Assembly: GCA_015522685.1 (NCBI GenBank)
Contig: WALU01000035.1
Location: 58,035 to 122,034, forward strand
DNA: 64,000 nucleotides
Direction of reading: 5' to 3'
DNA from: Thermoproteota archaeon
Lineage (GTDB): Archaea > Korarchaeota > Korarchaeia > Korarchaeales > Korarchaeaceae
Shown here: piece by piece, positions 1 to 64,000 of the stretch
Numbering within the stretch: position 1 is the stretch's first letter
Layout: the number at the start of each line of letters is the position of its first letter
The notes under the pieces: generated by a model
Seen by the model: only the letters and a program-made list of their open reading frames with translations
Database searches by the model: none
What the model was told of the DNA's origin: nothing
Made by a program: the position numbers and the translations under genes

Positions 1-438
1 AATAAATTTATTGGGAAGTTTTACTACAACTATTGCGTTGTCTTTAGGATCAAAAGCTATCTGAGTGGAGAAGAATGCACCATTAGGCTCCACTATGAGA
101 GCTCCGAACCTGTAACTCCATGCTATTAAAACCTTAGTCCTCGGCGTATACGAAAATGTTAGATTAGAGTAAAAGTAGTAGGAAGTATTCCTTATTAATT
201 TACGATTTTTTATAGATCCAGATACTACTGTTATGTTATAGCTCCTAAACTTAGGAACCAAAACCCACGTGAAGCCAGAGTTGTTAGATTCGAATTCTGT
301 CGTTATACTTATCCAACCACTATCTCTGACGATATATGTATAGGTAAAAAGTCCTTTGCCTTCCATATGAGATGCAGAGACAGGAAAGCTAGGAATGATC
401 AACAAGGTTATCAGGATCAGCAGACCTTTCCATTTCAT
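1..438 (-). CDS. Secreted or membrane-anchored protein, 3' part beyond the window (partial)
   Basis: The frame is open from an ATG at 438 to the window edge, about 146 codons, so only the N-terminal part is visible. It begins with MKWKG followed by a hydrophobic stretch (LLILITLLIIPSFPVSA), a clear signal peptide or signal anchor with a likely cleavage near residue 22. The exported part is rich in Ser, Thr, Tyr and Asn (for example NNSGFTW, NITVVSG) and looks like a beta-rich extracellular domain with N-glycosylation sequons. I do not recognise the family. It resembles in style the ectodomain of the membrane-tethered winged-helix protein at 37295, but no direct alignment was possible. The upstream gap to 506 is shared with a divergent gene. 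Confidence 0.7.
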   Translation of the reverse strand, partial: MKWKGLLILITLLIIPSFPVSASHMEGKGLFTYTYIVRDSGWISITTEFESNNSGFTWVLVPKFRSYNITVVSGSIKNRKLIRNTSYYFYSNLTFSYTPRTKVLIAWSYRFGALIVEPNGAFFSTQIAFDPKDNAIVVVKLPNKFI

Positions 439-505
439 TTCACAATACCAGAGACAGAAAGAGGGGATATCTATTTAACTTAACCGGCCCTAAATAGGGG
501 ATTGT

Positions 506-1825
506 ATGGAGATACTAATAAGGGGGCTCAAATATATAGTAACTCAGGATGATCGTAGGAGGATCCTCAGGAACTCAGACATTCTAATTAAGGATGGTAT
601 AATAGAATCTGTAGGAAAAGTTAGCGGTTATACAGACTACGTAATTAATGGAAGTAATTTCGTAGCAATCCCAGGTTTAATTAATACTCATGCTCATGTT
701 CCAATGACCTTGTTTAGGGGAGTAGCTGATGATATGAAGTTATTTCCATGGCTACAGGATAAGATATGGCCTATGGAGGCTAATTTAAAGCCCTATCATA
801 TAAAGGCTGGCACAGAGTTAGGATTATTAGAGACCATAAGAACAGGTACCACAACTCTCTTTGATATGTATTTCTTTGAAGATGCAATAGCTGAAGTATT
901 TACAGAATTTGGTTCTAGAGGAGTGTTAGCTGAAGCAATACTAGATTTTGGGACGCCTGAATGCAAGGATGTGGATAGCTGTTTAAGTATAGCTGACAAT
1001 TTTGTTAAAAAATGGAAGGACCATCCCTTGGTGGAGCCAGGATATGGTCCTCATGCTCCTTACACAGTTTCGCCAGAGAGTCTCAAACGCATCTCAGGGA
1101 AAGCTGCTGATAATAACTCGCTAATACAGATACACTTAGCTGAAACACAGAGAGAGATAAATGAGATTAAGGAAAAAACTGGAAGGAGACCCATAGAGCT
1201 AGCCAAGGAAGTAGGGGTCTTAGGCCCTAAGACTGTAGCAGCGCATGTAGTATGGCCTTCTGAAAGAGAGGTAAAATTGCTTGCTCAAAGTGGAACCCTT
1301 GTGTCCCATAATCCTGTAAGTAATTTGAAATTAGCATCTGGTTTCTCTCCAGTTCCTGATATGATTAATGAAGGTGTAAAGGTGTCATTAGGAACTGATG
1401 GACCTGCGAGCAATAATTTGATGGATCTTATAGAGACTATTAAGGTGACTGCTCTCATTCACAAGACTGTAAAGAAAGACCCTACAGTAATGCCCGCTCA
1501 GCTTGTGTTTGATATGGCAACTAGAATACCTGGAGACTTCTTAAATTGGAATATAGGAAGAATAGAACCAGGATTCGATGCAGATATAGTTCTACTAGAT
1601 GCTGAGCTACCTTGGTGGACCCCGCTTCATTCCGTTATTTCTCACTTAGTTTACTCAGCTAGGAGTACTGACGTGAGGTATGTGCTCATCAAAGGTGATT
1701 TGGTACTGAAAAATGGCAAATTCACCAAGAAAGATGAAACCGAAATCATGAGAAACGCCGAAAAAGCTTCATTAGATTTACTGGAGAAATCAGGTGTGAG
1801 CTCTATGCTTAAGGACATGAGTTAA
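506..1825 (+). CDS. mtaD: Amidohydrolase, 5-methylthioadenosine/S-adenosylhomocysteine deaminase family
   Basis: A 439-residue TRZ/ATZ-type amidohydrolase. The metal-binding HAH motif lies at residues 62-64 (GLINTHAHVP), followed by a Trp/Met-rich segment typical of adenosine-analogue deaminases (PWLQDKIWPME, 81-91). Further ligands are His210 with Glu213 (IHLAE), His247 (AAHVVW) and Asp298 (LGTDGPAS). Known members deaminate methylthioadenosine, S-adenosylhomocysteine or 5'-deoxyadenosine in purine/SAM salvage; the exact substrate cannot be read from sequence. The ATG at 506 lacks an obvious ribosome binding site. An A/T box (ctatttaact, 471-480) sits about 30 bases upstream, which suggests a nearly leaderless mRNA. 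Its last 36 bases overlap the convergent CYTH gene. Confidence 0.88.
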   Translation: MEILIRGLKYIVTQDDRRRILRNSDILIKDGIIESVGKVSGYTDYVINGSNFVAIPGLINTHAHVPMTLFRGVADDMKLFPWLQDKIWPMEANLKPYHIKAGTELGLLETIRTGTTTLFDMYFFEDAIAEVFTEFGSRGVLAEAILDFGTPECKDVDSCLSIADNFVKKWKDHPLVEPGYGPHAPYTVSPESLKRISGKAADNNSLIQIHLAETQREINEIKEKTGRRPIELAKEVGVLGPKTVAAHVVWPSEREVKLLAQSGTLVSHNPVSNLKLASGFSPVPDMINEGVKVSLGTDGPASNNLMDLIETIKVTALIHKTVKKDPTVMPAQLVFDMATRIPGDFLNWNIGRIEPGFDADIVLLDAELPWWTPLHSVISHLVYSARSTDVRYVLIKGDLVLKNGKFTKKDETEIMRNAEKASLDLLEKSGVSSMLKDMS

Positions 1826-2371
1826 TTGAGCATAGCTTGGTATTGCAATATTACATGCGATATCTAGGCTCTTAACGAAATCTAGAGATTTAGTTCCTTC
1901 TATCTCAACGAATTCGCCTAATTTAGATACTTTATCCAAGGAAATCTTCAAATCTAATCCTTTTACTCTAATGTTGGTTCTACTTTTCTCTACCACATTT
2001 TTCACATTAAATCCTCTCTTCTTTAACTTTGTAAGAAGCTCTTCTTCATTATTTGGACATTTAAACTTAAATCCTATTCTGGAGAGTGCTTCAGTACAGC
2101 TGTTACTTCCTAGCGGCCCTTCTATCTCCTCTCTGACTTTTTCTCCTTCCGATTCCTTTCTAGAGCTTTTATATGTAATTAAGGTATGTCCATTAACTCT
2201 TCTAATCCTTAAAACTCTATCTGAGATGAGTAATTCACATTTATCATTGTCTAAGTAGAGATCTTGCTGATATTCCTCATTTATAGTTTCATAGTCTAAT
2301 CCCTTCATCTTCAGTAGTTCTAAAAAGGTATGATGATCTATTCTAACCTTCACCTCAATTTCTAAGCCCAA
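1790..2371 (-). CDS. CYTH-domain protein (class IV adenylate cyclase/thiamine triphosphatase-like)
   Basis: The protein begins LEIEVKVRID, the EIExK-type signature of CYTH enzymes, and ends with a Glu-rich strand (GEFVEIEG). In between are the alternating charged strands that line the triphosphate tunnel (RVLRIRRVNG, LITYKSS). Family members hydrolyse or cyclise nucleoside or inorganic triphosphates using Mg2+; archaeal ones are usually annotated as CyaB-like, but the real substrate is unknown. A longer reading to 2434 would run through tRNA-Leu. I place the start at TTG 2371, preceded by aaGGTGGg at 2376-2384; GTG 2380 is the alternative. Its 3' end overlaps the deaminase gene on the other strand by 36 bases. 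Confidence 0.75.
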   Translation of the reverse strand: MGLEIEVKVRIDHHTFLELLKMKGLDYETINEEYQQDLYLDNDKCELLISDRVLRIRRVNGHTLITYKSSRKESEGEKVREEIEGPLGSNSCTEALSRIGFKFKCPNNEEELLTKLKKRGFNVKNVVEKSRTNIRVKGLDLKISLDKVSKLGEFVEIEGTKSLDFVKSLDIACNIAIPSYAQLTHVLKHRAHT

Positions 2372-2409
2372 GAGACCCACCTTAAATGGAAAAGGCGGCG
2401 AAGCCCTAA

Positions 2410-2494
2410 TGCGGGGGGTGGGATTTGAACCCACGCACCCCTAAGGGAGCGGATCTTAAGTCCGCCGCCTTTGTCCTGGCTCGGCCACCCCCGC
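2410..2494 (-). tRNA. tRNA-Leu (anticodon UAA)
   Basis: A class II tRNA of 85 bases. The acceptor stem is GCGGGGG paired with CCCCCGC, the discriminator is A (position 2410), and CCA is not encoded. The anticodon loop reads ACT-TAA-GA, giving UAA for UUA codons. A long variable arm (GATCCGCTCCC...) and the T-loop GTTCAAATC are present. No intron is visible. It is nearly identical to the tRNA-Leu(CAA) at 38449. A symmetric A/T box at 2516-2528 lies about 27 bases upstream. Confidence 0.95.
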
Positions 2495-2515
2495 TAAATT
2501 ATGTTTAGCGATACG

Positions 2516-2528
2516 ACTTTTTATAATT
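2516..2528. promoter_or_regulatory. Shared A/T box between tRNA-Leu and the ATP synthase operon
   Basis: The run actttttataattttcc contains a near-palindromic TATA-like box. It lies about 27 bases from the tRNA-Leu 5' end on one side and about 25-30 bases before the atpF ribosome binding site and start on the other. By archaeal spacing rules it could direct transcription both ways. The assignment rests on spacing and composition only. Confidence 0.45.
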
Positions 2529-2556
2529 TTCCAACCCTTAAATAAGGGGTGCTTAA

Positions 2557-2907
2557 GTGAGCCAGCAGGTAAGGGTAGCTAGCTCTCCAATAGCAGTTAC
2601 TGACGATGAAGTATTAGCTCTCGGTTTTGAGATGATAGGGATACCAGCTAGGGTAATAAAGGGAAGGAGGAATTTACTTAGGTTCTTTAGGGATCACGAG
2701 GCTGAGCTACCTCATGTAGTATTTATGAATGAGAGAGTTGCCGATGAGATAGCTGATTACAGACATAATCTCCTTAGAAGAAAGAAGATTTATCCAGTAT
2801 TTGCAATAGTGCCAGATATGGAAGGAGCTAGAGGAACTAGGTTAAAGGAGTTGGCATCCTTGCTTGCGAAGGTCCTCGGTAGTGAAGAATTGAAGTTTCT
2901 TGGGTGA
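2557..2907 (+). CDS. atpF: A-type ATP synthase subunit F
   Basis: A protein of 116 residues, in the usual size range for archaeal subunit F, the central-stalk regulatory subunit that contacts D. The CheY-like N-terminal domain is recognisable (IAVTDDEVLALGFEMIGI at residues 12-29, then PHVVFMNERVADEI). The C-terminal helix that reaches into the catalytic head follows. It is the first gene of the seven-gene plus-strand run F-H-E-A-B-D-C. The GTG start at 2557 is preceded by AGGGGTG at 2545-2551. The assignment is supported strongly by position next to subunit H and E genes. Confidence 0.88.
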   Translation: MSQQVRVASSPIAVTDDEVLALGFEMIGIPARVIKGRRNLLRFFRDHEAELPHVVFMNERVADEIADYRHNLLRRKKIYPVFAIVPDMEGARGTRLKELASLLAKVLGSEELKFLG

Positions 2908-2911
2908 GGTA

Positions 2912-3232
2912 ATGCCCAAATTAGTTGAGGCCATTATGGAAGCTGAGAATGAGGCTACTAAAATAACCCTGGAAGCTGAGGAGGAAGCTAAGAGAATAAT
3001 TGAGGAAGCTGAGGAGGAAGCTAAGAGAATAATTGAGGAAGCTAAAAATTCTCCTGTAGAAGCGAAGCTTCCTAAGAACATAGATAGGGAGGCTCAGGAG
3101 ATAGTAGAAAGAGCGAAGATGAAAGTGGAGGAATTAAGGGAGAACGCGATGAAGAAAATGAATTTTCTTGCCAACGAAATAGTTAGAGAGGTGTTGGAAG
3201 GTGAGTGGGGAGGAAGTAGTCGACATAGATAA
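2912..3232 (+). CDS. ahaH: A-type ATP synthase peripheral-stalk subunit H
   Basis: A protein of 106 residues that is almost entirely charged coiled coil (AEEEAKRIIEEAEEE...), as expected for subunit H. H pairs with E to form the right-handed coiled-coil stator of A/V-type ATPases. The ATG at 2912 has GGTGAGGT immediately upstream (2903-2910), which decides against an in-frame TTG at 2900. Codons 21-42 are a perfect tandem duplication of an 11-residue unit (see the repeat at 2972). The gene overlaps the 5' end of atpE by 32 bases, so the two stalk proteins are probably translationally coupled. Confidence 0.85.
   Translation: MPKLVEAIMEAENEATKITLEAEEEAKRIIEEAEEEAKRIIEEAKNSPVEAKLPKNIDREAQEIVERAKMKVEELRENAMKKMNFLANEIVREVLEGEWGGSSRHR
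2972..3037 (+). repeat. Perfect 33-base tandem duplication inside the subunit H gene
   Basis: Bases 2972-3004 and 3005-3037 are identical and in frame. Each encodes the hendecad EAEEEAKRIIE, and the first bases of a third copy follow. Eleven residues is the natural period of a right-handed coiled coil, so the duplication lengthens the helix by whole turns without changing its phase. Two perfect DNA copies suggest a recent slippage event. Confidence 0.95.
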
Positions 3233-3842
3233 GAATTCTGAGACGATCGTTAGGGCCATTTTAAAAATGGCGGAGGATAGAGCTCGTGCTATTAGAAAGG
3301 AAGCAGAGGAGAGAGCTAATGAGATAATAGGATCAGCAAAGGAAGAGGCAGATATAATCATAAAGGCAAAAAGAGAACGAATTGAAAGGGAGCTAAGGGA
3401 AGAGGTAGCGAGGAAAAGAAGCGCTGCCGAGGTAGAAGCAAACCAACTTATACTAAGAATGAAAACAGAGCTATTAAATGAGTTATTTAGGAGAGTCAAC
3501 CAAAAGCTAGCAGCCATATCTGAAGGTCAAGATCTCAACTGGGAATATAAAGAACTCCTAGCTAAATACTCCCTTGAAGGAGCTAAAGCTCTTGAGGAGA
3601 AGAGAGTATACCTAATGGGTAGAGAGAATGATAAGAAATTGCTAGAGAGCATCTCTAAAGAGCTTGGCAAAAGAGATATAGAAGCTTTAGTAAATGATAA
3701 GACAATACCAATAATAGGTGGTGTCGTTGTCAGGGACGAAAGAGACATGAGAAGATATTATAACACGTTCGATGGGAGATTCGGAGCATATAAGGAGGCC
3801 AAGGAGATAGAGATCATCCAAAGATTATTTGGGGAGGCGTAA
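3201..3842 (+). CDS. atpE: A-type ATP synthase peripheral-stalk subunit E
   Basis: A protein of 213 residues with the usual E-subunit plan. An N-terminal charged helix (about residues 15-105) pairs with subunit H. A globular C-terminal domain (from about 120) carries the family signature GGVVVRDERDMRRYYNTFD near residues 172-190, which attaches the stalk to the A3B3 head. The GTG at 3201 is preceded by GAGGTG at 3188-3193. The start lies inside the end of the H gene, and the next gene, atpA, begins two bases after the stop. Confidence 0.9.
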   Translation: MSGEEVVDIDKNSETIVRAILKMAEDRARAIRKEAEERANEIIGSAKEEADIIIKAKRERIERELREEVARKRSAAEVEANQLILRMKTELLNELFRRVNQKLAAISEGQDLNWEYKELLAKYSLEGAKALEEKRVYLMGRENDKKLLESISKELGKRDIEALVNDKTIPIIGGVVVRDERDMRRYYNTFDGRFGAYKEAKEIEIIQRLFGEA

Positions 3843-3844
3843 TT

Positions 3845-5629
3845 TTGTCCGAGCTTATTTATGAGAAGGGAGTTATTGTCCATATAAAAGGTCCTGTTGT
3901 AGAAGCGGATGAGATGAGAGGGGCTAGAATCAGAGAAGTTGTATATGTGGGAGAGGAGAAGCTTATAGGAGAGATTGTTAGGATCAAAGGGGATAGAGCA
4001 ATTATACAAGTTTATGAGCCTACTGGAGGAGTAAAGGCCGGGGAATATGTTGAGAGAACAGGCGAACCCTTATCTGCTGAATTAGGTCCTGGATTGTTAG
4101 GTTTAGTTCTCGATGGTCTAGGTAGACCGCTGGAGGTAGTTGCAGAGAAGGCAGGAGGCCCTTTTATAATTAGGGGTATAAAGGTACCTACCCTTCCAAG
4201 AGATAAGAGATGGCATTGGAGTCCAACAGTAAGGGTAGGAGATGGAGTTATAGCAGGAGATGTTCTAGGAGTAGTTCCAGAAGGATCTATAACTCATAAG
4301 GTAATGTTACCACCCAAGATAGAGAAGGCTCGGGTCTTGGAAGTACAACCCGAAGGAGATTATACTATAGAGGAACCCATAGCAGTAGTGGAGCATATAG
4401 GAGAAAAAAAAGAAGTGAAGATGTATCATAAATGGCCCGTCAGGAATCCAAGACCTTTTAGAGAGAAGCTAGCTCCCGTTGAACTTTTAGTTACAGGTCA
4501 GAGAGTCATAGATACATTCTTCCCGATAGTAAAGGGTGGGGCTTCGGCAGTACCTGGAGGATTTGGTACAGGAAAGACCGTTGCACTCTATCAAATCTCC
4601 AAGTGGGCAGATGCCGATGTCGTTGTTTACGTCGGATGCGGCGAGAGAGGCAATGAGATAACTTATTTGCTTCATACATTCCCCGAGCTCATTGATCCCA
4701 AGAGCGGCAGGCCTCTCTTAGAGAGGAGCATTCTGATAGCTAATACTAGCAACATGCCAGTACCAGCAAGGGAGGCAAGTATCTTCATGGGGATAACTTA
4801 CGCCGAGTATTATAGAGATATGGGACTCAACGTTGTACTTACTGCCGATTCCACCTCGAGATGGGCTGAGGCACTAAGGGAGCTTAGCTCTAGGCTTGAA
4901 GAAATTCCTTCTGAAAGAGGATATCCCGCATATCTTCCAGATTACATAGCGTCCTTCTATGAGAGAGCCGGTAGGGTAAAGGTGATGGGAAACAGGGATG
5001 AGCTAGGATCTGTAGCCGTGATAGGAGCAGTAAGTCCCTCTGGTGGAGACCTAAATGAGCCAGTTACTCAGCATACAATGAGATTCGTCGGTGCTTTCTG
5101 GGCGTTGGATAAAGAACTCGCATTTAAGAGGCATTTTCCATCTATAAATTGGCTGAGAAGTTTCTCGAAGTATGCTGGAGGATTAAAGGAGTGGTGGATA
5201 AAGAACTCAGGATATGACATGATGTCCTATAGAGATAAGGCCATAGCCTTACTTCAGAGATCATCTAGTTTAGAGGAAGTTGCTAGAGTTGTTGGAGAGG
5301 CAGCTCTTTCCGATGAGAATAGATTGATTCTCTTATCTGCAGAACTGATAAAGGAGAGTTTCCTAGTACAAAATGCCTATCACGATATTGACTCTTACTG
5401 CTCACCAGAGAAGCAAGCTCTTCTATTAAGAACTTTATTGGAGTTCTATGATAGAGCCAAGCCCATGATTGATGCTGGAGTACCTATGTCGGAGATTTCT
5501 GAGATGAAATCTTTAGGTGATCTAAGGAGATTAAAGTTCGTCCCAGAGGAAAAGTTCAAGGATACAGCAAAGGAGGTTATATCCCAGTTAGAGACCGAAA
5601 TATCCTCCTTAATTGCTAAGGTGGGGTAA
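3845..5629 (+). CDS. atpA: A-type ATP synthase catalytic subunit A
   Basis: A protein of 594 residues, the normal length. It has an N-terminal barrel, the bulge insert specific to A/V-type catalytic subunits (about 115-190), and a P-loop at 238-245. Downstream is GCGERGNE with the catalytic Glu, then [14 protein letters not shown] and GAVSPSGGD. The P-loop reads GGFGTGKT; most archaeal A subunits have GPFGSGKT. The start is TTG 3845, with GGGGAGGCG at 3830-3839. It couples ATP synthesis or hydrolysis to ion flow through I and K, encoded on the opposite strand 3 kb downstream. Confidence 0.96.
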
Positions 5630-5630
5630 T

Positions 5631-7037
5631 ATGTCTATATATGGTCTCGTTTATAAGGATGTTGATCAAGTTAAAGGCCCTTTGGTCATAATGAGGGGCG
5701 TTCCAGGGGTAGCTTACGAGGAAGCGGTTAGGATATACTCTGAAAGTGGAAGGGAATGGTTTGGGCGAGTGCTTGAGGCTGGAAGGGATAAGATAGTTAT
5801 ACAAGTACTTGGAGATACCGAGGGTTTAGACTCCAATGCTATGGTGAAGTTCACAGGTTCTACTTTGAAAATGCCTGTATCCGATGAGATGTTGGGTAGG
5901 GTTTTCAACGGAGCTGGCGAACCCATTGATGGAGGCCCTAGGATAAGAGCTGATGATTACAGAGACATTAATGGAGCTCCAATAAATCCTGCTAAGAGGG
6001 ACTATCCTGATGAGTTTATAGAGACAGGTCTTTCTTCCATAGATGGAATGCTCAGCCTAATTAGAGGACAGAAGTTACCTATATTCTCGGAATCTGGTCT
6101 ACCTCACAACGAAGTTGCTGCTCAAATTGCTAGACAGGTAGTAGTGCCAGGTAAAGCAGAGAGATTTTCTATAGTCTTTGCAGCTATTGGTTTGAAGTAT
6201 GATGATGTCTTGTTCTTTAGAAGGCAGTTTGAGGAGTTCGGAGCACTTAGCAGATCTGTATTGTTCTTGAATTTAGCAGATGACCCTGTAATAGAAAGAA
6301 TTACTACTCCAAGAGTTGCTTTAACTGCAGCGGAGTACTTAGCTTTCGATTTAGGTATGGATGTCTTAGTTATAATAACCGATATGACCAACTACTGCGA
6401 GGCATTAAGGGAGCTTAGTTCTGCTAGGGAAGAGGTTCCAAGTAGAAAAGGATACCCAGGGTATATGTATAGCGATTTAGCAAGTATTTATGAGAGAGCT
6501 GGTAGAATCATAGGTAGGCCTGGATCAATAACATTCATGCCCATATTAACCATGCCTGGGGGAGACCTAACACATCCAATTCCAGACTTAACTGGCTATA
6601 TCACGGAAGGGCAAATCTTCTTGGATCTAGATCTATACAATAGAGGTATATATCCACCCATAAATGTGTTACCCAGCCTCAGTAGGTTGATGAAGGACGG
6701 TATAGGTCAAGGTAAGACGAGAGAAGACCATAAAGAAGTATCTGATCAGTTATATGCTGCATATAGCCAAGGTACGAAAGCTAGAGAGCTGGTACAGATA
6801 GTAGGGGAAGCTGGATTGAGCCCGAGGGAGAAGCTTTACCTTAAATTTGCTAGGAGATTTGAGAATGAATTTGTAGCTCAAGGGTTCAGAGAGAGAAGAA
6901 GCATAGAGGAAACTTTAGATATAGCTTGGAATATACTGTCCATCCTACCCGAGTCGGAATTCACGAGGATAAGTGAGAAAACGCTGGATAAGTATCATCC
7001 CAAGAAGAGAGCTGAAGCTAAGATAAAGGGTGAGTAA
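5631..7037 (+). CDS. atpB: A-type ATP synthase non-catalytic subunit B
   Basis: About 468 residues. It lacks a Walker A P-loop, having [15 protein letters not shown] in its place, which is normal for subunit B. It keeps the B-type motifs [12 protein letters not shown] and [20 protein letters not shown]. It alternates with subunit A in the A3B3 head and contributes an arginine to the catalytic interface. The ATG at 5631 sits behind AAGGTGGGGT (5618-5627), directly after the atpA stop; upstream in-frame TTG codons are less likely. The C-terminus runs into the start region of atpD. Confidence 0.95.
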
Positions 7038-7038
7038 G

Positions 7039-7656
7039 GTGAGCTTCCGTTCAGTAGGGAGGATCCTCCCCACTAAAGGTTTTTTGATAAGATTAAGAGA
7101 AAGGACCCATTTATTGAGATCAGGAGTAGATGCTCTTAAGATGAAGAGAGATCAGTTAATTAAAGAAAGCCAGAGCCTCCTCTCAGACCTCAAGAAAAGA
7201 TCCGGTACTGAAAAGAAGTTGGAGAAGGCATATAGAATGCTTAGACTAGCATACGCTGCGGCTGGCCCGGATGAAATGAGAAAGTCCTCTCTTTTAACAA
7301 TGCCTCTATTAACAGAGATAAAAGTTAGGAGTATTATTGGCGTGGAGATCCCAGAGATATCGACAAGGGAATTCGAATTAGCGACTTCTCCTTCGCTTAA
7401 CGCTGTTGTTATAGCAGCGGCTAGGAAGTTCTCTGAGGCTATAAAGGAGATTATGCCTCTTATTAACTCTGAGGCTAAATTTGAGAGAATAGCTGAAGCC
7501 TTGGCAGATACCATAAGAAAGGTAAATGCACTAGAAAAGATAATAGTCCCTGATCATGAGGCTGCTATTAAGTACATAGAGGAAGCATTAGAGGAAGACA
7601 CCCTTGAGGAGTTCCTTAGAGTGAAGGAGTATAGGCAGATAAAGGAAGGAGAGTGA
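7039..7656 (+). CDS. atpD: A-type ATP synthase central-stalk subunit D
   Basis: About 205 residues. The N-terminal helix carries the family pattern PTKGFLIRLRERTHLLRSG...LKMKRDQLI, and the C-terminal helix folds back to complete the antiparallel coiled coil of the rotor shaft. Start choice: GTG 7039 has GGTGA at 7029-7033 five bases away, while GTG 7030 has no good site. Either way it overlaps or abuts atpB. The stop overlaps the atpC start by four bases (GTGA). Confidence 0.92.
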   Translation: MSFRSVGRILPTKGFLIRLRERTHLLRSGVDALKMKRDQLIKESQSLLSDLKKRSGTEKKLEKAYRMLRLAYAAAGPDEMRKSSLLTMPLLTEIKVRSIIGVEIPEISTREFELATSPSLNAVVIAAARKFSEAIKEIMPLINSEAKFERIAEALADTIRKVNALEKIIVPDHEAAIKYIEEALEEDTLEEFLRVKEYRQIKEGE

Positions 7657-8702
7657 AGGTAGTGTTAAAAGACCCAAAAGAGAAGTACCTAGTAGTTAGG
7701 ACCCATGGGCTTGCCTCTCATTTGATAGATCCCAATGAGATAAGATCTTGGGCCTTTATAGAGAATGAAAAGACTCTTTTTGACAAACTATCCCCCACAG
7801 AGTATGCAGGTTTCTTTGAAGGACCAGAAGACCTTCTAGATGTTATGAAGATAGAAGAGGCCTCTATAGGAGTTAATTCGATAAGAGCAAGGCGGATTAT
7901 ATCTTTGCTTAGAGGAACCAGGGTAGAGAATCTAGTATTGACCTTCATGAGTAAGTATGATCTAGAGAATTTAAGAAGGATAATTTTTTTGTTACTCTAT
8001 GGGAGAAAGGAAAAATTAAGGCTCTTACCAATTAGATTTGGTACTTTGGATATTGATAGGCTATCTAAAGTTCAAAATTTCGAGAATCTCGTAGACATGA
8101 TAGATAATAGAAAAGTGAGAGATTTAATCTCTTCATGGCTATCTAGTGAGAGAGAAGCTGCAGAACTTGATCTACTGGTTGATAGATATTACTTAGATAA
8201 AATGTTCGGGCATTTAAAGGAATTAAAAGTAGGGAAGCAATCTCCAATATACCAGCTGGTTTGTTCATATGCCGAGAACTATTTTCTTAGAATAATGCTG
8301 AAGTCAAAGTATCTTAGGATAGATAAGAGCATAATCTCTAGGGCATTTACTAGGCTTCCCTTTAGAAGAATTATGTTCATATATGAAAAGACGGAGGATT
8401 TAAACGATTTTCTAGATGAGCTTGTGAATTTATCTCCCTATAGACTGGTTTCTATCGAGATAAAAAATGCTATAAAGGATGTAGGTGAGCCTTGGGTTAT
8501 AGAGCATGCTATAGAGAAGAAAACTTACTCAGATGCCCTCAGGATATCACTTAGAGGATCTATGACCATTGCATACGTACTAATGTATTTAATAGCATCT
8601 GAGTGGGAATCTCAAAGTATAAAGACCGTATTATTAGGCAGGATGAGCGGTGTAAATCCTGAAGTATTATATGATTTGCTTTCTCCTCCCTCTCCTTCTT
8701 AA
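7653..8702 (+). CDS. atpC: A-type ATP synthase subunit C (d-type rotor cap)
   Basis: A protein of 349 residues, the usual size for the funnel-shaped subunit that links the D/F shaft to the K ring. It is all-helical with the repeated motif style of the family (TEYAGFFEGPEDLLDVM near 48-65; ARRIISLLRG). The GTG at 7653 overlaps the atpD stop and has GGAAGGAG just upstream. It is the last plus-strand gene of the ATP synthase operon. The membrane subunits I and K face it from the other strand. Confidence 0.9.
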   Translation: MKVVLKDPKEKYLVVRTHGLASHLIDPNEIRSWAFIENEKTLFDKLSPTEYAGFFEGPEDLLDVMKIEEASIGVNSIRARRIISLLRGTRVENLVLTFMSKYDLENLRRIIFLLLYGRKEKLRLLPIRFGTLDIDRLSKVQNFENLVDMIDNRKVRDLISSWLSSEREAAELDLLVDRYYLDKMFGHLKELKVGKQSPIYQLVCSYAENYFLRIMLKSKYLRIDKSIISRAFTRLPFRRIMFIYEKTEDLNDFLDELVNLSPYRLVSIEIKNAIKDVGEPWVIEHAIEKKTYSDALRISLRGSMTIAYVLMYLIASEWESQSIKTVLLGRMSGVNPEVLYDLLSPPSPS

Positions 8703-8822
8703 TATAACCTATATTTTATCTCTTTATATTCCTGCTATTCACTTCTTTTTCTTACCAGCAGTAATAAGTTATTAAATGCGAGATTTTACCTAAAATAGAG
8801 GAATAAGGAGAATTCTTCTCCT
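8703..8822. other. Convergent intergenic gap between atpC and atpK
   Basis: These 120 A/T-rich bases separate the two halves of the ATP synthase locus. They contain pyrimidine runs (for example cttctttttctt near 8740) that could terminate transcription of atpC, and A-rich runs that are T-runs for the opposite direction. No gene, RNA or repeat is apparent. Confidence 0.4.
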
Positions 8823-9146
8823 TTATATTATCAGGAATGCCACCAGCAGTCCATATACTGCAACTCCCTCAGCAAGACCTCCTAATATGAGGACCTGTGT
8901 GAATGCATTCGGATTTTCAGCTAACAGCGCACTTCCACCAATGGCAACTCCATATAGTCCTATCCCAGCTCCTATAGTGCTGCCCAATACTGCGAGAGCA
9001 GCTCCAACATACCTAAGCCCCCCTCCTGCCGGCACAGCATTTCCCGATGATGCAGCAGACACAGTCATTATAGATAGAGGAAGTAGCAATAGAGGAAGAC
9101 CTAGAATTAGGTAGGTGAGCAATTTCTTAGTCCTCAGGCTCATCAT
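8823..9146 (-). CDS. atpK: A-type ATP synthase rotor-ring subunit K
   Basis: About 107 residues with three hydrophobic segments. The first (LLTYLILGLPLLLLPLS) resembles a cleavable signal peptide ending near VSAAS. Then comes a single c-type hairpin: helix 1 is Gly-rich (GAALAVLGSTIGAGIGLYG), and helix 2 carries the ion-binding Glu (GGLAEGVAVYGLL). So each ring subunit is a one-hairpin proteolipid, not the duplicated or tripled form of some methanogens. Start: ATG 9146 or 9143 behind GGTGGT (9150-9155). It lies downstream of atpI on the same strand. Confidence 0.93.
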   Translation of the reverse strand: MMSLRTKKLLTYLILGLPLLLLPLSIMTVSAASSGNAVPAGGGLRYVGAALAVLGSTIGAGIGLYGVAIGGSALLAENPNAFTQVLILGGLAEGVAVYGLLVAFLII

Positions 9147-9224
9147 ACAACCACCCATGATATTCCAAGAATATCTTAGAGACCTTTAGTTAGTAGAATA
9201 AGATTAATAAAAAGTTGCCATTCT

Positions 9225-10847
9225 TCAAGAGAAGGTAGGCCCTAGAAGCTCAGATACTCTCTTGAACGGCCTACCTGATGCCCTATAGAATTTCGTGAAG
9301 AACTCATAGAATGTTAGCCTAGTGGCTTGAATGAATGAAAGTAACCCTTCTAGTCCCATGACAGCTATATTTATGAATATGAAAGATCCTAGAGCTATAG
9401 GAGATAGGAGAAAGCTTATGTTACTCAGATTAAATATCTCTTGACCAGCTATTAGCTGAGCTGCGAGTACTCCAAATACCTCATGTATAACAGCAAATGC
9501 AGCAAGCCTTACATAGGAAAGAGAATTGCTGAGTAAAGCCAGTGTACCCTCCAAAGCTACCGCTATAAGTTCTGACATACCTTCTCCGATGCCATGCCCC
9601 TCCTTTACAGATTTGTATATGGGGGAGACCATTGTTATCAGGAGGAATATTCCCATTGAGAGGAACAGCGGATCTTTTGCGATGAGGTTTAGTTGAGCTC
9701 TATCCCAAGTTACTGCAAGTACAGCACCAAAGTACATTATGACTGTAAATAATCCTTTATACTCAAAGATTGCTGCAAACAAGTCTCCTTCGATGAACTT
9801 ATTTATTGTATTTACAATGAAGCCCACTTCCATTTCTAGAGCGCCAAAGAGGAGTGAAATTACTATAAGCTGTACTATATTATATAAGGGGCTTATTATA
9901 GGCTTTAACACTTCAATGAAGAAGAACATACCATATAAGTACCCAAAGAACATCGATGCAATTCCAGAATAGATTAACAATCCACCTAGATCCTTCATAC
10001 TTCCTCTAAATTTCTTATAGAGGTAAACTCCCAATAGAAGCGTTGATAGACCATGTCCCATGTCACCAAACATCATACCAAACATTAAGGGGAAGAATAT
10101 TGCTGTGAGAATTGTAGGATCTAGTTCGAATATCGATGGAATCCCGTACAGTTTATGTGTTAACAGAGTTACCGGTTTTATTACATTAGGCATTTTAGTC
10201 TTAGAAGGAGCTTTACTCCCCTCTCCAGCTTCTTCAAATTCTATAGCAGTATATTTCCCAAGGTTATCTCTCAAAGCTTTATCTAGATCTCCTCTCTTCT
10301 TTTGAGGGACCCATCCGGATATTACAGCTGCTTCCTTTCCTACGTAGGTCATAGTTTTAATTTTCTGAGCTAATGCCTTTGGTTTTAGCTTTAATGCCAA
10401 TAATATGAGGGCATGCATCTTCTCTTTTATGCTACTAAGAGATCTTTCCAGCTCATCTTTTAATCTCAGAAATTCTTCTTTCTTGCTCAAACCTTTTAAC
10501 TTCTCTATTTCTCTTTCAATGGAGAGATATCTCCCTATAAGATCATCTAGTTCTAATATCAGCTTTTTATAATTTTCATTTAGCGATATCCCTCCTGATT
10601 GCGATTTTACCAACATCTCTTCCATAGAGATTCCTGTTAGAGAACTTGCCCTCTCTAAGGCTCTTACAATATCTTTATATGCCTCTAGCTCAGGTGTCTC
10701 AATTCCCTCAGGAGGTTTAACGCCAGGTAGTCCTTCAGGTGGTTCTAGATGTATATCATCAAACTCTATTAGAGCTTTAGCCATGCTGTCTGTATATGGT
10801 TTAATCGTGTAAGCATAAAACCGGGCTACCTTCTCAGGTTTAAGCAT
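9225..10847 (-). CDS. atpI: A-type ATP synthase stator subunit I (a-type)
   Basis: About 540 residues. The N-terminal cytoplasmic half (1-230) is a helical coiled-coil arm that docks the E/H stalks. The C-terminal half has about seven to eight membrane helices, including LPLMFGMMFGDMGHG and the ion-pathway helix NSLSYVRLAAFAVIHEVFG with its essential Arg. Typical archaeal I subunits are around 650 residues, so the N-terminal arm looks shortened. ATG 10847 has AAGGTGA at 10854-10860; an upstream in-frame GTG overlaps that site. It is followed by atpK on the same strand. Confidence 0.93.
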   Translation of the reverse strand: MLKPEKVARFYAYTIKPYTDSMAKALIEFDDIHLEPPEGLPGVKPPEGIETPELEAYKDIVRALERASSLTGISMEEMLVKSQSGGISLNENYKKLILELDDLIGRYLSIEREIEKLKGLSKKEEFLRLKDELERSLSSIKEKMHALILLALKLKPKALAQKIKTMTYVGKEAAVISGWVPQKKRGDLDKALRDNLGKYTAIEFEEAGEGSKAPSKTKMPNVIKPVTLLTHKLYGIPSIFELDPTILTAIFFPLMFGMMFGDMGHGLSTLLLGVYLYKKFRGSMKDLGGLLIYSGIASMFFGYLYGMFFFIEVLKPIISPLYNIVQLIVISLLFGALEMEVGFIVNTINKFIEGDLFAAIFEYKGLFTVIMYFGAVLAVTWDRAQLNLIAKDPLFLSMGIFLLITMVSPIYKSVKEGHGIGEGMSELIAVALEGTLALLSNSLSYVRLAAFAVIHEVFGVLAAQLIAGQEIFNLSNISFLLSPIALGSFIFINIAVMGLEGLLSFIQATRLTFYEFFTKFYRASGRPFKRVSELLGPTFS

Positions 10848-10884
10848 ATAGGTCACCTTTTTGATGTTCGTTATATTTACCTCG

Positions 10885-10897
10885 GTTTATTAAAAAT
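10885..10897. promoter_or_regulatory. Shared A/T box between atpI and the epimerase operon
   Basis: The box tttattaaaaatg lies between the two divergent genes. About 26 bases on either side of its centre fall just upstream of the atpI ribosome binding site (near 10864) and of the epimerase ATG (near 10916). It is a candidate bidirectional TATA element, judged by spacing only. Confidence 0.45.
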
Positions 10898-10926
10898 GAT
10901 TGCAGTCATTGATAAGCGAAAGTATC

Positions 10927-12291
10927 ATGAGGCTTCTAATATCTATGGGTACTAGACCAGAGATTATAAAGATGGCTCCCGTTTATGAAGCTTTAAGCCG
11001 AATTAGGGATGCAGATCTGCTGCTAGTCCACACAGGCCAGCATTATAACCAGGAAATGAGCGATATATTCTTCTCCGAGCTTGGTATCAGAGAGCCAGAT
11101 ATTAACTTAGGTATTGGATCGGGAAGCCAAATAATACAGACGTCTAGTATCATAAAGGAGATTGGGAGTGTGATTGAGAATTATGAGCCAGAAGCAACTA
11201 TAGCAGTTGGAGATACTAACTCTGTCTTAGGAACAGCTATAGCTTCATCAAAGCTCGAAGTACCGTTCATCCACATTGAATCTGGTTTGAGAAGCTACGA
11301 TTTCACTATGCCAGAGGAAATTAATAGGAGGATCTCCGATCATTTAGCTTCCCTTAATTTCTCACCTACGGTCAGATCCTTTTCAAACCTAGCGGAGGAA
11401 GGATATCCTCCTAGAAGGATCGTGCTTAGCGGAAACACGATAGTCGATGTCGTTAGGAGAACGATGAGTTTGATCCAGAAGTCCTCCATCATTAAGGATC
11501 TAGGAATAGATGAAAGCGAGCCTATTATGACCGTGACAGTACACCGCAAGGAGAACACTGATTATGAGCATAGAATGCTAGGCATAGTGAAGGCTTTAGA
11601 GGAGCTAAATGAGCTAACTATAGTCTGGCCTATGCATCCTAGAACCCTAAGGAAGTTAAAAGAATTTAATATGCTAAGCAAATTGAAATCGATGGATCAC
11701 TTGCTTCTCACAGAACCTTTAGGATATATAGAGTTCCTAAAGTTACTTCTATCTTCTGATGTAATAGCTACTGATTCGGGAGGTGTCCAGGAAGAATCCG
11801 CTACATTAAAAAAACCCTGTGTTATACTCAGGGATAATACAGAGAGGCCTGAGCTAGTGGAGATGGGATTCGGTAAAATAACTGGTATCAACCCCTCAGC
11901 TATAGTATCGGCTGTGAGAGATTTCTTATACCGAGAAGGATTGAGAGAGAAGCTGGAGAGCTTACCTAACCCATTCGGTGATGGAAGAGCAGCAGTACTT
12001 ATTGTAGATATTCTAAGAAGGATCTGGGATCTAAGAAATTTGAAGCAGGAATCTCCACGATTCAAGGGTGGATCTCCTCACTATGTATCGATTAGAGTAT
12101 CAGGAAAGATAGCTGAAATGACAGTATCTAGGCTTAAGGAAGCGACTGGATATGATGTTATAACAATATATGATGCTACGGGAAGATCTATAGCCTTTGA
12201 CCCATCTACACCACTGGTGAAGGGAGAGATAATCAGGTTAAGGGGTGATCCATATAATTTCGACAAGTTAAGGAGATTAATTAAGGGGTGA
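10927..12291 (+). CDS. wecB: UDP-N-acetylglucosamine 2-epimerase with an extra C-terminal domain
   Basis: About 454 residues. The first 365 are a non-hydrolysing UDP-GlcNAc 2-epimerase: GTRPEIIK at 8-15, HTGQHYNQEM, HIESGLRS, TVHRKENT and DSGGVQEE are all present. It makes UDP-ManNAc for surface polysaccharide or glycan synthesis. The last 70 residues (from about HYVSIRVSGKIAEM) do not belong to that fold. Their pattern, with ITIYDATGRSIAF and a final GEIIRLRGDPYNFDKL, resembles the RCK_C/TrkA-C regulatory ligand domain. It heads an operon with two DUF131 membrane proteins and hexulose-phosphate synthase. Start taken as ATG 10927; an upstream in-frame TTG is less likely. Confidence 0.9.
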   Translation: MRLLISMGTRPEIIKMAPVYEALSRIRDADLLLVHTGQHYNQEMSDIFFSELGIREPDINLGIGSGSQIIQTSSIIKEIGSVIENYEPEATIAVGDTNSVLGTAIASSKLEVPFIHIESGLRSYDFTMPEEINRRISDHLASLNFSPTVRSFSNLAEEGYPPRRIVLSGNTIVDVVRRTMSLIQKSSIIKDLGIDESEPIMTVTVHRKENTDYEHRMLGIVKALEELNELTIVWPMHPRTLRKLKEFNMLSKLKSMDHLLLTEPLGYIEFLKLLLSSDVIATDSGGVQEESATLKKPCVILRDNTERPELVEMGFGKITGINPSAIVSAVRDFLYREGLREKLESLPNPFGDGRAAVLIVDILRRIWDLRNLKQESPRFKGGSPHYVSIRVSGKIAEMTVSRLKEATGYDVITIYDATGRSIAFDPSTPLVKGEIIRLRGDPYNFDKLRRLIKG

Positions 12292-12296
12292 TTTTC

Positions 12297-12536
12297 ATGA
12301 ATCCTCTGGAGATAATAGGAACTATCTCCATAGTTGCTGGCGTTTTACTCATCCTAATAGCCTTATTACTTCCCCATAAAAAATTCGGAGATTATAGCGT
12401 GGGAGGTGTGATATTAATAGGACCTATTCCTATAATATTTGGTAAAAATATAAAAACTTCCCTCCTAATAATTCTAATAATTGTCTCTCTTTTGATGATG
12501 ATATTGGTAATTGCGATGATGGGGGCATGGCCATGA
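12297..12536 (+). CDS. Small two-helix membrane protein, DUF131 (TIGR00304) type
   Basis: About 79 residues. Two hydrophobic helices (IIGTISIVAGVLLILIALLL and SLLIILIIVSLLMMILVIAM) flank a short loop with the family-like GGVILIGPIPIIFGKN segment. Archaeal DUF131 proteins are uncharacterised. The ATG at 12297 follows GGGGTGA (12285-12291), itself overlapping the epimerase stop. The stop overlaps the start of a second protein of the same type, so the pair probably arose by duplication and may form one membrane complex. Confidence 0.8.
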   Translation: MNPLEIIGTISIVAGVLLILIALLLPHKKFGDYSVGGVILIGPIPIIFGKNIKTSLLIILIIVSLLMMILVIAMMGAWP

Positions 12537-12823
12537 GCGAGCCCTATGACGAGAAGATCATTGTGAAGGCCTTCCTTCTGTTTCTAGGAGTCTCTCTTAT
12601 AATAATGGGCTTCTTCGCCCTTGCAATATCCCAAGCAGCCACTCAAGCTGCTCAGCCTAGCGAAGGAGGAAGCTTCATAGTTATAGTAGGACCGTTCATA
12701 TTAGCTATGGGAAAGAATGTATCTCCCATCATTACAATAGCACTAGTGATTATTTCAATAGCTTTTATTATCCTTTTAGTATATCTATCAAAGAAGTTCC
12801 TCGGTGGTGTTTCATGGGGCTAG
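12533..12823 (+). CDS. Second DUF131-type membrane protein
   Basis: About 96 residues with two membrane helices. Between them is a GGSFIVIVGPFILAMGKN segment that mirrors the GPIPIIFGKN element of the preceding gene. The hydrophilic N-terminus (MSEPYDEKI) distinguishes it. Start ATG 12533 overlaps the previous stop (ATGA) with a GGGGG site at 12521; ATG 12527 is the alternative. It overlaps the next gene by ten bases. Function is unknown. Confidence 0.78.
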   Translation: MSEPYDEKIIVKAFLLFLGVSLIIMGFFALAISQAATQAAQPSEGGSFIVIVGPFILAMGKNVSPIITIALVIISIAFIILLVYLSKKFLGGVSWG

Positions 12824-13440
12824 AGATATTCTTATCACTTGATCTAATTTCCCTAAACGAAGCTCTCAAGATAGCTAAACTAGCGGTAAAGGCTGGATTT
12901 AAGGAAATAGAAGCAGGAACTCCTCTGATAAAGTCAGAAGGGATGATCTCCGTCAAATCTCTAAGAAAGGAGCTTCCTGAAAGTAAGATCTTTGCGGATA
13001 TGAAGACTATGGATACAGGAGCATTAGAGGCAGACTTAGCATTCGAATCTGGAGCGGACATTATAAGCGTAATGGCTGCTGCTCCTGATGAGACGATAAA
13101 AGAAGCCATAAAAAAAGCTGATGAGGTTGGAAAAGAAGTTTTAGTAGACACTTTAGGGTTAAAAGAAATTACATCTAGGCTTAGGGAAATAGTAGGTATG
13201 GGAATCCATAGAATTTGCCTCCATAGGGGAGTAGACGAGGGGATATTTGAAGAATATGATCTACTAGATAGTCTAAAGGAAATGGACGTCAAATTAGGAG
13301 TTGCTGGTGGTATAAATGCATCTACGATTCCCAATGTGATTAGGAAAGCCGACTTCGTTATGGTGGGAAGGGCAATAACAAAATCCACCAATCCAGAGAA
13401 CGCTGCTAGGGGTATACTAAAGGCTGCCGGTCTGCTTTAA
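12814..13440 (+). CDS. hps: 3-hexulose-6-phosphate synthase
   Basis: A protein of 208 residues of the OMP decarboxylase superfamily. It has the HPS signatures LDLISLNEAL, EAGTPLIKSEGM and ADMKTMDTGALE (about 62-73), plus GVAGGIN and the phosphate-binding FVMVGRAIT. In archaea this enzyme usually runs in the pentose-forming direction, splitting hexulose 6-phosphate into ribulose 5-phosphate and formaldehyde. No fused or adjacent 6-phospho-3-hexuloisomerase is seen here. The ATG at 12814 has GGTGGTG upstream. It is the last gene of the operon. Confidence 0.9.
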   Translation: MGLEIFLSLDLISLNEALKIAKLAVKAGFKEIEAGTPLIKSEGMISVKSLRKELPESKIFADMKTMDTGALEADLAFESGADIISVMAAAPDETIKEAIKKADEVGKEVLVDTLGLKEITSRLREIVGMGIHRICLHRGVDEGIFEEYDLLDSLKEMDVKLGVAGGINASTIPNVIRKADFVMVGRAITKSTNPENAARGILKAAGLL

Positions 13441-13452
13441 TGAGAGAACAAT

Positions 13453-16347
13453 TTATCTTCTCCTTCTTTTCCTAGATGTGATTTTTCTCTTTATCGCTTC
13501 TGTCTCTGTTTTAGCTAGCTCTGCAAGGAATTCATCATCTAAGTATGGGTGTTTAGATAGCAGGCCTTCTATATCAACAGAATCTACTCCCCTGGCAGCC
13601 ATAGCTACTATCGCTGGAATGCCATATTTCTCGGTCAGGATCCCAAATTCATGAACTTTATTTGCTAATTCCCAATTACCCACTGACGGCTTTCCTTTAG
13701 CTCTAGATTCGCTTACATATTTCCTAGCTTCTGTAGCCCAATAGCCAGTTACTGCTGCGATCCTCTTACTCCCACATACCGGACATCTCGGTACGTCTTC
13801 TAAATCCAGTAGACCAGACACAGTTACATCCATACTCCATTTCCAGCAGTTAGAGCATACTAGGGTTAGCTGTTGGGACAATATTCTATATTTGAAGCTC
13901 TCCAGCAACTTCTTGTTCAGTTCTGATGGAGGAATCAATTCAAGCGGAAGACCTGATTTCTCTAGTCCAAGAGATGCTAGAGGACTTGGACCTCTTTTTT
14001 CTGATAGAACTAGATTCAATTTGCCATCCTTTATAGCCTTAAGAAGCAACGACGTCAATTCCACATCAAAGTCCTTAGTTAACGTTTCTCTTAAGGCCTC
14101 TTCATATATAGGCGTCTCTTCATACGCTAAGGCCAACTTCCTTAGGCTTATCACTTTAGAGCTAGCACTATCCCTTATTAGGCCCATCCTCTTAGCAACT
14201 TGAAGTAGCTTTATTCTGAAAAAAGAGCTCTCTTCTACAGCTTTTACAAGTAAAGGCTCATAGTTTCTCCTAAGAAGCCTATTTAAGGCCTCCTTAACTG
14301 CTTCCTTCTCCACACCCATTATGGTAATCCTATATGGATCTTCAGTAACTCTAACACCTACTTTGAACTCTAAGGATATAAGGAAAGCTAGCGCTCTTCC
14401 TAATGTTCTATTAACTAAGTTACCTTGAGTCGAGTGAATAATGGTTCCTGATCCTGATATTCCTTCTATGACTATTTTTCTATCTGTAGATAGAGGATAT
14501 CCTCTATCTATGTGCTCCTTCAGAATATCAAGGGATCTCCTTAGATCCTCTTCCCTTGCTGCCTTGTATACTGAGGCCAATCTTTTAACAAGGTATTCCA
14601 TCTCTCCTTCTCCTTTAAGGTACGCCTCTTCAAATGCTCTCCTTATGCTACCTACTTCTAAAGCTGTCTCCCTTGATACAGGCAGCTGCTCTCCAATCCA
14701 GCTAGGAACTGATCCAGCAGGATCAAAGACTTGTTCTACGTAAACCCTGGCAGCTTCTATCCTATTAACTCTCCATACGGATCCTCTAAAAACAAATTTT
14801 ACACCGGGAAGGAGGCACTCTAGAACGAACGTTTCATCCAACTGACCTACGTAAAATCCTGTCATTTCATCTATTACTGGATAAGAGGCAGTATCTGGAA
14901 TCGTGGATATATTAGTAAAGAAGTATTCATGGATGTGATATCCTCTATATCTCTTTATGGAGTCCTCTATGTCATCATACCATAAAATTCGAGGCCAAGC
15001 CTTAGACATGAAAGAAAACAGCTTCCTCACTTCTTCCAAGCTAAGTCCTCTATAGGGCCATGCCCTCCTGGCAATATTAACTAGTTCAGCCAATCTTATA
15101 CTGCCCTTTCTGATCAGCAATCCAATGGCATTATGATATAAGACGTCGTACGATTTCTCAAAGGGTCTAATCCTTTCTAAATCTCCTTGTAACGATCTTC
15201 TAGCTAAAACTATAGATTCTAAGTAATCATCCGGATCTTGTGCTACTATCACACCTTTAGCTATTCTTTGAGGCCCATGTCCAGATCTACCCACTCTCTG
15301 GAGAAGCTTTGTAGCTTGACGAGGGGAGCCGTACTGCACAACCATATCTACGTAGCCAATGTCTATTCCGAGTTCTAATGAGCTTGTACTTACTATAGCA
15401 GATAGCTCTCCTTTTTTAAGAAGAGATTCACTTTCTACCCTAGCATCTTTTGACAATGAGCTATGATGAACATGTATTTTTAATTTATCAGAAAGCTTCT
15501 TTACCCTATATCCTAAGGCTTCTGCCATTGATCTGGTGTTTGTGAAAACAATAACTGATTTTACTCCTTTAATTAAATCTGCTAATAACCTAACCCTAGC
15601 TGCTATCTTAGGTTCCAATAGGAGAGATTTGGATAATTTTACATCTTTTTTCTCGATTTTAGGATAAATTACTCGGATCTCCATACTCCTGTTCTCCTTT
15701 GATATCACCGGTCTACCCTTTCTTCCATGAGCGAAGTATCCAAGAGCTATCTCTGGATTTCCAAGAGAGGCAGAGAGTAGTATCCTCTGAAATTCACTTT
15801 TAGTGATCTTTTTAAGCATTTCCAACGTTAGAGCAAGTTGTACCCCTCTCTTATCATCTATTAATTCATGAACCTCGTCTATTATGACATATTTTACTGT
15901 TTCAAGCCATTTAGATATCTTAGGTCCTGTAAGTATTATTAAGAGAGTTTCGGGCGTTGTAATGAGTATGTCTGGAGGGTTCTCGGATTGCTTCGCTCTT
16001 TCACTTTTAGGCGTATCTCCATGTCTTACTCCTACTATCATGCCGCAATTTTGTGACCAGTAAGTAATTCTCTCCTCAAGGTCCCTGTTGAGCGCTCTTA
16101 AAGGCGTTATGTAAAGGAGCTTAAATCCTTTCTTTTCTCCTTCCTCTTCTCTCATTCTAGTTATAATAGGCCATAGAGCAGCTTCTGTCTTTCCTGATCC
16201 AGTAGGAGAAACCAGTAGAATGCTCTCTCCCTTTAAAATATGAGGAATGGCTAATTTTTGTATATCAGTTAATCGGCGAACTCCTTTATCTATTACAGCT
16301 TCTTTCAGGCATTTTGGAAAAATATAAAACAATTTATTATAATTCAT
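13453..16347 (-). CDS. lhr: Lhr-type superfamily 2 helicase
   Basis: A protein of 964 residues. Motif I SPTGSGKT is at 47-54, TPLRALNRD follows, DEVH is at 157-160, SASLG is motif III, and motif VI is QRVGRSGHG. The long C-terminal half has the winged-helix and Lhr-specific beta barrel (Lhr core), then a Cys4 ribbon near residues 845-870 (CSNCWKWS, CPVCGS). Lhr helicases unwind DNA and DNA:RNA hybrids in repair. ATG 16347 follows GGTGA with a spacing of about ten bases. It is divergent from the thermosome gene and convergent with hps. Confidence 0.9.
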   Translation of the reverse strand: MNYNKLFYIFPKCLKEAVIDKGVRRLTDIQKLAIPHILKGESILLVSPTGSGKTEAALWPIITRMREEEGEKKGFKLLYITPLRALNRDLEERITYWSQNCGMIVGVRHGDTPKSERAKQSENPPDILITTPETLLIILTGPKISKWLETVKYVIIDEVHELIDDKRGVQLALTLEMLKKITKSEFQRILLSASLGNPEIALGYFAHGRKGRPVISKENRSMEIRVIYPKIEKKDVKLSKSLLLEPKIAARVRLLADLIKGVKSVIVFTNTRSMAEALGYRVKKLSDKLKIHVHHSSLSKDARVESESLLKKGELSAIVSTSSLELGIDIGYVDMVVQYGSPRQATKLLQRVGRSGHGPQRIAKGVIVAQDPDDYLESIVLARRSLQGDLERIRPFEKSYDVLYHNAIGLLIRKGSIRLAELVNIARRAWPYRGLSLEEVRKLFSFMSKAWPRILWYDDIEDSIKRYRGYHIHEYFFTNISTIPDTASYPVIDEMTGFYVGQLDETFVLECLLPGVKFVFRGSVWRVNRIEAARVYVEQVFDPAGSVPSWIGEQLPVSRETALEVGSIRRAFEEAYLKGEGEMEYLVKRLASVYKAAREEDLRRSLDILKEHIDRGYPLSTDRKIVIEGISGSGTIIHSTQGNLVNRTLGRALAFLISLEFKVGVRVTEDPYRITIMGVEKEAVKEALNRLLRRNYEPLLVKAVEESSFFRIKLLQVAKRMGLIRDSASSKVISLRKLALAYEETPIYEEALRETLTKDFDVELTSLLLKAIKDGKLNLVLSEKRGPSPLASLGLEKSGLPLELIPPSELNKKLLESFKYRILSQQLTLVCSNCWKWSMDVTVSGLLDLEDVPRCPVCGSKRIAAVTGYWATEARKYVSESRAKGKPSVGNWELANKVHEFGILTEKYGIPAIVAMAARGVDSVDIEGLLSKHPYLDDEFLAELAKTETEAIKRKITSRKRRRR

Positions 16348-16500
16348 TTAATGATTTCACCACTTCGGGTTCTCCTACTTCCTATATCAATTGGCAGTAA
16401 AGTGCACAAGGTTGATAAGCTTTTTTAACTCAGTTATAACTTCATATATGGGTAGTCCCAGCTACAGTTCTGAGAAACCCAATGGTAAGAGGTGATATAT

Positions 16501-18159
16501 ATGTCCGTTGCTGGAGGTGCCGGAGGAGCTGGAGGTGAAGGTGCCGGAGGAGCGATCCCCGTCCTAATATTAAAGGAAGGGACTTCTAGAACTAGAGGGA
16601 GAGAGGCGCTTAGACTCAATATTACTGTAGCCAAAACTATAGCTGATACAATCAGGACTTCTCTCAGTCCAAAAGGCATGCAAAAGATGTTAGTTGACCC
16701 ATTTGGAGATGTGATAATAACGCATGATGGCGCTACGATAATGAAGGAGATAGAAATAGAGCATCCTACTGCTAAGATGATGGTAGATCTAGCTAAATCT
16801 CAGGAACAGGAAGCAGGAGATGGTACTACTACTGTTGTTCTCCTAGCCGGTGAACTATTAGCTAAGGCTGAGGATCTATTGGATATGGGTATCCATCCCA
16901 CCGTCATAATTTCTGGTTACAGAAAAGCTTCAGAGAAAGCCATTGAGTATCTAAGTGAAATTTCTATGAAAGTTCAGTGGAACGATAGAGAACTGTTGAA
17001 AAAGATAGCTAAGCTAGCTATGAGTAGCAAATCTGTGAGGGTCGCTCAAGACTATTTAGCTAACCTAGTAGTAGATGCAGCCTTACAAGTTGTTGAGGAG
17101 AGGGATGGGAAGAGAATAGTAGATCTAGATAACATAAAACTAGAGAAGAAGGAAGGAGGTTCTCTCTTCGATACTAAGCTAATAAGGGGAATTGCGATAG
17201 ATAAGGAAGTGGTACATCCTAGGATGCCTAGGAGTATTGAGAATGCTAAGATATCGTTAATAGAGAGCGCGCTCGAGATAAAGAAGCCAGAGCTCTCTTC
17301 TAAGATAAGGGTTACCTCTCCATCACAGGTAAAAGGATTTCTAGATCAAGAAAAACAAATATTGGCTGAGTTAGTTGAAAAGATTGCTGCTACTGGCGCT
17401 AACGTGGTCTTCTGCCAGAAGGGAATAGACGATATTGCTCAGCATTTCCTAGCTAAGCATAGCATACTAGCAGTTAGAAGGGTAAGGAAATCTGATATGG
17501 AGAAACTAGCAAAGGCCACCGGAGCCAAGATCGTTGTTAACGTTAAAGAGATATCGGAGAGGGATCTAGGATACTCTGGGCTTGTTGAGGAAAGGAGGGT
17601 CGGAGATGACAAGATGGTCTTTGTGGAAGGCTGCAGGGATCCAAGGGCTGTAAGCATATTGATAAGAGGTGGAGAAAAGCAGATGATAGATGAAGCAGAA
17701 AGAAACCTTCATGATGCATTGAGTGTTGTCAGAAACGTTATAGAGGATGAGGAGATAGTTGTGGGAGCAGGTGCGGCTTGGATTGATCTAGTGCTTAAAC
17801 TGAAAGATTATGCAGTGCAGCTAGGCGGTAAAGAACAGAACGTAATAGAAAAATTTGCGGAAGCTTTAGAGTCCATACCTAAGACCCTAATAGAGAACGC
17901 TGGTCATGATCCAATAGTGAAGCTAGCCGAGCTTAGAAAGGCTCATGCTGAAGGAAGAAAAGAGTATGGGTTCAATATATATACGGGAGACATAGAGAAC
18001 ATGTATAAAAAAGATGTAATAGAACCAGAAAGAGTTATAAGAAGAGCCATTGAATCAGCTTCAGAGTTTGCCACCACGCTCCTCAAGATAGACGATATAA
18101 TAGCAGCAGCAGGTAAGAAGTTTGAGCCGGGGCCGGGAAAGAGTAGAGGCATCGAGTAA
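16501..18159 (+). CDS. thsA: Thermosome subunit (group II chaperonin)
   Basis: About 552 residues, full length. The N-terminal tail is a flexible Gly/Ala run (VAGGAGGAGGEGAGGA). It is followed by VLKEGTSR-type sequence, the ATPase signature DGTTTVVLLAGELL, and late GAGAAWIDL. It folds proteins in an ATP-driven double ring; other paralogues are probably elsewhere in the genome. ATG 16501 has GAGGTGAT at 16490-16497. A box tcatatatg near 16442 could be the promoter, leaving a leader of about 30 bases. rpoK follows directly. Confidence 0.95.
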   Translation: MSVAGGAGGAGGEGAGGAIPVLILKEGTSRTRGREALRLNITVAKTIADTIRTSLSPKGMQKMLVDPFGDVIITHDGATIMKEIEIEHPTAKMMVDLAKSQEQEAGDGTTTVVLLAGELLAKAEDLLDMGIHPTVIISGYRKASEKAIEYLSEISMKVQWNDRELLKKIAKLAMSSKSVRVAQDYLANLVVDAALQVVEERDGKRIVDLDNIKLEKKEGGSLFDTKLIRGIAIDKEVVHPRMPRSIENAKISLIESALEIKKPELSSKIRVTSPSQVKGFLDQEKQILAELVEKIAATGANVVFCQKGIDDIAQHFLAKHSILAVRRVRKSDMEKLAKATGAKIVVNVKEISERDLGYSGLVEERRVGDDKMVFVEGCRDPRAVSILIRGGEKQMIDEAERNLHDALSVVRNVIEDEEIVVGAGAAWIDLVLKLKDYAVQLGGKEQNVIEKFAEALESIPKTLIENAGHDPIVKLAELRKAHAEGRKEYGFNIYTGDIENMYKKDVIEPERVIRRAIESASEFATTLLKIDDIIAAAGKKFEPGPGKSRGIE

Positions 18160-18160
18160 A

Positions 18161-18421
18161 TTGAGCAAAAACAGCGATCTACTAGGGCCAAAAAGGCTCA
18201 CAAAATTTGAGAAGATAAGGATCATTTCTATAAGAGCCCAGCAGATCGCATCCGGCTCTCCTCTATTTTTAGAAGAAAGTGAGATACCTGAGGGAGTAAC
18301 GGACCCTGTAGAACTTGCTAAATTGGAGATAAAGAAAGGCAAATTACCTCTTATACTTGAGAGGAGGCAAGGAGAGAAAGTATCCCTGCTAGATCTGAGA
18401 GAGCTTCTCAAGAAAGAGTAA
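18161..18421 (+). CDS. rpoK: RNA polymerase subunit K (Rpb6/omega homologue)
   Basis: About 86 residues. It contains the RpoK core LTKFEKIRIISIRAQQIASG and the C-terminal DPVELAKLEIKKGKLPLIL, which clamp the polymerase rear. Start is TTG 18161, immediately after the thermosome stop, with a weak GAGG at 18146; an in-frame TTG at 18122 would overlap the thermosome gene and is less likely. The pairing with the thermosome suggests co-transcription. Confidence 0.85.
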   Translation: MSKNSDLLGPKRLTKFEKIRIISIRAQQIASGSPLFLEESEIPEGVTDPVELAKLEIKKGKLPLILERRQGEKVSLLDLRELLKKE

Positions 18422-18454
18422 CTTTTTTAATTGTTGAATATCTATTGAGATACA

Positions 18455-18490
18455 GCTCGCCCTCCAGGCTCCCCACTAAAAGAGGCGGGC
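18455..18490 (+). other. Leader hairpin upstream of alba
   Basis: GCTCGCC (18455-18461) pairs with GGCGGGC (18484-18490) to give a seven-base-pair G/C-rich stem around a 22-base loop. It lies 28 bases before the alba ATG and 34 bases after the rpoK stop. It could terminate rpoK mRNA, protect alba mRNA, or be a small RNA. ACA follows two bases after the stem, but the loop is too small for a usual H/ACA guide. Confidence 0.4.
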
Positions 18491-18518
18491 CTACACTAGA
18501 TAAGAGGTGATAGGAAAA

Positions 18519-18800
18519 ATGGTGGCTGAGGAAGGAATTGTCTATGTTGGTAAGAAGCCTGCTATCAATTACGTTATGGCTACTACCCTTCAGATAAATA
18601 GGGGCGTAAAGAAGATCGTCTTAAAGGCTAGAGGAAGATCTATATCCAGAGCAGTAGATGTTGCTGAGATTACGAGGCTTAAATATTTCCCTGGTAAGAT
18701 AAAGATCACCGATCTCAGGACAGGCACTGAAGAAATAACGGACGAAAACGGTAGCAGGAGAGATATAAGTGTTATAGAGATCGAGCTCACCCAGGCGTGA
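18519..18800 (+). CDS. alba: Alba, DNA/RNA-binding chromatin protein
   Basis: About 94 residues. It shows the Alba core VYVGKKPAINYVMATTL (acetylatable Lys region), VLKARGRSISRAVDVAEI and the beta-hairpin with an acidic tip (TGTEEITDENGSRR). It coats DNA and RNA as dimers. ATG 18519 lies seven bases after GAGGTGAT (18504-18511). A strong hairpin follows the stop. Confidence 0.95.
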   Translation: MVAEEGIVYVGKKPAINYVMATTLQINRGVKKIVLKARGRSISRAVDVAEITRLKYFPGKIKITDLRTGTEEITDENGSRRDISVIEIELTQA

Positions 18801-18805
18801 GCCCG

Positions 18806-18832
18806 GGGGGAGATCCCCCTTAACCAATTTTT
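18806..18832 (+). terminator. Hairpin plus T-run after alba
   Basis: GGGGG (18806-18810) and CCCCC (18815-18819) form a stem around AGAT. A T-rich stretch (aattttt, to 18832) follows. It is placed right after the alba stop and before lysS. Archaeal termination depends mostly on the T-run, so the hairpin may instead stabilise the abundant alba mRNA. Confidence 0.5.
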
Positions 18833-18875
18833 GAGAAAATTCTTATTACTTCCAAGGTTAGGGAACCGATCGCTC

Positions 18876-20498
18876 ATGAAATCTGAGAAAAAACCACAAT
18901 TTTGGCTTGATAAAATCGCTCAGGATATTATAGATAGAAGAGAAAAGCTGAATCGGAAAGTTGATGTACTCAGGGTTGAATCAGGCATAGGAGCAAGTGG
19001 TTTTCCGCATATAGGATCTGTTGGAGATTCATTAAGGGCCTATGGGATTAAACTCGCTTTGGAAAATCTTGGCTATAAGAGCGAGTTAATAGCCTATAGC
19101 GATGATAGAGATGGACTGAGAAAGATTCCTGTTGGGGTTCCCAAGGAATACTCCAAGTATATAGGGATGCCAGTCAGCGAAATACCTGATCCTTGGGGCT
19201 GTCATTCAAGCTATGGGGAGCATATAAGTTCTATGCTTATAGAGGCGTTAGAGAAACTAGGAATAGAATTTACATTTATTTCTGGAACCGAAGCTTACAA
19301 GTCGGGTCTTCTAGATAAGCAGATATCTAGACTACTTGCTAACAGTGGTAAGGTAGATAGGATAATTAGGGAGGAGGTTGGGTCAAGTAAGCCAGAAGGA
19401 TGGGTTCATTATTGGCCGAGGTGTGAGAAATGTGGGAGGATATATACGACAAGGGTCATCAAGGTAATTCCTGAAGAGAGTAAGGTCATCTATGCATGCG
19501 ATCAGGAGTTCAAAGGAATAAAGGGATGTGGTTATGTAGGAGAAGCCTCTTATTTGAGGGGTGACGGTAAGCTCTCTTGGAAGGGAGAATTTGCAGCTAG
19601 ATGGGCAGCTCTTGGCATAGTCTTTGAACCACATGGGAAAGATATTACTGATTCCTTCAGAGTAAATGCCCGTATATCTAGGGAGATTCTAGATTATGAG
19701 CCCCCTATGACGGTAATGTATGAAATGTTCTTAGACTCCACTAAGAGAAAGATAAGCAAGAGTATAGGTAATGTAATTACCCCTCAAATGTGGATGAAAT
19801 TCTCTCCACCAGAGGCTCTTAGGATGCTTATGTTTAAGAGATACCGTAGTACTAGGAGCATATCTCTCCAGAGATCTCCTCTTTACATCAATGAGCTGGA
19901 AAATGGCGTAAGGAAGTACCATAACTTAGAGAGAATCAGGAGCGAAAGAGACAAGATGACCCTGAAAAGACTGATGGAGTATACCTACCTAATGAAGGGG
20001 GTCCCTACTCCTTGGCCGTATAGGTACACTGCAGTATTGAACGTCGTTGCTATGCTCCCGAGAGATATAAAATTTGATGATCTATTAGGGGTTGTAGCAG
20101 ATCTAATCTCTAAGTATTATGATATTGAACCTAAATCGCTCTTAAGTGAGGAGATGTTTAGAAGATATGTGTACTATGCAAGGAATTACGTAGAGAGCTT
20201 CGGTACTAGTGAGATAGAAAGGATAGAAATAGATGATTCTTTGCTAAATGCAATAGATTCTTTTGTAAAGAGACTGAAGAATGATATGGGAGAGGAAGTT
20301 ATCCAAGACCTAGCTTTTAATACTGCTAGAGAATTGAGAGTATCAGTAAAAGCGTTTTTCCAAGCCATATATATGGTGCTACTCGGTCAGCCTCAAGGTC
20401 CAAAGCTTGGTCCTCTACTAAGAAGGATTGGCATAGATAGATTTAAAAAGTTATACAGTCGATCATTAGAGGAAGGTAAAATTGCCAGAAAAAGATGA
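18876..20498 (+). CDS. lysS: Lysyl-tRNA synthetase, class I
   Basis: About 540 residues. It has the class I Rossmann signatures of archaeal LysRS: ASGFPHIGSVGD (41-51, HIGH-like) and KRKISKSIGN (KMSKS-like). It also has a zinc cluster (CEKCGRIY, CGYVG) and the alpha-helical C-terminal anticodon-binding cage. It charges tRNA-Lys with lysine. The start is ATG 18876; no strong ribosome binding site is visible and an A/T-rich stretch lies about 30 bases upstream, so the message may have little leader. The next gene overlaps its end by 17 bases. Confidence 0.93.
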   Translation: MKSEKKPQFWLDKIAQDIIDRREKLNRKVDVLRVESGIGASGFPHIGSVGDSLRAYGIKLALENLGYKSELIAYSDDRDGLRKIPVGVPKEYSKYIGMPVSEIPDPWGCHSSYGEHISSMLIEALEKLGIEFTFISGTEAYKSGLLDKQISRLLANSGKVDRIIREEVGSSKPEGWVHYWPRCEKCGRIYTTRVIKVIPEESKVIYACDQEFKGIKGCGYVGEASYLRGDGKLSWKGEFAARWAALGIVFEPHGKDITDSFRVNARISREILDYEPPMTVMYEMFLDSTKRKISKSIGNVITPQMWMKFSPPEALRMLMFKRYRSTRSISLQRSPLYINELENGVRKYHNLERIRSERDKMTLKRLMEYTYLMKGVPTPWPYRYTAVLNVVAMLPRDIKFDDLLGVVADLISKYYDIEPKSLLSEEMFRRYVYYARNYVESFGTSEIERIEIDDSLLNAIDSFVKRLKNDMGEEVIQDLAFNTARELRVSVKAFFQAIYMVLLGQPQGPKLGPLLRRIGIDRFKKLYSRSLEEGKIARKR

Positions 20499-20985
20499 AA
20501 GGATAAGAAACTTGCTTCAATTGCGTGCCTATCTGAAAAGAAGGATAGATAAGCTAGAGAAGGAAATCTTGAGGCTGAGGCAAATGATGGAAGCATTGGA
20601 TGATGTACTCTTAGAACAAACGCTTGTTACAGCTGATAAACTAAGAGTTTCATTGGGATCTAGATTGGAACCTAGAAAGGAAAAGAACTTAGAAGAGAGA
20701 GAAGTAGTTTCTGACAATGGCGTAACGTTAGGAGTTGCTAAGGTAGATAAAAGTAGTGGTTCTCTGATATTTATTCCATCTAAGGATATATTAATTAATG
20801 CTAAGGAGAGGCCCATAAGTTCCTTTCTTGCCAGGAAAATAGAGGAATATGGGGGAAAGTGCGAAATAGAGGAGTTTCCTGATGGAAAATTAAAGACCCT
20901 GAAGATAAAAATAAGATCTTTAAATGATTTAAAAAAAATATTCAGGTTACTTAAATGGGCTGTTATAAAATCTGCAGTTCAGTAA
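20482..20985 (+). CDS. Unrecognised coiled-coil protein co-transcribed with lysS
   Basis: A protein of 167 residues. Residues 1-50 form a basic and acidic coiled coil (RNLLQLRAYLKRRIDKLEKEI). The rest is a compact alpha/beta segment with SDNGVTLGVAKVDKSSGSL and a closing IKIRSLNDLKKIFRLLKW. I do not recognise the family. TTG 20482 is inside the 3' end of lysS, so translation is probably coupled and the product may act with the synthetase or on RNA. It overlaps the convergent glycosyltransferase gene by seven bases. Confidence 0.65.
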   Translation: MPEKDERIRNLLQLRAYLKRRIDKLEKEILRLRQMMEALDDVLLEQTLVTADKLRVSLGSRLEPRKEKNLEEREVVSDNGVTLGVAKVDKSSGSLIFIPSKDILINAKERPISSFLARKIEEYGGKCEIEEFPDGKLKTLKIKIRSLNDLKKIFRLLKWAVIKSAVQ

Positions 20986-22154
20986 ATAATTCCTTCTATC
21001 ACACCGATGGCGCGATCAATAAAGTTCCAGTTTTCATATTTTTTCCTAAAGTGAGTAGTTTTTCTCAAAAATTTTGAGTGAAAGGATCTTATTGCCTTGA
21101 AAAAGTCAGTTTTTATAGAACTTTGTTCTAGAAGTATGCCTAGTCCCATATCCTGAACGCTTTTAGCATTCTCTATTTTCTCAGTTTGACCTGGAACAGG
21201 TATCAGTAGAAGAGGCTTACCACATACCAATGCCTCTGAAATTGTGGTATGCCCTGCCCTAGATACTACGACTTTAGCCCTGCTTAGATATTCCCATTTA
21301 TCTGGTAACCAGCTGTATACTGTAACGTTGCCTGATAGTTTGAGAACTCCATTCTTTCTAGGATCGCCCAAAGAGATAATGAATCTATAGTCCTCAAGAT
21401 CGGGAGGAATATTTTTAGCTAAATCTAAGATGCTCTCTGCTAAGGATTCCCTTTCTCTCTTTGGACCAGATATCATAACCAAGATAATATTCTCAGGTTC
21501 ATATTGTTTGCATTTCGGCTGAATAAGAGGACCTGAGAACACCACCCTATCATTTAGAGGTTTAGGTAAGTCGCTTGTGTGAAATCTAGATATACTGTCA
21601 TTAGGAGGAAAGTCTGCTATTATTGAAGCATAAGCTAGCCCCCAGAACCTAGTGATTGCTGAATTAACTAATTTTTCAAAAATTTTTATTGCTATTGATA
21701 TATCTCCCAAGTTTCTATTAATGGGAATTGCTTTATAAAATAAGGGAGAGAGGAGAAGTTTAGGCTGATTCAGTATCACTACGCTAGATACTCCTAGATA
21801 TTGAGAAGCCATGAGAGTTGATGCGCGGGAGTCTGAGATTACTATATCCGGTGAGATGTACTCGATATTTTCCTTTTCCTTCCTTAAATGCTCTATGAAT
21901 TTCCTAAAATCAGATAGACTACTTAGAGTCTTTTTTATATCTGGCTGGCCATTCGGTTTTTGCTTCCAGATTATTTCTTCACCTCCTTTGATTAGATCGG
22001 CCTCTGGCATGGTTCTCTGAATGTACTCTATTGCATCTCCGTAGGCTGAAAAGAAAATTCGGAAACCCTCTTTATCAAGTCTCTTAGCTAGACTAACACA
22101 TCTGGAAGCATGACCAAATCCTATTCCAAGGGGAGAGATATATGCTTTTAGCAT
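20979..22154 (-). CDS. MurG-like (GT28/GT1-type) glycosyltransferase
   Basis: A protein of 391 residues with the GT-B plan. The N-terminal half has a glycine loop (GIGFGHASRCVSLAKRL). The C-terminal half has the nucleotide-sugar pocket: VYSWLPDKWEYLSRAKVVVSR, then AGHTTISEALVCGKPLLLIP and a Gln/Glu pair at VPGQTEKIENA. No signal peptide is present, so it acts at the cytoplasmic face. Acceptor and sugar donor are unknown; lipid-linked or surface glycans are plausible. ATG 22154 has GGAGATATAAG upstream. It is the last gene after DUF89 and AMMECR1. Confidence 0.78.
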   Translation of the reverse strand: MLKAYISPLGIGFGHASRCVSLAKRLDKEGFRIFFSAYGDAIEYIQRTMPEADLIKGGEEIIWKQKPNGQPDIKKTLSSLSDFRKFIEHLRKEKENIEYISPDIVISDSRASTLMASQYLGVSSVVILNQPKLLLSPLFYKAIPINRNLGDISIAIKIFEKLVNSAITRFWGLAYASIIADFPPNDSISRFHTSDLPKPLNDRVVFSGPLIQPKCKQYEPENIILVMISGPKRERESLAESILDLAKNIPPDLEDYRFIISLGDPRKNGVLKLSGNVTVYSWLPDKWEYLSRAKVVVSRAGHTTISEALVCGKPLLLIPVPGQTEKIENAKSVQDMGLGILLEQSSIKTDFFKAIRSFHSKFLRKTTHFRKKYENWNFIDRAIGVIEGIIY

Positions 22155-22156
22155 TC

Positions 22157-22771
22157 TTATATCTCCTTTTTAACTATCTTCCCCTTAGGCTTGACTTCTG
22201 AGAAGATTTCCGCTGGGAATATGTATACTTCAGTACCGCTATATAGCCAGCAATCTTTCCACAATCCAGCTTTAAGGCAAGTTTGACTGAGGAATTCAGT
22301 GGAATTCCATGAGTATTCCGTTGCAACTTGTGGAAGTAATAGACCAGAATAGAATCCCCTTTTGATTATTAATCCATGATTTCCAATCCTAATCATCTTA
22401 GGTAGACTTTCTCTATCAACGACTTTATCATCTATTCTTTTAGGCGGGGTTAATATTGACACTTCTACTGTTACACTGCCCAGCTCATCTTTAGATAGAG
22501 GAGGGAACCTTGGATCTTCAAATGCTGCTGCTACAGCTGCTCTAATGACAGCTTGATAGAGAGGTAAAATAGGCTCTGGATAGCCTATGCATCCCCTTAA
22601 CGTGCCATCGGGAAATGTATTCAGAGTAACAAATGCACCAGATGGTTTCTCTAGTTTGGTATAAGATGGTGATTTGATTTTAGGAAATACGCCTTTTATC
22701 ATATAAGTTTCGATAGATTTCCTAGCTAATTTAACTAGGTAAGTCCCTTCTTCTAACGAGAATTTATCCAT
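22157..22771 (-). CDS. AMMECR1-domain protein
   Basis: A protein of 204 residues, the normal archaeal length. The family hallmark LRGCIGYPEP (near residues 58-67) is intact, as are AAAFEDPRFPPL and VEVSILTPP. The conserved Cys and the LRGCIG loop suggest catalysis, but the biochemical role is unknown. ATG 22771 has a near-perfect ribosome binding site, GGAGGTGATC. It sits four bases after the DUF89 gene and three before the glycosyltransferase, so these form one operon. Confidence 0.9.
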   Translation of the reverse strand: MDKFSLEEGTYLVKLARKSIETYMIKGVFPKIKSPSYTKLEKPSGAFVTLNTFPDGTLRGCIGYPEPILPLYQAVIRAAVAAAFEDPRFPPLSKDELGSVTVEVSILTPPKRIDDKVVDRESLPKMIRIGNHGLIIKRGFYSGLLLPQVATEYSWNSTEFLSQTCLKAGLWKDCWLYSGTEVYIFPAEIFSEVKPKGKIVKKEI

Positions 22772-22775
22772 AAGA

Positions 22776-23642
22776 TCACCTCCTTAGCAAGGCTACTGGA
22801 TTGCCCAAACTTCCCCCGACATTCTCAGCTAATGCTTCGCATTTAAGGGTCGTCAAGTAAAATACTGGTGCTCCTAAATCTATCTCTGTTAATGTTTCAT
22901 AATTAGCCATGCCTTTGGCAATAATTAGCCTTGATGATTCAAGAATGTTCATATTTATCTTGCTCTCCTTCTCAATCATTACCCCAAGGGGAGATTCGAG
23001 AGCGAATACGTATGAGCTGTTATAAATATTTTTTAACTCATCGTATGTTATATCATCAGCTGCTGGATTTTTCTTAGCAAATATATAGACTGTTTTGCCT
23101 ATTATCTCAAGATAATTCGCAAGTATTAGGTCAACGGGGACCTCGTGAGCATTATCTAAAATCAAAGAGATTATATCGCTGGAACTCATTCTAGAAATCA
23201 AGTCAAAAGCCTCCTCTGAATGATCTATCTGTAGATCCTTCCTTATTGTCTTCATAAATCGGTTTACTAGATCAGATTCACCATGAAGAGGAACTTCATA
23301 GCCATTCATGGCTGATGAATTTAGTACAAGCCATCTAAATCTGTGATAGCCTTCTGGTAAGTTAGATAACTCTTCATTGATCAATGGAACTATTTTCTCA
23401 TTTATTACCTTAATAAGTTGATATTTAATGCTTTTATATGGGTCCTTCTCCCCAGAGAATTTCTGTAATAGTAATTCTTTATAGTATGCGATATGGGCAG
23501 GTGTAGGTGCACTATCAAGCTTTTCATCGAGAATTTTCACTACCTCTCTGATGAAGGATAGTCTCTTATTGGGCTGTAATATTCGAGCCTCTCTCGCAGC
23601 TACTTTGAGTATGCATGCAGGACATCTATAATCTACTTTCAT
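22776..23642 (-). CDS. DUF89/ARMT1-like damage-control phosphatase
   Basis: A protein of 288 residues. An N-terminal Cys pair (CPAC, 8-11) is typical of the archaeal subfamily. Metal- and phosphate-binding motifs are LDNAHEVPVDLIL near 166-178 and a late IIAKGMANYETL. Relatives are metal-dependent phosphatases that clear damaged phosphometabolites such as sugar phosphates or pantetheine phosphates. It starts the minus-strand operon with AMMECR1 and a glycosyltransferase and is divergent from tpiA. The ATG at 23642 lacks a clear ribosome binding site, in line with a short-leader mRNA from the box at 23670. Confidence 0.82.
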   Translation of the reverse strand: MKVDYRCPACILKVAAREARILQPNKRLSFIREVVKILDEKLDSAPTPAHIAYYKELLLQKFSGEKDPYKSIKYQLIKVINEKIVPLINEELSNLPEGYHRFRWLVLNSSAMNGYEVPLHGESDLVNRFMKTIRKDLQIDHSEEAFDLISRMSSSDIISLILDNAHEVPVDLILANYLEIIGKTVYIFAKKNPAADDITYDELKNIYNSSYVFALESPLGVMIEKESKINMNILESSRLIIAKGMANYETLTEIDLGAPVFYLTTLKCEALAENVGGSLGNPVALLRR

Positions 23643-23669
23643 GTCTCTCGGGAGTATGACCGAAAAATT

Positions 23670-23681
23670 GATTAAAATTTA
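23670..23681. promoter_or_regulatory. Shared A/T box between the DUF89 operon and tpiA
   Basis: The sequence gattaaaatttaag is nearly palindromic. It lies about 22-28 bases from each of the divergent start codons (23642 and 23697). It could therefore place transcription starts close to both ATGs. The assignment uses spacing and A/T composition only. Confidence 0.45.
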
Positions 23682-23696
23682 AGGGGATGTAATCTT

Positions 23697-24386
23697 ATGA
23701 TTGAGACTCCGAGGCTCTTGATCAATCTTAAGGCTTATTTAGAATCTTCAGGAGATAGTGCTTTGAGAATAGCTAAAGCTGCTGAGAAGGCATGGAGAGA
23801 GACGAATATACTTATTGGAATAGCGCCCAATATAATATATCTGAGGATGCTAGCTCTTGATGTTGAAATACCTGTATATGCCCAGCATATAGATCCCGTC
23901 AGTGTTGGAGCCCATACAGGCCACGTACCACCAGATCTCGTAAAATCTGTGGGAGGAAGTGGATCCTTAATAAACCATTCTGAGAGGCAGGTTGGCTTGC
24001 ATCATATAAGTGAGGTAGTTAAAATGCTAAGAGAACTCAATCTCTCTTCAATAGTATGTGTTCCAACTCCAGAGGAAGCTGCTGCTGTATCAGCCTTAAA
24101 TCCAAATGCTATTGCTATAGAACCTCCTGAACTTATAGGAACAGGAGTATCTGTATCAAAGGCTAAGCCAGAAGTCGTAGTAGATTCCTTGAAGGCTGTT
24201 ATTGATGTCAATCCGAATGTAGATCTCTTTTGTGGCGCTGGGATAACTAATGAAGATGATGTAAGAGCCGCTATAAAGCTAGGAAGTTATGGTATATTAG
24301 TGGCATCTGCTATTGCTAAGAGTCCAGATCCTTACAAAAAAATTAGAGAATTAATAAAACCTTTTATTGAGATCACTCGGGCTTAA
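23697..24386 (+). CDS. tpiA: Triosephosphate isomerase
   Basis: A protein of 229 residues, the short archaeal form. Catalytic residues are visible: Asn10/Lys12 (INLKAY), His94 (LINHSERQ) and Glu142 (IEPPELIGTG, which includes the start of loop 6). The phosphate-binding CGAGI and GILVASAI follow. It interconverts dihydroxyacetone phosphate and glyceraldehyde 3-phosphate. ATG 23697 follows GGGGAT at 23683. Its 3' end overlaps by 14 bases the convergent FBP aldolase/phosphatase gene, the next gluconeogenic step. Confidence 0.96.
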   Translation: MIETPRLLINLKAYLESSGDSALRIAKAAEKAWRETNILIGIAPNIIYLRMLALDVEIPVYAQHIDPVSVGAHTGHVPPDLVKSVGGSGSLINHSERQVGLHHISEVVKMLRELNLSSIVCVPTPEEAAAVSALNPNAIAIEPPELIGTGVSVSKAKPEVVVDSLKAVIDVNPNVDLFCGAGITNEDDVRAAIKLGSYGILVASAIAKSPDPYKKIRELIKPFIEITRA

Positions 24387-25470
24387 ATCTATCCTTGAGT
24401 TTCTCTAATACCTTTGGTAAGGTGGTATACTCCATTTCCTCAGGTCCTAATCTATGGGGCATAAAAGGTCCATGCCTTCTCATGTAATCAGTTACGAGAT
24501 TAGCCATTCTCCTAGTCTCATCGAATGCTACATCAGAGAATAGATCACTTGGGCCTATGAGCTTGGAGCTTTGAACCTGAAAGCCCAGAGCTATTATTCT
24601 AGGCGGCCCATCAAACCTCGTAGGTCTTGCATCTGCTTCAGAGACCGGCATTAGAGGTCCATTATGTGATCCTCTCATCCAACCAGCAACTAGGAAGGGA
24701 AATGAATATGGTTCTAGGACCTCACCTAAGGCAGGAAAGCCACTCTGCGCTCTCACTATTGCTACAGGGTCATCTTTCCCTACATACTTACCAGCAATGA
24801 GATTTAGCCTAGTAGTACTTACACATGCTGCTATCTCCCTATCCGATTTCCTAAAGATCCTTCTCACTAGATATCTATTAGGAGTTCCTATAAGAGATAA
24901 AATGCCATACATCTCCTCTGGAGAAGACATCTCCACTACTTTACTCTCTATAACATCCATTATTTCGAATATAAAGCCATTATGCAGCCTAGGATCTATT
25001 ACTAAGCCTGCCGTATTGAATGGATCAGCAAATGTCTTAAACATTGGAAGATTGAATGCTCCTGGTTCCGTCTTATCGGCCATGAATATAACAATAGGGT
25101 CAGAAGGCCTCTCTTCAAACTCCATCTCTGCTACTCCTGGGCCCATTCCTTTAAGGTTTCCTGAAAAAGCGTCCTTTAGGAGATCTTGACCAGCACCATA
25201 TAAACCTAATTCTTTAGCTACCTCTGTAGCCTTCTTAAATGTATTCCAAGCAAGCTCGTGTATTTCAGGATTCTCTACTCCCTTCCTATGAGTCATAACC
25301 AGCTGAAGGTCATCTCCAACTGAGGTTACATAGAAATCCTCTATGAGTCTGCTATCCTTGGCCTTAGATAATTCTTCTGTAGCTATCTTCTTAAGCCTAG
25401 GATGAACAATGTGATGACCTGCAAGACCCCCTACATCTGCTTTTATGACTGAAACTGTAGTCTTTACCAT
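24373..25470 (-). CDS. fbp: Fructose-1,6-bisphosphate aldolase/phosphatase (bifunctional)
   Basis: A protein of 365 residues of the archaeal type V FBPase family. The N-terminal KADVGGLAGHH carries metal and substrate ligands. AGQDLLKDAFSGNLKG is the mobile region, MADKTEPGAFN is a metal site, and RFDGPPR is near the C-terminus. It condenses triose phosphates and dephosphorylates the product, making gluconeogenesis one-way. ATG 25470 follows GGGTGATCCCAT. A box ttaatattcc near 25510 may be its promoter. It is convergent with tpiA. Confidence 0.96.
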   Translation of the reverse strand: MVKTTVSVIKADVGGLAGHHIVHPRLKKIATEELSKAKDSRLIEDFYVTSVGDDLQLVMTHRKGVENPEIHELAWNTFKKATEVAKELGLYGAGQDLLKDAFSGNLKGMGPGVAEMEFEERPSDPIVIFMADKTEPGAFNLPMFKTFADPFNTAGLVIDPRLHNGFIFEIMDVIESKVVEMSSPEEMYGILSLIGTPNRYLVRRIFRKSDREIAACVSTTRLNLIAGKYVGKDDPVAIVRAQSGFPALGEVLEPYSFPFLVAGWMRGSHNGPLMPVSEADARPTRFDGPPRIIALGFQVQSSKLIGPSDLFSDVAFDETRRMANLVTDYMRRHGPFMPHRLGPEEMEYTTLPKVLEKLKDRFKPE

Positions 25471-25537
25471 ATGGGATCACCCTTATTATTCAGAGTAGAG
25501 GAATATTAAAGTAGCCTAAGAAATACCTCTCAAATGT

Positions 25538-26173
25538 TCAATTGAATACTAAATACCCGTCCTCAGCCAATATCCTTCTAAGCTTATATACAGCCCTTTT
25601 TACGTCAGATTCCTTCTTAGCACCAGTGCATACTAAACTACCTGATGCAAATATGAGGAATACGACATCTGGATCTCTCATCCTGAATATCAACCCAGGA
25701 AACTGCTCCGGCTCATAGAGCGTGTTGGGTAGTTCTAGAGCTAGTTTTTCTATATCTACCTTAATGAATAATCTAGCAGAAGCAACTATGTTCTCTGCTT
25801 TTATGAGGGGCCTTCTTTTTACATCTATACCATGTTTTTTGAGGACTCCTATTGCTGCATTAATGGCTCTAGCTGATTCTTCAACAGATTTTGTACCTGT
25901 ACAGACGAACTTACCGCTACTAAAAAGGAGTAAGGCTGCCTTAGGCTCATCTAATTTAAGAACTAATCCTGGAAACTTCTCTGGATCATATCTAGACTTC
26001 TTAATCTTTCTAGCTATTTCATGGAGATCTAGCCTTTGCCTAATATCTGCAGATGATACCACATTTTGTATAGTGATCTCAGGATCCTTTAGCCCACTCA
26101 GCATTTTTTCTATATCTCTCTCCTTAGAAGTTCTCTCTTCTATTAATCCGCCTTTATCATTGTCAAGTGACAT
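25538..26173 (-). CDS. tbp: TATA-box binding protein
   Basis: About 211 residues. The saddle is formed by two imperfect repeats: ITIQNVVSSADI...FPGLVLKL...SSGKFVCTG and IKAENIVASARL...FPGLIFRM...ASGSLVCTG. A charged extension of about 32 residues precedes repeat 1, longer than in most archaeal TBPs (around 180 residues in total). ATG 26173 has no ribosome binding site. A good TATA box on this strand at 26205-26216 would give a leader of about a dozen bases. Confidence 0.95.
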   Translation of the reverse strand: MSLDNDKGGLIEERTSKERDIEKMLSGLKDPEITIQNVVSSADIRQRLDLHEIARKIKKSRYDPEKFPGLVLKLDEPKAALLLFSSGKFVCTGTKSVEESARAINAAIGVLKKHGIDVKRRPLIKAENIVASARLFIKVDIEKLALELPNTLYEPEQFPGLIFRMRDPDVVFLIFASGSLVCTGAKKESDVKRAVYKLRRILAEDGYLVFN

Positions 26174-26204
26174 ATTTCTCAACTCATTGTTATAAAGATG
26201 GTCT

Positions 26205-26216
26205 ATTATATAAAAA
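26205..26216 (-). promoter_or_regulatory. Promoter TATA box for tbp
   Basis: On the minus strand the sequence reads CTCCTTTTTATATAATAG, a BRE-like C/T stretch followed by a strong TATA box. Its centre is about 37 bases before the ATG, predicting a start near 26184. Confidence 0.55.
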
Positions 26217-26311
26217 GGAGATCGATGATGCAGAGGGAGATAAATAACTCAAATAAATGAACATATTCATAGAAAATCCTTAAGCTAATTTACCTATGAA
26301 GATTGCATATC

Positions 26312-26860
26312 TTATAGCTTCATCTGATCTTCATTATCATCAATCTCTAAGCCTTCTCCTGCGCCCATCCTCTGAGAATATTCATACAGCACTATTCCTA
26401 TTATTATCCCTATTATAGCTAGTTTAGCTGGAAGACTTTGTAGGATTTCTAGGACTCCTCCTATGTAAGGGACTCTAAATATCGCCTTTCCGTAGATATC
26501 ATTTATAGTTCTATAGCTAGGATCCATGATCAGATTATTGTCGCCCTTTGTGAAAAATATTGGACCGTTAGGGCCTATAGATATCCTCACGATTCTATGT
26601 ACTATAAGGGAGCTAGACCAAGGAACCCTAAATACTATTATATCCCCCACCTTAAGCTGATAGGGATCTGCTTTCACAACAATAAGTAAATCGCCTACAT
26701 CTAATGTGGGTCTCATGGAACCAGAGGTGACTACTGTAAACGGCGATTCTACTCCTGTAAAAAGGGGAAGAGCTGCCTTGAAAAATAGTAAGAAAATGAT
26801 AAAAAGTACAGCTAGAGTTACTAACTCCTTCCCAAGCCATTTATTAGCATCTTCTGCCAA
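26312..26860 (-). CDS. Signal peptidase I, archaeal/ER type
   Basis: A protein of 182 residues. An N-terminal membrane helix (about 12-35) is followed by the catalytic Ser48 in SGSMRPTL. His88 in IVHRIV replaces the bacterial Lys, which defines the S26B class. The KGDNN motif carries the conserved Asp, and a second membrane helix near the C-terminus (LAIIGIIIGIVLY) is followed by an acidic tail. It cleaves Sec signal peptides outside the membrane. The TTG at 26860 begins one base after the rpoP stop, placing it between rpoP and tbp. Confidence 0.9.
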   Translation of the reverse strand: MAEDANKWLGKELVTLAVLFIIFLLFFKAALPLFTGVESPFTVVTSGSMRPTLDVGDLLIVVKADPYQLKVGDIIVFRVPWSSSLIVHRIVRISIGPNGPIFFTKGDNNLIMDPSYRTINDIYGKAIFRVPYIGGVLEILQSLPAKLAIIGIIIGIVLYEYSQRMGAGEGLEIDDNEDQMKL

Positions 26861-26861
26861 T

Positions 26862-27005
26862 TTAAATCGCCTTAACTACCTTAGGTTCCTCTTTTCTTAC
26901 TTTTCTTAGTATCCTATAACCACAACGAGGGCATTTGAAGTCTTTGAAGTATTCCTCCATTTCTTCTTTAGTAAAGGTATATCCACATCTTAGGCATTGA
27001 TACAT
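26862..27005 (-). CDS. rpoP: RNA polymerase subunit P (Rpb12 homologue)
   Basis: A 47-residue zinc-ribbon protein, MYQCLRCGYTF...FKCPRCGYRIL, with Cys4, Cys7, Cys25 and Cys28. This spacing and the length match archaeal RpoP, which bridges RpoB and RpoD/L in the polymerase assembly platform. ATG 27005 has GGTGAG at 27010-27015. It lies between tfb (44 bases upstream) and the signal peptidase gene, on the same strand. Confidence 0.93.
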   Translation of the reverse strand: MYQCLRCGYTFTKEEMEEYFKDFKCPRCGYRILRKVRKEEPKVVKAI

Positions 27006-27049
27006 TGCTCTCACCAGTAGAAAATCTGGATCTGATCGCTATCATAAAT

Positions 27050-28066
27050 TTATTCTTGTGCTTGAGAAGATACCTTAATTTTCTCCGAAACCCTTCTTTT
27101 TATCTCTGAAAGCCTCTCTTCCTCTATCTCCTCCAACCATTCCTTTCTAGCTTTTTGTATTAGCTCCTTATACCTATTTCTCACAGTTACTTCAGTGACG
27201 TTGGCGGCTTGAGCTAGCTCCCTCTGTGTCCTGTGAATTCCTAGCTCCTGGCATGCCATATAAACAGCAGCCGCTGCAACACCAACAGGCTCTCTTCCCA
27301 TAGTAGCTCCATTTCGCTTAGCTATCTTAATTATTCTGATGGCCTGTGTAGCGATTTCCTCAGGTAAATTAAGCTTAGAGCATATAAGATAAACAAAGTT
27401 CTCTGACTTTGGTGGGGGGATCTGTATACCAAGCTTCCTAAAGAGGAATCTAAAGCTTCTTCCAACCTCCTTTTCCTCTAGTGAGAAATATCTAGATACT
27501 TCCTCTAAGGTTCTTGGAACATCTGTTCTCCTGCATGCGGCATATATGACGGCTGCTACCATAGCATCCATACTCCTTCCCTTAACTAATCCGGCACGAG
27601 CAGCCATTCTGTATAGAGTAGCAGCATCTTCTACAGTTTCCTGTGGTATATTCAGAGATTCAGCGGCATCCCTTATCTTCCTTAAAGCAGGCTCTACTGT
27701 TTTTTCCTTAGAATCAGCTACGTGTTTTTGAGTTCTTTTTAGCTGATTTACAGATTTCTTACTTAATCCACGAGTAAGTGTTATCTCTGTATCTAGACCA
27801 AAACTAGGTCTTAGGGGAGTAACTGGAGCACCTGCGTGCGCTCTCTCCATATATTCATCTGAATCGAAGGCTCTCCAATCTTTAGAAAAGTTAAGTATAC
27901 TAGAATCGATAATTAGGCCGCAATCTTGACATACTAGATCACCGGTTTCAGGATCCTCTACTATATTTGTGCTACCACATCGAGGACAACGAAATTCCTC
28001 CTCAGCTTCAGAAGATTTTTTAGCCTTTCCACGTTTCTCCTTAGATTTAGACAGATAAGACACCAC
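27050..28066 (-). CDS. tfb: Transcription initiation factor TFB (TFIIB homologue)
   Basis: A protein of 338 residues. The N-terminal zinc ribbon uses Cys27, Cys30, Cys46 and Cys49 (CPRCGS...CQDCG). The B-reader/linker (SKDWRAFDSDEYMERAHAGAP) is followed by two cyclin folds, the second carrying the BRE-recognition helix near TEVTVRNRYKELI. A 25-residue Lys-rich N-terminal extension and a charged tail of about 30 residues are additions. Starts are GTG 28066 or 28063 behind GGGTGG. The promoter box is at 28104. Confidence 0.95.
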   Translation of the reverse strand: MVSYLSKSKEKRGKAKKSSEAEEEFRCPRCGSTNIVEDPETGDLVCQDCGLIIDSSILNFSKDWRAFDSDEYMERAHAGAPVTPLRPSFGLDTEITLTRGLSKKSVNQLKRTQKHVADSKEKTVEPALRKIRDAAESLNIPQETVEDAATLYRMAARAGLVKGRSMDAMVAAVIYAACRRTDVPRTLEEVSRYFSLEEKEVGRSFRFLFRKLGIQIPPPKSENFVYLICSKLNLPEEIATQAIRIIKIAKRNGATMGREPVGVAAAAVYMACQELGIHRTQRELAQAANVTEVTVRNRYKELIQKARKEWLEEIEEERLSEIKRRVSEKIKVSSQAQE

Positions 28067-28286
28067 CCAACTTAGTAAATTGCCGAATAGTATATCTGAT
28101 ATACTTTTATAAACTTTGCGGTAATATTATATGTATTAGTATTTATGGCAATATAACTTTAATTTAATGTCAATATGCTCTCATACAAATACTTCATTGG
28201 ATTAATATCAAAGAAAGATATATTCGGCTAGTAAGATATATTGGCATACATAAGGTTTTTAGATCCATAGACCTCATTAAGAATCA
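28067..28286. other. A/T-rich intergenic region between tfb and tRNA-Gly
   Basis: These 220 bases separate two divergent units. A clear TATA box for tfb (TTTATAAAAG on the minus strand, 28104-28113) lies about 40 bases before the gene. A weaker A/T box (ggtttttaga, 28253-28262) is 26 bases before tRNA-Gly. The middle is rich in short direct repeats of tatatt, but no coding frame or structured RNA is evident. Confidence 0.5.
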
Positions 28287-28360
28287 GCGGCCGTAGTCTA
28301 GCTTGGATAGGATGTCGGCCCTCCAAGCCGGAGACCCGGGTTCAAATCCCGGCGGCCGCA
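28287..28360 (+). tRNA. tRNA-Gly (anticodon UCC), with C33
   Basis: The acceptor stem GCGGCCG/CGGCCGC is perfect, with discriminator A and no encoded CCA. The anticodon arm is TCGGC-CCTCCAA-GCCGG, so the loop reads C32 C33 U34 C35 C36 A37 A38. Position 33 is C, not the near-universal U. The D arm and the T-loop TTCAAAT are normal, and there is no intron. The anticodon reads GGA and, by wobble, GGG. Confidence 0.92.
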
Positions 28361-28382
28361 TCACTTATTAGGTGATATCCAG

Positions 28383-28718
28383 TTGGAGGATGAAATAGAA
28401 AGTAAGATATCTAAATTAGTGCGGGAATTGGCTAGAAAATATGGTTTTAGAACAGATAAAGCCTTAGACATAATAGCTGACCTCACTATTACCTTCATAA
28501 GATCCATTTTATCATCCAAGGAGAAATTATCTTCATTATCAGATCTTTTAGGGGAAGAAGATGAATGGAAGTACGTCGCTTTTTCCGTAAAAAGAACTCC
28601 TGTTTGCTCAAGCCCCTGCTTGATATCTCTAGATCTTGAAGGAGTTGTCAGAGAATATGGTTTTGGAAACCTCCATTATTTTCTCTTACTCAAGCATATG
28701 TGCGGGGGAAATGATTGA
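28383..28718 (+). CDS. Unrecognised small protein in an operon with the peptidase-like gene
   Basis: A protein of 111 residues. Residues 1-60 are helical and charged (ISKLVRELARKYGFRTDKAL), ending in a hydrophobic helix. The C-terminal half has several cysteines (VCSSPCLISLD, HMCGGND) that could bind metal or form a disulfide. No family recognised. TTG 28383 follows GGTGAT at 28370-28375. Its stop overlaps the start of the next gene (TTGA), so the two are probably co-translated. It lies 22 bases downstream of tRNA-Gly. Confidence 0.6.
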   Translation: MEDEIESKISKLVRELARKYGFRTDKALDIIADLTITFIRSILSSKEKLSSLSDLLGEEDEWKYVAFSVKRTPVCSSPCLISLDLEGVVREYGFGNLHYFLLLKHMCGGND

Positions 28719-30385
28719 GATCAGCGTATCTGCTAATGGTTATAATTCTATTCTCATGTGTTCCATTAAATAGTTCAAGAAGCTTACCACAAGTGTATTT
28801 AGCTGGCGATATTAAAACTGCAGCATATTATACATCCTCATTAAATAATAGCTATAGGATAGTCCTTTCAAATAACATAACTAAGACCAAACTAAGGCTG
28901 AAGAGAATAGGTACGCTAATGAAAGAAGTTGCAATGAAAAAAAATATTTACATTAAAGGGCTAAGCCCTAAAGAGCTAGCATACCTCTTAGTTTACTTGC
29001 ATGAGATCAATAAGCCAGATGTTTTGTATAATAAAAGCAAAATACATTCCATATTAAGCAGATTAGGTGATATCATTAAAAACATCTCTAGTAGAAGATC
29101 CAGCTATGCAATTTTGTTTTTCAGTTCAGATGGGGATTATTATGCAATTTTAGCAGCTTATGCAGCAATATTAAAAAAAGCTAGAATGATAGATATGGAT
29201 TATATTAAAGTTAATCCAGCATCGTTGAGAGGCGTAGATTATATGATCATGATTACGAAACCCTTGACTAACATTAACTATGGGAGGTATGATAAAGTTC
29301 TGAAATTGGCATTAGGCATAGATAATGATCCATATTTAGATTCATCTCTCGGAGTAATAACGGGAGTTACAATAGATACTCCTTTCATACTTCTCTTGGG
29401 ATCAACTTTCATCTCATCTATGTCAAGTAAAGCAGTAAGAGGCATTTCTTTAGAAGATGATCTCCCCTTAGCTCGTAAGATAGAATATGTTTCTTCATCC
29501 TATGGCTATAATTCTAAGATAATTCACCCTAATATAAGATATAGTAATATAACTCCTGAAATTGCATTATCAATATTAAATGAGGCGGAAGGCGGCATAA
29601 TTTACTTAAATTTACATGGAAATCCGTATGTGATGGCTTTAAAGAGTGACAGATACCCAATAATCACATCTTCTCTCATAAGGAGAGCAGAGATAGATGC
29701 TTCTATAATAATCACATTATCTTGTGATACTTTGAGATTTTCAGAACTAGAAGATCCGGGCAGATTAATAGCTTACTCTATGCTCCAAGCTGGAACTTTT
29801 GCTTACGTTGGCTCCAGAAAAGTAGAATTTAGCATAAGTTCCGAAGCAGGTACGTCCTATCCTGATCTTCTTCTCTTGATGCTCATGAATGGATACTCCA
29901 TAGGAGAGGCTGTTATGACCATCAATAACTTTCATATAATGGAGTTTCAAAAGGCGGGCATTAGAAACACTGAGGCAGCTTATGAGATTCTTCTAGGGGA
30001 TCCTTCTCTGAAATTAAGAAGTAATACTATGTTTCCGTATAGAGTTCAGCGTATAGCTGGCAGGAAATATGAAATCTATATATTAAGTACTATACCTACG
30101 GTGTATGTTAGACTTACGGGCCTGCAAGGAAATGTAAGGGATATCCATATTGAAAGCAAACTTCCATCTACCTATTATGTATGGTATGTAGATGATAGGG
30201 GTGTGTCTATCTATATATCAACACTCTCCTCAAGCTATAGTGGCTACTTTCCTAGAAAATCAGGTATTCTAATAGAAATACTAGCAAATCAATGGTATCT
30301 GGAGCTAATACCATACATAGCAATTCTGCTAACCATAATCTTATTTCTAGGAATGATTCTGTATTCCAGGAAAGATCACGAATAG
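28715..30385 (+). CDS. Membrane-anchored protein with a gingipain-like (clan CD, C25-type) peptidase domain
   Basis: A protein of 556 residues. It has a signal peptide (1-23) and a C-terminal membrane helix (about 530-550) with a basic tail, so the bulk faces outside. Residues 290-435 carry the clan CD pattern. His301 sits after a beta strand (IIYLNLHGNP), and Cys337 is at the end of the next strand (IIITLSCDT). The C25-typical closing motif EILLGDPSLKLR is near 425-436. Gingipains use the same His-Gly and Ser-Cys dyad. A beta domain follows. Activity, substrates and processing are unproven. The TTG at 28715 overlaps the preceding stop, and GGGGGA is just upstream. Confidence 0.68.
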   Translation: MRSAYLLMVIILFSCVPLNSSRSLPQVYLAGDIKTAAYYTSSLNNSYRIVLSNNITKTKLRLKRIGTLMKEVAMKKNIYIKGLSPKELAYLLVYLHEINKPDVLYNKSKIHSILSRLGDIIKNISSRRSSYAILFFSSDGDYYAILAAYAAILKKARMIDMDYIKVNPASLRGVDYMIMITKPLTNINYGRYDKVLKLALGIDNDPYLDSSLGVITGVTIDTPFILLLGSTFISSMSSKAVRGISLEDDLPLARKIEYVSSSYGYNSKIIHPNIRYSNITPEIALSILNEAEGGIIYLNLHGNPYVMALKSDRYPIITSSLIRRAEIDASIIITLSCDTLRFSELEDPGRLIAYSMLQAGTFAYVGSRKVEFSISSEAGTSYPDLLLLMLMNGYSIGEAVMTINNFHIMEFQKAGIRNTEAAYEILLGDPSLKLRSNTMFPYRVQRIAGRKYEIYILSTIPTVYVRLTGLQGNVRDIHIESKLPSTYYVWYVDDRGVSIYISTLSSSYSGYFPRKSGILIEILANQWYLELIPYIAILLTIILFLGMILYSRKDHE

Positions 30386-30396
30386 TATTTATAAAG
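30386..30396 (+). promoter_or_regulatory. TATA box for tRNA-Thr
   Basis: tatttataaag is centred about 31 bases before the tRNA 5' end. It overlaps the first bases after the peptidase-like gene's stop codon. Confidence 0.55.
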
Positions 30397-30421
30397 AGAT
30401 TCAGTTAATGGTAAGGGGTGG

Positions 30422-30496
30422 GCCCCGGTAGCTCAGCTTGGTTGGAGCGCCGCCTTGGTAAGGCGGAGGTCGCGGGTTCGAATCCCGCCCGAGGCT
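30422..30496 (+). tRNA. tRNA-Thr (anticodon GGU)
   Basis: The anticodon arm is CCGCC-TTGGTAA-GGCGG, with anticodon GGU for ACC/ACU. The T arm is GCGGG-TTCGAAT-CCCGC. The discriminator is T, usual for archaeal tRNA-Thr. The acceptor stem GCCCCGG/CCGAGGC has one C-A mismatch at 4:69. No intron and no encoded CCA. The proteasome beta gene starts 24 bases downstream. Confidence 0.92.
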
Positions 30497-30519
30497 TCAT
30501 TTGCAAAGGGTGTGTTACA

Positions 30520-31116
30520 GTGGTACTAGCTACAGCAATTGGTGTGAAGTTTAAAGATGGAGTGGTCCTAGCAGCTGATAGGAGAGTATCTTACGGCACT
30601 TTCGTGTTGAGCAAATCAGCTAAGAAAGTTTTCTTGCTTAATGATAAGGTTGGTATTTCGACAGCAGGCTTACCGGGAGACTTTCAAGAGCTTATTGATG
30701 TGGTCAAATTTAATATGACCATATATGAATTAGACCATGAGAGAAAGGCTAGCCCAACTAATGTAGCCAAATTACTTTCTCTCTTATTATATCAAGGTAG
30801 ATTTAAGGGTATATATTACACTGAGCTTATAGTGGGAGGGGTAGAAGGGGGAGTCCTTAAGATACTGGTTTTAGATCCTGCTGGCGGGCTTATGGAGGAG
30901 AAATTCGCGGCTGTAGGCACTGGGGCTCAGATTGCCACAGGAATCTTGGAGAGAAGATATAAGGACAACTTATCTGGAGATGAGGCTTTAAAACTCGCCG
31001 AGATGTCAATGAGAGAGGCTATATCTAGAGATGCTTTATCTGGTGACGGTATAGATATGTTGCTTATATCTAAATCAGGTACAAAGGTGATATATATACC
31101 TCTCAAAACCGCGTAG
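30520..31116 (+). CDS. psmB: Proteasome beta subunit, inactive-type (no Thr1)
   Basis: About 198 residues. The beta-subunit fold is clear: GVKFKDGVVLAADRRVSYGTFVLS with Asp17-like and Lys33-like positions, then a late SGDGIDMLLI. The segment that should start with the nucleophile reads MVLATAIGVKF, so the position aligned with Thr1 is Ala and there is no propeptide. This matches crenarchaeal beta subunits (ATAIG type) that assemble but do not cleave. A catalytic beta must lie outside the window; the alpha subunit is at 57930. GTG 30520 follows AAAGGGTG; a longer frame would run through tRNA-Thr. Confidence 0.88.
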   Translation: MVLATAIGVKFKDGVVLAADRRVSYGTFVLSKSAKKVFLLNDKVGISTAGLPGDFQELIDVVKFNMTIYELDHERKASPTNVAKLLSLLLYQGRFKGIYYTELIVGGVEGGVLKILVLDPAGGLMEEKFAAVGTGAQIATGILERRYKDNLSGDEALKLAEMSMREAISRDALSGDGIDMLLISKSGTKVIYIPLKTA

Positions 31117-31125
31117 GGATTTACA

Positions 31126-32241
31126 ATGAGCCTCACCAATCAAGATAGAGTAAAGAGTATGCTAATAGATCTAGCAGGAATAAAGAGTTTTAGGGGAAGA
31201 GAGGGTGAGGTGGTCTACTATATAACGGATCTTCTTTCTAGATATGCAGATAAGGTAATACACCAGCCAGTAAAGGATTGCGCTGGTAATGTAATAGCAT
31301 TTTTAAATGCAAAAAGTAAGGATAATGTTCTCTTATTAGCTCACACAGATACTTTTGAGATATATACCAACTGGACTAAGAGTCCCTGGGGTGATATAGA
31401 GGAGGACAAGTTGTACGGCCTTGGCGTATTTGATGATAAGAGCATGATTGCAGCGATGATGGAGACCTTAATTACTGCATCGAAGTGGGGCAATAGTAGA
31501 GGACTTGTATTTGCAGCTGTATGCGATACTGAAGGGTTTAGTAGAGGTACTTACGAACTGTTGAGAAGCGGCATACTTCCGAATGTAAGTAAAGCTATAG
31601 TGGCTGGACCTACAAATATGAAATTATTCAGAGGAGCTTTTGGTAGGTTCGTATTTGATGTAGATATATGGGGACTAGCTGCTCCAGGTACCGAGGAGAC
31701 GGGAATTAATGCCGTTATAGAGGCTGCTAAGATTATACTTTGGGCAATCGATCTGCCTAAGGTTGATGGTATAGGAGGTAGTGTAGCTCCATTAAGTATA
31801 AAATCCCCTGAACTAATTATAGCCCACCCAGATAGATGTTTAGTAAGGCTAGATAGGCACTATCCTCCGGGGAATGATCCTGGAGTCATAAGAAAGAAGT
31901 TCATGAAACATCTCAAGAAGACCCCAGAGCTAAAAGCCAAGATAAAGGTATCGCTGATGAAGAGGCCTACACCATTTATGGAGCCGTATGAACTAGCAGA
32001 GAACGATGATTTCATAGAGGAGATTCAATCTATAGTAGAGGAGGTGATAGATAAGAGATTAAATGTTGATATTTACAGGACGGTATCTGACGCGAATTAC
32101 CTTTATAGGATGAAGGGAATAAAATCTGTAATATTTGGACCAAGAGGAGGAAATCATCATTCAGCTGATGAGTATGTATCTCTACCATCAGTGTATAAAG
32201 TAGCTGAAATTCTTGCCCACTTGTTTAAACCACAGGGTTAG
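31126..32241 (+). CDS. M20-family metallopeptidase or deacylase
   Basis: A protein of 371 residues with the zinc ligands of the M20 fold. His73 and Asp75 (LLAHTD), Asp103/104 (GVFDDKS), Glu136 (CDTEGF) and a late His in GGNHHSADEYV are all present. The dimerisation domain lies in the middle. Substrates in this family range from dipeptides to acyl-amino acids and diaminopimelate; nothing here specifies one. The ATG at 31126 is nine bases after psmB, and the stop is two bases before the M50 gene, which makes a peptidase-rich run. Confidence 0.85.
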   Translation: MSLTNQDRVKSMLIDLAGIKSFRGREGEVVYYITDLLSRYADKVIHQPVKDCAGNVIAFLNAKSKDNVLLLAHTDTFEIYTNWTKSPWGDIEEDKLYGLGVFDDKSMIAAMMETLITASKWGNSRGLVFAAVCDTEGFSRGTYELLRSGILPNVSKAIVAGPTNMKLFRGAFGRFVFDVDIWGLAAPGTEETGINAVIEAAKIILWAIDLPKVDGIGGSVAPLSIKSPELIIAHPDRCLVRLDRHYPPGNDPGVIRKKFMKHLKKTPELKAKIKVSLMKRPTPFMEPYELAENDDFIEEIQSIVEEVIDKRLNVDIYRTVSDANYLYRMKGIKSVIFGPRGGNHHSADEYVSLPSVYKVAEILAHLFKPQG

Positions 32242-32243
32242 AA

Positions 32244-33365
32244 ATGATTTCTCAAGATTTTCTCATAGATTTTCTCATCTTCTGGGCTGCTGTCTATGCA
32301 ATCGGATCTGTCACGAGCAGATACTTAGGGAAACGTAGATTAAAGGTCAATATATTTTATATAGAGTTGTCATTTCCTCCAGAGAGTTTTTCTAGCGTGT
32401 TTAGACCATTGGGTAGAATAGTCGGCCCTCTTTTCAAGCTAGGCATAATCTCCTTACTTGCGCTTTCCGCAATAACATTTATTTATATGATTCAAATAAC
32501 AATTAGTGCCATTTCTGGGCCTAAGGTAGCCGGAATAGTGCCAGTTATACCGGGAGTGACTTTTGAATTGAGTGCACCTGTTCTTCTCTCGATATTCATC
32601 GTCTTAGTTGTCCATGAATTTGGGCATGCTGCTGCAAGCACATATGTGGGTGTCCAGATAAAGAAGATTTCTTTTTTCATTCTATTTCTCTTTATAGGAG
32701 CATTTGTGGAACCAGATGAAGATTCTATAAAGAGACTTGATCCTGTACGTAGGATGGGAATCTACTCCTCTGGCATATTCATGAATATTCTAACAACATT
32801 GCTTGTAGTTATAATAGCACTTTCTATATTTCCTGGATTTCTCTATTCTCCATCCGGCGCCTATGTAGAAAATGTTTTTCAAAATGGTCCATCATATGGT
32901 ATACTGCCCAATAATGTAGTAATCAAGCAGATAGGAAGGTATAAGGTTACGGATCTTAAGTCTCTGATAGAAGCGCTGAGAGAGTATCGTCCAGGGGAGA
33001 GTGTTCAAGTAATTACAGATCGAGGATCATTTATAGTTAAGTTAGGGCCTAGACCAGATAACCCTAGTATGGCATTTTTAGGCGTTAGGCTCTCCTCTTT
33101 CCCATATTATTCCCCAATAATACCCCTTCCTAGTTATATTATTATCCAACTTATAGAATTATTCTACTTTCTTTTACTCTTCAACATAGGATTAGCGGGC
33201 CTAAACGCCCTGCCAATGCTACCATTGGATGGTGGTTTAGTTCTATCAGAACTGCTAACGATCTATCTCGGGAATGAAACATTGGCGAGAAAACTGACTT
33301 GGGCTGTATCAGCCCCTCTGGCTTTAATATTGGTATATAATGTGCTATTATTTTTCTTGAGTTGA
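32244..33365 (+). CDS. Site-2-protease-like membrane metalloprotease (M50)
   Basis: A protein of 373 residues with about six membrane helices. The zinc motif HEFGH is at 124-128. A PDZ-like region occupies roughly 205-275 (PSGAYVENVFQNGPS...). The second active-site segment NALPMLPLDGG supplies the Asp ligand. Such proteases cut membrane proteins within the bilayer, often to release regulators; a membrane-tethered winged-helix protein is encoded 4 kb downstream. The stop overlaps the TTG of the next gene. Confidence 0.9.
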   Translation: MISQDFLIDFLIFWAAVYAIGSVTSRYLGKRRLKVNIFYIELSFPPESFSSVFRPLGRIVGPLFKLGIISLLALSAITFIYMIQITISAISGPKVAGIVPVIPGVTFELSAPVLLSIFIVLVVHEFGHAAASTYVGVQIKKISFFILFLFIGAFVEPDEDSIKRLDPVRRMGIYSSGIFMNILTTLLVVIIALSIFPGFLYSPSGAYVENVFQNGPSYGILPNNVVIKQIGRYKVTDLKSLIEALREYRPGESVQVITDRGSFIVKLGPRPDNPSMAFLGVRLSSFPYYSPIIPLPSYIIIQLIELFYFLLLFNIGLAGLNALPMLPLDGGLVLSELLTIYLGNETLARKLTWAVSAPLALILVYNVLLFFLS

Positions 33366-34393
33366 TTAGATTGCCGAATCCATTCAAACAAGCTGCAGTA
33401 CCTTTAGATGTAGATGATATTTTAGATATATCATTTAAAAGAGCTTTCAAGAAATTAAAGCCAAGAAAGAGCAAAGGAGATAAACTTCTCATTTACAAGG
33501 CAAGAGAAATATCAAGAATACAAGTGATATCGGATACTTTAACAAGTAGATTGAATAAAGTTGTTAAGAAGTTTCCCAATATAGACAAATTAGATTCCTT
33601 CTATAGAGAATTGCTTGATGTGCTAGCGAGTATCAATCGAATTAGGCACTCATTAGGAGCCATCCAATGGGCTTCTAAACTAGTAAAGAGATTATCTAGG
33701 ATATACATCATTAGAATAAGGAAATCAAATGATCTTGATCTCATGGTACAGCTAAGAAAGGAAGCTCTTGGTAGAATATCCTCTGTTATTAAGAGAGTAA
33801 GTCCAGAAATAAATTTCTTAAGGGAGGTAATACCTACTCTAAGAGATTTACCTGACTTAGATACCGAGGTAACAGCTGTAATAATAGCAGGAATGCCCAA
33901 CACTGGAAAAAGTACATTACTATCCAGATTAACTACACAGGTACCTGAGATAGCTCCTTATCCTTTTACAACTAAGGGATTAATTATCGGACATGGAGAG
34001 TTAAATGGCGAGAAAATACAATTTATAGATACTCCTGGTTTGCTAGATAGACCACTATTTAAGAGGAATAGGATAGAATTACAGGCTATAGTAGCTCTAA
34101 AATATTTGAGAGGAATCGTGTTGTATATCTTTGATCCAACAGAGATATGTGGATATTCTATAAGGGAACAAGCTTCTCTACTAGAAGATCTCAAAAACTC
34201 TTTAAAGCAATTTATTATAGCTATCGTGAATAAAGCAGACTTAGAAAGGGAGTATAGAGAGAATTTCGAAAAAGTATCTGATTATTTGAGAAGGAGGAAT
34301 ATGAAATTCATAAAAATATCAGCTGAAGAAGGGATGGGATTACCAATGCTAAAGAAATTCCTATCTTACAATCTAAAGGAGGAAGTTGAATGA
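33362..34393 (+). CDS. Nog1-like (OBG/HflX superfamily) GTPase
   Basis: A protein of 343 residues. A helical N-terminal domain (1-165) precedes the G domain. G1 is GMPNTGKST at 177-185, then PFTTKG (switch I), DTPGLLDRP (G3), NKAD (G4) and SAEEG (G5). The layout matches archaeal Nog1, a large-subunit ribosome biogenesis GTPase. TTG 33362 overlaps the M50 stop. The end overlaps the methyltransferase start (ATGA). Confidence 0.87.
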   Translation: MIRLPNPFKQAAVPLDVDDILDISFKRAFKKLKPRKSKGDKLLIYKAREISRIQVISDTLTSRLNKVVKKFPNIDKLDSFYRELLDVLASINRIRHSLGAIQWASKLVKRLSRIYIIRIRKSNDLDLMVQLRKEALGRISSVIKRVSPEINFLREVIPTLRDLPDLDTEVTAVIIAGMPNTGKSTLLSRLTTQVPEIAPYPFTTKGLIIGHGELNGEKIQFIDTPGLLDRPLFKRNRIELQAIVALKYLRGIVLYIFDPTEICGYSIREQASLLEDLKNSLKQFIIAIVNKADLEREYRENFEKVSDYLRRRNMKFIKISAEEGMGLPMLKKFLSYNLKEEVE

Positions 34394-35424
34394 AAGAGGT
34401 CTTCTTTCTCTCAGGAGAACATCCTCCCCTCCCAGAAGAAGAAGTGAAGGCAGTACTAGAATCATATGGGGTTGAGTATAAGGTAGTGATGAAAGTGGAT
34501 TCCGCACTCGTTCTGGATATTGATATAAAGCATCCTATTCGAAAATCATTGAGAGATAGGCTAGCCTTCACAAAATCTTTTGGAAGTTTACTAGCTATAC
34601 TAAAGCCTGAGGACCTAACTAGAAGGAAGCTTGATGATATCAATCCTCCAAGGATTACAGGAAAATTTCGGGCTACAGCAGTAAGAGTTAGAGGATGTTG
34701 TAAATGGATAAGGAGATCAGACCTAGAGAAGGAGATAGGATCTTGGATCCTTTCAAGAAATCAGAGAGCTAAAGTAGACTTAAGTAATCCAAATGCAGAG
34801 ATAATCGCTTTACTTACTTCTAACATGATTATCATCCTTCTAAAGGAATATGAGATCGATAGGACCTTATTCAAAATAAAAGAGGTTGCAGCTAGACCTT
34901 TTGTCCATCCAGCATCTATGAGACCTACCCTAGCTAGAGCCATAATCAACCTAGCTAGAACTAGGCCGGATGATATGGTATTAGATCCATTCGTTGGAGT
35001 TGGTGGTATAGCTTTGGAGATATTATCTATTGGCGCTAAGGTGATAGGTGCTGACATAAGCGATAGAATGTTGTTTGAGACAAAGAATAATCTAATCGCC
35101 TATGGATTTCTGGAGGGATTTAAGCTGATATCTGGAAATGCCCTTGATCTGAATTTGGAGGAGAAAGTTGATAGAATAGTCACGGATCCACCATATGGTA
35201 GGATAAGCAAGCCGATCGGCTTTAGCTCCAGCGAGTTAGTGAGAAGATTTATCAAGAAGTCACCTGAATACCTTAAGAAGGGAGGTTGGATTGCTATATC
35301 TGTCCCTGAAGGACATTTAGATGAGCACCATTTCCTTGACTCAGGGTTTGAACCGATTCAGAGTTTCTATGTAAGAGAGCATAGATCTTTGACTAGGCAC
35401 CTATGGACAGCGAGGTTACCTTAG
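34390..35424 (+). CDS. trmG10: tRNA (guanine10-N2)-dimethyltransferase
   Basis: A protein of 344 residues. The N-terminal third has THUMP-like features (ITGKFRATAVRVRGC). The C-terminal Rossmann domain has the SAM loop DPFVGVGGIALE and the catalytic DPPYG, which marks N2-guanine methylation of tRNA G10 in the archaeal Trm11 family. ATG 34390 overlaps the Nog1-like stop by four bases. RNase Z follows directly, joining tRNA end-processing and modification in one transcript. Confidence 0.9.
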   Translation: MKEVFFLSGEHPPLPEEEVKAVLESYGVEYKVVMKVDSALVLDIDIKHPIRKSLRDRLAFTKSFGSLLAILKPEDLTRRKLDDINPPRITGKFRATAVRVRGCCKWIRRSDLEKEIGSWILSRNQRAKVDLSNPNAEIIALLTSNMIIILLKEYEIDRTLFKIKEVAARPFVHPASMRPTLARAIINLARTRPDDMVLDPFVGVGGIALEILSIGAKVIGADISDRMLFETKNNLIAYGFLEGFKLISGNALDLNLEEKVDRIVTDPPYGRISKPIGFSSSELVRRFIKKSPEYLKKGGWIAISVPEGHLDEHHFLDSGFEPIQSFYVREHRSLTRHLWTARLP

Positions 35425-35425
35425 C

Positions 35426-36334
35426 ATGAAGGTTAGGTTCTTAGGAACGAGCTCAGCAATACCTACAGGTAGCAGGGGCTTACCTGCTATACTAATTAAA
35501 ACAATGGATGATTCTATATTGCTAGATTGCGGTGAAGGAACACAGAGACAGATGATCAAAGCAGGAGAAAGTTTGATGAAGATACGTAATGTTATCATCA
35601 CTCATTTACATGGGGATCACTTCTTTGGTCTTCTTCCGCTAATTCAGACATTAGGGATCCTCAGAAAGAACTCAGAGCTTCATATAATAGGGCCTTCTGG
35701 TTTAGAGGGCATAATTGGGGAGATAGAATATATAATGGGTTCTAAACACCAGTTTAAGACGTCCTTCACTGAAATAGAGACAAAAAGGATATATAAGCTT
35801 AACAAATTCATCTTAGAATTCTTCCCGGTAGATCATGCAGGTTTTGAGACATATGGAGTAAAGATTAGAGAAAAAGAAAAACCTGGCCGTTTTAATCCCG
35901 AGAAAGCGGATGAGCTTGAGGTACCGCCCATCCTCCGAGGAATACTTCAGAGAGGCTTCTCCGTCAAGCTTCCAAATGGAAAGATAGTAAAGCCACAGGA
36001 GGTAATGGGCCCACCTAGGAAGGGGCCTATTATAGTTTACTCGTCAGATACTAGGCCAGTAGAATCCGTAGTAAGCAAGGCGAAAGGAGTAGATATGTTA
36101 ATTCACGAAGCTACATATTTACACGATTTGAGGGATAGAGCTATGGCTACTGGTCATAGCACCGCTCTAGAAGCGGGGGAAGTTGCTAATGCTGCCAATG
36201 TGAAGAAGTTGATTCTTACCCACTTTAGTGCTAGATATAAGGAAGAAGACTTAGTAAAATTCAAGAAAGAAGCATCTAACATCTTTAAAGGAGAAATTGT
36301 AATAGCTAAAGATTTTTTAACGATCAGCCTCTGA
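35426..36334 (+). CDS. rnz: Ribonuclease Z (tRNA 3' endonuclease)
   Basis: A protein of 302 residues, the short archaeal form. The metallo-beta-lactamase motif HLHGDH is at 60-65 (THLHGDHFFGL). A further His is in VDHAGFETYG, Asp in YSSDTRP, HEATY is present, and the last ligand is in LTHFSARY. It removes tRNA 3' trailers so that CCA can be added; none of the five tRNA genes in this window encodes CCA. It is the last gene in the plus-strand run starting at psmB. Confidence 0.95.
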   Translation: MKVRFLGTSSAIPTGSRGLPAILIKTMDDSILLDCGEGTQRQMIKAGESLMKIRNVIITHLHGDHFFGLLPLIQTLGILRKNSELHIIGPSGLEGIIGEIEYIMGSKHQFKTSFTEIETKRIYKLNKFILEFFPVDHAGFETYGVKIREKEKPGRFNPEKADELEVPPILRGILQRGFSVKLPNGKIVKPQEVMGPPRKGPIIVYSSDTRPVESVVSKAKGVDMLIHEATYLHDLRDRAMATGHSTALEAGEVANAANVKKLILTHFSARYKEEDLVKFKKEASNIFKGEIVIAKDFLTISL

Positions 36335-36341
36335 ATCTACT

Positions 36342-36824
36342 CTATTTGCTTCCAAAGAGAAGATCATGAACTGTCGCCTCCTCAATAGGTCTTCCCCTCT
36401 CGGTCTTAGGTACAAGCCAGTTGGCTAGTACTATAGGATTTCCTTCATATTCTATCTTAAGTAGTATTACGCCTAGAGGAGATATCTCTTCTCTATCACA
36501 TAATCTTACCTTGCCGTTGTATGCCGCCTGTTTATGGAACCTCAAAGGCCTTAGTTCATGCTTTCTAGTTAACAGTAGGCTCCTAGCTGTATCTAAAACT
36601 CTATTATTTCTAAGTGAAGATCTGAGCTTTATTAGAGGCTCATAACCCTCCTTTCTAATAATTATCTGCTTTATTTCATCTCCTATCATCTCAACGTCAT
36701 CTACTTCTTCATTAAAGGGGATTATTGTGTTAATAGCATGGAGGACTTTCTTTGGATCTTCTGTAGGATAAATCTCTGCCTCAGCTGTCAATTTAATATC
36801 TATCCTATTTTCAGATAGTCCCAA
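36342..36824 (-). CDS. UPF0201 protein (PF01877-type RNA-binding fold)
   Basis: A protein of 160 residues. The family pattern AEAEIYPTEDPKKVLHAI opens the protein, followed by LDTARSLLL, RFHKQAAYNGKVRLCD and a final TVHDLLFG. Homologues are related to a small archaeal RNA-binding fold, but the role is unproven. TTG 36824 lies within the end of the Toprim gene (25-base overlap), so the two are translationally coupled. Another PF01877-type protein is encoded at 59677. Confidence 0.82.
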   Translation of the reverse strand: MGLSENRIDIKLTAEAEIYPTEDPKKVLHAINTIIPFNEEVDDVEMIGDEIKQIIIRKEGYEPLIKLRSSLRNNRVLDTARSLLLTRKHELRPLRFHKQAAYNGKVRLCDREEISPLGVILLKIEYEGNPIVLANWLVPKTERGRPIEEATVHDLLFGSK

Positions 36825-37210
36825 TTCTCGACCCTCCTCCTAGTAAAGCTCTCTAATTCTTCTATGAGAGGGGGGAATTTCAGAGAGATATATTGTTTTC
36901 TAGGAAAATCATCTAGCTTCCCTCCCAATTCTGTTATTACTTTTTTCAATCTTTTATAAAGTAATACGCCTTCTCTATCGAAATCTGTTAGAATAATGAA
37001 AGTCTTACCTCCTACTCTCTTACACCCTTCATTCTTAATATCTCTAAGTAGAAGGGATGCCAAGGTGAATTTTCCCTTAATACCCACTCCTTTTAGTGCC
37101 TTCACATCCCTAGATCCCTCAACTACTATTTCAACGTCTAAAGGAGAAGATCTAGCGTTCAGCATATTTACCCATTGAGCAATATAACTTATGAGAATCT
37201 TTGACCTCAA
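36800..37210 (-). CDS. Small Toprim-domain protein (UPF0292 type)
   Basis: A protein of 136 residues consisting mainly of a Toprim fold. The catalytic Glu is in VVEGSRDVKAL and the DxD is in LTDFDREG. Toprim domains bind Mg2+ in nucleases, primases and topoisomerases. Stand-alone archaeal versions are uncharacterised and often sit beside RNA-processing genes. TTG 37210 follows TAGGAGATC. It overlaps UPF0201, supporting a functional pair. Confidence 0.8.
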   Translation of the reverse strand: MRSKILISYIAQWVNMLNARSSPLDVEIVVEGSRDVKALKGVGIKGKFTLASLLLRDIKNEGCKRVGGKTFIILTDFDREGVLLYKRLKKVITELGGKLDDFPRKQYISLKFPPLIEELESFTRRRVENWDYLKIG

Positions 37211-37294
37211 ACAGATCTCCTATCGACTAGAGCCGGTATATGTTAATAAGATTATTTAGGGTGTTTTGTATATATATTGGGATGGTGAAGTACG

Positions 37295-38467
37295 ATGAAA
37301 CGGAATGCAACAGTGCTAGTCATTATACTATTACCCATAATGATATCTTCTTTACTCGCACCGGTTATGGAGATCTCCGGTGAGCCGAGCAAGAGTGCCT
37401 TTATAAATAGAATGAATGTTAATGCTGGGCTTCTCGAGAATTCCTCCGTAAGAGTAACAATAATTGCTGAAATTTTGGTACCAAGTGGATGTAATGGAAC
37501 TATCAACTCGATTGCATTTCCTGTAGTACCTGTAGGAATTGCCATGGAGAATCCAGAGAAGGGGATTCAGAACTACAAGGTTCTATTGGGTGACATAACT
37601 GTAAAGAAAATTAAAACTGAGTCCTTCAGTGATGTGTTGCTTGTTAAGTTCCTTAGAAAGTTAAAACCCGGAAATGCGACTAATATATCGTTTACATTCA
37701 CTCTCAAGCCATCTACAGCATTGGTAAGATTATCGGATAGTAGGTACAGGTTTGCTTATAGAATGTACATGCCTAACATTACTGTTTACTATAACACTTC
37801 TACTATGAGGACAATACTTCCTTATGGGGCAGGCATAACTAAAGTTGGATCTAATGGTATAGTTGAGATGGATTCTCTCTCTGATAGACTAACTGCAGTG
37901 TGGAAAACTTTTGGACCACCAAGAGGAGCTGGTTGGGACTTTATCTTAGAATTCAAGATTTTAAATGAAGTTCCAGTCATAGCTTCTCCTGAGACTACCT
38001 CTTCGGCTAATATAACAGTTACAAAAAAGGAGAATTTCTTCTCTCTTTCAGAGTTAATGCTCCTAATTATAATTTCAAACATCATAACAGGAGCTTCAGC
38101 TCTAGCTTTTTACAAGAGAGCCATCAAAAGGAAGACAATCGTAGAGAGATGGACTGATGAAGAAAAGGAGCTCACATTAAGTGAAGAGGATCTATTGAGA
38201 TATAGAGACTTAATTGAAAAATTGGATAGAGATGAGAGAGATATAGTGAATATATTAATGAGTAAAAATGGAAAGATGGAACAAAAAGAATTACCAGGAT
38301 TAACTGGCTTCTCGAAGAGCAAGGTTTCTAGGATGCTAAAAAGACTTGACTCTCTTGGCGTAGTAAAGAGGACATCTTTAGGTAAGACAAAGATGATAGA
38401 GCTCAATCCGGCATTGAAAGAAGTACTTAGGGATGAAAGCGAGTCCCATGCGGAGGGTGGGATTTGA
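37295..38467 (+). CDS. Membrane-tethered winged-helix regulator with a secreted sensor domain
   Basis: A protein of 390 residues. It has a signal peptide (1-29) and an extracellular beta-rich domain (30-245) with several NxS/T sequons. One membrane helix follows (about 250-270), then a charged linker. The cytoplasmic C-terminus (310-375) is a MarR-like winged helix: ERDIVNILMSKNG, GFSKSKVSRMLKRLDSLGVVKR. Such proteins are common in archaea but rarely studied; signalling across the membrane is inferred. ATG 37295 follows GGTGAAGTACG. The last codons run into the 3' end of the opposite-strand tRNA-Leu (19-base overlap). Confidence 0.8.
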   Translation: MKRNATVLVIILLPIMISSLLAPVMEISGEPSKSAFINRMNVNAGLLENSSVRVTIIAEILVPSGCNGTINSIAFPVVPVGIAMENPEKGIQNYKVLLGDITVKKIKTESFSDVLLVKFLRKLKPGNATNISFTFTLKPSTALVRLSDSRYRFAYRMYMPNITVYYNTSTMRTILPYGAGITKVGSNGIVEMDSLSDRLTAVWKTFGPPRGAGWDFILEFKILNEVPVIASPETTSSANITVTKKENFFSLSELMLLIIISNIITGASALAFYKRAIKRKTIVERWTDEEKELTLSEEDLLRYRDLIEKLDRDERDIVNILMSKNGKMEQKELPGLTGFSKSKVSRMLKRLDSLGVVKRTSLGKTKMIELNPALKEVLRDESESHAEGGI

Positions 38468-38533
38468 ACCCACGCACCCCTAAGGGAGCGGATCTTGAGT
38501 CCGCCGCCTTGGACCTGGCTCGGCCACCCCCGC
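38449..38533 (-). tRNA. tRNA-Leu (anticodon CAA)
   Basis: A class II tRNA of 85 bases. The acceptor stem is GCGGGGG/CCTCCGC with one G-U pair, the discriminator is A, and there is no encoded CCA. The anticodon loop reads ACT-CAA-GA, giving CAA for UUG codons. It differs from the tRNA-Leu(UAA) at 2410 at only a few positions. A box CTTTAAAT near 38560 is the likely promoter. Its 3' end overlaps the end of the winged-helix gene on the other strand. Confidence 0.95.
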
Positions 38534-38558
38534 CATAAGAAGAATCAGCCTAGGCAAT

Positions 38559-39413
38559 TTAAAGGTTTTGTGGCGATATTCCTGTCTTTAAATAATCCAT
38601 TATACCTGTAAGCCTCCTTGGTACCATTCTTCTTGTAATCCTTCTATAAAAATTAGTAGGATTTGGAGATAACCTTACAAATATTGCCTTGGCATTAGAA
38701 CCGGAAATCTTTATAGGAGGAGACATTTTAATTGGAGATAGACCATCAGCTATAGCATAGACATATGGCTCTGAGGACCAAATCTCTACTTTCAAGTTTA
38801 AGGGAATAACGAATGATTTTACGGCCAGAGCGAGGCTTGGAGGCCAAGGAGCTACATAAGATACAATCATATCTTTAGATCTTGGATCTAGTAGAGGACC
38901 TCCTGCAGCAAGGGAATACGCTAAAGATCCGGTAGGCGTGGATATTACGACACCATCACATATACATTCTCCTGCAGGTACAGAATCGACAGCTATTCCA
39001 AGCCTAGATGATTTTCCCATTTTCCCGCTCCTTATGAGGAGCTCATTTAGGGCTATTAGTTTAGGTCTTCCTCTAATTTCTATTGTACTCGCTTGTTCAA
39101 GCCAGTACATCCCCTTTCTTAATATATCAGGTAAATAACTCAATTTATCCGAGTCGACTTCCAGTAGGGTGCCGTATGTACCATCCTTTATACCAAGTAA
39201 TGGAACTCTTCCCTGTATTTGATGGAATGCTCGAAGGAGTGTACCATCACCACCAACTATTATAGCTATGTCAGGCGCAGAACTTTGGTCCACTATGCTT
39301 ATACCCGCAGAAACCAAGGTTTTCTCTATAGTCCCAGCCAATTTTAAGGTTTTCTGCTTATCTCTGTTATATATTAATGATACTTTGTCTACTGGAGAGC
39401 CTTTCACTAGCAT
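38559..39413 (-). CDS. nadK: NAD kinase
   Basis: A protein of 284 residues. The phosphate loop GGDGT is at 54-58, the conserved NEL appears in ALNELLI, and STPTGSLAYSLAAGGPLLDP is the substrate-binding signature. It phosphorylates NAD to NADP. ATG 39413 lacks a ribosome binding site and lies about 26 bases from the A/T box at 39434, which suggests a leaderless mRNA. It is divergent from gins23. Confidence 0.95.
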   Translation of the reverse strand: MLVKGSPVDKVSLIYNRDKQKTLKLAGTIEKTLVSAGISIVDQSSAPDIAIIVGGDGTLLRAFHQIQGRVPLLGIKDGTYGTLLEVDSDKLSYLPDILRKGMYWLEQASTIEIRGRPKLIALNELLIRSGKMGKSSRLGIAVDSVPAGECICDGVVISTPTGSLAYSLAAGGPLLDPRSKDMIVSYVAPWPPSLALAVKSFVIPLNLKVEIWSSEPYVYAIADGLSPIKMSPPIKISGSNAKAIFVRLSPNPTNFYRRITRRMVPRRLTGIMDYLKTGISPQNL

Positions 39414-39433
39414 TGCATGAATTCAACAGTTGG

Positions 39434-39443
39434 GCTTATTTAA
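39434..39443. promoter_or_regulatory. Shared A/T box between nadK and the replication operon
   Basis: cttatttaac lies 25-26 bases before the nadK ATG on one strand. On the other strand it is about 26 bases before position 39464, upstream of gins23. It is a candidate bidirectional promoter, based on spacing. Confidence 0.5.
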
Positions 39444-39487
39444 CATGCTTTCCATTACTCATGGTGTACATATTGATATCAAGAAGA

Positions 39488-39976
39488 ATGGCTAGAACAT
39501 TAGAAAAACTTCATTATATTAAGGTAGTACCAAAAAAAGATATAAGTTTAGAGAGAATTGGTATAAAATTATTTAAAGGAGTTGAGGCAGAGATACCTAG
39601 GTGGTTGGCAGATGAGTTAGAAGGAGAGGGATTTATAGTAAAGGAGGATGAGAACCCAAAAATTATTAGCGAGTTATATTACAAGGAAAAAGTTTCAATA
39701 ACTCCCCTTGAGATACCTCCTTACGTATATTCGCTGATTAGGGGGATCTTGAGATCACCACCGGAGGATTCTCTCATGAGGAGGGATTCTTTAGCGTTAA
39801 TCAATAGGAGGATAAGTAAAATATTGAACTATATTAGGACTTCTCTTACTCTTAGAACTAATAAAACGCCAAAAAATTTACTTTTAGAGGAACTCATCCT
39901 TTATAATGCCCTGAAGCTAGTGTTAGATGAATGGATGAGTACTTTCTTAGAAATAAGGGATGAGGGTGATGGTTGA
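39488..39976 (+). CDS. gins23: GINS complex subunit, Gins23 type
   Basis: About 162 residues. The small beta-rich B domain comes first (IKLFKGVEAEIPRWLADELEGEGF). It is followed by the helical A domain (PPYVYSLIRGIL...LYNALKLVLDEW). B-before-A order defines Gins23. GINS joins MCM in the replicative CMG-like helicase; mcm is directly downstream and overlaps this gene by 17 bases. Start is uncertain: ATG 39488 is chosen, while ATG 39461 or GTG 39464 fit a leaderless start and would add eight or nine residues. Confidence 0.82.
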   Translation: MARTLEKLHYIKVVPKKDISLERIGIKLFKGVEAEIPRWLADELEGEGFIVKEDENPKIISELYYKEKVSITPLEIPPYVYSLIRGILRSPPEDSLMRRDSLALINRRISKILNYIRTSLTLRTNKTPKNLLLEELILYNALKLVLDEWMSTFLEIRDEGDG

Positions 39977-42107
39977 GAAAGCATTATTATTAGATCTGGA
40001 TGAGCTCTCTGAGAAATATAAGGAGTTCATACAGTTCTATACAGATGAATCTGGAGAGCCTATCTACAGAAAGTCTTTAGGGCAGATGATAGAAGATCAG
40101 AGAAATTCATTGAATGTAGATTGGGAACATTTGTATAATTTTAATTCTGAGTTCAGGGAAATAGCAGAAGATATAATAATACATCCATCGGCTCACATGA
40201 AAGCTGGCTCTGCTGCTCTAAAAGACTTGGTTAGCGATTTACTAGGAGATTTAGTTAGAGAGGATAGATATAGGATATATAGCAAGGGTAGATTCCACCT
40301 TAGATTTTACAATATACCTACAAAAGCTTCTTTGAGAGATGTAACTAAGTTCTCAATAGGAAGACTTGTTGAGATAGGAGGTATAATAACTAGGGTCTCC
40401 GCAATTTATGATAAATTAGTTAGGGCCGTTTTTGTTTGTACGAACCCTGAATGTGGGAGAATAGAAAGCGTTGATATAATCGGTGGAAAGTTTAGACCTC
40501 CTGAGAGGTGCCCTGAATGCAATTCTCCCATGAGATTTGATCACGAATTAAGTGAATTTGTCCGTTGGAGATCTGTAAGGATACAGGAGAGACCCGAAGA
40601 CCTCCCGCCAGGCATGATGCCTGAGCATATAGATGGAGTACTACTGGATGATCTGGTTGATGAGGTAAAGCCTGGAGATAGGGTTAAAGTAACGGGCATA
40701 ATAAGGATAAAGCCTGCAAGGGGAGAAGAAAGAGGAAGCGAGGGACCAATCTATAGAAGATATCTAGAGGTAATTCATGCAGATGTTCCAAATAGGATTT
40801 ATGAGAAGCTTGAGATAACACCAGAGGATGAGGAGGATATATGGAAGCTAGCCTCGAAGGACGGATTAGAGGAACTTATAGTGAAATCTATCGCCCCCTC
40901 TATATTTGGCTGGATAGAGGTCAAAAGAGCGATAGCTTATGCCCTTTTTGGAGGAAGTACCAAGTTTCTGCTTGATGGTTCTAAAGTTAGAGGAGAGATA
41001 AATATACTTATGGTAGGAGATCCTGGTGTAGCTAAAAGTCAGCTGTTAAAGTATACATCTCAATTAGCTCCAAGGGGATTATACACAACTGGTAAAGGGT
41101 CAACAGCTGCTGGCTTGACGGCAGCCGTTGTAAGAGATTCAACAATAGGCGGATGGACCCTTGAGGCTGGTGCATTAGTACTAGCTGATAGAGGAGTGGC
41201 CTGCATAGATGAATTTGATAAGATGAATGAAGATGATAGAAGATCAATTCATGAAGCCATGGAGCAGCAAACAATATCCATAGCTAAAGCCGGTATAGTA
41301 GCTACTTTAAATGCTAGAACTACAATAATAGCTGCAGCTAATCCGAAGAAGGGAAGATATGATGATTACGTGTCTATAGCTGAAAACATAAATCTGCCTC
41401 CAACGATCTTATCTAGATTCGATTTAGTTTTCATAATGAAGGATAGGCCAAGGCCAGAGGCTGATAATATGGTAGCTGAGCATATTTTGATCACTAGAAT
41501 GGGAAGAAATCCCGAGGCTAAGCCTCCTATAGATCCTCCTCTGCTAAAGAAGTACATTGCTTATGCAAGGCAAAATATAGATCCTATCCTTACAGAAGGG
41601 GCTGCTAGGAAAATAAAGGAGTTCTATATTGAGATGAGAAAGCCAAGTGTAAGCAGTGAGGAGGAGAGAGAGCCTACGTTTGAGACTATAGCTATAACCC
41701 CAAGGCAGTTAGAGGCTTTAATAAGGTTAAGTGAGGCGAGAGCAAGGATGCATCTTAGGAAGGAGGTCACGGAGGAAGATGCCGAGAGATCAATTCAGCT
41801 GGTCAAGATAATGCTTGAGGGTGCTAGCTATGATGTAGTCTCAGGAATGTTAGACATTACTGGGTTAATGACAGGAGTATCCTTCCCTGCAGTGAAGAGA
41901 AGAGAGTTAGTCTTCCAGATGATAAGGGATTTGGCAGAGGAATCTGAGGATGGCACTGTAGACCGGGAATTAGTAGTGAAGAAGGCTGCAGAAAAGTTGA
42001 ACCTCGAACATAAAGAGTATGTGATAGAGGATATACTTAGGAAGCTGAACGAGGACGGCTTGATTATCTTTCCACCAGGTGGAAAGATAAGGCTACTAGA
42101 AGGATGA
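39960..42107 (+). CDS. mcm: Replicative helicase MCM
   Basis: A protein of 715 residues. The N-terminal domain has a zinc site (Cys160, Cys165, Cys184 and Cys187) and OB fold. The AAA+ core has Walker A GDPGVAKS (353-360), Walker B CIDEFD (415-420) and the Arg finger SRFD (485-488). A C-terminal winged helix closes the protein. It unwinds DNA 3' to 5' at the fork. Start ATG 39960 overlaps gins23; ATG 39969 is equally possible. The pairing with gins23 is as in crenarchaea. Confidence 0.95.
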   Translation: MRVMVEKALLLDLDELSEKYKEFIQFYTDESGEPIYRKSLGQMIEDQRNSLNVDWEHLYNFNSEFREIAEDIIIHPSAHMKAGSAALKDLVSDLLGDLVREDRYRIYSKGRFHLRFYNIPTKASLRDVTKFSIGRLVEIGGIITRVSAIYDKLVRAVFVCTNPECGRIESVDIIGGKFRPPERCPECNSPMRFDHELSEFVRWRSVRIQERPEDLPPGMMPEHIDGVLLDDLVDEVKPGDRVKVTGIIRIKPARGEERGSEGPIYRRYLEVIHADVPNRIYEKLEITPEDEEDIWKLASKDGLEELIVKSIAPSIFGWIEVKRAIAYALFGGSTKFLLDGSKVRGEINILMVGDPGVAKSQLLKYTSQLAPRGLYTTGKGSTAAGLTAAVVRDSTIGGWTLEAGALVLADRGVACIDEFDKMNEDDRRSIHEAMEQQTISIAKAGIVATLNARTTIIAAANPKKGRYDDYVSIAENINLPPTILSRFDLVFIMKDRPRPEADNMVAEHILITRMGRNPEAKPPIDPPLLKKYIAYARQNIDPILTEGAARKIKEFYIEMRKPSVSSEEEREPTFETIAITPRQLEALIRLSEARARMHLRKEVTEEDAERSIQLVKIMLEGASYDVVSGMLDITGLMTGVSFPAVKRRELVFQMIRDLAEESEDGTVDRELVVKKAAEKLNLEHKEYVIEDILRKLNEDGLIIFPPGGKIRLLEG

Positions 42108-42111
42108 AACA

Positions 42112-44226
42112 ATGAGTATAGATAACCTACTGAGAAGGGCCGGTATAGATAGCCTGTATCCCACCCAGCAAGCCATAATAGGATATGGTCTCCTCGATGA
42201 GGGAAACTTTGTCCTAGCAGCACCCACAGCATCAGGAAAAACGCTAGCTGCTGAAATGGTAATGAATGAAGAGTTAGAAAATGGAGGCAAGGTTCTTTAT
42301 CTTGCTCCCTTAAGAGCTTTAGCCTATGAGAAATATGAGGAGTTTACTCATATCTTCAATAAATGGAATGTTAGAATCTCCATTGGAGATTATGACTCTT
42401 CTGAGGAGCCTTTAGGGGACTACGATTTAGTTATTATGACCTATGAGAAGTTTGACTCAGTTCAGAGACATAAATCCTCTTGGCTATTTGATATATCCCT
42501 GTTAGTACTAGATGAGGTTCATTATGTAGGTGATCCTCATAGGGGACCAACCTTAGAGATGGCAGTTTCAAAATTCATGTATTGCAATAAATCTGCTAGG
42601 AGGATAGCTCTAAGTGCCACCATAACGAACCTAAATGAGATATCTAGGTGGCTGGATGCCAAGCCCATACGTGTAGATTGGAGACCAGTTCCTCTGAAGG
42701 TTGGGATGTTCTTCGATGGAACTATTATATATCAGGATGGAACGACTGAGCCTCTTTCAGGTAGGGGCATTCTACCTCTAGTGGAGAGAAGCTTAAAGTC
42801 TGGAGGCCAAGTTATAGTATTCTATAATAGGAGGGTAGATGCCGTTTCATGGGCTGAAAAGTTAGCTAGCAAGTTTAATTTTGGGGGTAAGGAACTTAGC
42901 GAGGCTGTAGGCAGCTTAAAGCTTTCTACATATTCTTCTTCAAAGCTGGTCGATAGATTAGCATCTGTTGTGAAGAGAGGGGTGGCCTTCCATCATGCAG
43001 GTCTCCCATTTGAGTTGCGCAAGGCTATAGAGAAATCATTTAAGAGAGGTGATTTGAAGATCATAACTGCTACGCCTACATTGGCAGCGGGGGTCAATTT
43101 ACCAGCTAGGACAGTTATCATAAGCTCCTATATGAGATATGATAGAAGTGTTGGAAGGATAGTTCCTATATCAATCATGGAGTTCTGGCAGATGGCGGGT
43201 CGAGCAGGCAGGCCTAGATACGATAAGTATGGAGAAGCCTTCATAATAGCAAATAGCGAGAGAGATGCCGATATAATGTTCAGGAGGTATCTCTCCTCAG
43301 AACCAGAGCCTATTTCATCCTCCCTTTACGATATATCTCAGTTAAGGAACCATGTATTAGCATTAATATCTTCTCAAGGCTATATGAATAGAGACAGTCT
43401 GTACGAGATATTCCAAAGGACTCTCCTATCTATACAAGGGGGAGATAAGATTTTAGATAGATCTCTCCCCTATGTCCTCTCATCTCTGGAGAAGGAGGGT
43501 TTTCTTATAAATGATGGAGCTAGTTATAAGGCTACATCCATAGGAAGGAGAGTATCTGAGCTTTACGTAGATCCATCTTCAGCATACCTTATGATTCAAT
43601 CAATGGACGAATTAGAAAGGAGGTTTGCTTTATCAGAGATGCTGGAACTTCCTATCCTACAATTAATTGCTATGCTTCCTGATATGCCCAGGATATCGAT
43701 ACAAAGGGGAAAGCGCCATATGCTAGAGGAGGCAGCAGAAGAGATTGAAATGCTAATTCCTTTGGAGGAATCTCCTATATCTTCTCTTTCTGAGCTTCTT
43801 CAGATAACCAAGGCTGCTCTTTCTTTGAATATGTGGATATCCGGGATGAGTGAGGGCGATATAGAGGAAAAATTAGGAATAGAGCCAGGTGATCTAAGGG
43901 GATTGGCAGAGACGGCTACTTGGTTGTGCTATGCCTATTCAGAGATAGCTAGGCTTCTTGGTAATTATGAGGTATCTGAATGGTTAAGGAAGCTTTTTAT
44001 GAGGATAAAATATGGTGCTACAGAGGAGCTACTCTCTCTTGTGTTAGTGAAGGGAATTGGTAGAATTAGAGCGAAGATCCTCTATGAGAAAGGATATAAA
44101 ACCATTAAAGATATAGCTTTAGCAAATACGGAAGATTTAGAGAAGCTTCCCGGTATTGGAAAGCAATTATCTAGGGAGTTGATTAATCAAGCGAGGTCTG
44201 TCCATTATGCAAGTTCATCCGATTGA
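42112..44226 (+). CDS. hel308: Hel308-type (Ski2-like) DNA helicase
   Basis: A protein of 704 residues. Motif I APTASGKT is at 37-44 and DEVH at 134-137. SATITN is motif III, and QMAGRAGRPRYDKYGEA is motif VI. The winged helix, ratchet and a C-terminal helix-hairpin-helix (KLPGIGKQLSRELI) follow. It remodels stalled forks. Its position four bases after mcm implies co-expression with the replisome. It overlaps purB by 20 bases. Confidence 0.93.
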   Translation: MSIDNLLRRAGIDSLYPTQQAIIGYGLLDEGNFVLAAPTASGKTLAAEMVMNEELENGGKVLYLAPLRALAYEKYEEFTHIFNKWNVRISIGDYDSSEEPLGDYDLVIMTYEKFDSVQRHKSSWLFDISLLVLDEVHYVGDPHRGPTLEMAVSKFMYCNKSARRIALSATITNLNEISRWLDAKPIRVDWRPVPLKVGMFFDGTIIYQDGTTEPLSGRGILPLVERSLKSGGQVIVFYNRRVDAVSWAEKLASKFNFGGKELSEAVGSLKLSTYSSSKLVDRLASVVKRGVAFHHAGLPFELRKAIEKSFKRGDLKIITATPTLAAGVNLPARTVIISSYMRYDRSVGRIVPISIMEFWQMAGRAGRPRYDKYGEAFIIANSERDADIMFRRYLSSEPEPISSSLYDISQLRNHVLALISSQGYMNRDSLYEIFQRTLLSIQGGDKILDRSLPYVLSSLEKEGFLINDGASYKATSIGRRVSELYVDPSSAYLMIQSMDELERRFALSEMLELPILQLIAMLPDMPRISIQRGKRHMLEEAAEEIEMLIPLEESPISSLSELLQITKAALSLNMWISGMSEGDIEEKLGIEPGDLRGLAETATWLCYAYSEIARLLGNYEVSEWLRKLFMRIKYGATEELLSLVLVKGIGRIRAKILYEKGYKTIKDIALANTEDLEKLPGIGKQLSRELINQARSVHYASSSD

Positions 44227-45580
44227 TTATAGATATGGCTCAATGGAAATGAGGAAGATATTTGAACCAGAAAATAAGATAAGACTCATGGCTAGGACGG
44301 AAGCTGCTCTAGCTAAGGTTCAGGCAATGTATAATGTAATACCAAAAGAGGCTGCTGAGGCTATTAAGAGAGCTTCTAAAGAAATAGAGTACGAGAATGT
44401 AAAGAAAGAGGAGGAAAAGACAAAGCATGAGACGATGGCCCTTGTGAAAGCTCTAGCCAGAAAATCTGGGTCTTATGGCGAATATGTCCATTTAGGAGTT
44501 ACCTCAAACGACATCTTGGATACTGCAATGGCACTTCAAATAAAAATGGCAGGGCGCCTCCTCATAAAAAGATCATCTCGCCTTCTTAATGCAATAATAG
44601 CTAAGGGAGAGAAAGTTGAGGGGATTGTAGCTTTGGGAAGAACGCATGGTGTGGTTGCCGATCCGATCCCTCTTTCCTTGAAGTTTGCTCTCTGGTCTTA
44701 TTTAGTTAGGAGATCTATGAAGAGGCTTGTCCTCGCTTTAGAGGATGCTGCTGTAGGTAAGATTAGTGGGGCAGTTGGAACTATGGCAGCTCTTGTTGAA
44801 CTTGGTGTCAGGGATCCCAAAATGCTACAGCAGAATGTTTTGAGGGAGTTAGGTTTAAAATCAGCTGAAGTAACAACGCAGGTTGTGCCTAGAGATAGAT
44901 TAGCTTATCTAATATCCATGATGTCTCTCTATTCATCAGCCTTAGATAATATAGGCAATGAGATAAGAAATCTTCATAGAACGGAGATAGGTGAGATGAA
45001 GGAATACTTCGAAGAGACAAGTCAGGTCGGGTCCAGTACCATGCCTCACAAGAGAAACCCTATAAAAAGTGAAAAGGTATGTGGGCTAGCTAAGATAATG
45101 AGATCCCTCATTATAGCAGCGCTTGAGAATGTTGTTCTTGAGCATGAGAGAGATCTAACTAACAGTTCGGCTGAGAGATGCTTTTTACCTGAGGCTTTTA
45201 TCATCTTAGAGGAACAGATTATTACATTGTCTGATGTTATAGAAAATTTGAAGATAGATGAGAGGAGAATAAGAGAAAATTTAGAGAAATATAAAGATTT
45301 AGCGCTTAGTGAGAGGCTTATGATAGCTTTAGTAAAGAAGGGGATGGGAAGGCAAACTGCTCATGAAATCGTAAGGAAGCTCTCTATGGAGTCATATTCT
45401 ACCGGGCAAGGTATTTTTGAAATCGCTATGGAGGATGGATCCATTAGAAATGTACTAGCATCTGATGAGATAAAGGAACTACTTGACCCATCTAGTTACA
45501 TAGGTATTGGTGAAGAGATAGCTAGAGAGGAGTTTTATAGAGCTAAGGAATTCCTGAAGGAGGTACGCGGTTATGGCTGA
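44207..45580 (+). CDS. purB: Adenylosuccinate lyase
   Basis: A protein of 457 residues. The N-terminus HPIDYRYGS is typical. The superfamily signatures are TSNDILD (99-105), GRTHGVV with His147, and GSSTMPHKRNP (275-285), the flexible catalytic loop. It acts twice in purine synthesis, making AICAR and AMP. ATG 44207 lies inside the hel308 end. The stop overlaps the nuclease gene start by eight bases. Confidence 0.95.
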   Translation: MQVHPIDYRYGSMEMRKIFEPENKIRLMARTEAALAKVQAMYNVIPKEAAEAIKRASKEIEYENVKKEEEKTKHETMALVKALARKSGSYGEYVHLGVTSNDILDTAMALQIKMAGRLLIKRSSRLLNAIIAKGEKVEGIVALGRTHGVVADPIPLSLKFALWSYLVRRSMKRLVLALEDAAVGKISGAVGTMAALVELGVRDPKMLQQNVLRELGLKSAEVTTQVVPRDRLAYLISMMSLYSSALDNIGNEIRNLHRTEIGEMKEYFEETSQVGSSTMPHKRNPIKSEKVCGLAKIMRSLIIAALENVVLEHERDLTNSSAERCFLPEAFIILEEQIITLSDVIENLKIDERRIRENLEKYKDLALSERLMIALVKKGMGRQTAHEIVRKLSMESYSTGQGIFEIAMEDGSIRNVLASDEIKELLDPSSYIGIGEEIAREEFYRAKEFLKEVRGYG

Positions 45581-46907
45581 GGTAAAGATGAGTTTTCTAG
45601 GAGGAGCTAAGGGTGTCGGCAGATCTAGTATTGAGTTATCAAATGAAAATGGTTCGATAATATTAGATTCAGGGGTTAATTTAGGAGGTAAAGGTGAAGA
45701 TAGATATCCCATAGACCCAAAGGGAAAAATCTCTGCTTTAGCCCTTACTCATGCTCATCTAGATCATTCTGGCTATGTGCCAGCGATTCTATCCAAATGG
45801 GATTGTGACCTCTTTGCTACCTCTCCTACTGTAGACATTTCGGAGATATTGCTTAGGGACTACCTAAGTTTGATACCAGATAATGAAGCTAAGCCTTATG
45901 ATGCTAGTGAGATATATCTACTGAGAAGAAAGGAGAAATCAATTAGGTTTGGATTAGCTACTGAGCCCATTGAAGGATGGGAGCTCATTCCTTTTAATGC
46001 TGGTCATGTTCTTGGTTCTGCTATGATTTACTTAAGATCTCCTGATGGTACGTCCATATTATACACAGGTGATCTGAACACCACAAACACAAGAACATTG
46101 AGGGGAGCCAATATGAACATTCCAGAAGTCGATTATTTGATAATAGAGAGCACATATGGAGGGGATGAGGACATACACCCTTCTAGGAAAAAAGTAGAGA
46201 GAAAATTCGTTGAGGATATAAAGAAAGTTTTGGAATTGGGCGGTGTAGTAATAGTACCTGCATTTGCACTAGGAAGATCCCAGGAGGTTCTCCTCACTTT
46301 AGTACATTATATCGAATCAGGCTTTCTTCAAGAGGTACCAATCTTCATAGATGGTATGATAAGAGAGGTTTCGAAGTTTTATTCGATGTATTGGTCTTGG
46401 TTGAGGCCTGAATTGCAGAGAAGAATCAGAGAAAGTAAGAGGGGCTTGTTTGACCACAGGACCATAGAGGAGGTGAGAAATAGAGATGAACTTCTGGAAT
46501 TAAGCGAGCCTTTTATAATCATTACGACATCTGGTATGCTCCAAGGAGGACCTGTTTTGACATATCTTAAGCATTATGGTATTAAGAAGGGTAATTTGAT
46601 CTATCTTACCGGATACCAAGTTAGGGGTACTAGAGGACGATTGTTATTAGATGGTGCGAGAGATTTACAATTACCAGATGGTTCTTCTATACATATAGAG
46701 GCTGATGTGCAATTTGCTGATTTCTCTGCCCATGCTGACCAGCCAAATCTAATTAATTTCATATCTAAACTCTGGGAAAAGGGACTTAAGGAAGTCGAAT
46801 TGGTACATGGAGAGCCTGGTAAGATGATTCAGTTGAGGAGAAAGCTTGAGAGAAGAGGCATCAGGACATATATACCCGAGTTAGGGGAGAGTATTATATT
46901 GAGCTAG
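45573..46907 (+). CDS. Beta-CASP metallo-beta-lactamase ribonuclease (aCPSF2-like)
   Basis: A protein of 444 residues. THAHLDH is at 59-65, a His is in FNAGHVLGSAMIY, and Asp is in YTGDLN. The beta-CASP part follows (ESTYGG, VPAFALGRSQEVL, FADFSAHAD, VHGEP). It has no N-terminal KH domains, which matches the aCPSF2 class of archaeal RNases rather than aCPSF1. It processes or degrades RNA. ATG 45573 has GAGGT upstream. Confidence 0.9.
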   Translation: MAEVKMSFLGGAKGVGRSSIELSNENGSIILDSGVNLGGKGEDRYPIDPKGKISALALTHAHLDHSGYVPAILSKWDCDLFATSPTVDISEILLRDYLSLIPDNEAKPYDASEIYLLRRKEKSIRFGLATEPIEGWELIPFNAGHVLGSAMIYLRSPDGTSILYTGDLNTTNTRTLRGANMNIPEVDYLIIESTYGGDEDIHPSRKKVERKFVEDIKKVLELGGVVIVPAFALGRSQEVLLTLVHYIESGFLQEVPIFIDGMIREVSKFYSMYWSWLRPELQRRIRESKRGLFDHRTIEEVRNRDELLELSEPFIIITTSGMLQGGPVLTYLKHYGIKKGNLIYLTGYQVRGTRGRLLLDGARDLQLPDGSSIHIEADVQFADFSAHADQPNLINFISKLWEKGLKEVELVHGEPGKMIQLRRKLERRGIRTYIPELGESIILS

Positions 46908-46986
46908 TTATAGCATGATATTTCTAATGTATTACATTCAACTAGCCTCCTTTATATTGACAAAATTTCCCTTTTAAAAGGGAAAA

Positions 46987-47643
46987 ATGCTGGCTAAGTT
47001 AGTCTATCCTCATCAAGGTAACGGGTTCCTTTCTAGATTATTTTCCAAGTTATTTAGAAAGAAGAAAAGGATAATGCTTGGAGTATATGGACCTGTTAAT
47101 TCAGGTAAGACCACACTAGCCAATAGGATGTGTATGGACTTCGTGGGTGAGAAGCTAGGGTCTGTAAGTAGAGTGCCTCATGAGACTAGATCCATCAATA
47201 TCATGGAGAACGTTTCTTTGAAGCTGAAGAATGGATCATCTCTTGTAATGGATGTTGTAGATACGCCAGGGATCGCTACTAGAATTACATACAGAAGTTT
47301 TCTCAGATACGGTTTTAAGAAGAATGAAGCCTTAGAGAGAGCAGCGGAAGCGGCTAGGGGAGTAGTAGAGGCAATAAAGTCAATGGAGCATGTTAATGTC
47401 GCTCTTATCGTGATTGACTCCACAAAAGATCCCACATCCCAAGTAAATTGGGTTATAGCAGGGAACTTAAAAGCAAGGAACGTTCCATATATAGTGGTTG
47501 CAAATAAAATAGATTTACCATATTCTAGGCCATTAAGGGTTGAAAAGGCCTTCATAGATGATAGAGTTGTCTCAATATCTGCTCTAAGAGGAGATAACAT
47601 AGAAGAGTTATATAATGCTATCATAGAGGTGGCTGCAAGTTGA
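46987..47643 (+). CDS. Era-like GTPase, archaeal type
   Basis: A protein of 218 residues. After a basic N-terminus (KLFRKKKRI) comes G1 GPVNSGKTT (35-43), then VDTPGIATR (G3), ANKIDLP (G4) and SALRG (G5). No KH domain is attached, unlike bacterial Era. In many archaea this gene sits with a DUF2073 protein and a zinc-ribbon protein, exactly as here (four- and seven-base overlaps). A ribosome-linked role is plausible. ATG 46987 follows AAAAGGGAAAA. Confidence 0.83.
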   Translation: MLAKLVYPHQGNGFLSRLFSKLFRKKKRIMLGVYGPVNSGKTTLANRMCMDFVGEKLGSVSRVPHETRSINIMENVSLKLKNGSSLVMDVVDTPGIATRITYRSFLRYGFKKNEALERAAEAARGVVEAIKSMEHVNVALIVIDSTKDPTSQVNWVIAGNLKARNVPYIVVANKIDLPYSRPLRVEKAFIDDRVVSISALRGDNIEELYNAIIEVAAS

Positions 47644-47912
47644 CTATTTTATTTCTTAATGAGTTCTCGAAGAAGAATATCCAAGAAATTACCAGCTTTT
47701 TAAAGGAAGGTAATATAATAATAACGAGATCCATTAATCCTGAAGCTGCAGTCTCTGCGATAGAGGACTTGTTGTCCCGTCACGAGGGCGAATCATCTGG
47801 ATTTGAGATAGAGAAAATCCTAGGGAAGGACCTATTTCTTATCCATAATGGGCGCGTTAAATTACATAAGTATGGCAATGGGGTTTTACTCTCAGGTGAG
47901 AAGATTTGTTGA
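47640..47912 (+). CDS. Small protein, probable DUF2073 relative, partner of the Era-like GTPase
   Basis: A protein of 90 residues. It has a KNIQEITSFLKEGNIIITR segment followed by SSGFEIEKI, which recalls the DUF2073 pattern of a helix, a short beta strand and an (F)SGIEI-like motif. The family identity rests mainly on its place between the Era-like GTPase and a zinc-ribbon gene. TTG 47640 overlaps the GTPase stop. Function is unknown. Confidence 0.6.
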   Translation: MTILFLNEFSKKNIQEITSFLKEGNIIITRSINPEAAVSAIEDLLSRHEGESSGFEIEKILGKDLFLIHNGRVKLHKYGNGVLLSGEKIC

Positions 47913-48244
47913 GAGTCCTTCTGGTTTGCAGATCCTGCGGCTATGTCAAGGATCTAGAGAATTCAGAAGATCTTCTTCCAGATTCATGTCCATTATGTGG
48001 CTCTAAAGATCTAGAATTTATGATCTTGAGAGAAAAAGGAATTGCAGAGGAAGATAAAGGAAAAGTCAGTAGTTATAGCCCTGAATTCGTCAATAGTTTG
48101 GTAAAAGAGGCCTTTTTAAGGCAAGTATCTCCTGGAGAGTGGGAAATCGATCTAGGAAAAACAATGTCTGAAAATGCTTCAATAGCTGAGATAGAACCTG
48201 GTGAGTATGAAGTGATTTTTAAGGTTGTTAGGAAGAGCTCTTAA
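47906..48244 (+). CDS. Zinc-ribbon protein, partner of the Era-like GTPase
   Basis: A protein of 112 residues. Residues 8-31 form a zinc ribbon (CRSCGYVK...CPLCGSKDLE). The rest is acidic and ends with a beta-rich segment (GEYEVIFKVV). TTG 47906 or 47909 follows AGGTGAG (47894-47900) and overlaps the previous stop. Similar zinc-ribbon proteins accompany Era-like GTPases in other archaea. It overlaps trmI convergently by 17 bases. Confidence 0.72.
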   Translation: MLRVLLVCRSCGYVKDLENSEDLLPDSCPLCGSKDLEFMILREKGIAEEDKGKVSSYSPEFVNSLVKEAFLRQVSPGEWEIDLGKTMSENASIAEIEPGEYEVIFKVVRKSS

Positions 48245-49010
48245 TCTTCCTGCCAATAATTATGAATCCTGTATGTCCAATCATCCTTGGATGTGGTCTT
48301 GTTCTTCTTTCATTACATTCAAATTCTCTATCTAATATCTCATGTATCTCAATAAGACTAAATCCTATATTCCTAGCAGCTAAGACTACCTTACTTATCT
48401 GTTCGCATGATGGTACGAATATCACAAAAGTTCCATTCGATTTTAACTTCCGATGTACCATAGGAAGCAGCTCCCAAGGATCAGGTATATCCATAAATAC
48501 AGCATCTAAATTATTTTCTTCTATCCCCTCTTTAGCATCTTTTAATTTTAATTCAACATTAGAGAGTTGAAATGCATTTAAATTTTGTTTAGCCACCTTA
48601 ATTGAACTTTCTCTTATATCATAACTATAGACCTTCCCTTCGGGTCCTAAAAAGGTTGCTAGTATAAGAGTAAGCGCGCCAGATCCGGTGCCTATTTCAA
48701 CTATCCTATCTCCTGGTTTTATTCCTGATTTAAGCAGAATGAAGCCTGAATCCTTAGGATATATTATTTGGGTGGATCTGCCGAGTTTTTCCACTATGTC
48801 TACTAGGGTAGGTCTGTGGACTTCTACGGGGACTCCCTTAGAAGTTTCGGTGGTCATACCCCAATCTTTACCAATTAAAGAGCCAATATCTATAGTACCT
48901 TTATGCGTATGTATAACCTTCTTCCTCTCTATTTTAACGAGGAATTTCTTAGGCCTGCCTTTCTTACTATAGATAACTAGGAGGGCTAGGCCTCCCTCCT
49001 TAATGAACAA
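48228..49010 (-). CDS. trmI: tRNA (adenine-N1)-methyltransferase
   Basis: A protein of 260 residues. A small N-terminal beta domain is followed by a class I methyltransferase: EIGTGSGALTLILA (SAM loop), YDIRESSIKVAKQNL and MDIPDPWELL (catalytic region). The C-terminal HTGFII strand is typical. Archaeal TrmI makes m1A at positions 57 and 58 of tRNA. TTG 49010 has GGAGG nine bases upstream. It lies 15 bases downstream of the geranylgeranyl reductase gene. Confidence 0.9.
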   Translation of the reverse strand: MFIKEGGLALLVIYSKKGRPKKFLVKIERKKVIHTHKGTIDIGSLIGKDWGMTTETSKGVPVEVHRPTLVDIVEKLGRSTQIIYPKDSGFILLKSGIKPGDRIVEIGTGSGALTLILATFLGPEGKVYSYDIRESSIKVAKQNLNAFQLSNVELKLKDAKEGIEENNLDAVFMDIPDPWELLPMVHRKLKSNGTFVIFVPSCEQISKVVLAARNIGFSLIEIHEILDREFECNERRTRPHPRMIGHTGFIIIGRKIKSSS

Positions 49011-49025
49011 AGTATAATTCCTCCA

Positions 49026-50165
49026 CTACAGAAGTGCCCTCGCTATTTTTGCAGTAAGATTAGGATATTTCATCAGTTTTATTGCTACCTCCTTAAGGTT
49101 GGTTCCATTGGCCAAGTTTATTATATCTTCATAGTTTAGGATATCTGCTAGCTGGTTGAGATCGTTATCCCCAAGTCTTTCAAATACTCTCATAGCCCTT
49201 AAGCTGTCCTTTATTCTTTTTATCCAAGGTTTATATTCTTTATTAAAGGAACTAAGTGCCTTTGAAGAGGTATCTCCTTTTTCTATAGCTTCTTTTATGA
49301 TTTTACTTGCTGCTTTACCAGCAGCTATAGAAGAGTGAATGCCAGCTCCTGTAAAGGGGACCACCATCCCAGCAGCATCTCCAAGCAAGATAACGCCATC
49401 TCCTATGTACTCTTTTGCAATTCCTCCTATAGGTACCGCTGCACCTCCAATTCCTATTATCTTAGCATTTTTGAATAAGTCCGGCCTCTCTTTAATGAAC
49501 TTATCTAGATAAATCTTGGGCGCTCCGGGCCTTATGCCTATACCAACGTTAGCTATATCATCACCTTTGGGAAAGACCCAAGCATAGCCCCTAGGGGCCA
49601 TTGATCCTACATATATATGGCCTGTCTTATAAGAGTCTAATTCTACTCCTACCATCTTATACTGGTAGACAGGGATTAATTCAGAGCTATTATTTAAGCC
49701 AGATGTTTTTGCAATGGTGGAGTTATAACCGTCGGCACCTATCGTAACTTTAGCTTTAAAGATACCTCCTTTAGCAGTTCTAATGCCCACTACTTTCCCT
49801 CCTTCTTTTACCACGCTATCAACTCGCTCAGCTATTCTAATCTCAGCACCAGCCTTCACAGCTTCCTTGGCCATCTCCTGCAGGAATAGATCTTTGTTTA
49901 TCGCGAACCCATGAAGAGGTATCTTTACGTATTTGCCTGAAGGAGAGTATACTCTCATGCTTAGTTCATTGGCCACTATCCCTGGTTTTGGCTCTATTCC
50001 AGCGGTTTCGAAAGTTTCCTTACTTACTCCCTCTCCACAAGGTTTCCAAGCTTTTATATCGGAATAGGCTTCAAAGAGGAGAGTCCTTAGTCCTAATTCT
50101 GCAGAATACCTAGCTGCTGATAGACCTGCAGGCCCACCGCCAACTATTATCACATTATATTCCAT
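49026..50165 (-). CDS. Geranylgeranyl reductase (archaeal lipid saturation)
   Basis: A protein of 379 residues with an FAD Rossmann fold (GGGPAGLSAARYSAELG) at the N-terminus. The CGEGVS loop with Cys43 and the PRGYAWVFPKG substrate motif mark the reductases that saturate geranylgeranyl chains of archaeal membrane lipids. GDAAGMVVPFTGAGI is the second FAD motif. ATG 50165 follows GGTGCAATC. TrmI follows on the same strand. Confidence 0.93.
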   Translation of the reverse strand: MEYNVIIVGGGPAGLSAARYSAELGLRTLLFEAYSDIKAWKPCGEGVSKETFETAGIEPKPGIVANELSMRVYSPSGKYVKIPLHGFAINKDLFLQEMAKEAVKAGAEIRIAERVDSVVKEGGKVVGIRTAKGGIFKAKVTIGADGYNSTIAKTSGLNNSSELIPVYQYKMVGVELDSYKTGHIYVGSMAPRGYAWVFPKGDDIANVGIGIRPGAPKIYLDKFIKERPDLFKNAKIIGIGGAAVPIGGIAKEYIGDGVILLGDAAGMVVPFTGAGIHSSIAAGKAASKIIKEAIEKGDTSSKALSSFNKEYKPWIKRIKDSLRAMRVFERLGDNDLNQLADILNYEDIINLANGTNLKEVAIKLMKYPNLTAKIARALL

Positions 50166-50331
50166 GATTGCACCGGATTACCTAATGTCAATCCTATTTC
50201 AGTGTTTTTCTCAAACTTTGTAAATTAGTCAATTGACGAGATAAAGTTCAGAATGATAAGCCATATAGGTAAGATTTTATAGTTGAAAATGAGCATACAC
50301 CCTAAGTTGGGAGGCTTCAAGGAGCTTCTCA

Positions 50332-50366
50332 CGTCGTCATCCCTCCGGCTATGCCGGATGGCGGCG
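50332..50366 (+). promoter_or_regulatory. Strong leader hairpin directly before the winged-helix gene
   Basis: CGTCGTCATCC (50332-50342) pairs fully, with three G-U pairs, with GGATGGCGGCG (50356-50366). Inside, a four-base bulge (CTCC) and GGC-TAT-GCC complete the hairpin. Three bases later comes the GGTGA ribosome binding site of the gene at 50380. This G/C-rich island stands out from its A/T-rich surroundings. It may control translation or act as a small RNA. Confidence 0.55.
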
Positions 50367-50379
50367 AAAGGTGAATAAA

Positions 50380-50616
50380 TTGAGGATTCTGATGGATGCG
50401 CACTTGAGAATCTTGCGAAAACTTGAAAAGGCGAGGAGTGATGGCGTTGTTGCTTCTGAGCTAATTCCTGACAGGGTTGCAAGAGAATTCGTCCTGAAGT
50501 ATCTCTCTAATAAAGGTCTGATTATGAGGAGAAGGAGGTTTAGGGGAGAGCGCGTTTTCATTACCTCTAAGGGCTTAAATATGCTTAGGACATCAGGAGA
50601 CGGAATAGCTGACTAA
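50380..50616 (+). CDS. Small winged-helix DNA-binding protein
   Basis: About 78 residues. The pattern DAHLRILRKLEKARSDG, VASELIPDRVAREFVLKYLSNKGLI and RRRRFRGERVFITSKG is a one-domain winged helix with a basic wing. TTG 50380 follows GGTGA at 50370-50374; an in-frame GTG at 50371 lies inside that site. Its mRNA leader contains the hairpin at 50332. The gene stands alone and may regulate itself; target unknown. Confidence 0.72.
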   Translation: MRILMDAHLRILRKLEKARSDGVVASELIPDRVAREFVLKYLSNKGLIMRRRRFRGERVFITSKGLNMLRTSGDGIAD

Positions 50617-50926
50617 CTTCGGCCTTTCCTTTTTATTATTTTATTCCCGAGGTCATTAGAGATAGGAGGCTTTCTCTGAGTCTTTAGGGTTAAATACTCG
50701 GATGGAGCTTCAATTAGGAGATCTAAAAATAGGCATGTCGGGAGGTATATTAAAGGAGAGAATGACAAAGCTATATCAGATTTAATGGTGGCATGTTCAT
50801 ACATATAGTTGTAGTAAATGAAAATGATGAACTGTTGGTTACAGATAGAGCCGTATTATCAGAACTAGAAACGATGAATTCCATTCAGATCATCCTTTTT
50901 ATTACTACGAAGAAAGCATATTAATC
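50617..50926. other. Gap between the winged-helix gene and dephospho-CoA kinase
   Basis: Apart from a short possible reading frame (50793-50924), nothing clear is seen. A T-rich stretch (cctttttattattttatt, 50628-50645) directly after the winged-helix gene is a likely terminator. A second short frame from ATG 50700 gives only about two dozen codons. Confidence 0.4.
50793..50924 (+). CDS. Possible 43-residue small protein or gene fragment
   Basis: ATG 50793 opens a frame reading MFIHIVVVNENDELLVTDRA... and ending KKAY. A beta strand is followed by an amphipathic helix, which looks like real protein. The ribosome binding site is too close (GGTGG one base away). It ends three bases before the convergent kinase gene. 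It could be a tiny gene or the remnant of a longer one. Confidence 0.3.
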   Translation: MFIHIVVVNENDELLVTDRAVLSELETMNSIQIILFITTKKAY

Positions 50927-51469
50927 CTAAATTGGAAGAAAGGCTTCAAGAAGAAGATTAATAGCCTCTTCTCTAGTAGAATGGTTTATAGTCACTAGAA
51001 CCATCCCTAAATTAGGTTGTCCGTAAATCATAAGCCATCCATCTGGTGCCAGTATAACTGAGGGAAATCCCAAGAGATCTTCTTCTCCTTCAACAATTAT
51101 AGCTACCTTGAATCCAACGGAGGCCATGCGGATAGCCAAGTATATCGCATCCCATGAGTTCGAAGTTATAGTTCCAGGGGGATTCTTAGAGGTAAGAATT
51201 ATATATCCGTTTAGCAATCGAATAGTTGAGCAGTTAGCTTTTCTCTTCTCCCTTAGATCTATAACTACTATGTCTGGAGGCTTTCCCATGTCAATGAGAG
51301 AAGCAGTTACTCTATCTCCGACAGATATTATTTTTTCTTTACCTATATCTGAGGAATTCTCTACTACTTTACCTTTTATTTCTGTTATTTTTTTTCTATA
51401 TTCCTTCTTGAGTGATATATTATAAAGCAATCTGACGCCATCTTCAGAGAGGTACCATTTAGAATTCAT
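50927..51469 (-). CDS. GTP-dependent dephospho-CoA kinase (DUF359 family)
   Basis: A protein of 180 residues, the family's usual size. Motifs include VGDRVTASLIDMGKPPDIVVID, SKNPPGTIT, VEGEEDLLGFPSVILAPDG and YGQPNLGMVLV. Archaeal members phosphorylate dephospho-CoA with GTP, the last step of coenzyme A synthesis. ATG 51469 lacks a clear ribosome binding site. The 5' neighbour is a region of gene debris, so the gene stands alone. Confidence 0.88.
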   Translation of the reverse strand: MNSKWYLSEDGVRLLYNISLKKEYRKKITEIKGKVVENSSDIGKEKIISVGDRVTASLIDMGKPPDIVVIDLREKRKANCSTIRLLNGYIILTSKNPPGTITSNSWDAIYLAIRMASVGFKVAIIVEGEEDLLGFPSVILAPDGWLMIYGQPNLGMVLVTINHSTREEAINLLLEAFLPI

Positions 51470-51688
51470 ATCAAAGAGATTAATGTGAATGTTCCTAATA
51501 TTAGATGCGCTAGCTGCTGGTGAAGGGAAAGACTTTCCTCTTTATATATAATAGGGATAATCCAAGACCATTGCTGGCTTATTAGAGGAATTCGATATCT
51601 TTCATAGGATTATAAGGATAGAGGACTACCTAAGATTGATGCTGAGAGAATTCGATGTTCTTCTCATTAATGCTATAAGTATGTAGCA

Positions 51689-51932
51689 AAGAAGACTGCT
51701 GTAATATCTAAAACCTTAGGAGACTCGATAACATCGAATTTAGATCTAGTTAGAGGGCTAGGTTTCGACTTAGAGGATGGAGAGAAGGAGAATAAGCACT
51801 CGAAATGCCCTTGGAGGAGAACTATTTCTCAGCTTCATTCCTGATGGCTTGAATGAACATTCAATAGATTTTATCAGATCTTATAATATAATTCCTCATT
51901 ATAAAAGCACTAGGGTTTATGCAAGGCAGTAA
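51689..51932 (+). pseudogene. Remnant of a GNAT-like acetyltransferase gene
   Basis: Frame 1 reads KKTAVISKTLGDSITSN, then RGLGFDLEDG, until a stop at 51842. A shifted frame then gives LFLSFIPDGLNEHSIDF and SYNIIPHYKSTRVY, up to a stop at 51932. The latter resembles the C-terminus of GNAT acetyltransferases (a helix after N..(A/S)..F, then a strand ending T-R-x-Y/M). At least one frameshift separates the parts, and upstream frames have stops. Confidence 0.45.
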
Positions 51933-52176
51933 AAAGCTATTCTAATTTAAATATGCTATAAAAAGAGTTTCTTTAGATGATGTGACATTTGCTAAGCCTG
52001 TTATGAGCAAGATCTTAGGAATCGCGCGCCCTTTCTGGAACTGCTTTTGAGGAGCATAAGTTAAAGCAGGTAATTACCCTAAAGAGATAGTCAGAACGGC
52101 CACTAATCTAAACAAGATAAGAAGAATAAAACTCCTAGAGAAAAGATTATTCATTATAGTTCCTCTATTCTATAAA

Positions 52177-52197
52177 AGAGGGAATATAATTCCCTCT
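52177..52197. repeat. Perfect inverted repeat, 9-base arms
   Basis: AGAGGGAAT and ATTCCCTCT flank ATA. A nearby TTCCTCT (about 52160) can pair alternatively with the left arm. It lies at the end of the gene debris, 136 bases before tRNA-Pro. It could be an old terminator. Confidence 0.6.
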
Positions 52198-52332
52198 AAC
52201 TGAATACTGGGCCTACCATCAAGCTAAGGATGAGAAAATGTTTTAGAGCGAGGAGTACGCTGAATATTAGGATAATTGAGGTTATATCAGATAAGTTAGT
52301 AAAAAGATTGCCAGAAAATTAATCAGTAGATG

Positions 52333-52406
52333 TGGGGCCGCCGGGATTTGAACCCGGGACCACCAGCGCCCCAGGCTGGCATCCTACCTAGCTAGACTAC
52401 GGCCCC
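52333..52406 (-). tRNA. tRNA-Pro (anticodon GGG)
   Basis: The acceptor stem GGGGCCG/CGGCCCC is perfect, with discriminator A and no encoded CCA. The anticodon arm is CCAGC-CTGGGGC-GCTGG, anticodon GGG. The T arm CCGGG-TTCAAAT-CCCGG is normal. There is no intron. A box GTTTAAAAATG at 52432-52442 on the minus strand is about 30 bases upstream. Confidence 0.94.
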
Positions 52407-52472
52407 CTAACCCATAGGTATTTACTATCTTCATTTTTAAACGATTATCTAATTGAAGGCTAGAGTAGGGAG

Positions 52473-53273
52473 ATGATAGGGGAGATACATACAGTAAGCA
52501 CTATTGCAGGACTAGTCCTTATAATGTCTATTGGATGGATAGGTTACTTCTATAAGTCCGTAGACTTAGCTGGATTTGTAACAGGCTTACTGATAGGCGT
52601 AGTCTTTGTTTTAGCTGGGGGGTTTCCGGCAGTGCTTATGCTATTAACCTTTTTCTTACTAGGTTCCGCTTTTACTAAGTATAAGTATAAGGCCAAGGAG
52701 AGTATTGGTGTAGCCGAGCTGAAAGGCGGAGCCAGAACTTGGAAGAATGTACTAGCCAACCTCTTTTTCCCTACGATTGCTTTGTTATTCTACTCTGCAG
52801 TTATATGGAAACCAGCTATGATTGCTTTCCTTGCATCACTTTCAGGTGCCCTTTCAGATACTTTAGGAAGCGAGATAGGGGTTCTCAGCAGAAGCCCTCC
52901 TGTGATGATACATAACTTGAAGAAGGTGTCTCCTGGAACTTCTGGTGCTATTTCTCCATTAGGAACTTTAGCCAGCCTAATGGGCTCTTTTTTAATACCA
53001 TTAGAAGCTTTGTCCGTCTCTATGACAGATTTTCGCGGATTTATACTCACTTCCTCGCTAGGTTTCTTCTGCAGTATCATAGATAGTTATATGGGAGTAT
53101 TACAGGCTAGATATAGATGCGAATTGGATAAGAGAGTCGTTGAAAACCTAACCTTATGCCAAGAGGATTATCCTCGAGCAATATCTGGCATAACTTGGTT
53201 AAATAACCATTCGGTTAATTTTTTCTCTACCGGTATAACAGCTGTCATATCCTTAATCATAGGTGCAATATGA
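52473..53273 (+). CDS. DUF92 integral membrane protein (polyprenyl/phytyl-phosphate kinase-like)
   Basis: A protein of 266 residues with about six membrane helices. DUF92 signatures are LLGSAFTKYKYKAKES, then SGALSDTLGSEIGVLS and KVSPGTSGAISPLGTLASL, the conserved loops with Asp, Glu and Gly that probably bind a phosphorylated substrate. Plant relatives (VTE6) phosphorylate phytyl phosphate. Here a role in polyprenyl phosphate metabolism is an inference, helped by the overlapping glycosyltransferase downstream. Confidence 0.85.
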   Translation: MIGEIHTVSTIAGLVLIMSIGWIGYFYKSVDLAGFVTGLLIGVVFVLAGGFPAVLMLLTFFLLGSAFTKYKYKAKESIGVAELKGGARTWKNVLANLFFPTIALLFYSAVIWKPAMIAFLASLSGALSDTLGSEIGVLSRSPPVMIHNLKKVSPGTSGAISPLGTLASLMGSFLIPLEALSVSMTDFRGFILTSSLGFFCSIIDSYMGVLQARYRCELDKRVVENLTLCQEDYPRAISGITWLNNHSVNFFSTGITAVISLIIGAI

Positions 53274-53975
53274 ATGATTATCTCTGTGATCATGCCCTCT
53301 TATAATGAGGGCAAATACATCAGGAGGTCTCTGGAAGCATTAAGGAATGTTGGGATAGATGAGATAGTTGTGGTAGATGGTGGAAGTAGGGATTCTACAG
53401 TAAGTATTGCTAGGCAATATGCTAATATAGTTGAGAGCTCGCTATCTTACGACTCTCCCGCTAAAGCGAGGAATGTAGGTATTAGGATATCTAGAGGGGA
53501 TATTCTTGCTTTCGTAGATGCAGACACTGTTGTAGCTAGAGGTTGGTTAGAGGCCATTAAGAGGGGATTTGATGACGATGTTATAGGCGTTACGGGACCT
53601 GCGTACCCTTTGGAGGATAACAGCCTTACTTCACTGATTTCTTACATTATATCGTACGATATACTGGTTAGATTCACACTCTCAATTGATAGGCCGCATT
53701 TCCTAGGATTCAATGTGGCTTATAGGAGGGATGCCTTGGATAAGATAGGTAGTTTTAGAGAGGATGTAGCTATTTCAGAAGATGCTCTTTTATCTATGAG
53801 CGCTTATAGGGCAGGAAAGCTCAAGTTTCTGCCTGATATGGTTGTTTATACGTCAATGAGGAGAATAAAAAGGAGAGGAGTAAGAGAATCTCTATTTTAC
53901 CTAATTTATAATGGACTGCTTGTCACATTATTTGAGAAGCCCTTCACAGTCTATCCTAAGATCTCAGATCAATAA
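53274..53975 (+). CDS. Family 2 glycosyltransferase
   Basis: A protein of 233 residues with the GT-A fold. It has IMPSYNEGKYI, VVVDGGSRDST, PAKARNVGI and the metal-binding FVDADT. The C-terminal part has GFNVAYRRDALDKIG and the acceptor-side SEDALL. No membrane helix is obvious. ATG 53274 follows the DUF92 stop directly. A lipid-linked acceptor is plausible. It overlaps the Pcc1 gene convergently by 12 bases. Confidence 0.87.
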   Translation: MIISVIMPSYNEGKYIRRSLEALRNVGIDEIVVVDGGSRDSTVSIARQYANIVESSLSYDSPAKARNVGIRISRGDILAFVDADTVVARGWLEAIKRGFDDDVIGVTGPAYPLEDNSLTSLISYIISYDILVRFTLSIDRPHFLGFNVAYRRDALDKIGSFREDVAISEDALLSMSAYRAGKLKFLPDMVVYTSMRRIKRRGVRESLFYLIYNGLLVTLFEKPFTVYPKISDQ

Positions 53976-54188
53976 TTTCTCCATCTCTTCATTCAGTTGA
54001 ACTATCCTTAGGATACTGTTTAGCAAGGCTCTAGCTCTAGATGGCATAAGACCTTTAAGCTCCACCTTCACAATCTTTTCTTGAACATCTATATTAAAAT
54101 CCTTAAAGTCAGGAATGAGGGATTTGTAGAATATATCTGCATCTTCATACTCATTAAATTCTATAAGAAGCTTAATGTTTATCTTCAT
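53964..54188 (-). CDS. KEOPS complex subunit Pcc1
   Basis: About 74 residues. Two beta strands and helices in the Pcc1 order (IKLLIEFNEYEDADIFYKSLIPDF, then IDVQEKIVKVELKG, then RARALLNSILRIVQL). Pcc1 dimerises the KEOPS complex that makes t6A37 in tRNA. ATG 54188 lies inside the end of the Brix gene; TTG 54191 or 54200 is an alternative. Last gene of the minus-strand superoperon, in its usual archaeal place. Confidence 0.82.
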   Translation of the reverse strand: MKINIKLLIEFNEYEDADIFYKSLIPDFKDFNIDVQEKIVKVELKGLMPSRARALLNSILRIVQLNEEMEKLLI

Positions 54189-54741
54189 CAAGTAATTCAA
54201 ATCTCCCTATATTAACTCTTGGGCCTATTTCAATTAAAGGAATTGTCCTAAAGAAGGAAACTGTAGATAAAATGCCTTCTTTCTTAGGAATTAAATAGAG
54301 GAAGATATCACATTCATCGCCAAATCCCTTGAGATTCTCCAAAGAGGATAAAACTGATTTTTTAGCTTTTAGGGAAAGCGAGAGTACCCTGGCTAGCTCT
54401 AATAGGGATTTCGATTTATGAGAAATGCATAGATCCTTTGATGGAAGAGCCCTTCTTTTGGTCATCTCCCTTCTAAGGGTTATCTCCTTTAGGTCGATCA
54501 GTGATATAGGTCTAATGGCTAAAGGTGTCGGCTTGAAGAAGTATAAGGAAGAAGGATTTCCCCCTTTAGTACTGACTATAAGAACTCTCTCAGCCCCCAG
54601 CTTAAGGGCAAGTTCATTAAGATCTTCTAAAGATGCCTTTCCTCTGTTTCTTCTTATAGCACCTGGAATTACGTGATAAAGATCTCTAACAAAAGAACGT
54701 GTCCTTTGGGAGGGTCTTCTCGTGGTTGTTATGAGAATCAA
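54172..54741 (-). CDS. Brix-domain ribosome-biogenesis protein (Imp4-like)
   Basis: A protein of 189 residues. The Brix pattern ITTTRRPSQRTRSFVRDLYHVIPGA opens it, followed by RNRGKASLEDLNELALKLGAERVLIVSTKGGNPSSLYFF. It binds pre-rRNA during ribosome assembly. TTG 54741 overlaps the L37Ae stop (TTGA). It is placed between L37Ae and Pcc1 as in other archaea. Confidence 0.9.
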   Translation of the reverse strand: MILITTTRRPSQRTRSFVRDLYHVIPGAIRRNRGKASLEDLNELALKLGAERVLIVSTKGGNPSSLYFFKPTPLAIRPISLIDLKEITLRREMTKRRALPSKDLCISHKSKSLLELARVLSLSLKAKKSVLSSLENLKGFGDECDIFLYLIPKKEGILSTVSFFRTIPLIEIGPRVNIGRFELLDEDKH

Positions 54742-54986
54742 GCCCTCTCCCTTGCTAGCTCAGCACTTCTAGCTACTGCTGTGAATGGTTCCCAAGCTCC
54801 TCCTGTAAAGACCTTTCCACACTTTTCACACCTCCAAATACCTAGCCCGATCCTCTTGACAGCTAATGCCCCGCAGTATGGACACTTATATACTCTTTTT
54901 GATTTTTGAGCGATATATTCAACCCTTTTTCTAATCTTAAGTCCATATCTAGGAGTCCTAATCTTTGATCTTGGAGCCCTAGCCAT
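54738..54986 (-). CDS. rpl37ae: Ribosomal protein L37Ae
   Basis: A protein of 82 residues. A zinc ribbon CPYCG...CEKCG follows a basic N-terminus (RTPRYGLKIRKRVE), and GIWRCEKCGKVFTGGAW is the family signature. It is a large-subunit protein. ATG 54986 is one base after the rrp42 stop, in a tight operon. Confidence 0.95.
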   Translation of the reverse strand: MARAPRSKIRTPRYGLKIRKRVEYIAQKSKRVYKCPYCGALAVKRIGLGIWRCEKCGKVFTGGAWEPFTAVARSAELARERA

Positions 54987-55793
54987 CTATATCACCCTCA
55001 TAATTTTATCTGTGATTTGAGGCCACTTGCTACGAGCAATATTGGCTGCTTTTATAATCTCTTCCATAGTAAACATACCATGCTTCTTTTGAATTGAGCA
55101 GACTCTACCTTCTTTATCTATTGCTAACGTTATTGCTGCATCAGAGACTTGTTCCTCCTCTAAAACGGGATCTAGAAGAAGCTTATCTTCTATCTTCACA
55201 AATGTGAAATTCACGGGAATATCCTTTAGTCTTAATTTCCACTTGCTCTCCTTGATAATCATCTCTCCTTCATCATTCACCTCGACTTCAGATATCTCTG
55301 CACGAGCCAATGCTATTAAGGATGCCATGGTTAATGCATCCTCCAAATTCCCATCATAATCAAGGACATACATATCCAAGAAAATCATATAAACCAGTTT
55401 ACCCTCAGTTATAACCAAGGAAGACATATCTATGGCGTCTGCGCTCCTAATTGCTCTATCCACAACTCTAGCGACCTCAATTGAATTTTCGTTAGGAGGA
55501 CCCGGCTCGAATGCAGGAGAAGCTAAAGGAAGCAATTCTGCATTCGAAACTAGAACTCCTTTATTGGGCGTATCAGAAAATGGTTCACCTACATCAGCCT
55601 TAACCCCAACCAAGACTTGGGTATTGCCAAGCTTAAGCCAAGCTTCACCTTCAGCTTTAGTGAACGTTCCTTCCTTTATTTCAATAGGCCTAAATTCATG
55701 TAAGCTCCTTCCATCTATTCTTTGATCTTGGGAAGCTAGTTCTCTGATATAATCCCTCAGTAGATTGTGAGTAATCAACTCCGGCCCAAACAT
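54987..55793 (-). CDS. rrp42: Exosome subunit Rrp42
   Basis: A protein of 268 residues with an RNase PH fold. The N-terminus DGRSLHEFRPIEIKEG and EGEAWLKLGNTQVLVGVK are typical of the non-catalytic Rrp42, which pairs with Rrp41 to build the active hexamer. ATG 55793 overlaps the rrp41 stop (TAATG). Gene order rrp4-rrp41-rrp42 is the classic archaeal one. Confidence 0.95.
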   Translation of the reverse strand: MFGPELITHNLLRDYIRELASQDQRIDGRSLHEFRPIEIKEGTFTKAEGEAWLKLGNTQVLVGVKADVGEPFSDTPNKGVLVSNAELLPLASPAFEPGPPNENSIEVARVVDRAIRSADAIDMSSLVITEGKLVYMIFLDMYVLDYDGNLEDALTMASLIALARAEISEVEVNDEGEMIIKESKWKLRLKDIPVNFTFVKIEDKLLLDPVLEEEQVSDAAITLAIDKEGRVCSIQKKHGMFTMEEIIKAANIARSKWPQITDKIMRVI

Positions 55794-56548
55794 TACAAAT
55801 CACCTTTTACAGACCTCTCAATGACCTGATAAGGCCTCTTTAAAGCTTCCTTCTGCATCTCATAGAGGAAGCGAATGGAATCCCTGCCTAATTCTAAAGC
55901 CTCTTTAAACTGGCTCTCAGTCATAGGACCATCTATCTGTAGTAGAGTTACCTCTTCCGATTCCATAAGCATTGCCATTGGCATATCTGCATTACCCCAC
56001 ATATCCTCATCGTGATTTAGATCGCAAATTACGAAATTTTCGACTCTACCTACTGCGCATGCAGCAACTAGACCTCTCATAGATATTCCTGCATTTGCAA
56101 GTGCCATGGATGCGGCGTTAACTCCTGCTACTCTAGTCCCAGCGTCGGATCTTAGAACCTCAACAAATATATCAATTACCGATCCTGGATAATTCTCAGC
56201 GAATATTGCCGGCTTTAGCGCCTCCCTTATTACTTTTGACAGCTCAACGCTCCTCCTGTCAGGTCCGGGCCTCTTTCTCTCGGGAGTCGAGAAAGGAGCC
56301 ATGTTATATCTAGCTCTTACTAAGGCCTTATCTGGGAGAATCATATGCTTAGGATGAACTTCCCTAGGACCGAATACTGCTGCTAGTATTCTATTTCCTC
56401 CCCATTCAATAAAAGCAGATCCATCAGCTTTATCCAGTACCCCAACAGTCATTCTAATAGGTCTTAGTTCACGAGGTTTCCTACCATCTGTTCTAATCCC
56501 CTCTTCAGTTATTAGGACCTCTGGTTTCTTCTCAATATATAAGGGCAT
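55793..56548 (-). CDS. rrp41: Exosome catalytic subunit Rrp41
   Basis: About 251 residues. RTDGRKPRELRPIRM, the phosphorolytic RPGPDRRSVELSKVI and the catalytic Asp region NHDEDMWGNADMPMAML identify it. It degrades RNA 3' to 5' using phosphate and also adds A-rich tails. ATG 56548 sits eight bases after GGAGAGG; ATG 56554 is too close to it. Confidence 0.95.
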   Translation of the reverse strand: MPLYIEKKPEVLITEEGIRTDGRKPRELRPIRMTVGVLDKADGSAFIEWGGNRILAAVFGPREVHPKHMILPDKALVRARYNMAPFSTPERKRPGPDRRSVELSKVIREALKPAIFAENYPGSVIDIFVEVLRSDAGTRVAGVNAASMALANAGISMRGLVAACAVGRVENFVICDLNHDEDMWGNADMPMAMLMESEEVTLLQIDGPMTESQFKEALELGRDSIRFLYEMQKEALKRPYQVIERSVKGDL

Positions 56549-56562
56549 TACCATCGCCTCTC

Positions 56563-57255
56563 CTAGTTAGATAACTCTTGACTTAGGAAGGAAGATGTCC
56601 TATCACTTAAGCCAGAAATATGAGATTCGTTTTCTATTTTGCGTAAGGCCTTTTCTAATACCAAAAGTTCCTTTAAGGAAGGAGTTTTTACCCATATTCT
56701 CCCATTATTGCTTACTATGAGCTCACTCCTAGTCTTATCTCTAAGTATCGATAGCATAGACTGTCTCTTTCCTATAACCCTCGGTACTTTAGCTGGATCT
56801 ACCTCTAGCAGGTAGCCACCTTCTAGCTTCCCTAACCCCTCCATATCTATTGTAAGAAGTAAAGAGGAGGATCCATCAAAAGCCTTTACCTTAGCTAGAA
56901 GAACATCACCTAATTTTAATTTATATTTCCTCATGTTAACTCTTTCAACGGCTCTACCCCTTGGTATAGGGATAGCTCCTTGATAGGGGGATCTTATATC
57001 CACTATAATTGTGGATCCCGTTATTTTAGATATTATACCTATTGTTATATCTCCCTCTCTAGGTATATAGACACCAGATAATGGAACAATAGATATGTTA
57101 TCTTCCTTTACATCTACTAAACCAAGCTTCTTAGCCCTTATTATGCCAAACTTATCTCTATAAACGTCCTTGCCGAGATTAAGCTTGCCTTTGGCTAGAG
57201 GCTGGCCAGGAACAACTATCTCCTTATTCTTAACGAGTATTATACTTTCACTCAA
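56563..57255 (-). CDS. rrp4: Exosome RNA-binding subunit Rrp4
   Basis: A protein of 230 residues. The N-terminal domain ([11 protein letters not shown]), a central S1 domain ([25 protein letters not shown]) and the C-terminal KH domain with [29 protein letters not shown]. It caps the hexamer and feeds RNA into it. TTG 57255 overlaps the SBDS end by eight bases. Confidence 0.93.
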
Positions 57256-57925
57256 CTTCAGCTTGACCTCCCATCTCTCCTATTTTACCAAGTATAAGCA
57301 TTTGGGCGCCTATGGGAAGTTCTACCCTAAATGCCACATAAGACCCGTCTTCAGACCACTTCTCTGATAATATGTTACCCTGTCCTGTTAACAAAGAGCG
57401 AACTTTAGCCCATGCCGAGGCAGGAACCTTGATTGATATGACCACTTGGCCGCTTTTAAGTGGGAGTATCCTCCTTAATTGCCCGATAATCTCTTTTACT
57501 TGTTGCTCAGGCTCTTTTAATGGATCTACTTTAACTTTAGCCTCTTTCATAGCTTTTTCTATCCTAGATACTGGATGTGGTAGATTTGTTTGGGGATCCA
57601 CGAAATTCTTGTGTATGTAGTTAATTATCCACCTTATCTTCTCCTCTTGTAATTTCTTTCTATATTCCGATGTAAGTTGAACCTCTCCTTCCTTCAATAT
57701 TACCTTGGCAATTTCATAGAGGTCCGTGGTTCTAAATGCTTTTTTAAGATCGGATGAGGATGCTTTTAATGCCTTTCTAGCATCCGTAAATACATTCTCA
57801 ACAGCGAGAATGTTTTTAATATCCACTTTCTTTCCTTCTCTAAACTGATAGGCCTTCTCGGGGTATACATACACCTCAAATTTCTTTCCGATACGAGAAA
57901 TCCTCGCAATAACAGGCTCAGGCAC
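57248..57925 (-). CDS. SBDS/Sdo1 ribosome-maturation protein
   Basis: About 225 residues with the three SBDS domains. The first begins [25 protein letters not shown], the second contains [20 protein letters not shown], and the third ends in a ferredoxin-like fold. It releases the anti-association factor from the large subunit. GTG 57925 follows GGTGA, which overlaps the psmA stop; TTG 57928 is the alternative. A longer frame into psmA is unlikely. Confidence 0.92.
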
Positions 57926-57929
57926 CAAA

Positions 57930-58640
57930 TCACCCTTTCGCCTCTTCAACATATCTTGATATTTCATCTTTGGACAATTTCCTATATTTCTTTGTTTTCA
58001 GTTCGATAACAGCAATCTCCAGTGATTTTGCCTCTATCTCGCCCTCTTCTACTTTCATAATGGTTTTTATTGCATATTTAAAGCAGTTATCTAGTGTCAG
58101 ATCAAATTTATAGCTCTGTTTGAAGCTTTCATTTACTTTATCAGAATTCTTTCCGACTGCAAATGCCGCATAGTTATAGAAGGCCCCCCCAGGATGGGTT
58201 ACATATAGCTCTGGGCCTTCATCTATTCCTCCAACAATCATCATCACTCCAAAGGGTCTTAAACCAGCATACTGTGTAAACTGCTGCTTGTAAACAGCTA
58301 TTTTCTTGGCTAGGTTCTTCACCGTGATGGGTTCTCCATATACTAATCTATTATACTGAGCTTCTATCCTTCCCTTCTCAATAAGAACAAGCCCGTCTCC
58401 AACAAGACCGGCAGCTATAGCTCCTATATGCTCATCTATCTTATAGATCTTCTCAGGAGGTGTCGCAAGGGGAGATAAGTATTTTCTGACTGCTAGAAGA
58501 ACAACTCCATCCTTACATTTCATTCCTATAGCAAGGGGAGTTCTCTTAGTAGCAGAGAGAGCATATTCAACCTGAAGAAGTCGCCCATCAGGACTAAAGA
58601 CAGTGATCGCTCTATCATATCCTGTTACCTGTGGAAACAT
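57930..58640 (-). CDS. psmA: Proteasome alpha subunit
   Basis: A protein of 236 residues. The alpha-specific N-terminal gate sequence GYDRAITVFSPDGRLLQVEYA is complete, and the fold follows (KCKDGVVLLAV, GLRPFGVMMIVGG). It forms the outer rings of the 20S core. ATG 58640 follows GGGTGAACAA. It precedes SBDS in the operon as in most archaea. Its inactive-type beta partner is at 30520. Confidence 0.96.
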   Translation of the reverse strand: MFPQVTGYDRAITVFSPDGRLLQVEYALSATKRTPLAIGMKCKDGVVLLAVRKYLSPLATPPEKIYKIDEHIGAIAAGLVGDGLVLIEKGRIEAQYNRLVYGEPITVKNLAKKIAVYKQQFTQYAGLRPFGVMMIVGGIDEGPELYVTHPGGAFYNYAAFAVGKNSDKVNESFKQSYKFDLTLDNCFKYAIKTIMKVEEGEIEAKSLEIAVIELKTKKYRKLSKDEISRYVEEAKG

Positions 58641-58728
58641 TTGTTCACCCTACTTCGATGATCATCCATTGAACCTTGCTAGGACATATAGAGTTTTCCC
58701 CTTATCCGCCGATTGTTATTACGCTTAT
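58641..58728 (-). other. Short gap between pop5 and psmA
   Basis: This 88-base gap is the only sizeable break in the minus-strand superoperon. It contains the psmA ribosome binding site (GGGTGA). A separate promoter for psmA is possible, but no convincing TATA box was found. Confidence 0.3.
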
Positions 58729-59049
58729 CTAAAGAAGATGTTCGCAGAGTTCTCTAGCTTTGCGGAGGGTTCCTGATATCCCTATAATGCTAATAACCCT
58801 ATTATCTTCGTATACTAATGTTAAAACTGCAGTGAGAATTGCCTTCACAGAAGGCTCCGCTGCCTTGATTATATACTTATCTCTGGCGATAGATATTATC
58901 ATGAATTTATGAAAGCCTGTTCCCTTAATTCCAGCTAGTTCATTTATCGCTTTCTTGAGGCATCCAATCAGTTCGCCCTTTGATAATTTAGTATAAATGC
59001 AAATGTACCTCCTACGTTCCTTCATGTCTACGGGTATCTTAAACTTCAT
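58729..59049 (-). CDS. rnp2: RNase P protein Pop5
   Basis: A protein of 106 residues, ferredoxin-like. The family pattern RRRYICIYTKLSKGELIGCLKKAINELAG is followed by GFHKFMIISIARDKYIIKA and a final strand-helix (VISIIGISGTLRKAREL). Pop5 pairs with Rpp30 to activate the RNase P RNA. ATG 59049 overlaps the rpp30 stop (TAAATG), so the two interacting proteins are coupled. Confidence 0.9.
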   Translation of the reverse strand: MKFKIPVDMKERRRYICIYTKLSKGELIGCLKKAINELAGIKGTGFHKFMIISIARDKYIIKAAEPSVKAILTAVLTLVYEDNRVISIIGISGTLRKARELCEHLL

Positions 59050-59676
59050 TTAGACGACTCCTCTCAACTTTAACTTCCTTTCTTGACTAACCAGATATTT
59101 AGGAAAATCCTTCACGTACATTTTCGCTTGATTTCTATCTAAATCAAAGAAGAATTCCCCAAAAGATATAAGAATCCTAGGTGGGACTATCTCATTCAGA
59201 TCAGATGCAAAAGATGCAATGATTGGGTAAATGCCTGTTTTTATAGCTATTTCTAGCTCAATTTTCACGCTTCTAAGGACTTGAGGATTAGTTTTTATAT
59301 AGCTCATAAGCTGACGGACGGGTATTATAAGAGATCCCTCATTACGCTTCAACTGCTTAGCGCAGATATAATCGAAGTTTGGTCTTCTCTTATCATATGT
59401 AGTTATGATGGCGTCAACTATCTTGCTGTCTGTCGCCTTTCTTGCGTCTTCTAAGCTATCTGGTTTAACAGCTATTAAGTCAAAAGATCTCCTAACATGC
59501 CTTGTTCCAAGTGGCAAATCTGAAGCCTTTATGATTGCCACTTTAAATATACCCTTCGATTTTGGCTCAAGCATCTCTCCTATAACCCCAAGCATATCAT
59601 ATCCTAAGGATGAAGCTTTTCTCTCCATGGAAACTAAATCTTCAGGTTTTTTTGGCTCAAGTATATCTGAGTACAT
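59050..59676 (-). CDS. rnp3: RNase P protein Rpp30
   Basis: A protein of 208 residues of the PHP-like TIM-barrel family. VMAxxLGYDM-like (ASSLGYDMLGVIG), SFDLIAVKPDSLEDARKA and FDYICAKQLKRNEGSLIIPV are recognisable. It binds Pop5 and the catalytic domain of RNase P RNA. ATG 59676 abuts the preceding stop (TGAATG). Confidence 0.9.
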   Translation of the reverse strand: MYSDILEPKKPEDLVSMERKASSLGYDMLGVIGEMLEPKSKGIFKVAIIKASDLPLGTRHVRRSFDLIAVKPDSLEDARKATDSKIVDAIITTYDKRRPNFDYICAKQLKRNEGSLIIPVRQLMSYIKTNPQVLRSVKIELEIAIKTGIYPIIASFASDLNEIVPPRILISFGEFFFDLDRNQAKMYVKDFPKYLVSQERKLKLRGVV

Positions 59677-60114
59677 TCAGAAATCCCTTAGACTAGATAA
59701 GAAATCCCTTAGACTAGATAAAACAGATTTTGGAAATGTAAATTTCACTCTCATGTATCCTCCCGGCCCCCCATCATAGAGAGCTATTCTCCTAAAGACG
59801 AGATCTTGTTTATTTAGTCTAATATATAAGTTTCTACCATCTATATGTGAGCCTAAGTTCCCTAGGAACTCAAGAAACTCGCACTCTCTCAGGCCACATA
59901 TGATCAATTTCAATGCTTCTACAGCTTTTTTCTCACTAAGTGATATTTTTATAGATTTAAACGAGTACCCATAGTAACTTTTAAAGTTATTTTCATCTAT
60001 CTTAGGATTATTCTCTTTTGCGAAGAGAAGAATTAAACTCTTTACTCTATCTTCCACCTCTGTCGGATAAGCCATTACAGTAATCTCTGCTGAGATAAGA
60101 GGAGTATTAGGCAA
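59677..60114 (-). CDS. PF01877-type RNA-binding protein (predicted exosome-associated, COG1325)
   Basis: A protein of 145 residues. ISAEITVMAYPTEVEDRVKSLILLF, then the YYGYSF segment and RLNKQDLVFRRIAL. It is commonly annotated as an exosome subunit, but direct evidence is thin. TTG 60114 follows GAGGGT at nine bases. The last 14 residues are a duplicated LSSLRDF unit encoded by a perfect 21-base tandem repeat. Confidence 0.82.
   Translation of the reverse strand: MPNTPLISAEITVMAYPTEVEDRVKSLILLFAKENNPKIDENNFKSYYGYSFKSIKISLSEKKAVEALKLIICGLRECEFLEFLGNLGSHIDGRNLYIRLNKQDLVFRRIALYDGGPGGYMRVKFTFPKSVLSSLRDFLSSLRDF
59679..59720 (-). repeat. Perfect 21-base tandem duplication at the end of the PF01877 gene
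   Basis: Bases 59679-59699 and 59700-59720 are identical and in frame, each encoding seven residues (LSSLRDF). The stop codon follows the second coding copy. The perfect identity points to recent slippage. The extra heptad lengthens a terminal amphipathic helix. Confidence 0.95.
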
Positions 60115-60118
60115 GGAA

Positions 60119-60721
60119 TCAGACCCTCAATCTAGCAAGCCTTCTCTTTCTTTTAAATCTCTTAACTATCGTAGGCAGGCCTCTATAGGCTCTGAGTCCT
60201 CTAGATTTCTTACCTGCACTAGTAAGACCTCTAAATACTCTCCTTTTATTAGCTGGATTGAGGATCCAGTTGATCCTAGGATCCGATTTCACTACCGGGT
60301 GATGAGGATCTACGAGGATTATTTCATACCAGTAATGCTTCCCGTCTTCAGCTACATAGTATGAATTAAGTACTTCTAGGTTGGAGAATTTTCTCGCAGC
60401 TCTTTCCTCAGCTATTTGTCTTATGCTCTTACTAGGAGTAAGCTTTAGTATACCAAGGCCAGCTGGTTTTCTACCTGATTTAGGCCTACTTTTCCTCCTT
60501 CCCCCTTTCCTTATCCTAACTCTAACAACCACAAAGCCTTGCTTTGCCTTGTAACCAAGACTTCTAGCTCTATCTATTCTGGTAGGCTTGCCAAGCCTTA
60601 TCACTGCTGGCTCTCGTCTCCATTGGATTAACCTATCTTTCCATAGCCTTATGAGATCTTCCTCCCCTTCTCCTCGCTTTCTCCAGATAAGCTTCTCAGC
60701 GTACCTTCCTGCCACTGTCAA
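60119..60721 (-). CDS. rpl15e: Ribosomal protein L15e
   Basis: A protein of 200 residues, highly basic. The family core [24 protein letters not shown] is present, then [10 protein letters not shown] and [24 protein letters not shown] 60721 follows AGGGTG at 60729-60735. It heads the minus-strand superoperon that continues through RNase P, proteasome and exosome genes to Pcc1. Confidence 0.95.
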
Positions 60722-60756
60722 ATTTACACCCTACATTCAAGTCCTGACCTTAGTGG

Positions 60757-60768
60757 ATTTTAAAAATT
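60757..60768. promoter_or_regulatory. Shared A/T box between rpl15e and the GTPase gene
   Basis: attttaaaaatt is palindromic. Its centre is about 27 bases before the GTPase ATG (60789), fitting a leaderless start. On the other strand it predicts a start near 60737, just upstream of the rpl15e ribosome binding site. Confidence 0.5.
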
Positions 60769-60788
60769 TGATAGTTTAATTATACGAG

Positions 60789-61982
60789 ATGCTCATAGGC
60801 TTAGTAGGAAAAACTAATGTTGGAAAGACAACGTTTTTCTCAGCAGCCACGCTAGTGGAAGCCGAAAGGGACAATAGACCCTTCGTCACGATAAATCCAA
60901 ATGAAGGCGTAGGATATATTAGGGTTAAATCGGTGTGTGCAGAGTTCGGGGTGAGGTGTCAGCCGAAGTGTGGTTGGTGCAATGGAAGATTTAGGTATGT
61001 GCCAATAAAACTTTTGGATGTAGCCGGTCTAGTTAAGGGAGCTCATAAGGGGAGAGGGTTAGGAAATAAATTCCTTGATGACCTTAGAAGATCTAGCGTG
61101 AACATAATAGTAGTAGATGCACCTGGTTCAACTGATGATAGAGGAAATCCAGTTCCTCCATCATCTCATGATCCTCTAGAGGATGTAGTTATCGTTAAGG
61201 AAGAGTTCTCTCTTTGGGTGGCCTCTATTATTGAAAGAGCCAAGAGCAAGATAAGAAGTAGGATAATTGGAGGGTCTTCAATAGATGCTGCTTTATATGA
61301 GATCTTATCAGGGCTTGATGTAAGAAGAGAAGTGATAAAGGAGGTGCTTGAGGATTTATCTCTAGAAATGCCTCCGATGGAGTGGACCGAAGAGCGACTG
61401 CTGGACTTCTCTCGTGAAATCTTAAAGAGAAGCAAGCCCTTTGTGATAGCTGCTAACAAAGTAGACGTTCCTAAGGCAGAGGATAACATTAATAGGTTGG
61501 GCAGAGAGCTAGACGACCCTATAATACCAGTATCCGCAGAAGCAGAGCTTATACTTAGGAGAGCAGCAAGATCAGGGTTCATTAGATATGAGCCAGGAGA
61601 TCCAGACTTCGAGGTCGTTGATGAGAGTAAGTTAACTAGAGTCCAGTTGAAAGCCTTAGATACCGTAAGGGAGAGTGTTCTTAATAAATTTGGTAGCACA
61701 GGAGTTCAAGATACCCTTGAAGCGGCAGTTTATAAGGTATTGAAGATGAAGGTCGTCTTCCCGGTAGAGAACGAGACGAAGCTATCAGATAGAGATGGGA
61801 ATGTGCTCCCCGATGCGATAATACTCCCAGAAGATGGTACTGTTGAGGATCTAGCTGAGAAGATACACAGTGAGATAGCGAAAAAGGCGCTCTACGGAAT
61901 TGATGTGAGAAATAAGAGAAGAATATCCCTAGATCACGTACTGAGCCATAGAGATATTGTAAAGATAGTGGCTGCTAGGTAA
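60789..61982 (+). CDS. OBG/YchF-family GTPase with TGS domain (Ygr210 type)
   Basis: A protein of 397 residues. G1 is GKTNVGKTTFFS (7-18). The YchF-type NPNEGVGYIRV is followed by an archaeal Cys cluster (CAEFGVRCQPKCGWC). DVAGLVKGAHKGRGLGNKFLD is G3, AANKVD is G4, and PVSAEAEL is G5. A C-terminal TGS domain (LPDAIILPEDGTVEDLAEKIHSE) ends the protein. It probably acts on ribosomes. No ribosome binding site; likely leaderless. Confidence 0.9.
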   Translation: MLIGLVGKTNVGKTTFFSAATLVEAERDNRPFVTINPNEGVGYIRVKSVCAEFGVRCQPKCGWCNGRFRYVPIKLLDVAGLVKGAHKGRGLGNKFLDDLRRSSVNIIVVDAPGSTDDRGNPVPPSSHDPLEDVVIVKEEFSLWVASIIERAKSKIRSRIIGGSSIDAALYEILSGLDVRREVIKEVLEDLSLEMPPMEWTEERLLDFSREILKRSKPFVIAANKVDVPKAEDNINRLGRELDDPIIPVSAEAELILRRAARSGFIRYEPGDPDFEVVDESKLTRVQLKALDTVRESVLNKFGSTGVQDTLEAAVYKVLKMKVVFPVENETKLSDRDGNVLPDAIILPEDGTVEDLAEKIHSEIAKKALYGIDVRNKRRISLDHVLSHRDIVKIVAAR

Positions 61983-63039
61983 AACATGTCCTATCTTTCC
62001 ATAGCTTCCCTTTGATAATAGAACAGTCATTCATCCTTACTGAGGGTGCAGTGACCACACTCATCAACTTAGATCTTGATATTATGCTTGAATCTGTAAT
62101 AAGAGAGTCTTTAACCTCCGATGAATTGATGCTACTCCCTTTCATAGCAATTGAGTTCTCTAATTTCGATGATCTTACTTTTGAACCATCCTCTAAATAT
62201 ACATAGGGATGTAGTTTGGAGTTTGCTACCTCACACTGCCCGATGGCTAGAGGCCCGAGAATTTCAGAATTAACTAGCTCAGCCTTCTCCGAAATGAGAA
62301 TACCACCTTCTTCTAATTCAAAGTTCTTAGGCTTTAGCCTATATCCTGCTATAACATCTTGGAAGAGGAGTCTTTGTGCTTTAAGAAAATCAGACGGCCT
62401 ACCTGCATCTACCCAGGGAGATATCTCTATTACTCCAACTTTCTCTCCATTCCTAGCTGCGAGTGTTAGGGCATCAGTTAGTTCGATTTCTCCTCTAGGG
62501 GAGATTCTTATGTTTTTTAGGTAATCAAAGATTGTTTGAGATAAATAAAATGCCCCAGCTATCACTAAATTCGATGGCTCCTTTCCCTTATCAGGCTTCT
62601 CAACAATTCTATTAAGCAGGCCATCTTTCAGATCAATAACGCCGAACTCCCAAGGTCTGGCCACAGGCGATACAGCTGCTATGTGATCATACTTATCTGC
62701 TGAGGAGATGATAAGATCTTTCGTTTTTGGGGGGATATATACGTCAGAGTATACAAGGAGGAAGCTCTCTTTAATGAATTCCTCTAACCTCAGGACAGCG
62801 TGGCCAGTCCCAAGAGGAGCTCCTTGATCTACCAAAGAAAAACCATACTCTTCAGATAATTTTGAAAATAAATTTTTCTTATAACTAACAACTGCATAAA
62901 TTGGAGATTCATCTTTAACTGTAATAAGATTATATTCAAAGAGAGTGGAGCCAGCGATGGGAAGTAGAGGCTTAGGTCTGGCCTCTGTGGCAGGTAAGAG
63001 CCTATTGCCTTTACCTGCCGCCAGAAGCGCTGCTTTCAA
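61975..63039 (-). CDS. Sugar-1-phosphate nucleotidylyltransferase with left-handed beta-helix
   Basis: A protein of 354 residues. The N-terminal Rossmann domain has LLAAGKGNRLLPATEARPKP, GTGHAVL, YSDVY and a late DAGRPSDF. From about 235 on are hexapeptide-like repeats (ISEKAELVNSEI...). The plan is that of archaeal GlmU or RmlA-like enzymes. It makes a UDP- or dTDP-sugar for glycans. TTG 63039 overlaps the S3Ae end by 29 bases. Confidence 0.85.
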   Translation of the reverse strand: MKAALLAAGKGNRLLPATEARPKPLLPIAGSTLFEYNLITVKDESPIYAVVSYKKNLFSKLSEEYGFSLVDQGAPLGTGHAVLRLEEFIKESFLLVYSDVYIPPKTKDLIISSADKYDHIAAVSPVARPWEFGVIDLKDGLLNRIVEKPDKGKEPSNLVIAGAFYLSQTIFDYLKNIRISPRGEIELTDALTLAARNGEKVGVIEISPWVDAGRPSDFLKAQRLLFQDVIAGYRLKPKNFELEEGGILISEKAELVNSEILGPLAIGQCEVANSKLHPYVYLEDGSKVRSSKLENSIAMKGSSINSSEVKDSLITDSSIISRSKLMSVVTAPSVRMNDCSIIKGKLWKDRTCFT

Positions 63040-63664
63040 TTTGTTCCTGCACCTCTGTAGTTTTCATCTCGACAGGAGTCTCCGATTGTTTGAGCAATAG
63101 CATCTTCCTAAGTTCCACGTACTTCACTGGAGCGACTTTAGAAGCAGCTTTCTGGATCTCTGAGAGTATTAGTATAGGTTCCTTGAATATATATGATTTG
63201 ATAAGATCTTCTACTGTATGTTTGGGTATTACTTCCTTTAGGTATTCATCCACTTTCGCCCTAATTGCATGCTTCTGGCTGCTTTTTATTCTCGTTACCG
63301 TTACAATCAAGGTGAAAACTCTGACCTCACTACCTTCTCCTGTTATACTATCTGTTTGGATATCAACCCTAGAACTCCTCCTCTGAATTATGGACCTCAT
63401 ATAGTCTCTGTTCAGCATTTCTTTGATGAATCTAGCGTATGCTTTATTTCCATCGACTTTAAATATATGGAACCAGAGTTTGTATTTCTCGTGCATGAAA
63501 TCTCCCGTTATATCTCTAACAGAGACTTCCACGTTCCTATTTAGAAGCTTCTCTGGATCACTGGCTGGAGTCTCCCCTATCCACTGATCCGGGAACATAT
63601 CCACTGCATAAACTTGGTACCAAGTCTTTGATACACCCTTTCTTCGCGCCTTTCTTCTAGGCAT
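63011..63664 (-). CDS. rps3ae: Ribosomal protein S3Ae
   Basis: A protein of 217 residues. SKTWYQVYAVDMFPDQWIGET is the family start, followed by FHIFKVDG, RDYMRSIIQRRSSRVD and VPKHTVEDL-like IPKHTVEDLIKSYIF. It is a small-subunit protein. ATG 63664 follows GAGGGATAATAA. The C-terminal tail is Ser/Glu-rich. The box at 63697 is the likely promoter. Confidence 0.94.
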   Translation of the reverse strand: MPRRKARRKGVSKTWYQVYAVDMFPDQWIGETPASDPEKLLNRNVEVSVRDITGDFMHEKYKLWFHIFKVDGNKAYARFIKEMLNRDYMRSIIQRRSSRVDIQTDSITGEGSEVRVFTLIVTVTRIKSSQKHAIRAKVDEYLKEVIPKHTVEDLIKSYIFKEPILILSEIQKAASKVAPVKYVELRKMLLLKQSETPVEMKTTEVQEQIESSASGGR

Positions 63665-63696
63665 TTATTATCCCTCGGCAGCATTTCAGTGAGAGG

Positions 63697-63706
63697 TATT
63701 ATAATC
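63697..63706. promoter_or_regulatory. Shared A/T box between rps3ae and the ABC ATPase gene
   Basis: tattataatc lies about 26 bases before the GTG at 63727 and about 37 bases before the rps3ae ATG. The second spacing leaves a leader of about ten bases that carries GAGGGAT. It is a likely bidirectional TATA element. Confidence 0.5.
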
Positions 63707-63726
63707 TTTTTTGACGGTATGTGCAT

Positions 63727-64000
63727 GTGCCTCCAGTGATAGAAATAGAAAACGTATCTTTCAAATATGAAGACAGTGAGAGACCAGCGCTCCTAGATAT
63801 AAATCTAAAGATTAATAGAGGAGATTTTCTATTGATAACTGGTTCAAGCGGTTCTGGTAAATCCACCCTGCTTAGATTACTGAACGGCCTCATACCTCAT
63901 TTCTATAGAGGAGAAATGAAGGGAAGGGTTCTGGTTGATGGTATTGATACAAAAGAAGCGAGCGTAGCGCAGCTAGCTAGGAAAGTGGGGTTGGTATTTC
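63727..64000 (+). CDS. ABC transporter ATPase, ECF/CbiO type (partial)
   Basis: The frame is open to the window edge, about 91 codons seen. IEIENVSFKYED opens the ATPase fold. Walker A is TGSSGSGKSTLLRLL, and NGLIPHFYRGEMKGRV is typical of energy-coupling-factor (EcfA/CbiO) ATPases for vitamin or metal uptake. Start is GTG 63727 or 63736; 63721 is also in frame. No ribosome binding site, so probably leaderless. Confidence 0.8.
   Translation, partial: MPPVIEIENVSFKYEDSERPALLDINLKINRGDFLLITGSSGSGKSTLLRLLNGLIPHFYRGEMKGRVLVDGIDTKEASVAQLARKVGLVF

Follow-up and report, generated by a model that had tools for sequence, protein, structure and literature searches.

The window, the whole stretch of 64,000 nucleotides of korarchaeal DNA that was analyzed, contains four open reading frames (ORFs) on the plus strand between positions 10927 and 13440. 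The first (10927 to 12291) encodes a protein of 454 amino acids in which an epimerase core is followed by approximately 89 extra C-terminal residues. The core, of the non-hydrolyzing UDP-GlcNAc 2-epimerase type, occupies residues 1–365 (12021 being its last base); a linker (residues 366–382; 12022 to 12072) runs up to a G-[SA]-P-x-[YF] motif, and an RCK_C (TrkA_C) domain (residues 383–454; 12073 to 12288) completes the protein. The next two ORFs encode membrane proteins, the first a DUF131/TIGR00304 protein (12288 to 12536) and the second a diverged DUF131-like protein (12527 to 12823). The fourth ORF (12814 to 13440) encodes a hexulose-6-phosphate synthase-like (HPS-like) protein of the OMPdecase/HUMPS superfamily. 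Overlaps of 4–10 bases join all four ORFs, with the start of the first DUF131 gene overlapping the epimerase stop by 4 bases. The arrangement is operon-like, in line with the operon that a sequence-only reading of this DNA had proposed.

That reading had also named two DUF131 proteins and a hexulose-phosphate synthase as neighbors. The first membrane ORF, which has two hydrophobic segments by hydropathy, exceeded the cut-offs of both PF01998 (DUF131; 40.3 bits) and TIGR00304 (48.7 bits). The second, also picked out by hydropathy, had no DUF131 match and matched TIGR00304 only weakly (21.4 bits vs. a cut-off of 33); the tandem pair is nevertheless conserved among relatives, with this ORF in second place. 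The fourth ORF matched PF00215 (114 bits), and its closest model was TIGR03128; its score of 184.6 bits lies below the family cut-off of 200, and we therefore retain the description as HPS-like only.

On the minus strand, positions 9225 to 10856 contain an ORF for V-type ATPase subunit I with 543 amino acids vs. approximately 802 in close relatives. Approximately 258 residues of its N-terminal region are missing in frame, both ends align well, and the breakpoints have similar sequence; this is either a real deletion or an assembly collapse at a repeat.

The epimerase core and its predicted substrate

The epimerase is complete without the tail, as the sequence-only reading had held: TIGR00236 matched residues 1–365 at 341.6 bits (cut-off 210), and a PF02350 match of 322 bits ended at residue 364. 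Positions of catalytic and activator-site residues were mapped from published work (PMC10622841). The window protein keeps the catalytic residues Lys15, Asp96, Glu118, Glu131, and His206, and its UDP-GlcNAc activator-site (allosteric) residues are intact. The other tailed sequences also keep the residues checked, except for a change of Arg239 to His in four members of the class and some variation at residue 41. The best PDB match was the Methanocaldococcus jannaschii enzyme (4NEQ/4NES, 300 bits). With this enzyme and WecB/MnaA the window protein shares the core fold, the catalytic and activator-site residues, and Arg307, whereas 4NEQ and all other solved members are without a C-terminal RCK_C domain.

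Arginine at position 307 is typical of UDP-GlcNAc enzymes, and tryptophan is found there in the diacetamido-sugar (diacetamido-glucuronate) enzyme (PMC10622841). Residue 307 was Arg, and never Trp, in all tailed rows checked (groups K, F, M, and H); in the rest of the set, 12 rows have Trp there. A diacetamido-sugar substrate was considered because enzymes for such sugars gave the second-best PDB match; it was not retained, since position 307 has Arg in place of the diagnostic Trp. The markers used for UDP-GlcNAc specificity were Arg at 307, Leu or Met at 16, and His or Gln at 94; Arg307 and Met16 of the window protein fit, and residue 94 is Val, not His or Gln. We predict that the protein is an archaeal non-hydrolyzing UDP-GlcNAc 2-epimerase that makes UDP-ManNAc. 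Valine is present at position 94 in most of the class and in Heimdallarchaeota; in UDP-GlcNAc epimerases this residue is His or Gln and lies near the C6 hydroxyl, and Val94 may shift substrate preference.

The genome contains two nucleotide-sugar dehydrogenases, both encoded apart from the epimerase. Leaving aside the general family model, each is closest to the UDP-ManNAc dehydrogenase model, at a score below its cut-off. A UDP-ManNAc dehydrogenase-like enzyme encoded away from the epimerase is a candidate consumer of UDP-ManNAc.

The C-terminal tail is an RCK_C domain

Outside K+ channels, transporters, and a small number of regulators, few examples of RCK_C are known. The tail had been described from sequence alone as RCK_C-like, and this identity was examined by profile and structure methods. 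The TrkA_C model (PF02080) matched residues 387–452 of the window protein with 17.3 bits in the protein search and 20 bits in the genome search, both below the Pfam gathering cut-off of 27. Orthologous tails from the same genus and family exceeded that cut-off (G018, 32.0 bits; G008, 31.7; G001, 31.7; G015, 29.9), as did whole orthologous proteins (29.0 and 29.5 bits). When a profile of 19 tails from the class was aligned by hhalign with genuine TrkA_C domains of the same genomes, the score was 44.5 (E = 1e-8), and 30 column shuffles used as a control scored at most 14.1.

Modeled on its own by AlphaFold, the tail (pLDDT 89) has the order strand, helix, strands, helix. Foldseek searches of the PDB with this model gave the RCK_C domains of GsuK, MthK, BusR, KhtT, and KtrA as top matches, with a probability of 1.00 and a query TM of 0.6–0.7 for MthK, GsuK, BusR, and KtrA. 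A sequence-only search of the PDB with the tail gave no significant match (KtrA, 4xtt, at E = 0.83); the relation was recovered only by profile and fold methods. The full-length model had a pTM of 0.62 and was weak between domains; pLDDT in the linker was below 50 (low at 369–384), and the G-[SA]-P-x-[YF] motif at the linker end is conserved across the tails of the class.

In the reverse direction, a profile of the tails was searched against 247 archaeal genomes. Besides epimerases it retrieved many ORFs of approximately 217–257 amino acids and one of 321. Among the non-epimerase ORFs read out were TrkA proteins and a two-helix K+ channel with TVGYGD, all in other archaea; Pfam confirmed one TrkA (TrkA_N plus TrkA_C) and one channel (Ion_trans_2 plus TrkA_N plus TrkA_C). 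The Pfam scores of the orthologues, the hhalign comparison, the AlphaFold and Foldseek results, and the reverse profile search firmly support the conclusion that the tail is a real RCK_C domain. In fold and sequence family it is the same as the RCK_C/TrkA_C domains of MthK, GsuK, TrkA, and KtrA; here, however, the domain is attached to a soluble sugar-nucleotide enzyme, without TrkA_N and without a transporter, and the epimerase tails have IYD..G where TrkA_C domains of the same genomes have IKRG or IRRG after the second strand.

For seven close pairs, dN/dS was 0.03–0.15 in the tail and 0.03–0.07 in the core; the tail is coding and under purifying selection, and it evolves somewhat faster than the core. 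The idea that the tail is an ordinary epimerase C-terminus or a mis-called frame, to which the window protein's own low TrkA_C score might lend some color, is already refuted by this selection, by the independent hhalign and Foldseek evidence, by retention of the tail in frame in genomes of the class, and by the solved epimerases, 24 of 24 of which end before the tail.

In genome G000 (G000:C29; L001, L002), the only strong TrkA_C protein found has 404 amino acids and two TrkA_C domains, each preceded by a helical-looking stretch; its best matches in relatives are of the same kind.

Distribution of the fusion among archaea

Within the class (Korarchaeum and relatives, families f1–f3), the tail was present wherever the gene was complete, except in G019, where it is shorter and degenerate. 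Epimerases of other classes of the phylum (G026–G028) had no tail, and untailed epimerase paralogues occur in G005 and G016. Epimerases of families f6, f63, f91, f103, f71, and f83 end in a version of 50–60 residues, for example FLQVDSSLAGKRIAELPFQVVRVIDAGRARFPYPELRLREGQMIEVV. In a methanobacterial-type set of 152 genomes (f34 with f7, f33, and f35), which we infer to be Methanobacteriales, epimerase frames of approximately 440 amino acids were found almost throughout; in the 30 that were read out, the tails are divergent and short. Heimdallarchaeota epimerases have another short homologous tail. Several lineages have a shortened tail in which the strands are kept and the last helix is lost.

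Profile comparison with the class tails gave scores of 36.2 for the f6 group, 35.4 for Heimdallarchaeota, and 28–32 for the methanobacterial type, vs. at most 17.6 for shuffles. The f6 group tails also matched genuine TrkA_C directly (31.0 vs. at most 12.9 for shuffles). Direct hhalign of methanobacterial or Heimdallarchaeota tails with TrkA_C failed to give a match; these tails reach TrkA_C via the class tails and the f6/f63 tails. A Pfam scan left the C-terminal extension blank in the methanobacterial-type, Heimdallarchaeota, and f6/f63 epimerases scanned.

No full RCK_C tail was present in M. jannaschii-like or Thermococcales-like epimerases, or in bacterial ones as judged from solved structures and one locus. 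The Thermococcales-like f10 epimerases end 17–22 residues past the core in a piece that resembles the linker (LKVRSSRFI), and from its sequence this stub looks as if an RCK_C domain had been cut off (L027, L029, L133, L136, L138–L140, L142, L143, L147, and L154).

In a tree made from the core only, the tailed group, the stub group, and one untailed row fell on one side of a branch with a support of 94; the Heimdallarchaeota and two long single rows fell outside that side. A constraint placing tailed and stub rows together was not rejected (p = 0.70), nor was the same constraint with the Heimdallarchaeota and the two long rows added (p = 0.24). Because these single-grouping constraints were not rejected, one gain in an archaeal epimerase clade, followed by shortening or loss, is allowed but not proved; a single origin with truncation in one lineage is compatible with the tree. 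As judged from these sequences, the fusion is not local but spread over several archaeal lineages. A literature search, which was incomplete, found nothing relevant on the fusion; the epimerase–RCK_C architecture appears to be unreported in the literature searched, and databases may already list it automatically.

Possible roles of the RCK_C domain

In epimerases of this type the active site is covered when the two Rossmann domains close, a movement that UDP-GlcNAc promotes from a neighboring site (PMC11464976; PMC10622841). The RCK_C domain of BusR dimerizes and can bind ligand in the groove between the pair (PMC8517857). Given that the epimerase is homodimeric and that RCK_C domains associate in pairs, we infer that the two tails would form an RCK_C dimer on the two-fold axis of the enzyme. 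A small ligand, in this phylum one other than c-di-AMP, would bind in the groove between the paired tails; a downstream sugar nucleotide such as UDP-ManNAcA is perhaps a candidate. Once bound, the ligand would bias the closure of the open Rossmann domains on which catalysis depends. The tail would in this way add a second input to that of the conserved activator site for UDP-GlcNAc in the core and would govern how much of the UDP-GlcNAc pool enters surface glycans.

Human GNE, which is not known to have an RCK_C domain, offers an analogy, in that this UDP-GlcNAc 2-epimerase is under the control of a sugar nucleotide that is the end product of its pathway. GNE belongs to a different, hydrolyzing class of enzyme and is feedback-inhibited by CMP-Neu5Ac (PMC4793188).

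Our best explanation, whose prospects we put at not quite even, is a UDP-ManNAc-making epimerase with a permanent RCK_C domain that would be dimeric and ligand-sensing, its ligand and regulatory effect being presumed. The broader proposal of an ancient archaeal epimerase clade with a built-in RCK_C sensor, which would bind a ligand other than c-di-AMP at the dimer groove and set UDP-GlcNAc flow into surface glycans, is offered more tentatively. The RCK_C domain probably serves to switch or assemble the enzyme, and the ligand-gated control of UDP-ManNAc production suggested in the sequence-only reading is plausible. It counts against this explanation that catalysis as such appears not to need the tail, because the tail evolves somewhat faster than the core, is shortened in several lineages, and is reduced to a stub in f10. 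The weak modeling between the domains of the full-length protein also counts against it.

The chief rival is a ligand-free structural role, in which the RCK_C domain serves dimerization or heat stability by locking the dimer or building a tetramer in thermophilic archaea. We consider this a serious possibility, though short of probable. RCK_C of BusR dimerizes without ligand (PMC8517857), shortened tails with the strands but not the last helix persist in other archaea, and bacterial, M. jannaschii-like, and Thermococcales-like epimerases manage without a tail. RCK_C domains elsewhere, however, usually carry a ligand site, and tailed forms also occur in methanobacterial-type f34/f35 and in Heimdallarchaeota. 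These families and Heimdallarchaeota include many non-thermophiles, which makes heat stability by itself an unconvincing reason for the tail.

Another reading, which we think improbable, is that the tail docks on the DUF131 pair and so tethers UDP-ManNAc production to the membrane. The pair lies directly after the epimerase in the window and in approximately 15 genomes of the class, the HPS-like gene follows in approximately 18, and epimerase–DUF131 adjacency extends to other genera and another family (G018, G020, and G024). The tail is kept, however, in relatives where the pair is elsewhere or was not found (G009–G012, G017, G022, G023, and G025); HPS is missing at the locus in G016 and G020, and both pair and HPS are missing there in G017 and G025. 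In addition, of 247 archaeal genomes, 130 have DUF131, and at least 46 of these 130 gave no epimerase match. The shared order of V-ATPase genes, an Lhr-type helicase, and the thermosome is largely plain synteny. Apart from local gene order, the fusion and the DUF131 pair are not inherited as a unit, and the membrane-linked control once proposed for this locus is not supported.

Wherever they are located, DUF131 genes almost always form a close or overlapping tandem pair (window positions 12288–12823; L236, L237, and L239–L242), often with one typical and one diverged member. Such pairing hints at a membrane complex of two parts. Relocated pairs had no neighbor in common, and the literature searched held nothing relevant on DUF131 function.

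A usual ligand of RCK_C domains is c-di-AMP, and among the fold matches of the tail are RCK_C domains that bind it, those of BusR, KhtT, and KtrA. A search of 29 genomes of the phylum for diadenylate cyclase (PF02457) found none, whereas 11 of 14 control genomes, M. jannaschii and Haloferax among them, were positive in the same search. Given this contrast, c-di-AMP is unlikely here, and we give very little credence to the tail as a c-di-AMP sensor of the kind in KtrA, CpaA, KhtT, and BusR, a judgment that applies to this phylum and does not extend to methanogens. Like the epimerase, BusR, a GntR-type repressor, is a cytosolic protein other than a channel and carries RCK_C as its C-terminal module, but BusR binds c-di-AMP, the cyclase for which was not found in these 29 genomes.

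The extension left blank by Pfam in the methanobacterial-type, Heimdallarchaeota, and f6/f63 epimerases scanned can now be given an RCK_C annotation. If the preferred reading of a ligand-sensing domain is true, RCK_C is a regulator of a metabolic enzyme, beyond transporters and transcription factors, and a broadly conserved fusion to an enzyme at which archaeal glycan synthesis begins would give this domain a role in metabolism. The fusion would also point to a new archaeal ligand in a lineage without a recognizable c-di-AMP synthase, and would open the control of cell-surface sugar supply in archaea to direct testing.
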